A stretch of 35,975 nucleotides of DNA. Source: Methylomonas sp. GTDB taxonomy: Bacteria > Pseudomonadota > Gammaproteobacteria > Methylococcales > Methylomonadaceae. A program made the translations under genes and the position numbers. The stretch covers positions 1-35,975 of the forward strand of contig JALSLS010000417.1 in NCBI GenBank assembly GCA_026988195.1, in the 5' to 3' direction. The notes beneath the pieces were generated by a model. That model was not told the DNA's origin. It saw only the letters and a program-made list of their open reading frames with translations, and ran no database searches. Shown here piece by piece: positions 1 to 35,975 of this stretch. The first letter of the stretch is position 1, and the number at the start of each line of letters is the position of its first letter.

Positions 1-837
1 TCTTGTTTGGCGCTTGAAAAACCTTTGGAGGTTGCCTACTTAGGGCCTGCGGGAACATTTACTCAACAAGCAACCTTTAAACATTTTGGCCAAGCGGTAA
101 ACTCTGTCCCCGTATCATCTATTTATGAGATTTTTACTGAAGTAGAAAAACAACATTGTCAGTTTGGCGTGGTTCCTGTTGAAAACTCGACAGGTGGCGT
201 TATTGCGCATACCTTTGATAGATTTATCACTTCATCTTTAAAAATTTGTGGTGAAGTTGAATATAAAGTTCATCATAATTTAATGGGAAATGCTAAAGAC
301 CTAGCTGAAGTGACGGAAGTATTATCACATCAACAGTCTCTAGCTCAATGCAGACAATGGCTTGATATTCATTTGCCTGGAGTGGTGTGTACAGCTGTTA
401 ATAGTAATGCTGAGGCAGCTCGCTTAGTGGTTGGCAGTCAGTCTAAAATGGCAATTGCAGGGGAAGCCGCAGCTCAGCAATATGATCTCGATATATTAGA
501 AAAAAATATTGAGGATGAATCTAATAATACTACACGTTTTATTATTATTGGTCAGCAGGAGCCCAACTCTACAGGGATGGATAAAACATCATTGTTAATT
601 TCTACGGCTAATAGGGCTGGAGCTTTACAGCAAATTATTGCCCCGTTTGCCAAATATGGAATAAGCATGTCACATATTGAATCTAGGCCTTCAAAGCAAG
701 GGTTATGGGATTATGTTTTCTTTATTGATATTAATGGCCATAAAAATGATGAAAATGTATCTAAAGCATTAGACGAGTTAAAACAAAATGTTAATGTGTT
801 GAATGTTTTAGGTTCTTATCCTAAAGCTGTTATTTGA
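1..837 (+). CDS. pheA: Prephenate dehydratase / chorismate mutase P-protein, 5'-truncated by window edge
   Basis: Protein LEVAYLGPAGTFTQQA...FGVVPVENSTGG...ACT-domain GALQQIIAPFAKYGISMSHIESRPSK; frame is open to the window edge; followed by hisC/tyrA-aroA/cmk/rpsA. Confidence 0.95.
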   Translation, partial: SCLALEKPLEVAYLGPAGTFTQQATFKHFGQAVNSVPVSSIYEIFTEVEKQHCQFGVVPVENSTGGVIAHTFDRFITSSLKICGEVEYKVHHNLMGNAKDLAEVTEVLSHQQSLAQCRQWLDIHLPGVVCTAVNSNAEAARLVVGSQSKMAIAGEAAAQQYDLDILEKNIEDESNNTTRFIIIGQQEPNSTGMDKTSLLISTANRAGALQQIIAPFAKYGISMSHIESRPSKQGLWDYVFFIDINGHKNDENVSKALDELKQNVNVLNVLGSYPKAVI

Positions 838-851
838 CGGTAGGCTTTATA

Positions 852-1961
852 ATGAAAAATACAATAAGTAAACTTGCGCTTCAGGGCGTTCAAAACCTTG
901 TACCTTATAAAGCTGGGAAGCCAGTTGATGAGTTAGAAAGAGAGCTAGGTTTGACTAAAATTGTTAAACTAGCCTCAAATGAAAATTCATTAGGACCTGG
1001 CCCAAAGGTTCTACAAGCTATTCAGAAAACATTGCCTGAATTGTCACGCTACCCAGATGGAAATGGCTTTGCTTTAAAATCTGCATTGGCAAATAAACTA
1101 AATATTTCAATGGATCAAATTACTTTAGGTAATGGCTCAAATGAAATATTAGAATTGCTTGCTCGTACTTTCTTAACGCCGGCGTTAGAGGTTGTCTTCT
1201 CTCAGCATGCTTTTGCTGTGTACCCCTTGGTAACACAAGCAGTAGGGGCAACCGCTAAAATAGCACCTGCACTAAATTATGGACATGATTTAATTGCAAT
1301 GCAGTCTTTGGTTAATGATAAGACACGGCTGGTCTTTATCGCCAACCCAAATAATCCGACGGGTACTTTATTACCTCCGCAACAATTAAAACAATTTATT
1401 TCCACACTCCCTGATACGGTTATTTGTGTACTGGATGAAGCTTATTTTGAGTTTATCGCAACTAAAGATGCTGCTGATTCTATTTCATGGCTGAATGAGT
1501 ATCCAAACTTAGTGATTACTCGCACGTTTTCCAAAGCTTATGGCTTGGCAGGGTTACGAGTGGGTTACTGTATATCTTCAAATGAAATAGCTGATTTACT
1601 CAATAGAGTACGCCAACCATTTAATAATAACCAATTGGCATTGGTTGCAGCTGAAGCCGCTTTGGCTGACCAAGAATACCTTGCAAAAACCATTGCAGTC
1701 AATACAAAGGGAATGCAACAGTTAACCACAGCCTTTACAGCGTTAGATTTAAGCTGGATTCCATCCTTTGGTAACTTTGTTGCTGTTGATATAAAACAGC
1801 CAGCTATGCCTATTTATGAGGCGTTATTAAACAAAGGTGTCATAGTGCGCCCAGTTGCAAATTATGAAATGCCTAATTATTTACGAATAAGCATAGGAAC
1901 AGAACAAGAAAACCAGTTCTTTATTAACGCATTAAAAGATGTACTGACTGAGTCAAGCTAA
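852..1961 (+). CDS. hisC: Histidinol-phosphate aminotransferase
   Basis: KLASNENSLGPGPK, NPNNPTGTLL, TFSKAYGLAGLRVGY motifs; ATG at 852 preferred over TTG at 834. Confidence 0.93.
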   Translation: MKNTISKLALQGVQNLVPYKAGKPVDELERELGLTKIVKLASNENSLGPGPKVLQAIQKTLPELSRYPDGNGFALKSALANKLNISMDQITLGNGSNEILELLARTFLTPALEVVFSQHAFAVYPLVTQAVGATAKIAPALNYGHDLIAMQSLVNDKTRLVFIANPNNPTGTLLPPQQLKQFISTLPDTVICVLDEAYFEFIATKDAADSISWLNEYPNLVITRTFSKAYGLAGLRVGYCISSNEIADLLNRVRQPFNNNQLALVAAEAALADQEYLAKTIAVNTKGMQQLTTAFTALDLSWIPSFGNFVAVDIKQPAMPIYEALLNKGVIVRPVANYEMPNYLRISIGTEQENQFFINALKDVLTESS

Positions 1962-1963
1962 GT

Positions 1964-4153
1964 ATGTTTAATAAAATTTGTATTATCGGTATTGGGTTAA
2001 TGGGTGGCTCTATTGCAAGAGCTGCTAGAGAACGTGGTTTATGTAGTAATATTGTTGCTTTTGGTCGGCAGTCAGGGATAAAAAATCTACAACTTGCTAA
2101 AGAGTTAGGGGTTGTCGATCATTATTATGTCGATATTGAAGCCGCTTTAACAGATGCTGATTGTGTCATTATTTGTACGCCTGTTGGCGCTATGGAGCAA
2201 GTTTTTAAACAGCTGAAACCGTTCTGGAATGACAAGACGCTTTATACTGATGTAGGGAGCACAAAAGCAAGTGTCATTGCCTCAGCAGAGGCGATTTTTG
2301 GAAAGGTTCCTGCTAATTTTATACCCGCTCACCCAATAGCGGGTGCGGAAAAAAGTGGTGTTTCAGCGTCAACAGCAGACTTGTATTTTAATAAGCGTTT
2401 GATTTTAACGCCTGTAGAATCGAATAGTGAAGAGTTACTTAATAAGCTGAGTATATTTTGGCAAAAGATTGGCTCTGTTGTTTCAATAATGAGTGTAAGT
2501 CATCATGATGCTGTATTAGCTGCCACCAGTCACTTACCACATATTTTAGCCTTTTCATTGGTTGATCTATTAGGCCGGAAAGATGAAAAAGAAGAAATTT
2601 TTAAATATGCCGCAGGTGGATTTAAAGACTTTACCCGAATCGCCTCAAGTGATCCAACCATGTGGCTGGATATTTGTATGGCAAACAAACAAGAATTAAT
2701 CCCTTTAATCCAACAGCTCAAAGTTGGCTTGGGGGAAATAGAACAAATGCTGGTTGATGATAACAGTCAGCCACTTTTTGAAACTTTTACGTATGCCAAG
2801 CAAGCAAGGCAACGTTTCCTAAATCAATACGATAACGCTATGTCACAAATAATTAACTTTAATATTCAACCTGGTGGAAGTTTACGTGGAGAAATCCGTG
2901 TGCCAGGAGATAAGTCAATGTCTCACCGTTCTATTATGTTGGGTTCGCTGGCAGAAGGCGTTACTCATGTTAAAGGTTTTTTAAATGCAGAAGATGCTTT
3001 AGCAACATTAGCCGCCTTCAGGGCAATGGGTGTTGAAATTGAAGGGCCGGTTAAGGGTAATGTGACCATTCATGGGGTAGGGAAGCAAGGGCTTAAAGAA
3101 CCAAAAGAGCCGCTTTACCTAGGTAACTCTGGAACCTCAATGCGTTTGTTAAGTGGTTTATTGGCAGGTCAAAAATTTAATACAGTTTTAACGGGTGACA
3201 AGTCTTTATCTTCTCGCCCCATGAAAAGAGTGACGGCACCGTTGGCGACAATGGGGGCTAAAATTGAGACTGAAGCTGATGGCACTGCACCATTACGTAT
3301 TACTGGCACAGATCAGTTAAAAGCTATTGACTATGTTATGCCTATGGCAAGCGCTCAAGTAAAATCCTGCATTCTATTGGCTGGTATGTATGCAGAAGGT
3401 AAAACTACAGTGGTTGAGCCAGCGCCTACTCGTGATCATACTGAAAGAATGTTGAATGGATTTGGTTACCCTGTTCAGCGTGAGGGTGCTAAAGCAAGTA
3501 TTGCTGCTGATGGTAAATTAACTGCAACCGATATTGATGTCCCTAGTGATATTTCTTCAGCTGCATTCTTTTTAGTAGGAGCATCGATTGCACCAGATTC
3601 CGATGTGACTCTGAATCATGTGGGAATTAACCCTACGCGAACCGGTATTATCGATATATTGCGCTTAATGGGAGCCAATATTGAGGTAATGAATGAGCGT
3701 TCTGTCGGTGGGGAGCCAGTTGCTGATTTACGTGTACGATCAAGCCAGTTAAAAGGTATTGATATTCCAGAAGCATTAGTGCCTTTGGCTATTGATGAAT
3801 TTCCAGTGCTTTTTGTAGCGGCTGCTTGTGCGGAAGGGAAAACAACTTTGACGGGTGCTAAAGAGTTACGGGTTAAAGAATGTGATCGTATACAAGTCAT
3901 GGCTGATGGACTTCAAACCTTGGGTGTTGATGCCACTGCGACAGAAGATGGAATGATAATTCAGGGTAAGGTCGTTGACTCAATTGGTGGTGGGGAAGTT
4001 GACTCTCATGATGATCACCGTATCGCCATGTCATTTTCAATCGCAGGCCTTAGGGCAACGGCTCCTATTACAGTGCTTGATTGTGAAAATGTGAATACTT
4101 CTTTTCCTGAATTTCGTGATTTATCAACCAAATTAGGGTTGAAATTAACATGA
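1964..4153 (+). CDS. tyrA-aroA: Fused prephenate dehydrogenase (TyrA) / 3-phosphoshikimate 1-carboxyvinyltransferase (AroA)
   Basis: N-terminal IIGIGLMGGSIARAARERG (TyrA Rossmann) and C-terminal LRGEIRVPGDKSMSHRSIMLG, LGNSGTSMRL, DHRIAMSF (EPSP synthase) in one uninterrupted 729-aa ORF. Confidence 0.95.
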   Translation: MFNKICIIGIGLMGGSIARAARERGLCSNIVAFGRQSGIKNLQLAKELGVVDHYYVDIEAALTDADCVIICTPVGAMEQVFKQLKPFWNDKTLYTDVGSTKASVIASAEAIFGKVPANFIPAHPIAGAEKSGVSASTADLYFNKRLILTPVESNSEELLNKLSIFWQKIGSVVSIMSVSHHDAVLAATSHLPHILAFSLVDLLGRKDEKEEIFKYAAGGFKDFTRIASSDPTMWLDICMANKQELIPLIQQLKVGLGEIEQMLVDDNSQPLFETFTYAKQARQRFLNQYDNAMSQIINFNIQPGGSLRGEIRVPGDKSMSHRSIMLGSLAEGVTHVKGFLNAEDALATLAAFRAMGVEIEGPVKGNVTIHGVGKQGLKEPKEPLYLGNSGTSMRLLSGLLAGQKFNTVLTGDKSLSSRPMKRVTAPLATMGAKIETEADGTAPLRITGTDQLKAIDYVMPMASAQVKSCILLAGMYAEGKTTVVEPAPTRDHTERMLNGFGYPVQREGAKASIAADGKLTATDIDVPSDISSAAFFLVGASIAPDSDVTLNHVGINPTRTGIIDILRLMGANIEVMNERSVGGEPVADLRVRSSQLKGIDIPEALVPLAIDEFPVLFVAAACAEGKTTLTGAKELRVKECDRIQVMADGLQTLGVDATATEDGMIIQGKVVDSIGGGEVDSHDDHRIAMSFSIAGLRATAPITVLDCENVNTSFPEFRDLSTKLGLKLT

Positions 4154-4806
4154 AGCCCCCTGTATTAACAATTGATGGGCCCAGTGGAGCTGGTAAGGGA
4201 ACAGTAAGCCGATCTGTTGCTAAAAAGTTAGGCTGGCATTATTTAGATAGTGGTTCTATTTACCGGTCTTTAGCTATTGCGGTGTCAGATAAACAAATTG
4301 ATTTGTTGGATATTGCTTCAATTGTGGATATTGCGAAAGCTATCTCTTTAGAATTTGAATGTGGTGACGAGTTAGTGGTAAAACTCGATGGGGTTGATAT
4401 TACGGATAGACTTCCTTCTGAAGCGACCGGGAATGTTGCATCAATTATTGCCGCCTACCCCGATGTTCGTGCTGTTTTATTACAGAAGCAAAAAGATTTT
4501 CAACAGGCTCCTGGTTTAGTTGCAGACGGCCGGGATATGGGAACAGTGGTTTTTCCTGAAGCAGAAAATAAAGTTTTTTTAACGGCAAGTGCACAAGAAA
4601 GGGCAAGTCGAAGATATAAACAGTTGAAAGAAAAAAGAATTGATGCTAATCTTGCACAAATAACTAAAGAGATAGAAGCACGTGATCGTAGAGATCAGGA
4701 ACGTGCATCTGCACCCTTAAAGGCAGCAGACGATGCTCTTTTTATAGATTCTTCTAATCTATCTGTTGATCAGGTAATAGAAGAAGTCATGAATTTGATT
4801 CGATAA
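4150..4806 (+). CDS. cmk: Cytidylate kinase
   Basis: LTIDGPSGAGKGTVSRSVAKKLGWHYLDSGSIYR; overlaps the aroA stop by 4 nt. Confidence 0.96.
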   Translation: MKPPVLTIDGPSGAGKGTVSRSVAKKLGWHYLDSGSIYRSLAIAVSDKQIDLLDIASIVDIAKAISLEFECGDELVVKLDGVDITDRLPSEATGNVASIIAAYPDVRAVLLQKQKDFQQAPGLVADGRDMGTVVFPEAENKVFLTASAQERASRRYKQLKEKRIDANLAQITKEIEARDRRDQERASAPLKAADDALFIDSSNLSVDQVIEEVMNLIR

Positions 4807-4924
4807 TGAATCATAGGTGGTTGTTAAATAATAATATTTAGCGGCTTTATTTTATAACTTTAAAAATATTAACTTGTTTACGCTCTAATATTTAGGGTAA
4901 CAAAAACAGGTGTGGGAAAAACAA

Positions 4925-6589
4925 ATGAGCGAGAGCTTTGCGGAGATGTTCGAAGAAAGTCTAGTACGTACTGAAATGCGTCCTGGTGCTATGTTAATTG
5001 GTACAGTGATTGATATCGATAATGATTTTGTTATCGTTAGTGCACAAGCCAAATCTGAAGGTGTTATACCTAAATGGCAGTTTTTAACGCCAGATGGTGA
5101 ACTTGAAGTAAGTGTTGGTGATGAAGTTGAGGTAGCACTTGATTTATTCGAAGATGGACTTGGGTCTACGCTTCTTTCCCGTGATAAAGCTAAGAAAAAT
5201 AAAGCTTGGGGCGAACTTGAAACTGCTTTTGAAGGCGACGAAACAATCATTGGTCGTATCAATGGTAAAGTGCGTGGTGGTTTCACTGTTGCAGTGGGTG
5301 CTTTACGTGCCTTCTTACCGGGTTCATTAGTTGATGTTCGTCCAATTAGAGATACTACCTTCTTAGAAGGGCGTGATCTTGAATTTAAAGTGATCAAAAT
5401 TGATCAAAAACGTAATAACGTTGTTCTATCTCGTCGTGCTGTAGTTGAAAAAGAATACAGTGCAGAAAGAGAAGAGTTAATGAAAACTCTTGAAGATGGT
5501 GCAGTCGTTAAAGGTATCGTTAAAAACTTAACTGATTACGGTGCATTTATCGATTTAGGCGGTATTGATGGTTTATTACATATCACTGATATGGCATGGC
5601 GTCGTATTCGTCATCCTTCTGAGTGTGTTGAGATCGGTCAAGAAATCGAAGTTAAAGTTCTTAAATTCGATAAAGAGAAAACACGTGTTTCATTAGGTAT
5701 GAAACAAATGGGTGAAGATCCATGGAAAGAAATTGCAGACCGTTACCCAGCTGCAACACGTGTAAAAGGTAAAGTTAATAACTTAACTGATTATGGTTGT
5801 TTTGTAGAAATTGAAGAAGGCGTTGAAGGTTTAGTTCACGTTTCTGAAATGGACTGGACCAATAAAAACGTTAACCCATCTAAAGTTGTTCAGTTAGGTG
5901 ATGAAGTTGAAGTGATGGTTCTTGAAATTGACGAAGAACGTCGTCGTATTTCTCTAGGTATGAAGCAATGTCGTACTAATCCTTGGGATGAGTTCGCTGC
6001 AACACATAACAAAGGCGATAAAATTTCAGGAAAAATCAAATCTATCACTGACTTTGGTGTATTCATCGGTCTTGAAGGTGGAATTGATGGTTTAGTTCAC
6101 ACATCTGATATTACTTGGAATGAAGGTGATAAAGAAGCAATCCGTGAATATAAACGTGGTGATGAAGTTGAAACAATCATCCTAGCGGTTGACTCTGAGC
6201 GTGAACGTATCTCTTTAGGTATCAAACAATTAGAACAAGACCCATTCCAAAACTATATTGGTCTTAATGAGAAAGGTAGTTTAGTTAAAGGTATTGTTAA
6301 GTCGGTTGATGCAAAAGGTGCAGTCATTGAACTAGCTGATAATATTGAAGGCTACTTAAGAGCTTCTGAAATTCAGCGTGATCGTGTTGAAGATGCGAGC
6401 ACACTATTGAAAGTTGGCGAAGAAATTGAAGCTAAATTCATTGGTGTTGATAAGAAAACAAAATCTATCTCTTTATCAATAAAAGCTAAAGATAATGATG
6501 AAGAATCTTCAACTATGAAAGAATATGGCGCTCAAGCAGCTGCTGGATCTGCTACACTTGGAGATATCTTCAAGCAATTAGAAAAATAA
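4925..6589 (+). CDS. rpsA: 30S ribosomal protein S1
   Basis: [13 protein letters not shown] start; repeated S1 domains ([20 protein letters not shown] etc.). Confidence 0.97.
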
Positions 6590-6597
6590 GATAGACT

Positions 6598-6636
6598 TTA
6601 AAGGGGGGGTTATTTAGTTTAACTTCCCCTTTTTTA
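6598..6636 (+). terminator. Rho-independent terminator downstream of rpsA
   Basis: aaaggggggg-ttatttagtttaact-tccccttttttatt: GC stem followed by a U-tract just after the rpsA stop. Confidence 0.75.
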
Positions 6637-6651
6637 TTTCTAGGATTTAAT

Positions 6652-6957
6652 GTGACAAAATCAGAATTAATTGAAGCTTTGGCAAGGCAGTTACACCACC
6701 TTGCTTTTAAAGATGTTGAACTTGCTGTTAATTGTGTTATCGAACAAATGAGCGAGACACTATCAACTGGCGATAGGATTGAAATTAGAGGTTTTGGCAG
6801 CTTTTCTTTGCATCACCGAGCTCCACGTATGGGGAGAAACCCTAAAACAGGTGAAGCTGTATCGTTGACTGCTAAATATGTACCTCATTTTAAACCTGGA
6901 AAAGAACTAAGGGATCGTGTAGACGAATCTCGTGAAAAATTCAAAATCATAGACTAA
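6652..6957 (+). CDS. ihfB: Integration host factor subunit beta (GTG start)
   Basis: [13 protein letters not shown]...[29 protein letters not shown]. Confidence 0.95.
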
Positions 6958-7102
6958 GGGAGGTGGAAATGAATAACTACCCAACCTTACAGGCACTAAA
7001 AGCATAAGAATAGCTAAAGCTCTTCTAATCTTTTTATCCGCATAGTGGGTGATTCTTTACTCCCAGTTCCCTAATTATTCAACGCATTAACTAAACATAT
7101 CG

Positions 7103-7354
7103 ATGAAAATAATTTTTATAGCTCTATTTTCTTTTGTTTTTTTTATTGCGTTGATTTTTTCGCTACTGAATTTTCATTCAGTACAAATAAACCTCGGCTT
7201 TACTTCATTATCTCTTCCTTTAGCGGTAGCTTTAACTGCAGAGTTATTTGTGGGCATAGGTATTGGAATGCTAGTATCTTTTATTAAAATCTTAAAGTTA
7301 AAGTCAGACTATACTCAGCTAGGTAAACGGTTTAAGCAATCTTTAAAAAAATAA
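7103..7354 (+). CDS. lapA: LapA-family (DUF1049) small inner-membrane protein
   Basis: 83 aa, two hydrophobic helices, NFHSVQINLGFTSLSLPLAVALTAELFVGIGIGML pattern; follows ihfB. Confidence 0.75.
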   Translation: MKIIFIALFSFVFFIALIFSLLNFHSVQINLGFTSLSLPLAVALTAELFVGIGIGMLVSFIKILKLKSDYTQLGKRFKQSLKK

Positions 7355-7426
7355 CTCACAATTGGACTGTGAAAAGTAGGCTGTTTTTTGATTATAAGTT
7401 AACTAGCAATACCCGCCACTTTATTA

Positions 7427-7542
7427 GCTACGAATTTAAGACAGAGCAGTCTATAAACCGTAAAGCAGGCAATCTTTTCTGCCCACCCTATTTTTTTTGC
7501 ATGAAAATCTATCCCACTATAAGTTGATTGCTCAGCATCTTG
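7427..7542 (-). repeat. Degenerate GTAGGGTGGGCA-type intergenic repeat, copy 1
   Basis: Reverse complement (gggatagattttcatgcaaaaaaaatagggtgggcagaaaagattgcc...ttaaattcgtagc) aligns with 18961..19119. Confidence 0.7.
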
Positions 7543-7633
7543 AATAAAACCTATCTGCCAGCCTGTTGGCCCCCTCTCTATAACCCTAAAAAACTTTTAC
7601 CTTAGGCAGTTTTTTATGATATATTTAGGTAAA

Positions 7634-7648
7634 TGAGAATTATTATCA
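7634..7648 (+). promoter_or_regulatory. Putative Fur box upstream of feoABC
   Basis: TGAGAAT-T-ATTATCA matches the 7-1-7 Fur consensus TGATAATNATTATCA at 13 of 14 defined positions; about 33 nt before feoA ATG. Confidence 0.75.
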
Positions 7649-7680
7649 ACTATAATTTTAACTTAGCTACCTTTTTATAT

Positions 7681-7914
7681 ATGTCAATTAAATTAAAAAT
7701 GCTTGCCGTTGGGGATCATGGAAAAATTATTGGTTTCGAGAAGTCTGGTAAAGCATATCGTAAAAGGTTATTAGCCATGGGCTTAATTCCTGGGACAGAC
7801 TTTACCATTACCCGATTTGCACCTTTAGGTGACCCTGTGGAAATTAGAATTAGAGGCTTTTCTTTAACTTTACGTAAAAATGAAGCATCTGTTTTACTGA
7901 TTGAAAAATTATGA
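7681..7914 (+). CDS. feoA: Ferrous iron transport protein A
   Basis: KMLAVGDHGKIIGFEKSGKAYRKRLLAMGLIPGTDFTITRFAPLGDPVEIRIRGFSLTLRKNEA; ATG at 7681 preferred over 7633, which lies at the Fur-like box. Confidence 0.93.
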   Translation: MSIKLKMLAVGDHGKIIGFEKSGKAYRKRLLAMGLIPGTDFTITRFAPLGDPVEIRIRGFSLTLRKNEASVLLIEKL

Positions 7915-10250
7915 GCAATTATACTGTTGGCGTTGTCGGTAACCCAAATTGTGGAAAAACCACTTTATTTAATTTATTAACAGGTTCAAACCAACATGTT
8001 GGCAACTGGCCTGGGGTTACGGTTGAACAAAAAATAGGGAAGTATAACTTTGATGGTAAGAGTATTGATGTCGTCGACCTACCTGGCACATATTCATTAG
8101 AAGCCGCTGATGAGCAAGTGTCCTTAGATGAAAAAGTGGCTAGAGATTATGTTGCTTCAAAGCAAGCAGATCTCATTATCAATATTGTTGATGCATCTAA
8201 CATTGAAAGAAACCTTTACCTAACATCGCAACTTATTGAGATGCGTGTACCGATGGTCTTAGTGCTTAATATGATGGATATTGTTAAGCAACGAGGGATT
8301 AAAATTGACTGTGATATTTTAGCTAAGCAATTAGGCTGTTCTGTCCTACCAATTTCAGCGGTGACAAGAAAAGGCCTAAAAACATTACAAGCTTTTATTG
8401 ATAAAGCTATTGTAGATAACTCTATTCCAACGTTAAATATAGACTACGCCTTACCGTTAGAGACTGCAATTAATAGCCTAATGCCATTGCTCAAAGTGCA
8501 GGCCGAAAACAATAGTTGCGATGTACGCTGGCTGGCTTTAAGGGCATTAGAAGATGATACCTTAGCTATTAAAATTGCTGGCAACAACATACATCAACAA
8601 GTTAAAACGCTACAGGCTGCGGTTGAGAGTGAAACAGAAGAAGAGATAGATATTTTAGCCGCTGATGCTAGATATTCATTTGTAAATGAGATAACCAAAC
8701 TTACAGTCTGTCGCTTAAGTGAAGTTTCACGGCTGACTTCTGACAAAATTGATCATATCGTATTAAATCGATTTCTTGGCATCCCTATTTTTTTGTTGGT
8801 GATGTATGCCATGTTTATGTTCACCATAAATATTGGCAGTGCATTTATAGATTTTTTTGATATGACCTTTGCTGCTATTTTTGTCGATGGTTTGTCCGTA
8901 TTACTGACCTCTTTTGATTTTCCAGAGTGGTTAGTGGTGTTGTTGGCAAGTGGTGTGGGAGGAGGAATGCAAGTTGTTGCTACTTTTATTCCAATCGTTG
9001 GTTTTTTATTTCTATTTTTATCCGCATTGGAAGACTCAGGCTATATGTCAAGAGCTGCTTTTGTCATGGATAGGTTTATGTTGATGATAGGCTTACCCGG
9101 TAAGTCCTTTGTACCTATGATCGTTGGCTTTGGCTGTAATGTTCCGGCAATCATGGCAACACGAACGCTAGACAATCAACGCGATAGAATATTAACCAAC
9201 CTAATGAATCCTTTTATGTCGTGTGGTGCACGGCTACCTGTTTATGCCTTATTTGCCGCCGCATTTTTTCCTGTTGGAGGACAAAATTTAGTTTTTGGGC
9301 TGTATTTATTTGGAATTGTGGTGGCTGTTCTGACCGGATTAATAATGAGACATACTTTATTTAAAGGTGAGGCGACTCCCTTTATTATGGAGTTACCTAC
9401 TTACCATATGCCAACAATAAAAGGTGTGTCTTTAAAAACATGGGATAGATTAAAATCATTTATTTTTAATGCAGGTAAAGTAATTGTCCCCATGGTCTTA
9501 GTGCTAAATTTTTTAAATGCGCTTGGGACGGATGGTAGTTTTGGGCAGGAAAATACTCAAAAGTCTGTATTAAGTGAAATTGGGCGTTCTTTAACACCTG
9601 CATTTGAGCCAATGGGGATTACAGAAGATAATTGGCCAGCAACAGTGGGGATTTTTACAGGTGTGTTAGCTAAAGAGGCGGTTGTTGGGACTTTAAATGC
9701 TTTATATAGCCAGATGGCAGGGGCTGACTCAATCTTAGAGCAACAAGGTGCATTTAATTTACAACAGGCTTTATTCGATGCGGCTGCTACTATTCCAGAA
9801 AATTTGATAGCAGTTGCGGATAACCTTCTAGACCCCTTAGGTTTAAATATTGGAGATTTATCAAGTCTTGATTCAGCAGCCACTGAACAGGATGTTACTA
9901 CAGGGACTTTTTTAGCGATGCAATCGAGTTTTGATGGGCAAGCGGGAGCCTTTGCTTATTTATTGTTTATTTTGCTCTACGCTCCCTGTGTTGCTGCAAC
10001 CACTGCTATTTATAGAGAAACTAATATTTACTGGACCTTATTTGTTGTGTTTTGGACAACGGGGTTAGCTTATATGACAGCGTCTATTTTTTACCAAGTG
10101 ATGACTTACTCAGAGCATCCAGATTATTCTTTTCGCTGGATTTCAGGGCTACTACTTACCTTTATTGTTGTATTAATAGGCTTGTGGGGAACTGGACGAA
10201 TTTTACAGCTCAATGAAGATAAAGTAGAGGCAGTAAATGATTCTATCTGA
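7911..10250 (+). CDS. feoB: Ferrous iron transport GTPase FeoB
   Basis: GNPNCGKTTLFNLLTG, DLPGTYSL, NMMD; Gate motifs GFGCNVPAIMATRTL. Confidence 0.97.
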   Translation: MSNYTVGVVGNPNCGKTTLFNLLTGSNQHVGNWPGVTVEQKIGKYNFDGKSIDVVDLPGTYSLEAADEQVSLDEKVARDYVASKQADLIINIVDASNIERNLYLTSQLIEMRVPMVLVLNMMDIVKQRGIKIDCDILAKQLGCSVLPISAVTRKGLKTLQAFIDKAIVDNSIPTLNIDYALPLETAINSLMPLLKVQAENNSCDVRWLALRALEDDTLAIKIAGNNIHQQVKTLQAAVESETEEEIDILAADARYSFVNEITKLTVCRLSEVSRLTSDKIDHIVLNRFLGIPIFLLVMYAMFMFTINIGSAFIDFFDMTFAAIFVDGLSVLLTSFDFPEWLVVLLASGVGGGMQVVATFIPIVGFLFLFLSALEDSGYMSRAAFVMDRFMLMIGLPGKSFVPMIVGFGCNVPAIMATRTLDNQRDRILTNLMNPFMSCGARLPVYALFAAAFFPVGGQNLVFGLYLFGIVVAVLTGLIMRHTLFKGEATPFIMELPTYHMPTIKGVSLKTWDRLKSFIFNAGKVIVPMVLVLNFLNALGTDGSFGQENTQKSVLSEIGRSLTPAFEPMGITEDNWPATVGIFTGVLAKEAVVGTLNALYSQMAGADSILEQQGAFNLQQALFDAAATIPENLIAVADNLLDPLGLNIGDLSSLDSAATEQDVTTGTFLAMQSSFDGQAGAFAYLLFILLYAPCVAATTAIYRETNIYWTLFVVFWTTGLAYMTASIFYQVMTYSEHPDYSFRWISGLLLTFIVVLIGLWGTGRILQLNEDKVEAVNDSI

Positions 10251-10455
10251 ACTTAGAGATTATCTAAAAGAACACAAAAGAGTTACCTTAAATGAATTAG
10301 TTATTCATTTTGATATTGACCCTGATGCTTTAAGGGGGATGATAGCTAAGTGGATTAGTAAAGGAAAAGTGAGGCCATTACCCGTCGGTAAAGGCTGTGG
10401 TTCAACTTGCCATAAATGTGACCCTACATTGACAGAGTTTTATGAGTGGATATAA
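10237..10455 (+). CDS. feoC: FeoC-like winged-helix protein
   Basis: Overlaps feoB 3' end; 72 aa; C-terminal Cys cluster GCGSTCHKC. Confidence 0.85.
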   Translation: MILSELRDYLKEHKRVTLNELVIHFDIDPDALRGMIAKWISKGKVRPLPVGKGCGSTCHKCDPTLTEFYEWI

Positions 10456-10544
10456 CTTTAACAACTTAAATTGTTACTGCTACTAACTCCGATTTCCCCT
10501 AAAACTCCCCGTAATATTCTTCATTTCTAGCTCCCTAAGCTTTT

Positions 10545-10582
10545 GTAGCCTTGATGTAACGAAGTGGAATCAAGGTTTGTAC
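10545..10582. repeat. REP-like imperfect palindrome
   Basis: gtag-CCTTGAT-gtaacgaagtgga-ATCAAGG-tttgtac hairpin, of the general 'GTAGCCnGGATG...GGAATCnGG' REP type. Confidence 0.5.
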
Positions 10583-10605
10583 TGTGGAATCAAATAACAA
10601 GTCAA

Positions 10606-10634
10606 AATCGGGAAGTTAATAAATCCGTGCTCCT
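10606..10634. repeat. Degraded terminal fragment of type-C hairpin element
   Basis: aatcgggaagttaataaatccgtgctcct compared with type-C end aaccgggaagttatttcatgcacattcct. Confidence 0.5.
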
Positions 10635-10716
10635 TATAGTCGGAATGACATATTATACAAAGTATATTTCTCACTTCATTGATACACTAAAACCGTACAA
10701 ACTATAAATTCATAAT

Positions 10717-13700
10717 ATGGCAAGTAACCCAGAGCAACGTTGGCAATTTTGGATAGACAGAGGGGGTACTTTTACAGATGTAGTTGCCCGTAAACCCAAT
10801 GGTCAGTTGGTTACTCGTAAATTATTGTCTGAAAACCCTGAACAATATAAAGATGCAGCGCTTGAAGCAATGCGTCAACTTTTAGGCGGTGAGCTTGATG
10901 GGGCTAGTATTTCGGCAGTTAAAATGGGAACGACAGTTGGGACTAATGCGCTATTAGAGCGTAAAGGTGAGCCAACAGCTCTATTAATCACCGCTGGTTT
11001 TAAAGATTGTTTACGTATCGCTTATCAAAACCGACCTGATATTTTTGCTTTAAATATTCAGTTACCTGAATTGCTTTATAAAGAAGCGGTAGAAATTCAA
11101 GAACGTGTCAATGTTAAAGGCGAGATTCTTACTCCATTGAATACAGAACAGGCAAGGCAATCATTACAGAAACTCTATGATAAAGGCTTTCGTGCCATTG
11201 CTATTGTATTAATGCATGCTTGGCGTTATCCCTGTCATGAATTGCTTTTAGCACAATTGGCAAAAGATATAGGGTTCCCTCAGATTTCAATTTCTCATCA
11301 AACCAGTCCCTTTATGAAAATTGTCAGTCGGGGTGATACCACGGTCGTCGATGCTTATTTATCTCCCATATTAAGACGTTACGTTGCTCAAGTTTCAGAA
11401 GGTTTAAGCACTAAAAAACCACCTCGACTGATGTTTATGCAATCTAATGGCGGCTTAGCTGATGCACAGCGATTTCAAGGTAAAGATAGTATTTTATCAG
11501 GCCCTGCAGGCGGTATTATAGGTGCAATAGCAACCGCAAAAGGCGCTGGTTTCAAAAAAATTATTGCATTCGATATGGGAGGTACTTCGACAGATGTGGC
11601 TCATTATTGTGGGGAATTAGAGCGTAGTTTTGAAACGGAAGTAGCAGGTGTACGGATGCGTGTCCCAATGATGAATATACACACTGTTGCTGCTGGAGGC
11701 GGCTCCTTACTTTATTTTGATGGGATGCGTTATAGAGTTGGGCCTGAATCAGCAGGTGCTAATCCTGGCCCCGCCGCTTATAGGCGAGGTGGTGGTTTAA
11801 CAGTGACAGATGCCAATGTAATGCTAGGTAAGTTGCCATTATTTCCTAAAGTTTTTGGTGAGCGGGGTGATTTATCTTTAGATCACCAGCAAGTTAAGCA
11901 ACTTTTTACTGAGCTTGCCTACGAAATAAAACAAAAAACGCTTAGTGAACCTAGTATAGAGCAGGTTGCTGAAGGTTTTTTAAGCATTGCTGTAGAAAAT
12001 ATGGCAACAGCTATTAAAAAAATATCTGTACAAAAAGGCTATAACGTTTCTGAATATACCTTATGTTGTTATGGTGCGGCAGGGGGGCAGCATGCCTGTA
12101 AAGTTGCTGATAGACTGGGCATGAAGACGATTATGATCCATCCCTTTTCTGGTGTGTTATCTGCATACGGTATGGGGTTGGCTGATTTTCGTTTATTAAA
12201 GGATAAAGCACTGGAATTGGCTTGGAATGAAGTATCGACTGAACAGTTAGATATATTTTTTGCTGAGTTAAAACAACAGGGAGAAATAGAATTACAGCTA
12301 CAGGCACAAGGTGACCAGCCGATTAGCTTTATTTGTCAGCTTAATCTGCGCTATTTTGGGACTGATACCGCTTTATCTGTCGGGTATGCTGACAAAAATA
12401 GTATGCTCAATGAATTTGAAGCGATTTATCAACAACAGTTTGGATTCAAATATCAGGATAAAGCTTTAATTGTTGAGTCTATACTACTTGAGGTGATTGC
12501 AAAAAATAAAACGGTTGAAGAGTGTGTTGCTGTAACGCAAAAAGTGCAGGCACTGCCACTAAAATATAGGGCAATGTTTAGTAACAATAGTTTTCATAAT
12601 ACGCCTATCTATCAACGTGAAGCACTAGCCAGTGGGCAAATCATAAAGGGTGCAGCTGTTATTGTCGAGCCGACTTCAACCATTATTATAGAACCTGAGT
12701 GGCAAGCCCAAGTTAGCCCAGAGTATAATTTAATTTTGACTCGGGTTAAACCTTTACAGCAACAGTACGCCATAGGGACTCAGGTTGATCCTGTGATGCT
12801 AGAGATATTTAATAAGCTGTTTATGTCGATTGCCGAACAAATGGGCTTTGTGCTACAAAAAACGGCTTATTCAGTCAATATTAAAGAGCGTTTGGATTTT
12901 TCCTGTGCTTTATTTAATCAGCAGGGCGAGTTAATCGCTAATGCGCCTCATATACCTGTGCATTTAGGTTCGATGGGGGAGGCGGTACAGGCTTTGCTAA
13001 AGGCTGAAACTATCCAACAAGGTGAGGTTTATTTATTAAATTCGCCTTATCAAGGCGGTACGCATTTACCTGATATTACAGTGGTCAGCCCTGTGTTTTC
13101 TGGTCATGGTAAATTACTGTTTTATGTGGCCTCTCGTGGGCATCATGCTGATGTTGGTGGCATTACAGCGGCTTCTATGCCTGCATATAGTCAACATATT
13201 AGCGAAGAAGGCTTATTAAGTGCAGGTTTAAAAATTGTACAAGATGATTTGTTTCTAGAAAGTAGGGTAAGGGAATGGTTACAATCTTCAGAGTATCCCG
13301 CGCGTAATTGTGATCAAAATATTGCGGATTTACAAGCACAAATTGCGGCTAATAATAAAGGCGTATTAGAACTTAAAAAAATGGTGGCACATTATTCCTT
13401 AGCGACCGTACAAAGTTATATGCAACATGTACAAAATAATGCGGCTGAAACAGTTCGTCGAATTTTGTCCAGCTTATCTGATGGGTATTTTGTTCAAGCG
13501 TTAGATAATGGTGCAAAAATTGCTGTTAGAATAATTATAAATAAGGAGCAACAAACAGCTAAAATTGATTTTTCAGGCACAAGTCAGCAATTAAATAATA
13601 ATTTCAATGCACCTGCTGCTGTTTGTAAAGCTGCTGTATTGTATGTATTTAGAACATTGGTGAATGATGATATTCCTTTAAATGCAGGGTGTTTACAGCC

Positions 13701-14304
13701 TCTGGAAATAATTATTCCAGAAGGCAGTATGTTAAACCCCAAATACCCTGCAGCTGTTGTAGCGGGGAATGTAGAAACCTCTCAGCATATTGTTGATGCT
13801 TTATATGGTGCACTGGGAGTGTTAGCCGGTTCACAAGGGACAATGAATAATTTGACCTTTGGAAACGATGAATATCAGTATTATGAAACTATCTGCGGTG
13901 GATCAGGGGCAGGTGCTAATTTTGATGGCTGTGATGCCGTGCAGACTCATATGACTAATTCTCGCATTACAGATCCTGAAATTTTAGAATGGCGGTTCCC
14001 TGTATTATTAGAAGAATTTTCTATTCGTAAAAATAGTGGTGGAAAGGGGCAGTATCAGGGGGGAAATGGAGTGTTTAGAAAAATAAAGTTTTTGAATTCT
14101 ATGACGGTTAGTATTTTATCCAGCCACCGTCTTAACCCTGCATTTGGCTTGCAGGGGGGATGTGTTGGAGCAGTAGGTGAAAATAAACTGATTCGCTATA
14201 ATGGTGAGCTTATTCAATTGGATGGTTGTGCTCAAATTATGGTGCAACAAGGTGATGCTTTAGAAATAAAGACACCGGCTGGCGGCGGCTATGGTTTGGC
14301 TTAG
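10717..14304 (+). CDS. 5-oxoprolinase / hydantoinase, fused HyuA + HyuB domains
   Basis: WIDRGGTFTDVVA, FDMGGTSTDVAHY (HyuA) and LINANAPHIPVHLGSM..., SPYQGGTHLPDITVVSPVF, GGGYG (HyuB) in one 1195-aa ORF. Confidence 0.9.
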   Translation: MASNPEQRWQFWIDRGGTFTDVVARKPNGQLVTRKLLSENPEQYKDAALEAMRQLLGGELDGASISAVKMGTTVGTNALLERKGEPTALLITAGFKDCLRIAYQNRPDIFALNIQLPELLYKEAVEIQERVNVKGEILTPLNTEQARQSLQKLYDKGFRAIAIVLMHAWRYPCHELLLAQLAKDIGFPQISISHQTSPFMKIVSRGDTTVVDAYLSPILRRYVAQVSEGLSTKKPPRLMFMQSNGGLADAQRFQGKDSILSGPAGGIIGAIATAKGAGFKKIIAFDMGGTSTDVAHYCGELERSFETEVAGVRMRVPMMNIHTVAAGGGSLLYFDGMRYRVGPESAGANPGPAAYRRGGGLTVTDANVMLGKLPLFPKVFGERGDLSLDHQQVKQLFTELAYEIKQKTLSEPSIEQVAEGFLSIAVENMATAIKKISVQKGYNVSEYTLCCYGAAGGQHACKVADRLGMKTIMIHPFSGVLSAYGMGLADFRLLKDKALELAWNEVSTEQLDIFFAELKQQGEIELQLQAQGDQPISFICQLNLRYFGTDTALSVGYADKNSMLNEFEAIYQQQFGFKYQDKALIVESILLEVIAKNKTVEECVAVTQKVQALPLKYRAMFSNNSFHNTPIYQREALASGQIIKGAAVIVEPTSTIIIEPEWQAQVSPEYNLILTRVKPLQQQYAIGTQVDPVMLEIFNKLFMSIAEQMGFVLQKTAYSVNIKERLDFSCALFNQQGELIANAPHIPVHLGSMGEAVQALLKAETIQQGEVYLLNSPYQGGTHLPDITVVSPVFSGHGKLLFYVASRGHHADVGGITAASMPAYSQHISEEGLLSAGLKIVQDDLFLESRVREWLQSSEYPARNCDQNIADLQAQIAANNKGVLELKKMVAHYSLATVQSYMQHVQNNAAETVRRILSSLSDGYFVQALDNGAKIAVRIIINKEQQTAKIDFSGTSQQLNNNFNAPAAVCKAAVLYVFRTLVNDDIPLNAGCLQPLEIIIPEGSMLNPKYPAAVVAGNVETSQHIVDALYGALGVLAGSQGTMNNLTFGNDEYQYYETICGGSGAGANFDGCDAVQTHMTNSRITDPEILEWRFPVLLEEFSIRKNSGGKGQYQGGNGVFRKIKFLNSMTVSILSSHRLNPAFGLQGGCVGAVGENKLIRYNGELIQLDGCAQIMVQQGDALEIKTPAGGGYGLA

Positions 14305-14337
14305 GAATGAGAATTTAATAACTTATTAGGAATAACT

Positions 14338-14949
14338 ATGAAACGTACGGCTGTAAATCTTATTGTTGATATTGTCGCATTTATTGGCTTTGTTGTGCTG
14401 ACCACAACAGGAATTTTGATGCGCTATATTTTGCCTCCAGGGAGTGGGGGGTATTTAACTCTTTGGGGTTTTGATAGGCATGAATGGGGTGATATTCATT
14501 TCTGGGTCTCTATAGTCTTTTTTTCTATCCTTGCATTTCATTTATTTCTCCATTGGCGCTGGGTTTTAAATGTTGTAGCGGGACGGCCTCATCAATATTC
14601 AGGGATTCGGCTTGGATTAGGGGTTGTTGGTTTTTTGGCCGTTATTGCGCTTGCCATCTCGCCTTTATTAGCACCGGTAGAAAGAAATTTAAACAACAGC
14701 AGTAAATCTATCTATTCTAGTCATAAATATAATGATGTTTTAATTCGTGGGTCAATGACACTTCTGCTAATTGAAGATTCAACTGGAGTACCTGCCAACT
14801 ATATTATTGAATCTTTGAAATTACCGCAAACGATTCCTATAGATAAATCAATCGGATCATTAAAGAAACAATATGGTTTTGAAATAAATGATGTTAGAGC
14901 GATTGTTAAAGAGTACCAGAATAAAAAAATCTCTAGTAACAATAAATAG
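14338..14949 (+). CDS. DUF4405-like membrane protein (putative b-type cytochrome domain) with extra C-terminal region
   Basis: Multiple TM helices with paired His (RHEWGDIHFW, FHLFLHWRW) and TTGILMRYILPPG. Confidence 0.65.
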   Translation: MKRTAVNLIVDIVAFIGFVVLTTTGILMRYILPPGSGGYLTLWGFDRHEWGDIHFWVSIVFFSILAFHLFLHWRWVLNVVAGRPHQYSGIRLGLGVVGFLAVIALAISPLLAPVERNLNNSSKSIYSSHKYNDVLIRGSMTLLLIEDSTGVPANYIIESLKLPQTIPIDKSIGSLKKQYGFEINDVRAIVKEYQNKKISSNNK

Positions 14950-15001
14950 GTTTGTCTATCACTATGTCTTTTATTTTGATAGACCCCTTCAATTGATCTT
15001 A

Positions 15002-15214
15002 AGGAACGAGGATTCAATAATACCCAAGTCTGACTTGTCTTTTGGCTCCATAGGCATGCTAGAAAAACCGTTACGTAGCTTGCTATGGTCGCAACCAGCA
15101 TCCTGCTTCAAGCGACACTTGCACATCCATGTGCTTCGCGCCTGTTTCAGCGCCTTGCTATTGACAAAAAACAGCAGCTTATAAATTCCGCATCCGTGAC
15201 CGCGCGAAGTATAT
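15002..15214. repeat. Chimeric palindromic element (type-A left arm, apical insert, type-B right arm)
   Basis: 15000..15068 is identical to 16761..16829 (69 bp); about 15137..15214 matches the right half of the element at 34938..35103 (gcgcctgtttcag..cttgctat.gacaaaaa.cagcagcttataaattccgcatccgtgaccgcgcgaagtatat). Confidence 0.85.
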
Positions 15215-15266
15215 GTTATAACGCTTCTGCAAATTTAAATCGAAGAGGTCTTACCATTCAATGTTT

Positions 15267-16097
15267 TTAACTTTGTTGCTGCAAATGTACATCCATTTGC
15301 GGATAAGGAATATTTAAACCTTCCTGAGGGAAGGTTTTATAAACATTCTCATTCATTGCAAAATATACACCCCAGTAATCTGCTGCATTAACCCAAGCCC
15401 GCACTGTAAAGTTGACTGAGCTATCAGCTAATTCAGAAACTGCAATAAACACTTCAGGGTCTTTTAAAATCCTAGAGTCAGCATCACATAAATTTCTAAT
15501 CACTTGTTTTGCTTTATCAACATCATCGCCATAGCCAATACCAATAGTCCAATCGACACGACGTTTTTCTTCAGTTGAAAAGTTAGTCATTGCACCCGTT
15601 GATAGACCACCATTTGGAATAATGACAGTTTTATTATCAGGTGTTTTTAAAATAGTATTAAAAATCTGGATCTCTTTAACTGAGCCAATAAAACCTTGAG
15701 CTTCTATTACATCTCCGGCTTTAAAGGGTTTAAAGATAAGGATCATCACGCCACCAGCAAAATTCTGTAAAGTGCCAGAAAGTGCCATGCCAACAGCTAA
15801 ACCTGCTGCACCTAAAATAGCAATAAAGGATGTCATTTCAATGCCTAGCATACCCAGTACACTAATCACTAACATCACTTTAAGAAGCGAGCTAATTAAG
15901 CTTTTTAGAAAGGGCTGTAATGTAGGGTCAACTTTGCTTTTGTTCATGACTTTACCAACGCCATTAATTAAAGCTTTTATTATCCACCCCCCAATAATCC
16001 ATACGGCAAGCGCACCTAATATTTTTGGCCCGTATTCTAGGCCGATATTAGTTGCTTGAGTTAATATTTCATTAGGGTCGATATCTTCAGGGTTCAT
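15267..16097 (-). CDS. mscS: Small-conductance mechanosensitive channel (MscS family)
   Basis: LGAAGLAVGMALSGTLQNFAGGVMILIFKPFKAGDVIEAQG, TIIPNGGLSTGAMTNFS pattern. Confidence 0.93.
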   Translation of the reverse strand: MNPEDIDPNEILTQATNIGLEYGPKILGALAVWIIGGWIIKALINGVGKVMNKSKVDPTLQPFLKSLISSLLKVMLVISVLGMLGIEMTSFIAILGAAGLAVGMALSGTLQNFAGGVMILIFKPFKAGDVIEAQGFIGSVKEIQIFNTILKTPDNKTVIIPNGGLSTGAMTNFSTEEKRRVDWTIGIGYGDDVDKAKQVIRNLCDADSRILKDPEVFIAVSELADSSVNFTVRAWVNAADYWGVYFAMNENVYKTFPQEGLNIPYPQMDVHLQQQS

Positions 16098-16147
16098 TTG
16101 TTAAAGTCCTTATAAATGTTTAAAAATTTGTCTTATTGTCTTATAGT

Positions 16148-16552
16148 TTAATGTGTAATAACACGCGGTAATTCTTTTGCTTGACCAACCCAATCTTCTA
16201 CTTGAGATGTAGTTGGTATTTTACGAACTAGGTTTTTTTCTTCATTAATTTCAGCCATTTTAGCTTGAAGGTTTTCAGCATTTCTTTGTGCAAGTTCAGG
16301 CACTGTATCTACACCTGCTACTTTTAAAAGATCAGCATATTGGGTACTAATTCCTTTTACTCTAGCTAAATCAGCTCGATTAACCCAACCTAGGATTAGT
16401 TTTTCACTAACGCCCGATTTTTCTGCCAGTTCTTTACGCCCTTTTTTTTCACAACATGTTGTTAAAAGGTTTTCTAGAGAAGTAATACCCGCATCTTCTA
16501 GTTTTGTTGAATATGCTTCGCCAATGCCTTCAATTTCAGATAATTTAGCCAT
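16148..16552 (-). CDS. DUF4332-like helix-hairpin-helix protein
   Basis: IEGIGEAYSTKLEDAGITSLENLLTTCCEKKGRKELAEKSGVSEKLILGWVNRADLARVKGISTQYADLLKVAGVDTVPELA: tandem HhH pattern. Confidence 0.8.
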   Translation of the reverse strand: MAKLSEIEGIGEAYSTKLEDAGITSLENLLTTCCEKKGRKELAEKSGVSEKLILGWVNRADLARVKGISTQYADLLKVAGVDTVPELAQRNAENLQAKMAEINEEKNLVRKIPTTSQVEDWVGQAKELPRVITH

Positions 16553-16762
16553 GATGAGTGTCCTTTTTATAGATTAAAAAATAATAATGGAAAGATAAAT
16601 TTGATGTAAAGATACCATAATCTCCTAACAACTAGGTTGATTTTATTTTAAATATTAAAATTATTAGTTGGGTAGTATCGTAGTTGATCAAATAAAGTTA
16701 TTGATGATAATCAATGTTAACTGAATATAATATGAATGTTGATAGATGTTCAGGTTGGGCTA

Positions 16763-16974
16763 AGGAACGAGGATTCAATAATACCCAAGTCTGACTTGTC
16801 TTTTGGCTCCATAGGCATGCTAGAAAAACAGTTACGAAGCACAGGGATGTGCAAGTGTCACTTGAAGCAGGATGCTGTTTGTGACCGTTGCCCGCTATGC
16901 GCCTGTTTTTCTAACACGCCTATGAAGCCAAAACCCTGAACCATACTTTCGGGTATTATTAAATCCTCGTTCCT
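16763..16974. repeat. Type-A palindromic element, apparently complete (212 bp)
   Basis: AGGAACGAGGATT.AATAATACCC...GGGTATTATT.AAATCCTCGTTCCT terminal inverted repeat; inner arms TTTTGGCTCCATAGGCATGCTAGAAAAACAG / CTGTTTTTCTAACACGCCTATGAAGCCAAAA. Confidence 0.9.
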
Positions 16975-17014
16975 AACAGCTTTTTTAAGTAGCTGTCTGC
17001 CCAAATTTGATAAG

Positions 17015-18745
17015 TTATTTATTAGAAATGTTTTTTTTCAGAGCAGTAATTCTTCCTTGCGCTAAATACATGGGATTAATAACTTTAAGATAGAACATAA
17101 AATAGACGGATCCTGCTACCAGAAGTAGTGACTTTCCGAACCGCTGTAGAAGCATAGCGCGGGGGCGTAGGTAATGTAAGGTTGACAGGGTTTTCTCAAG
17201 TTTTGGTGCGAAAATAGTAGCTAACCATAAAAATAGACTCAAAAGTAATGCATAGACAGTATAAGAGTGGTCTAGGACGGGTTGAATAAGGGGAGACCAA
17301 GCATAAAATAGAGTGGTTGCTATTATTAATATGATGGGAGCCCAAAGCCAAGGGAAAGCATGTAATGGTTTGCCTACTAGGAGTTGAGAAATTTCAAGTT
17401 GCTTTAAATATTCTGGTTTAGGGTTCTCCATTAAATCAGCAATTTGATTGAATTTCCAAGAGGTTTCTGTTTTGGGGCTGGCACCGCTTAGCTTTCTGAG
17501 TTCTAATTTACTCATTTGGTAGGCATCTAACATTAATGAATAAGCTTCAACTTCTGTAAAAGCATCTAAATCCGTTCGCATTAAGGAAAGTTTTTCTTGT
17601 ACCTCGGGAGCAACTCCAAATTTCTCAGAACTAGGGGGTACGATGGTGTCGTCTTTAGGTGTATTAGTTTTATTGTTCCAACTTATTTCTTTACTTCCTA
17701 AACCTTTTCGTAAGTCGATAAAAGCAATATTTTTTTCTCCCTTGCTATCTATTAAATGTGATATTCCTTCACTACGGATGCGGTCTTGCAGGATTGAGCT
17801 AACTCGTAACACAACAGGTAGAGGAGATGTGTCGACCTCGTTCTCCATTCCCATTTGGCCGGAAGCATCGCTGATAATAAAATGGGTGCATTCGCTAGTT
17901 AATAAGCTTTCAATACCCTGATTATCAAAAACACCCCCATCAACCAGTTGGGGGGTGATTTTTTCATTTTCACTTTTGTCATAATAAAGGTCATTAATAG
18001 GCAGTGGCTCAAACAATCCAGGTACGCAGGCAGATGCAGCAACTGCATCGCCTAATTTAAAACTTTGCAAGGAGTCCGGCATTTTTTGATAGCCATTCCC
18101 TGTTGCCCTACGTAAGCGAATAGGTTTTGTATCAACCTCTATTGCTGTTTCTCGACTGCGTGGTTCACCCATGGTTCGAGCTGTAAATTGCCAGTTTCTT
18201 CCAGCATTAAGTGATGTTGCATTGAGTACAAGCACAGGTACTTTTGCTATTCTGTCATGATTATGATCTTTAGGGTTGAAGTTCTCAGAGCCGTCTTTGG
18301 GAGTGATTTTTAGATTCTGCATTTCAATTGGCTTATCTGAATTCTCTAAAACAGATTGGTATAGTAAATCATTATATAGTTCAGCAATGCGGTGACTGCG
18401 TGAATAATCCGCACCTTTCATTTTGAAGTTTTTTCTAACATCAGCAAGAATATTCATTCTGATATTCTTTTCAGTTGCTTTTAAAAAGTCAACCTCAATT
18501 GTTTGAATGATTTCAATGTAATCTTGATCGCTAATATCACCATCTACTTTAAGTTCTAAGCATTTTTTTAGGTGCATATAATATAAAGCACCGATAATAG
18601 ACCCTCCTGAAACAGTTGAAATAACTTCGACAGATTTCAACAAACCTTGCTCAGCCATTTGTGCTAATAGCCCGATATGAAAAAAAGATGCACGAAGCCC
18701 TCCGCCTGAAAGAGCTAAACCAATTTTTTTTGATGGATAAGACAT
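17015..18745 (-). CDS. Patatin-like phospholipase with C-terminal TM region
   Basis: GLALSGGGLRASFFHIGLL oxyanion region, STVSGGSIIGAL nucleophile region, VDGGVFDNQG catalytic Asp; hydrophobic helices near the C-terminus. Confidence 0.88.
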   Translation of the reverse strand: MSYPSKKIGLALSGGGLRASFFHIGLLAQMAEQGLLKSVEVISTVSGGSIIGALYYMHLKKCLELKVDGDISDQDYIEIIQTIEVDFLKATEKNIRMNILADVRKNFKMKGADYSRSHRIAELYNDLLYQSVLENSDKPIEMQNLKITPKDGSENFNPKDHNHDRIAKVPVLVLNATSLNAGRNWQFTARTMGEPRSRETAIEVDTKPIRLRRATGNGYQKMPDSLQSFKLGDAVAASACVPGLFEPLPINDLYYDKSENEKITPQLVDGGVFDNQGIESLLTSECTHFIISDASGQMGMENEVDTSPLPVVLRVSSILQDRIRSEGISHLIDSKGEKNIAFIDLRKGLGSKEISWNNKTNTPKDDTIVPPSSEKFGVAPEVQEKLSLMRTDLDAFTEVEAYSLMLDAYQMSKLELRKLSGASPKTETSWKFNQIADLMENPKPEYLKQLEISQLLVGKPLHAFPWLWAPIILIIATTLFYAWSPLIQPVLDHSYTVYALLLSLFLWLATIFAPKLEKTLSTLHYLRPRAMLLQRFGKSLLLVAGSVYFMFYLKVINPMYLAQGRITALKKNISNK

Positions 18746-18960
18746 AACTATTTCCTTGGATTATTAGGGTAGGGTTAATCAGAGATTATTCAATATAACA
18801 TTGATTGAGCATCAGGGAGTAAGCAAATAACCTAGTGAGGCTTTTGTCTTCAATAAGTTTTATTGAGTAAAAAATAGGGTATCGTTCATACCCCACCCAA
18901 AGTAGTTGACACTTTTCTATTCCATGCTCGCATAAAATTGGACGCGGGTCTTTAGCCCAG

Positions 18961-19119
18961 CAAGATGCAAAACTGAGCTACCAACTAAAGCGGGATAGAT
19001 CTTCATGTAAAAAAGTAGGGTGGGCAGTTTTTTTGCCCACCATCAATGCCACAATACGGTGGGCAGAAAAGATTGCCCCACCCTACAGTTTATAAACTGT
19101 CTCGCCGTAAATTCGTAGC
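18961..19119 (+). repeat. GTAGGGTGGGCA-type intergenic palindromic repeat, copy 2
   Basis: gtagggtgggcag...gcccacc...ggtgggcag...gccccaccctac nested inverted repeats; homologous to the reverse complement of 7427..7542. Confidence 0.8.
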
Positions 19120-19185
19120 CCAAAGCTGAGCTAAAAATATACTTTCGGAAGGCTGTGTGGTGAAAATGAAAAGGATATTAAGTTT

Positions 19186-20016
19186 TTAAAACAATTCCCA
19201 TACGGGTTGTATATTGTCTGGTAATGGAGCCAAGCGTCCTAGTTCAACCCATTGGTTTTCAGGGGTATGAAAGTCAGACCCTACCGATGCTGCTAGTTGA
19301 TATTGATGAGCAAATGTTATTGATTTTCTAATTTCATCGGCTGAGCTGCGCCCTGTGATGATTTCAATTCCTTGGCCGCCAGCATCTTTAAATGCAGATA
19401 GAAAACGACGCATCCAGCTGGCTGTTAATTTGTATCTTAATGGGTGAGCAACGACTGCGACTCCACCTGCTTGATTTATCCAATGAATAACATCGTGTAA
19501 ATCGGCCCAAATTGTGGAAACAAAAGCGGTTTTTCCTTTACCTAAGTACCTGTCAAAAGCTTGTTGCTGAGTGCTTACATAGCTATTTTCAAGTAAAAAT
19601 TTAGCAAAATGAGCGCGTGTAATCATTCCACCATTTGCCATTGTGACGACTGCTTCATAAGCATTTGGAACGCGTCGTTTTTCTAGTTTTAAGGCTATCT
19701 TTTTGGCTCGTTCTGTACGTAACAGTTGTAAGCTTTTGATGTTTGAATTTAAGGTGGCATTTTGAGGGTCAATATTTAAACCAAGGATATGAAAACATTT
19801 GTTTTCCCAAGTGGTTGATATTTCTATTCCTGGAATGTAGTTTATATTATTAGCAACAGCAGATTCTGCAGCTTCTTGCTGGCCATTAATCGTGTCATGA
19901 TCAGTTAGGGCGAGTGAAGTAACCCCTTGCTGGTGAGCTCGTTCAACAACTTCTTTTGGACTTAATGAGCCATCAGAGGCGGTGGAGTGACAATGTAAAT
20001 CGTACTTTTCATTCAT
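19186..20016 (-). CDS. PHP-domain phosphoesterase (RNase AM / TrpH-YciV type)
   Basis: YDLHCHSTASDGSLSPKEVVERA, LTDHDTINGQ, PGIEIST, VVAHPLRY, GSDFHTPE. Confidence 0.9.
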   Translation of the reverse strand: MNEKYDLHCHSTASDGSLSPKEVVERAHQQGVTSLALTDHDTINGQQEAAESAVANNINYIPGIEISTTWENKCFHILGLNIDPQNATLNSNIKSLQLLRTERAKKIALKLEKRRVPNAYEAVVTMANGGMITRAHFAKFLLENSYVSTQQQAFDRYLGKGKTAFVSTIWADLHDVIHWINQAGGVAVVAHPLRYKLTASWMRRFLSAFKDAGGQGIEIITGRSSADEIRKSITFAHQYQLAASVGSDFHTPENQWVELGRLAPLPDNIQPVWELF

Positions 20017-21818
20017 TATTGGTATTCGCCATAAAGTTTTGCATAAAGACCTTTGTTATTAATTAAAGTTGCATGTTGCCCTTGTTCACATATTCTGCCG
20101 CCTTCAAAAACATAGACGTGATCCGCCTGTTTAACAGCGCTCAAGCGGTGGGCAATAATAATGGTGGTTCTGCCTTTTAAGAAATTAGCTAAGGCTTTAT
20201 GCAATTTTTTCTCGGTTTCTGTATCAAGAGCTGAAGTTGCTTCATCTAAAATAACAACACTAGGATTCGATACAATCATTCGGGCAATGGCAAGACGTTG
20301 GCGCTGCCCTCCAGAAAGGCGCATGCCCTGTTTACCTACGATGGTGTTTAAACCTTGGTCAAGATCGGCCACAATTTGTTTAAGTTGTGCGATAGATAAA
20401 GCATCCCATAGTGCCTGATCCGAAACATCTCGCCCTAAAGTCAGGTTAGCTCTGATAGAGTCATTAAACAGTGCGGGGTGTTGCAAAACGGTTGCAACAT
20501 GTTCACGAACGACTTCAAGCCCAATGGTGTTAAGAGGGTGGTTATCAAAATAGATCATTCCATCATTGGGGGGGTATAAACCGATGATGGTTTGGGCAAG
20601 TGTTGATTTTCCACCTCCACTGGCACCCACTAATGCAACTTTTTCGCCTGCGGCAATGGATAAATTAATACCTTTTAAAATAGGTTCATCAGCATAACTA
20701 AAATGTAAATTTTTAATGCTGATGGAAACGGTTTTATTTTTCTTAAATGGGTTTACAGTATGAGGGTATTGGGGTTCTTGTTTTAATGCAAAAAGTGTAT
20801 TTATTCTATTTAAGGCTGCTTTTGCAGCAAAAAATGCATGTTGAATACTCAGGATTTCTTGTACAGGTGCCATCATAAACCAGAGATATCCAAAAACAGC
20901 TAGCATTTGCCCTATACTTAAGTCTGAATAGAAAACCATTAACATGGCTGTGGCTCTAAAAATATCAAAGCCAAACAGAAAGATCAGAAAACTTAAGCGT
21001 GTGGCTGCATCACTTTTCCAAGAAAATGCAGTGGAATGAGATTTTACAGTGGCGGCAGATTCAATTAATTGTTGGCAATAATGTTTTTCTCTATTACTTG
21101 CACGGATTTGGTGTATTGCTTCTAAGGTTTCAGTTAACGATTGTTGGAATATACCGTAAGCTGAATTTTCTTTAGCTTTAAGGTTTTTGATGCGAGATCC
21201 TATCTTTTTGGCAAAATAAATAACTAAGGGGTTTAAAAGTAAAATAAAAAGACCCAATTGCCAGTGCATCCATAAAAGGATCATAGCGGTACCCAGAATG
21301 GTAAGGCTTGCTACTAATAGTTTACTGATCGTTGTGCCAATAAAATTATCGATGGTATCGAGATCTGTAACCATATGAGTGACTACGGCTCCCGTTCCCA
21401 AGCTTTCATACTCAGACATGGATATGCTTTGTAAGCGTGTTATAAGGTCTTTACGAATACGAAAGATAATATCTTTAGAAATAAAGGTAAACTGACGGCC
21501 TTGAATGATATTAAAGAATATTGCAATAATCCTAAGTGTTAAACTGAAGACTAAAACGGCAGCAATATAAATGATAGGTAATTGCCACTCGGTAGGAATG
21601 ATGAGGTTTATCGTTGAAGTGATTTTGCCTGGGTTGTTTAATAATACTTCATCGACTAAAAGAGGCATTAATAGGGGGACAGGGACACTGGCTATGGTGG
21701 CTAAAACAGCAATCCAATGTGCATTAAAGAGTTCTTTTTTATGTTCAAGTGCTATTTCATAGATAATTTTCCATGAATAGTGAGTTTGTTTTGGTAATGC
21801 AGGTTTATTGAGAGGCAC
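20016..21818 (-). CDS. ABC transporter, fused permease-ATPase (MsbA-like exporter)
   Basis: VGASGGGKSTLAQTIIGLY Walker A, LSGGQRQRLAIARMIVSNPSVVILDEATSALD signature/Walker B, N-terminal TM domain. Confidence 0.95.
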   Translation of the reverse strand: MPLNKPALPKQTHYSWKIIYEIALEHKKELFNAHWIAVLATIASVPVPLLMPLLVDEVLLNNPGKITSTINLIIPTEWQLPIIYIAAVLVFSLTLRIIAIFFNIIQGRQFTFISKDIIFRIRKDLITRLQSISMSEYESLGTGAVVTHMVTDLDTIDNFIGTTISKLLVASLTILGTAMILLWMHWQLGLFILLLNPLVIYFAKKIGSRIKNLKAKENSAYGIFQQSLTETLEAIHQIRASNREKHYCQQLIESAATVKSHSTAFSWKSDAATRLSFLIFLFGFDIFRATAMLMVFYSDLSIGQMLAVFGYLWFMMAPVQEILSIQHAFFAAKAALNRINTLFALKQEPQYPHTVNPFKKNKTVSISIKNLHFSYADEPILKGINLSIAAGEKVALVGASGGGKSTLAQTIIGLYPPNDGMIYFDNHPLNTIGLEVVREHVATVLQHPALFNDSIRANLTLGRDVSDQALWDALSIAQLKQIVADLDQGLNTIVGKQGMRLSGGQRQRLAIARMIVSNPSVVILDEATSALDTETEKKLHKALANFLKGRTTIIIAHRLSAVKQADHVYVFEGGRICEQGQHATLINNKGLYAKLYGEYQ

Positions 21819-21907
21819 TTTTAGTTATATTTTATGAAACGAATCAAGACTCTGATTATAACGGTCTGATGGGTAATAGGAAAACTACATTTTTTAAAGT
21901 TGAGTTT

Positions 21908-23812
21908 ATGATGCGATATTTATTTTTGATTTTTATTTTATTATCACCGCTTGCATTAGCTTCAAAATCCTCAATAGAGGAGCAACGTAAGTTATTTCTA
22001 TCAGCGGAGAAAGTTATTGAAAAGGGGGGGCAGCCTTTTTTATTTAATCGAAACGACGGGCTGGCAGGGTATCCTTTATACCCCTATTTGCAATATAAAT
22101 GGATGTTAAAAAACCTAGATAAAACACAAAAAATCATTGGTTTTTTAAGGTATTACAAAGATACACGATACGCAGGTCTATTGAGGTATAAATGGCAACT
22201 TTATTTAGCAAAAAATAAAAACTGGGCAGAATATATAAACCAATATCACAAGACTAAGAATATAAAATTACAATGTTATTATTATCGTGCAAAATATAAT
22301 ACAGGTAGAAAATCTGAAGCTTTAATTGGGGCAAAAAAATTATGGGTGGTCGGAAAATCCCAACCTAGTGAGTGTGACCCTGTTTTTAAAGCTTTATTGG
22401 GCTCTAAATATTTTACCCGGGAGATGCGCTGGCAACGGTTTTCAGCTGCAATCACTAAAGGCAGGATTTCAATTGCAAAATATGTTCAGGGATTGATGGA
22501 TAAACAAGACCAGAAGATTGCAACGTTCTGGTTAAACGTGCATGCCAAGCCATCACTGATTACTAATCAGAAATTATTAAATAATAAACAATTTCAGTCA
22601 GGTGCAATTTTTGCGCATGGAATCGATCGTTTAGCTAAAAAAAATCTGGATAAAGCAATCAAGCTTTGGGATCAGAGGAAAGACCAGTTTATCATGCCAA
22701 GTTATACCGTTAAGCATATTGAAAAACGCTTGGCTATGGACTTGGCTTATAATAGAGATGACCGAGCTTATGGTCGATTAAGCAAGCTAGTTAAGCCTGA
22801 TGATGTTACTAAAGAGTGGCGAGTAAGAACAGCGCTAAGGGCTCAAGACTGGTTGGCTGTAGAAGAATCAATTGTCAGTTTAAGTAAAGAATTTAAGAAA
22901 AAGGAAAAGTGGCGTTACTGGTTGGCTAGGGCTTCTGAAAAAGTGAATAAACCAAAATGGGCTGATATGCTCTACTCTAAGTTGGCGCTAGAGCGAAGTT
23001 TTTATGGCTACTTATCGGCTGAAAAGCTTAATCAAGAGTATCAATTGTCGGACACACCTATTCAGGTTTTACCTGAAATGCTGGCAAGATTTAAAAATAA
23101 AAAAGATTATCGAGTTGTTGCTGAATTAATTGAAATTGATAGGCCAAAAGAAGCAGAAAGGCAATGGTGGTATGCATTAAAAAAATTAGATAAGAAACAG
23201 ATTTTGTTAGCTGCAAAATATGCTGAAGAACTTAAGTGGAAACAAGTGGCTATCTTTACTTTGGCAAAAGCAAAGTATTGGGATGACATAGCCGTTCGTT
23301 TTCCTATGGCATACATGGCTCAAGTACAAAAAAATGCCAAAGAACAGCAATTAAACCCCGCTATTATTTTTGGTTTGATACGCAGGGAAAGTGCATTTAA
23401 TAAGAATGCTATGTCACCGGTTGGGGCTAGGGGGTTAATGCAAATTATGCCTAGAACAGGTCAACAGATAGCAAGAGAGTTAAAGCATAAATGGAAAAAT
23501 AAGGCAGAGTTATTTAAACCAATAACAAATGTTAAATATGGATCCTATTACTATAAGAAACTATTGAATAGGTTTAATGGGCATTATGCATTGGCCGCCG
23601 CTGCATATAATGCGGGGCCTCACCGAGTAAAGCGATGGTTACCTGTTGGGAATAAACTTGCAGCAGATATATGGATTGAAACAATACCCTTTAAAGAAAC
23701 AAGAGCCTATGTTTCAGCTGTTTTAACCTATGCATTGATTTATCAAAAGCAATTGAAGAAAAATGTTTTATCAATGAAAGATTTTATGCGAGATGTATTG
23801 CCTAAAGGTTAA
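21908..23812 (+). CDS. slt: Soluble lytic murein transglycosylase
   Basis: Signal peptide MMRYLFLIFILLSPLALA; C-terminal GLIRRESAFNKNAMSPVGARGLMQIMP, AAAAYNAGPHRVKRW. Confidence 0.93.
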   Translation: MMRYLFLIFILLSPLALASKSSIEEQRKLFLSAEKVIEKGGQPFLFNRNDGLAGYPLYPYLQYKWMLKNLDKTQKIIGFLRYYKDTRYAGLLRYKWQLYLAKNKNWAEYINQYHKTKNIKLQCYYYRAKYNTGRKSEALIGAKKLWVVGKSQPSECDPVFKALLGSKYFTREMRWQRFSAAITKGRISIAKYVQGLMDKQDQKIATFWLNVHAKPSLITNQKLLNNKQFQSGAIFAHGIDRLAKKNLDKAIKLWDQRKDQFIMPSYTVKHIEKRLAMDLAYNRDDRAYGRLSKLVKPDDVTKEWRVRTALRAQDWLAVEESIVSLSKEFKKKEKWRYWLARASEKVNKPKWADMLYSKLALERSFYGYLSAEKLNQEYQLSDTPIQVLPEMLARFKNKKDYRVVAELIEIDRPKEAERQWWYALKKLDKKQILLAAKYAEELKWKQVAIFTLAKAKYWDDIAVRFPMAYMAQVQKNAKEQQLNPAIIFGLIRRESAFNKNAMSPVGARGLMQIMPRTGQQIARELKHKWKNKAELFKPITNVKYGSYYYKKLLNRFNGHYALAAAAYNAGPHRVKRWLPVGNKLAADIWIETIPFKETRAYVSAVLTYALIYQKQLKKNVLSMKDFMRDVLPKG

Positions 23813-23814
23813 TA

Positions 23815-23850
23815 AGGAACGTGCATGAAACAACTTACCGATTTCTAACT
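23815..23850. repeat. Half of a type-C hairpin element abutting the slt stop
   Basis: aggaacgtgcatgaaacaacttaccgatttctaact compared with the type-C arm aggaatgtgcatgaaataacttcccggtttctaactt (reverse complement of 31841..31805). Confidence 0.7.
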
Positions 23851-23975
23851 GAAAAATACTGCCCCTTTTAAATTAAACAACCTTGTGTTTTGTATACTAA
23901 AAAATTTCCGTAGAGAGAATGTGCAAGGTATAATACTCTCAAATTTATAAGAAGAATTAACTAGGTAGATATTTG

Positions 23976-24491
23976 ATGGAAAAACCGCATAGTTTTACGC
24001 GTGAAGAGTTGCTGAAATCGGGAAGAGGGGAGCTTTATGGCCCTGATAATGCGCAATTGCCACTTCCCCCCATGTTAATGATGGATCGCGTTATCAAGAT
24101 TACGGATGAAGGTGGAAAATATGGTAAAGGTGAAATAATTGCTGAACTTGATGTAACACCTGATTTATGGTTTTTTGATTGTCATTTTCAAGGTGACCCT
24201 GTTATGCCTGGGTGTCTTGGCTTAGATGCAATGTGGCAATTAATTGGATTCTGGCTTTGCTGGGCTGGTGGTCCAGGTAAAGGTCGTGCATTAGGCTGTG
24301 GTGAAGTTAAATTTACCGGACAAGTCTTACCAACAGCTAAAAAAGTTACCTATAAACTAGATTTAAAAAGAGTGATTATGCGTAAATTAGTGATGGGAAT
24401 TGCTGATGCCACTATGGAAGTCGATGGTAAAGTTATCTACCAAGCAACTGACTTAAAAGTTGGGTTGTTTACGTCCACTAAAGATTTCTAG
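23976..24491 (+). CDS. fabA: 3-hydroxydecanoyl-ACP dehydratase/isomerase
   Basis: [54 protein letters not shown]. Confidence 0.97.
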
Positions 24492-24501
24492 AGGAATAAT
24501 A

Positions 24502-25719
24502 ATGAAAAGGGTCGTTGTAACAGGTTTAGGTATTGTCTCTAGTATTGGCAATAATAGCGATGAAGTCATAGGGTCTTTAAAGTCTGGAAAATCAGGTATT
24601 GTTCATGCTGATGTCTATGAAGAAATGGGCTTTAGAAGCCATATTCATGGCACAGTTGATATTGATTTAGATGAGTTTATTGACCGTAAAGTTAAACGTT
24701 TTATGGGAGACGGTGCTGCATACAATTATATTGCTATGCAACAAGCAGTTGAGCATTCTGGTTTAAGCGAAGATCAAGTGTCAAACTTCCGTACTGGGAT
24801 TGTTATGGGGTCTGGTGGGCCATCAACTTCAAATGTGGTTGCTGCTGCTGATATATTAAGAGCGAAAGGGGTAAAACGTGTAGGACCCTATATGGTGCCT
24901 CGTACTATGTCGAGTACTAATACTGCATGTTTAGCCACACCTTTTAAAATTAAAGGCGTTAACTATTCTATTAGTTCAGCATGTGCAACGAGTGCACATT
25001 GTATCGGGCATGCTATGGAGCTTATTCAGTTAGGTAAACAGGATGTGGTTTTTGCTGGGGGTGGTGAGGAGTTGCATTGGTCAATGTCTGTATTATTTGA
25101 TGCAATGGGTGCTTTATCTTCAAAATATAATGATGCGCCTGAAACAGCTTCAAGACCTTATGATGAAACCCGTGATGGTTTTGTTATTGCGGGTGGTGGT
25201 GGTGTTTTAGTGATTGAAGAACTGGAACATGCTAAAGCACGTGGTGCAAATATTATTGCAGAATTAGTGGGCTATGGTGCGACTTCAGACGGTTATGATA
25301 TGGTTCAACCTTCGGGAGAGGGTGCTGTTCGTTGTATGCAGCAAGCGATGTCAACGGTTGAAGGTAAAATAGATTATATTAATGCACATGGAACAAGTAC
25401 ACCTGTTGGTGATACTCGTGAGTTAGAAGCATTACGCAATGTCTTTGGTGCAGGTAATGTACCACTAGTGAGTTCAACAAAATCATTAACAGGTCATGCA
25501 TTAGGTGCAGCTGGTGTTAATGAATCAATATATTCACTATTGATGATGCAAGAAAACTTCCTAAGTGCATCTGCTAATATTAATCAGCTAGACCCTGGTG
25601 CAGAAGGAACTCCTATTGTCAGAGAAAAACAAGATAATGTGAGCTTAAACACTATCATGTCTAATAGCTTCGGTTTTGGTGGAACTAACGCAACGTTAAT
25701 ATTTCAAAGGTATTCTTAA
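24502..25719 (+). CDS. fabB: Beta-ketoacyl-ACP synthase I
   Basis: [55 protein letters not shown]; adjacent to fabA. Confidence 0.97.
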
Positions 25720-25721
25720 GA

Positions 25722-25832
25722 GCAGGTTCAAGGTTAAAGGTTCAAGGTTCAAGGATTAGTTGTTATAACAGCTCTTCCTTTTACCTTGCACCTTGCACCT
25801 TTTTACCTTGCACCTTTTTACCTTTCACCTGC
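25722..25832. repeat. Tandem/inverted heptamer-like repeat region (GGTTCAA / CCTTGCA units)
   Basis: gcaggttcaaggttaaaggttcaaggttcaagg ... ccttttaccttgcaccttgcacctttttaccttgcacctttttacctttcacctgc. Confidence 0.85.
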
Positions 25833-25840
25833 TTTTAAAA

Positions 25841-26695
25841 ATGCCTGCCCCAGAAAAAAAATCTAAAACTGAATTTAATAAATTACATAAAAGACTACGA
25901 AGAAATGTAGGTCAGGTAATAGCTGATTTTAACATGATTGAAGAGGGTGATAAGATCATGGTCTGTTTGTCAGGAGGAAAGGATTCCTTCGTCATGCTTG
26001 ATATTCTGATGCATTTAAAAAAGACAGCGCCGGTCAACTTTGAAATTATTGCGGTTAATTTGGATCAAAAGCAGCCCGGTTTCCCCGAACATATTCTTCC
26101 TGAGTATTTAAGTTCTATTGATGTCCCCTTTCATATTATTGAGTACGATACCTATAGTATTGTTAAGCGTGTCATTCCTGAAGGTAAAACAACCTGCAGT
26201 CTCTGTTCTCGTTTGCGACGCGGCACTTTATATAGCTTTGCTAAAGAGAATGAAATAACTAAAATAGCGTTAGGTCACCACAGAGATGATATTTTAGAAA
26301 CTTATTTTCTTAATATGTTTTTTTCTGGAAAACTAAAAGCTATGCCTCCAAAGCTTTTAAGTGATGATAAGCAAAATATAGTGATAAGGCCTTTAGCTTA
26401 CTGCAAAGAAAAAGATATTGCTCAATATGCACAGATCAAGCAATTTCCAATTATTCCCTGTAATTTATGTGGGTCACAAGAAAACTTGCAACGTCAGGCA
26501 ATGAAAGAGATGCTGAATGGTTGGGATAAGCAGTTCCCAGGAAGGCTGGAAACCATTTTTTCAAGTTTGCAGAATATATCCCCCTCTCAAATGGCGGATA
26601 CTGAGTTATTTGATTTTACAGGTTTGAAGCAAGGGGAACTTGACGGTAAACGAGGAGTCTCAGATGAGGCTGGACTTGATATCTTAGAGCGATAG
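25841..26695 (+). CDS. ttcA: tRNA 2-thiocytidine biosynthesis protein TtcA
   Basis: [18 protein letters not shown]-loop, [12 protein letters not shown] and [15 protein letters not shown] Cys motifs; ATG at 25841 preferred because the longer ORF start lies in repeat DNA. Confidence 0.95.
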
Positions 26696-26760
26696 ATCTA
26701 AGGATTAACACTAAAAACCCTAATTAGCCGAGATAAAAAGAGTTCCTACACCCTGCGTCA

Positions 26761-26874
26761 TGCCATTAAGTTAAGATAACAGGTAGGATGTGCTGAGGAA
26801 CGAAGCGCATCGTTTACAGCTGATGCGCTTCCTGTCGTCAGCACATCCTACAGCAAATTGCTTAACTTAATGAT
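26761..26874. repeat. Type-D palindromic element, copy 1
   Basis: CATTAAGTTAAG...GTAGGATGTGCTGAgg..GAAGCGCATC-gtttacagct-GATGCGCTTC..CAGCACATCCTAC...CTTAACTTAATG. Confidence 0.88.
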
Positions 26875-26988
26875 ATTGACAACCTGGGTGGGAATGATAA
26901 TCCTTGGTTATTTAAGGTGTATACATTCTATTTTGACTTTTTAAATCTTTAGAGTTGAATTTGTCTTACATCCAATTAACCTAATTTT

Positions 26989-27618
26989 ATGCGACTACAA
27001 ATAATTAAATATTCATCATTCATTGTACTTTTAATGGTATCTTTGGCTGCGAATGCAGAGCAATCTCCAATAGTACAATTAAAATCATTTTTAGCTTCAA
27101 CAGCCACATTAACCGCAGATTTTAAGCAAGTTACTTTAAATGAAGATGGGCAAGCTGATAGTAGCAGTGAAGGGAAGTTTTATTTAAGTAGACCTGGCAA
27201 GTTTCGTTGGAGTTATAAAAAACCCTTTATTCAAGAAATTATTTCTAGTGTCGGCAAAGTTTGGTTTTATGATGCCGATTTAGAACAGGTGACCATAAAA
27301 AAATTAGATGACTCATTAGGATCAACGCCAGCCTTATTATTAAGTGGTGAGATAGAGCTGGAACAAAATTTTATATTACAGCAACAAGGGGTAGATGAGG
27401 ATTTGCTCTGGATTAAATTAGTCCCTAAAAATGAAGAGAGTGGGTTTAAGTATATTTTAATAGGGCTCGATAATGGTGTCTTAGGTGGAATGGAACTGAG
27501 TGATAATTTTGGGCAATTAACACGTATTTATTTTACCAAGGTTAAGGTAAACCCCCCCTTAGAAAAATTCCTTTTTGAATTTATAGCACCTGCTGGTGTT
27601 GATGTATTTGAAAACTAA
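26989..27618 (+). CDS. lolA: Outer-membrane lipoprotein carrier protein
   Basis: Signal peptide; LTADFKQVTLNEDG...GKFYLSRPGKFRWSYKKPFIQEIISSVGKVWFYDADLEQVTIKKLDDSLGSTPALLLSG. Confidence 0.93.
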   Translation: MRLQIIKYSSFIVLLMVSLAANAEQSPIVQLKSFLASTATLTADFKQVTLNEDGQADSSSEGKFYLSRPGKFRWSYKKPFIQEIISSVGKVWFYDADLEQVTIKKLDDSLGSTPALLLSGEIELEQNFILQQQGVDEDLLWIKLVPKNEESGFKYILIGLDNGVLGGMELSDNFGQLTRIYFTKVKVNPPLEKFLFEFIAPAGVDVFEN

Positions 27619-27639
27619 ATACATTAGTGAGTTGATTTA

Positions 27640-28959
27640 ATGTTTGATGACTTTAGTAAGCCATTGGCTGATAGAATGCGCCCGGTCGTATTAGATGATT
27701 ATATTGGTCAAAAACATATTTTAAACCCAGGGAAACCCTTATATGAAGCAGTCTGTTCAGGCAGGTTGCATTCGATGATTTTTTGGGGGCCGCCAGGGAC
27801 GGGTAAGACGACTTTAGCGCGTATGATAGCTAAACATTCTGATGCAGAGTTTATATCAATTTCTGCCGTATTAGCAGGTGTTAAAGATATACGTTCAGCA
27901 GTAGTAGAGGCTAAGAAAGCTCAGTTACAGCACAATAAGCAAACGGTTTTATTCGTAGATGAAGTCCACCGGTTCAATAAATCGCAACAAGATGCCTTTT
28001 TACCCCATGTTGAAGATGGTACTTTTTACTTTATAGGGGCGACCACAGAAAATCCATCATTTGCACTGAACAATGCTTTATTATCAAGAGCTAGGGTTTA
28101 TGTGCTTAACGCTTTAACTCAAGATGATTTGATTGAGGTGATTAATAAAGCTTTAATGGATAAGGAAAAAGGAATAGCCAATTCAAAAATAAAAATATCT
28201 GAGGCACTGAAACAGCAATTTGCCAGTACGGCTGATGGTGATGCAAGGCGCTTACTTAATTTATTAGAAATTTCTGTCGAACTGGCTACGGCAAAAGGCA
28301 GTGATGAAATAACGGAAGATATTGCCACAGAAGTTCTTTCGGGTGGTTTCAGAAGGTTTGATAATCAGGGTGAGGAATTTTATAACCAAATCTCTGCATT
28401 ACACAAATCAGTGAGAGGAAGTTCACCAGATGCTTCACTCTACTGGTTGTGCCGTATGATTGATGGAGGCTGTGATTTAGCCTACCTTGCCAGAAGAATT
28501 GTTCGAATGGCTTCAGAAGATATCGGCAATGCAGACCCCAGAGCATTAGAAATTACCATTAACGCTTGGGAAGCCCAAGAGCGCTTGGGCAGCCCTGAAG
28601 GTGAACTGGCATTAGCTCAGGCGGTGATTTATCTGGCTTGTGCACCTAAAAGCAATGCTGTTTATATGGCATACAATCAGGCAATGAGTGATGTAAGGCA
28701 GGGCGGCAGTGTTGGTGTGCCAAACCATTTAAGGAATGCCCCTACTAAATTAATGAAGTCTTTGGGCTATAAAAAGGAATATCGCTATGCTCATAATGAG
28801 CCTGAAGCTTATGCGGCAGGGGAAAATTACTTTCCTGATGAAATGGCTGGTACACGGTATTATCACCCCGTCCCTAGAGGCTTAGAAATAAAAATTTCTC
28901 AAAAATTACAACATTTAAAGGCATTGGATGATGCGGAGTTTTTACGAAATAAGCGGTAA
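27640..28959 (+). CDS. rarA: Replication-associated recombination protein A (AAA ATPase)
   Basis: PLADRMRPVVLDDYIGQKHIL, WGPPGTGKTTLARMIA, VDEVHRFNKSQQDAFLPHVEDG. Confidence 0.95.
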   Translation: MFDDFSKPLADRMRPVVLDDYIGQKHILNPGKPLYEAVCSGRLHSMIFWGPPGTGKTTLARMIAKHSDAEFISISAVLAGVKDIRSAVVEAKKAQLQHNKQTVLFVDEVHRFNKSQQDAFLPHVEDGTFYFIGATTENPSFALNNALLSRARVYVLNALTQDDLIEVINKALMDKEKGIANSKIKISEALKQQFASTADGDARRLLNLLEISVELATAKGSDEITEDIATEVLSGGFRRFDNQGEEFYNQISALHKSVRGSSPDASLYWLCRMIDGGCDLAYLARRIVRMASEDIGNADPRALEITINAWEAQERLGSPEGELALAQAVIYLACAPKSNAVYMAYNQAMSDVRQGGSVGVPNHLRNAPTKLMKSLGYKKEYRYAHNEPEAYAAGENYFPDEMAGTRYYHPVPRGLEIKISQKLQHLKALDDAEFLRNKR

Positions 28960-30228
28960 TTCAGATTATTTTTTTACCCGTAAAATAAGCATAGTTAATA
29001 TTATTTTTGGACTATTCGTATTAATAAATATTACTTTATCTTTTAATGCTTACGCCGAAATAAAGACAGAAAAAACCATTCAAATACAGTCACTTTACAT
29101 TATTTTTGGTCAAGATATTGCCCACATTGTATGGAGTCTAAACCCTTTATTAATAGTTTGGCTAAGACCTACCCTTGGTTAACTGTAAAAAGTTATGACC
29201 TGGTCGGGAGCAAAGAAAATCAACAACGATATGTGCAGATGGCAGGTGATTTACAGCAAACTGCAAATTCAGTCCCAGCATTTATATTTTGTAATCAAAT
29301 GGTAGTGGGTTTTGATAAGGTAGACTCTACAGGAAAGGAATTAGAGCAAAAACTATTAAGTTGCCATCAGCAAATCAAGCCTGAGGAAGTAAAAAGGCAA
29401 GAATGGTTTAATATTCCTGGTTTTGGAACAATGCACTATCAGAGCCTTTCCTTACCTGTTTTTACTTTATTGATTGCATCGTTGGATGCATTTAACCCCT
29501 GTGCCTTTTTTATCTTATTCTTTTTATTAAGTTTGATGGTACATCAGCGTAGCCGTTTAAGGATGCTAGTGATTGGATGCACATTTGTATTGTGTTCTGG
29601 TCTTATGTATTTTCTATTTATGAGTGCTTGGCTCAATTTATTTTTGATGACCGAGCAATTAGCATTGATCACTGCTACGGCGGGTATTATTGCGATTGTG
29701 TTTGGCAGTATCAATATCAAAGATTATTTTTATTTTAAGCAGGGTGTTTCTTTATCACTGTCAGATTCGGCTAAAAGTAAATTATTCGCCAGAATTAGAA
29801 TACTCACTCAAAGGGGAAGTTGGTTAACGATGATTGTAGCAACGATTATTTTAGCTATTACAGTTAATAGTTATGAATTGCTATGCACTGCTGGTTTACC
29901 TATGGTTTATACCCGAGTGCTTACCTTAAACGGCTTAACTGATGCTCAGTATTATGGGTATCTAGCTTTTTATAATGTTGTTTATATTATCCCTTTGTTA
30001 TTTATTGTGGTGTTATTTACAGTAACCTTAGGTCAAAAAAAATTATCAGAAACAGAAGGTCGGTTATTAAAGTTACTATCAGGTAGCATGATGCTGAGCT
30101 TAGGCAGTGTTTTAATCTTACAACCTGAGTTACTCAATAATATATTAGTTTCTATCGCTGTTATTTTGGGATCCATTGTATTAACACTTTTGCTTATGTT
30201 AAGGCGGAAAATAAAAAGTAGCTTATAG
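28928..30228 (+). pseudogene. Thioredoxin-like plus CcdA/DsbD-like membrane protein, apparently frameshifted near 29070-29105 (could instead be slippage or sequence error)
   Basis: Frame 2 encodes signal peptide FFTRKISIVNIIFGLFVLINITLSFNAYA; frame 1 encodes HYFWSRYCPHCMESKPFINSLAKTYP...VPAFIFCNQMVVG then SLDAFNPCAFFILFFLLSL multi-TM. CPHC lies upstream of the first ATG (29131) of the second ORF. Confidence 0.75.
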
Positions 30229-30251
30229 GTTACTGTTGACAAATCAAATTT

Positions 30252-30425
30252 GAAGCTGCTGAAACAGGTAAACAATAGTGAGAGCTTGTAGTTGTTACTG
30301 ACGAAATCAGAATATTAGCAAAAGGAACCAATGATGAGGCTATTGATATAGAAAGTCTTAGTACCACCGTTTGAGCTGAAAACTCTAATACAAATCAACA
30401 AAGTGATTCTGAGTATTTTAAATAA
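30252..30425 (+). pseudogene. Remnant of methyl-accepting chemotaxis protein signalling domain
   Basis: Frame reads EAAETGKQ**ELVVVTDEIRILAKGTNDEAIDIESLSTTV*AENSNTNQQSDSEYFK*, resembling the MCP hairpin tip 'EAARAGE.GKGFAVVADEIR.LA..T..A..EIESL'. Confidence 0.75.
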
Positions 30426-30486
30426 AACTCAAAATAATTTTCCCAGCCATATTAATGGCCGGCATGGAAGTTTTCAATCAACTAGA

Positions 30487-30557
<71 letters not shown>

Positions 30558-30705
30558 TCCGCTCTAATTCTGCTGATGTGTTGGGTTTTATGTCTATTTG
30601 AATATCAATTTACTTAATTTCCAATATTTTGATAAATTATTGAGCATTTTTTTTTGTTTTTCTATAAAATTACTCTATTACAATAAACTTATCCCCCTGG
30701 TATCT

Positions 30706-31674
30706 ATGGATCTAAAATTTCTAGACTTTGAACAACCTATCGCTGAATTAGAAGCGAAGATTGAAGAGCTTCGTAAGGTGGAGTTTGATAATGATATTAA
30801 TATTTCCGATACGCTAAAACAGCTAGAAGAAAAAAGTGAGACATTAACTGCCTCAATTTTTTCTGATTTATCTGATTGGCAAATCTCTCAATTATCAAGA
30901 CACCCTGAACGCCCCTATACATTAGATTTTATTGAGCATATGTTTACTGATTTCCATGAATTACATGGAGATAGGGCTTATGCGGATGATCAAGCACTGG
31001 TTTGTGGGCTGGCTAAACTTGAAGGGCAGCCTATTGTTGTTATTGGTCATCAAAAAGGAAGGGATACTAAAGAGAAAATACACCGTAACTTTGGAATGCC
31101 ACGTCCTGAGGGCTACCGTAAAGCTTTACGTGTTATGAAGATGGCGGAACGATTTGGTTTGCCTATTATTTGTCTTATTGACACACCAGGGGCATACCCT
31201 GGCATTGGTGCAGAAGAGCGTGGACAAAGTGAAGCAATCGCTAGAAACCTGTTTGAGATGTCCAGATTAAGAACTCAGGTTATTTGTGTTGTGATTGGAG
31301 AAGGAGGTTCTGGTGGGGCTCTAGCAATTGGTGTAGGTGATAGATTGATTATGCTGGAATATAGCACTTATGCTGTTATTTCCCCAGAAGGCTGTGCATC
31401 TATTTTATGGAAAAGTACTGAGAAATCTGAGTTGGCGGCTGAAGCTATGGGAATAACGTCTGACAGAGTGAGAGAGGAGGGTTTTCTGGATGAGGTGGTG
31501 CGTGAGCCAGTGGGTGGTGGGCACCGAGATTACCAAAAAGTAGCTTTAAGCTTAAGAGAAGCTTTAATTAGGCATTTAGACGAATTGAAAAAAATAGATA
31601 TGGATGACATTGTCGATGAACGTTATCAACGGATTATGCGATACGGGTCATTTTCTGAAGAGGTTGCTAAGTAA
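30706..31674 (+). CDS. accA: Acetyl-CoA carboxylase carboxyltransferase subunit alpha
   Basis: [72 protein letters not shown]. Confidence 0.97.
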
Positions 31675-31679
31675 TATTT

Positions 31680-31841
31680 AGGAACGTGTATGGAATAACT
31701 TCCCGAAATTATAACGTAGGATTTTTGTTTCAGGTGGAATGATCTCATGAGGCGCATAGCAAGCTACGCAACGAATGAGATCATTCCATCTGGAGCAAAA
31801 AGACAAGTTAGAAACCGGGAAGTTATTTCATGCACATTCCT
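31680..31841. repeat. Type-C palindromic element, apparently complete (162 bp)
   Basis: AGGAACGTGTATGGAATAACTTCCCG...GGTGGAATGATCTCAT - gaggcgcatagcaagctacgcaacga - ATGAGATCATTCCATCT...CGGGAAGTTATTTCATGCACATTCCT. Confidence 0.92.
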
Positions 31842-31860
31842 TTATACCACACTTTATTTT

Positions 31861-31886
31861 AAAGACCGGCTTTCGTCGGTCTTTTT
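31861..31886 (+). terminator. Rho-independent terminator between accA and tilS
   Basis: AAAGACCG-gctttcgt-CGGTCTTTTT. Confidence 0.8.
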
Positions 31887-31894
31887 CGTTTAAT

Positions 31895-33217
31895 ATGCTG
31901 AAACCTGATTATATAACTTCATTATTACCAACGAACATTGAACAAATCATCCTTGCTTATAGTGGAGGTGTGGATTCACATGTTTTATTACACCTAATCG
32001 CATCAAACCCTGATTTAAAATCCAAAATAATAGCTGTATATATACATCATGGTCTGCAAGTGGAGGCCGACGGATGGGGGGAGCACTGTCAGCTTGTCGC
32101 ATTAAACTTAGGGGTAAGATTTAAAATTATTAAAGTCATAATTGATGATGTTTCCGGTAAAAGCATAGAGGAACTTGCGAGAGATGCGCGCTATCAAGCA
32201 TTAAAGCCATTGCTTGAGGCGGAGGGCGTGCTTTTGTTAGCGCAGCATAGAGAAGATCAACTTGAAACAGTGTTATTGCAACTTTTTAGAGGGGCTGGGG
32301 TACAAGGTCTTTCTGGGATGCCAGTAGAAATTCCTTTTGGCAAGGGGAGAATGTGCCGCCCTTTGTTAGATGTATCAAAGCAGGATATTTATGACTATGC
32401 AATAAGCAATAAATTGTCCTGGGTTGAAGACCCTAGTAATAAAAATAATGATTTTGATCGAAACTTTTTAAGAAATGAGATAGTCCCCAAGTTAAAACAA
32501 AAATGGCCCGCTTTGGATAAAACGGTGGCTCGTTCAGCCCGACACTGTGCTAATGCACATCAATTATCGGAAGACGTATCAAAAGACTTTTTAAGTCAAA
32601 TAATAAACAAGGCTGATCATACCCTTAATATTGCCAAGTTAATTGAGCATGATAGTTATATGCAAAGCTTAGGTATTAGGCAATGGTTTAAGTTTAACCA
32701 ATTAAGAATGCCAGCAGAGAGCGTAATCCATTGTATTCTAAATGAGCTTATTAAAGCTACAGAATCAAGAAATCCTGAGCTTAAAGGGGAAGGGTATCGT
32801 ATTAGACGGTACAGAGATAAACTATTTTGTTTAAAAGGGAAAGAACTTGAGCAACAGCTAGTGGCTATTAACCAGCAATGGCAGACAGGCCTAAAACAAA
32901 TAACACTTGGTAATGGTGCAATACTAACAATTGTTGACTCAGAACAGGGCCTCTCAAAGAGAAAATGGGAGATCGCGGAAGTCAATGTAAGGTTTCGACA
33001 AGGCGCTGAGAAAATAAGGCTAGTCGGTAGAGAAGGGCGGCATACACTAAAAAAATTATATCAAGAAAAAGGAATCCCTCCTTGGGAGCGTAATACGATT
33101 CCTTTGATATACCTAGATAATCAGTTAGCTGCTATCGCTAATTTATGGGTTAGTGCTGACTTTTGTAATAACCATGAAGAGCCAGGGTATAGTATTGATT
33201 ACTACCCTCGTTCTTAA
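31895..33217 (+). CDS. tilS: tRNA(Ile)-lysidine synthase
   Basis: ILAYSGGVDSHVLLHLI, HHGLQVEADGWGEHC, AQHREDQLETVLLQLFRGAGVQGLSGMP; ATG at 31895 preferred because the longer ORF reads through a repeat and a terminator. Confidence 0.93.
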   Translation: MLKPDYITSLLPTNIEQIILAYSGGVDSHVLLHLIASNPDLKSKIIAVYIHHGLQVEADGWGEHCQLVALNLGVRFKIIKVIIDDVSGKSIEELARDARYQALKPLLEAEGVLLLAQHREDQLETVLLQLFRGAGVQGLSGMPVEIPFGKGRMCRPLLDVSKQDIYDYAISNKLSWVEDPSNKNNDFDRNFLRNEIVPKLKQKWPALDKTVARSARHCANAHQLSEDVSKDFLSQIINKADHTLNIAKLIEHDSYMQSLGIRQWFKFNQLRMPAESVIHCILNELIKATESRNPELKGEGYRIRRYRDKLFCLKGKELEQQLVAINQQWQTGLKQITLGNGAILTIVDSEQGLSKRKWEIAEVNVRFRQGAEKIRLVGREGRHTLKKLYQEKGIPPWERNTIPLIYLDNQLAAIANLWVSADFCNNHEEPGYSIDYYPRS

Positions 33218-33280
33218 AGAACGAGCATGAAACAAAAATCCTACGTTATAATTTCGGGAAGTTATTCCATACACGTTCCT
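33217..33280. repeat. Internally deleted type-C element abutting the tilS stop
   Basis: 33228..33283 is the exact reverse complement of 31677..31732 (56 bp); left end aagaacgagcatgaaa resembles the type-C terminus aggaatgtgcatgaaa. Confidence 0.88.
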
Positions 33281-33308
33281 AAAGGTTTAAAAATTAAAAG
33301 GCTAATGA

Positions 33309-33776
33309 ATGAGTGAAATTAATATTTATCAAGACCTACAACAGCTAGGGGGAAAAACAGAACTGCCGGACACCCCTGAAGGTGCGGTATTAGAAAGTGT
33401 AAAGAACCCACAAGCCGAAGTTGATTATATGGTGCGTTTTGTGGCACCAGAATTTACTTCGCTCTGTCCCATGACTGGGCAACCAGATTTTGCACATTTG
33501 GTGATTGATTACATTCCTTCAACTCACTTAGTCGAAAGTAAATCATTAAAGTTATTTCTAGGTTCTTTTAGAAACCATGGTGCCTTTCATGAAGACTGCA
33601 CAGTCAGTATTGGTCGTCGATTAATAGCAGAAATTTCGCCAAAATGGTTGCGAATTGGCGGATATTGGTACCCACGAGGCGGAATTCCTATTGATGTTTT
33701 TTTTGCACAAGGCGAAATCCCAAAAGGTGTTTGGGTTCCAGAACAGGGCGTGCCTCCTTATAGAGGGCGCGGATAA
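33309..33776 (+). CDS. queF: NADPH-dependent 7-cyano-7-deazaguanine reductase
   Basis: [49 protein letters not shown]. Confidence 0.96.
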
Positions 33777-33830
33777 ATACTTTCCACCGTAAAGTTAATC
33801 CACGCCCCCATTGTTCCCGCGCTGGAACGA

Positions 33831-33952
33831 CACTGCCATTAAGTTAAGCAATTTGCTGTAGGATGTGCTGACGATAGGAAGCGCATCAGCTGTAAACGAT
33901 GCGCTTCCTATCGTCAGCACATCCTACCTGTGATCTTAACTTAATGGCAGTG
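33831..33952. repeat. Type-D palindromic element, copy 2 (122 bp, inverted relative to copy 1)
   Basis: CACTGCCATTAAGTTAAG caatttgct GTAGGATGTGCTGACGATAGGAAGCGCATC agctgtaaac GATGCGCTTCCTATCGTCAGCACATCCTAC ctgtgat CTTAACTTAATGGCAGTG. Confidence 0.95.
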
Positions 33953-34033
33953 ATGCTAGGGCGAGGGAATTATTTAGGTGGTTGGTATACAAGTATAAGT
34001 TAATTATCCAGGTCGTATGTCCCTATACACTGG

Positions 34034-34056
34034 ATACCAGCAGTCCCTGCTGGTAT
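34034..34056. repeat. REP-like hairpin
   Basis: ATACCAGCAG-tcc-CTGCTGGTAT within the ctgGATACCAGC...GGTATGACG context. Confidence 0.8.
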
Positions 34057-34126
34057 GACGTGGACCTAGTGTGTTATATACGGCTGAAGCTCATGGGTAA
34101 CCAAATAAATGTAAAAGTCTTGAGAA

Positions 34127-34891
34127 TTAAAAACTATCTTTTAACTCTCTAATCGTTTTAAATATTTTGATTGTAGGTTGCCCCTGCATATTAATCGATT
34201 GTTGTATTTCAATACTATTTTCTCTTAGAAATGGGTTGGTTTTTATTTCTTGCTCTAAAGTGCTGGGAATTGTTGGCTGGTTTTGTGCTCTTAGCTGCTT
34301 TACTTGTTGTACCCTTAGCTGTAAATTTTGGTTTTTAGGCTCAAGTGATAGGGCAAATGCTCCATTATCCTGAGTATATTCGTGAGTACAAAAGATTTTT
34401 GTTTGTTTAGGTAAGGCCTTGATTTTCTGTAATGAGTGCCACATTTGTTCTGCAGAGCCTTCAAATAAACGTCCGCAGCCCATAGAAAAAAGTGTATCAC
34501 CACAAAATAATAAATCGCTCTTGTAAAAAAAGAAGATTATATGGCCTAATGTATGGCCTGGTGTTTCAATAACTTTGAAAACTTCATTTCCCAACATAAA
34601 CTCATCATTTTGTTTAACCGTTTTATCAATGCCGGGGATTCTATGTTGGTCAGCATCAGCGGCTATTATTTGGCAGTGGGTTACCTTTTTTAATTCTAGG
34701 TTAGCACCAATATGGTCATGATGATGGTGAGTATTTAAAATGTAATCTAAAGACCATTTTTTTTGTTTTAAAACATCTAAAACAGGTGAGGCAACTGCAG
34801 GGTCAACTACAGCCGTTTTTTTGCTGCTTGGCTCGTGGATTATATAAATATAATTATCATTTAAGACCGGAATTTGAATAATTTCTAGCAT
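34127..34891 (-). CDS. gloB: Hydroxyacylglutathione hydrolase (glyoxalase II)
   Basis: NDNYIYIIHE, ILNTHHHHDHIGANLELK, TPGHTLGHI, FCGDTLFSMGCGRLFEG, CTHEYTQDN. Confidence 0.95.
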   Translation of the reverse strand: MLEIIQIPVLNDNYIYIIHEPSSKKTAVVDPAVASPVLDVLKQKKWSLDYILNTHHHHDHIGANLELKKVTHCQIIAADADQHRIPGIDKTVKQNDEFMLGNEVFKVIETPGHTLGHIIFFFYKSDLLFCGDTLFSMGCGRLFEGSAEQMWHSLQKIKALPKQTKIFCTHEYTQDNGAFALSLEPKNQNLQLRVQQVKQLRAQNQPTIPSTLEQEIKTNPFLRENSIEIQQSINMQGQPTIKIFKTIRELKDSF

Positions 34892-34937
34892 AATATGTAG
34901 TTGCTTAAAAATAAGGCGATTTGTATTTCACTTTATT

Positions 34938-35103
34938 ATATACTTCGCGCGGTCACGACTGCAGATTTCTAACCGCTGAGTTTTTGCCAATAGCTGCGGT
35001 GCTGAAACAGTTGCGTAGCTTGCTATGCGCCTGTTTCAGCACCTTGCTATCGACAAAAATCAGCAGCTTATAAATTCCGCATCCGTGACCGCGCGAAGTA
35101 TAT
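34938..35103. repeat. Type-B palindromic element (166 bp)
   Basis: ATATACTTCGCGCGGTCACG ... CGTGACCGCGCGAAGTATAT perfect 20-bp TIR; apical GGTGCTGAAACAG-ttgcgtagcttgctatgcgc-CTGTTTCAGCACC. Confidence 0.92.
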
Positions 35104-35151
35104 CTATACTGATGAATATTATTATAATTTAATGAGCTTGCATTATTTGGT

Positions 35152-35592
35152 ATGAAAATATTTATCAAATTATTAATTTTGATTATTATTGTAGCTTGCG
35201 CTGCCCCTTTTTTTATTAAAGGCCCTGATGGAAATAGGCTGTTTAAAATGGATATTGGAACCTTAAACCATGATTTTTTCAGTCAAAATACCAGGCACAA
35301 GGCATTAAAAAATACTGATCTTAAAGTATTTAAATGGGTAGACAAAAAGGGAGTTACTCATTACTCTGATCAAAATGATCCTCAATATAACAGTCAATTA
35401 TCTGAAATAAAACCTATTAGTACCCTTTCTTTTCAGAAACAAAAAAAGATAGAGAAGTCTGGGGAATCCGAGTTTTCAGTAGGGTTAACGACAGTACCTT
35501 TGAGTAAGATTCCTAAGTTAATTGATGACTCTAAACAGCTTAAAAAAGTAATGGAGGGACGAGGTAGGCAAATAGAGCAGGCCTTAAAGTAA
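35152..35592 (+). CDS. DUF4124-like domain-containing protein
   Basis: N-terminal TM/signal; LKVFKWVDKKGVTHYSDQNDPQY (W-x-D-x-x-G-x-x-x-Y-S-D-x-P-like). Confidence 0.8.
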   Translation: MKIFIKLLILIIIVACAAPFFIKGPDGNRLFKMDIGTLNHDFFSQNTRHKALKNTDLKVFKWVDKKGVTHYSDQNDPQYNSQLSEIKPISTLSFQKQKKIEKSGESEFSVGLTTVPLSKIPKLIDDSKQLKKVMEGRGRQIEQALK

Positions 35593-35641
35593 CACCTCAA
35601 ACTTTTAAGGGTAACTATTCAGCATCTTTAGTGTAATGCTT

Positions 35642-35885
35642 TGTAGGAGTGTCCGCCCTCGGCACACCGCTTCGCTGCTCCTCGATAATAGCTCCTGCAT
35701 TATTCTACCTACGGGCTTCCTGCCCTAGTGCATTGCTCTACCTACATGCATAATCTACATGGATGTAGTGAATGCAGATATTGCAGGAGCAAATATCTGT
35801 CCATGCACTAGTCGGCGCGATTAAAATAATGCTCTTTTCTCTGAAAAGTTCAATTACCTTCGCGCCGAGGGCGGACGCTCCTACA
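35642..35885. repeat. Type-E palindromic element (244 bp) with TGTAGGAGYGTCCGCCCTCGGC terminal inverted repeat
   Basis: tgtaggagtgtccgccctcggc ... gccgagggcggacgctcctaca; internal pairs gctcctgca/tgcaggagc and ctagtgcat/atgcactag. Confidence 0.88.
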
Positions 35886-35893
35886 TTAAAAGG

Positions 35894-35975
35894 TTAGGCA
35901 CAAAATGTTTCAATAGAACTTAGAATCCCTTGGGTATCTAAGCCACATTCAGTTAATAACTCTTCGCGAGTGCAT
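35894..35975 (-). CDS. dxs: 3' end of probable 1-deoxy-D-xylulose-5-phosphate synthase
   Basis: Reverse strand reads CTREELLTECGLDTQGILSSIETFCA*; only 26 residues, resembling the Dxs C-terminus. Confidence 0.5.
   Translation of the reverse strand, partial: CTREELLTECGLDTQGILSSIETFCA

Follow-up and report, generated by a model that had tools for sequence, protein, structure and literature searches.

At positions 15003-15211 of the window, by which the whole analysed stretch of 35,975 nt is meant, lies a repeat whose left and right arms belong to two different families of hairpin elements, A and B, and it raises the question whether the two halves are genuinely joined and, if so, how they came together. 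The element is confirmed as a real A-B fusion, and it probably represents a recombination junction at which an A copy and an insert-bearing B copy, both of them non-autonomous MITE-like hairpins, were joined within a short tip that they have in common.

The source is a draft genome of 3.43 Mb in 497 contigs, of which 1.32 Mb, in contigs picked for having matches, were read base by base. Five families of hairpin repeats, termed A to E, feature a common 22-nt tip (GTTRCGWAGC-NN-GCTATGCGCC) and differ in their arms: identity between the arm consensus sequences of different families amounts to 44-65%, and the longest aligned identical run in the arms measures 4-12 nt, so that the tip is the longest stretch common to the families. 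The tip pattern GTTRCGWAGCNNGCTATGCGCC yielded 227 matches genome-wide at up to 3 mismatches and its reversed control yielded none, which excludes chance. The central dinucleotide of the tip is CC in A (10/10), TT in B (46/48), TG in D and mostly TT in C, and some A, B and D copies carry a 51-nt insert to the left or right of the tip.

With regard to target sites, identical 3-bp flanks, nearly all TWA, border 89 of 97 complete A, C, D and E copies, while nearly all complete B copies show TA at both ends. The A to E repeats are therefore MITE-like insertions that fall into two target classes, TWA and TA. Like the bacterial MITEs that have been reviewed (PMC10969869), they are non-coding, measure about 159-210 bp, possess long inverted repeats by which the parents fold end to end, generate short target duplications and occur in many dispersed copies. 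The families here are unlike those MITEs in that several of them combine one conserved tip with arm-swapped hybrids. No parent insertion sequence with matching ends was found in the 1.32 Mb, nor was any transposase detected between facing element ends 0.5-3.5 kb apart in the same sequence, where the longer reading frames look cellular by eye. Two facing-end pairs of equal length (2098 bp) were considered as a parent transposon, but the equality is a coincidence and their contents look like ordinary genes. A search of the window against Rfam returned no family at gathering score, and B and C elements had no match in a plasmid collection.

Several variants of these repeats were observed alongside the complete copies. 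Partial C elements occur in the window at 33228-33279, where an outer right arm following tilS is identical to that of the C copy preceding tilS, and at 23816-23850, which comprises the first 35 nt of a left arm and has many near-identical short matches in the related genome G003. C elements devoid of the tip, exemplified by L245:5535-5658 and similarly present in L135, L101 and L145, have arms that overlap by a short repeat around CATTC; they reflect either repeated deletion at the hairpin or the spreading of a deleted form. Another C element, at position 264 of L119 on the minus strand, bears a roughly 100-nt palindromic insertion beside the tip. A further palindromic family (GATGCGCTTCC...GTAGGATGTGCTGA) is represented in the window at 26761-26872 and 33814-33969 by inverted copies that are 99% complementary over 71 nt. 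Beyond the source genus, the 22-nt tip occurs in large numbers in several further genera of the family (G013, G022, G039, G061, G090 and others), with 67 matches in G013, some of them exact, and it is hence older than the source genus; at the 3 mismatches allowed in this search of relatives, a few matches per genome correspond to the chance level. The 51-nt insert is found in G023 (C2:96218-96363) as three tandem copies at 51-bp spacing, which identifies it as a repeat of its own.

The layout of the window element is compiled in Table 1 together with complete copies of its parent families and of family C.

Table 1. Parts of the A-B fusion and complete hairpin elements in the window (positions in the window)
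Feature	Position	Strand	Remarks
TAA, left copy of the A-type 3-bp target duplication	15000..15002	.	other end without matching copy
Family A left arm	15003..15068	+	matches the A consensus, as well as several A copies, at 66/66 positions
Tip core, GTTACGTAGC-TT-GCTATG	15070..15087	+	A-like to 15073, B-like from 15080
51-nt insert right of the tip	15088..15138	+	same insert in DD, BB and AD copies; AA and DD copies have it on the opposite side
Family B right arm	15143..15211	+	67/69 nt agree with the B consensus (97%)
TA, B-type 2-bp target duplication, right end	15212..15213	.	TA/TA flanks in nearly every complete B copy
Complete A-A element	16764..16973	+	same 51-nt insert, left of the tip; TAA both sides
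Complete B-B element	34940..35101	+	22-nt tip without insert; TA both sides
Complete C-C element (type C of the original prediction)	31681..31840	-	.

The original prediction had described a type-A left arm joined to a type-B right arm, and the comparison bears this out. Positions 15000-15079 are 98% identical to 16761-16840, with complete identity over 15000-15068, and positions 15132-15214 are 94% identical to 35021-35103. It was likewise correct in stating that neither end has a palindromic partner, as no hairpin fold is detectable in the fusion (z -0.9), whereas end-to-end folding is seen in the window's A copy (z -8.8) and B copy (z -11.1). Its placement of the switch around a shared core can be narrowed to the CGTAGC at 15074-15079, since A-specific sequence reaches to 15073 and B-specific sequence begins at 15080. 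What separates the arms, however, is not the core alone: it is the 22-nt tip, whose right side holds the 51-nt insert, and the remainder of the tip (CGCC) follows the insert and extends to about 15142.

A mosaic of this kind could in principle be produced by a short-read assembler joining an A copy and a B copy of different loci via the repeated tip. In favour of such an assembly chimera, several of the 497 contigs end inside hairpin elements, and a misjoin would likewise leave the element between unrelated flanks that lack a target duplication. An exact dovetail of fixed length is the mark of an assembler's final word length, and four pairs of contigs here overlap at their ends by 127 nt exactly, which suggests a final word length of 127. 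The longest exact match of the fusion elsewhere in the 1.32 Mb compared is only 82 nt (15074-15155, to the B copy in contig C377), and none of the matches extends from one arm across the tip into the other. In view of these two lengths, the assembler is unlikely to have made a misjoin at the tip. Moreover, the genome holds no near-identical full copy, the next best being 97% identical over 148 nt (contig C333) and 80% identical (contig C413), and the fusion has bases of its own, namely a C at 15069 that is shared by 1 of 12 A copies and an A at position 29 of the B arm, one of the two positions at which this arm departs from the commonest B base, which is shared by 1 of 48 B copies. Taken as a whole, an assembly error carries little probability for the window element. 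The element in C413 has an exact stretch of 129 nt in common with the A copy at 16760 of the window; its left flank could therefore in principle be misjoined, but its A-B switch could not.

The window element is not the only one of its kind. The census of the 1.32 Mb comprises 180 paired elements (72 CC, 53 BB, 28 DD, 15 AA, 8 EE, 2 AB, 1 AD and 1 DC), of which 176 have matching arms and four are heterotypic: the A-B fusions of the window and of contig C413, an A-D element in C333 and a D-C element in C286. Painting of the elements quarter by quarter revealed switches only between the inner left and the inner right arm and none inside an arm of any complete, undecayed copy; other paintings that appeared mixed derived from copies truncated at contig ends or decayed and were left out. 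With switch points placed by exact matches and family-typical bases, the A-D switch lies in the left half of the tip (GTTACGTAGC), that of C413 between the CC centre and the TGTTT of the right arm, and the D-C switch in TGAGAT, about 3-9 nt outside the tip. Hence, the anticipated clustering of breakpoints at the apical core applies to all four switches, which fall in the tip or at most 10 nt away, and the scattering along the arms that would have spoken against it was not encountered. If breakpoints were uniformly distributed, four of four within about 34 nt of about 160 nt would be expected with a probability of roughly 0.002, which is a rough figure. Nevertheless, because the tip is the longest shared stretch, any process in need of homology would put breakpoints there, and the clustering does not identify the mechanism. 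A fifth join, between a D arm and a C arm, is devoid of the core (C302; 9523-9653 of L129), and a possible further D-C copy is cut off by the end of contig C17.

One specific candidate for such a mechanism is a site-specific recombinase that exchanges arms at the tip, the 22 nt being read as a pair of 10-bp half sites that enclose a 2-bp centre. The half sites are indeed imperfect inverted repeats flanking a central dinucleotide, conservation of the tip extends to families that differ in their ends, and the proximity of every switch to it would be in accordance with this reading. On the other hand, the central dinucleotides of the parents differ (CC in A, mostly TT in B and C, TG in D), so that joining by a serine recombinase, which calls for a matching centre, is not expected; switches occur on both sides of the centre and, in the D-C element, beyond the tip altogether; and no recombinase gene is tied to the hairpin elements. 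Recombinase-mediated exchange is accordingly considered very unlikely.

The arrangement in question might also constitute a family in its own right, which had been named as an outcome at odds with a chimera. Full-length A-B elements occur twice in the source genome and in none of 100 relatives, as judged from the best seven candidates scored per genome; the arrangement is accordingly no conserved family of its own. In these relatives only A-like left arms, B-like right arms or the insert match, B-like arms being the most widespread. The two A-B copies differ from each other in the tip, with the insert on opposite sides and a centre of TT as opposed to CC, and they look like separate events rather than copies of one hybrid. 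No full match to a reciprocal B-A element was obtained in the source genome among the 40 of 308 candidates scored, a search in which an insert-bearing B-A element could be split and thus missed.

The flanks provide information on whether one insertion or two gave rise to each fusion. Both A-B copies have TAA to the left of the A end and TA to the right of the B end, with no duplication common to the two sides; in the window element the flanking triplets are TAA and TAT. As these flanks belong to different target classes, neither A-B copy can have arisen by a single insertion; each gives the impression of a join between two separate insertion sites. For C413, sequence collinear with the left flank is present in G007, G008, G001 and partly in G013, up to about 120 nt before the element. 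In G007, the right flank lies at C32:21516, 21.5 kb from the contig start, and the left flank on C28, and the C413 copy is best read as a junction of two loci. For the window, the hydantoinase gene of the left flank matches G007, the mscS gene of the right flank has a close homologue only in G003, and the cytochrome b561 gene is absent from G003; since its flanks were thus not placed in one relative, it is the missing target duplication by itself that points to a fusion of two loci there. The MscS-type channel gene (15267-16097), the close homologue of which is confined to G003 among 60 relatives, has roughly 60-80% identical homologues in named records of Gammaproteobacteria and Bacteroidota and was probably acquired horizontally.

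The hybrids within one target class behave differently, and they are pertinent to the alternative that the A-B element was already fused when it transposed to the window site as a unit. The A-D element of C333 has TAA on both sides and a corresponding empty site in G003, where the flanks lie 15 bp apart, and the D-C element of C286 also has TAA on both sides, with flanks collinear in G003, G007, G008 and G001. Either these two moved as hybrids or they arose when a deletion fused two copies that had inserted next to each other. Same-class hybrids may therefore move, although two matching TAA flanks would turn up by chance in about half of all cases and lend weak support by themselves. For the A-B copies, insertion as a unit is improbable, because their ends belong to different target classes, matching duplications are missing and the differences in the tip do not suggest descent from one mobile hybrid.

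A last alternative dispenses with the joining of two distant loci and invokes template switching at the hairpin loop during one round of replication, in effect a gene conversion of the right half. While the copies are long hairpins, and switches over short homologies of 6-16 nt would fit a replication error, the B sequence continues precisely up to the B end with its TA, and a local conversion would require a second switch at that very point, although A and B have next to nothing in common there. Such a local event is hardly to be expected; the missing duplication of the A-B copies and the split synteny of C413 point to a fusion of two sites rather than to a local copying error. Of the recombination or template switching at the loop that had been proposed from the outset, the former, as recombination of two types at the shared tip, is well supported by three further fusions and by the lack of switches inside arms, whereas the latter is conceivable but unnecessary.

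According to the preferred reading as a junction of an A and a B copy, the left arm and left flank would derive from an A insertion site and the right arm and right flank from a B site, the B parent having already carried the 51-nt insert in its tip, as does the copy in C377. The exchange might proceed via the short homology of the tip by single-strand annealing, by slipped or switched replication or by homologous recombination of low efficiency. As no reciprocal B-A element was found among the candidates scored, the simplest route would be a deletion that joined an A copy to an equally oriented B copy. Neighbours of different families in the same orientation make up 17 of 72 neighbour pairs, and element copies 0-15 bp apart occur.

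Mosaicism of MITEs is already known, and the arm swap at a hairpin tip is a further variant of it. Prokaryotic MITEs are treated as sites of homologous recombination in a review in which the words "chimeric" and "mosaic" do not appear (PMC10969869). TIMEs, the MITEs of Tn3 transposons, form mosaic elements (PMC4133298, PMC13367494) and resemble the present fusions as hybrid miniature elements for which an exchange between copies inside the element has been proposed. They differ in that their ends are of the Tn3 type, their duplications measure 5 bp and some of them possess a res site; the hairpins described here have other ends, duplications of 3 bp (TWA) or 2 bp (TA) and no res-like site in evidence. 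The BOX elements of Streptococcus are modular repeats as well, and those of S. suis possess different end modules around the same middle module (PMC3049150), but, compared by description, BOX varies mainly in the number of boxB units, whereas here arms of different families are fused via the tip. Similarly, REP/BIME and the Neisseria mosaic repeats (named in PMC3049150) are intergenic palindromic mosaics that combine short units, in contrast to the single long hairpin per copy with target duplications seen here. Searches of an open-access library brought up no description of hairpin MITEs with swapped arms that meet at a common tip.

With respect to the evolution of these repeats, a bolder proposition, which at present must be regarded as rather doubtful, holds that the tip is a lasting hot spot of recombination and that the exchange of arms builds new MITE families, including families of another target class. 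In any case, hybrid MITEs with mapped switch points are a direct record of short-repeat recombination in a bacterium, fusions with ends of different target-duplication classes mark rearrangement junctions without recourse to a reference genome, and the shared tip offers a testable route to new MITE families.
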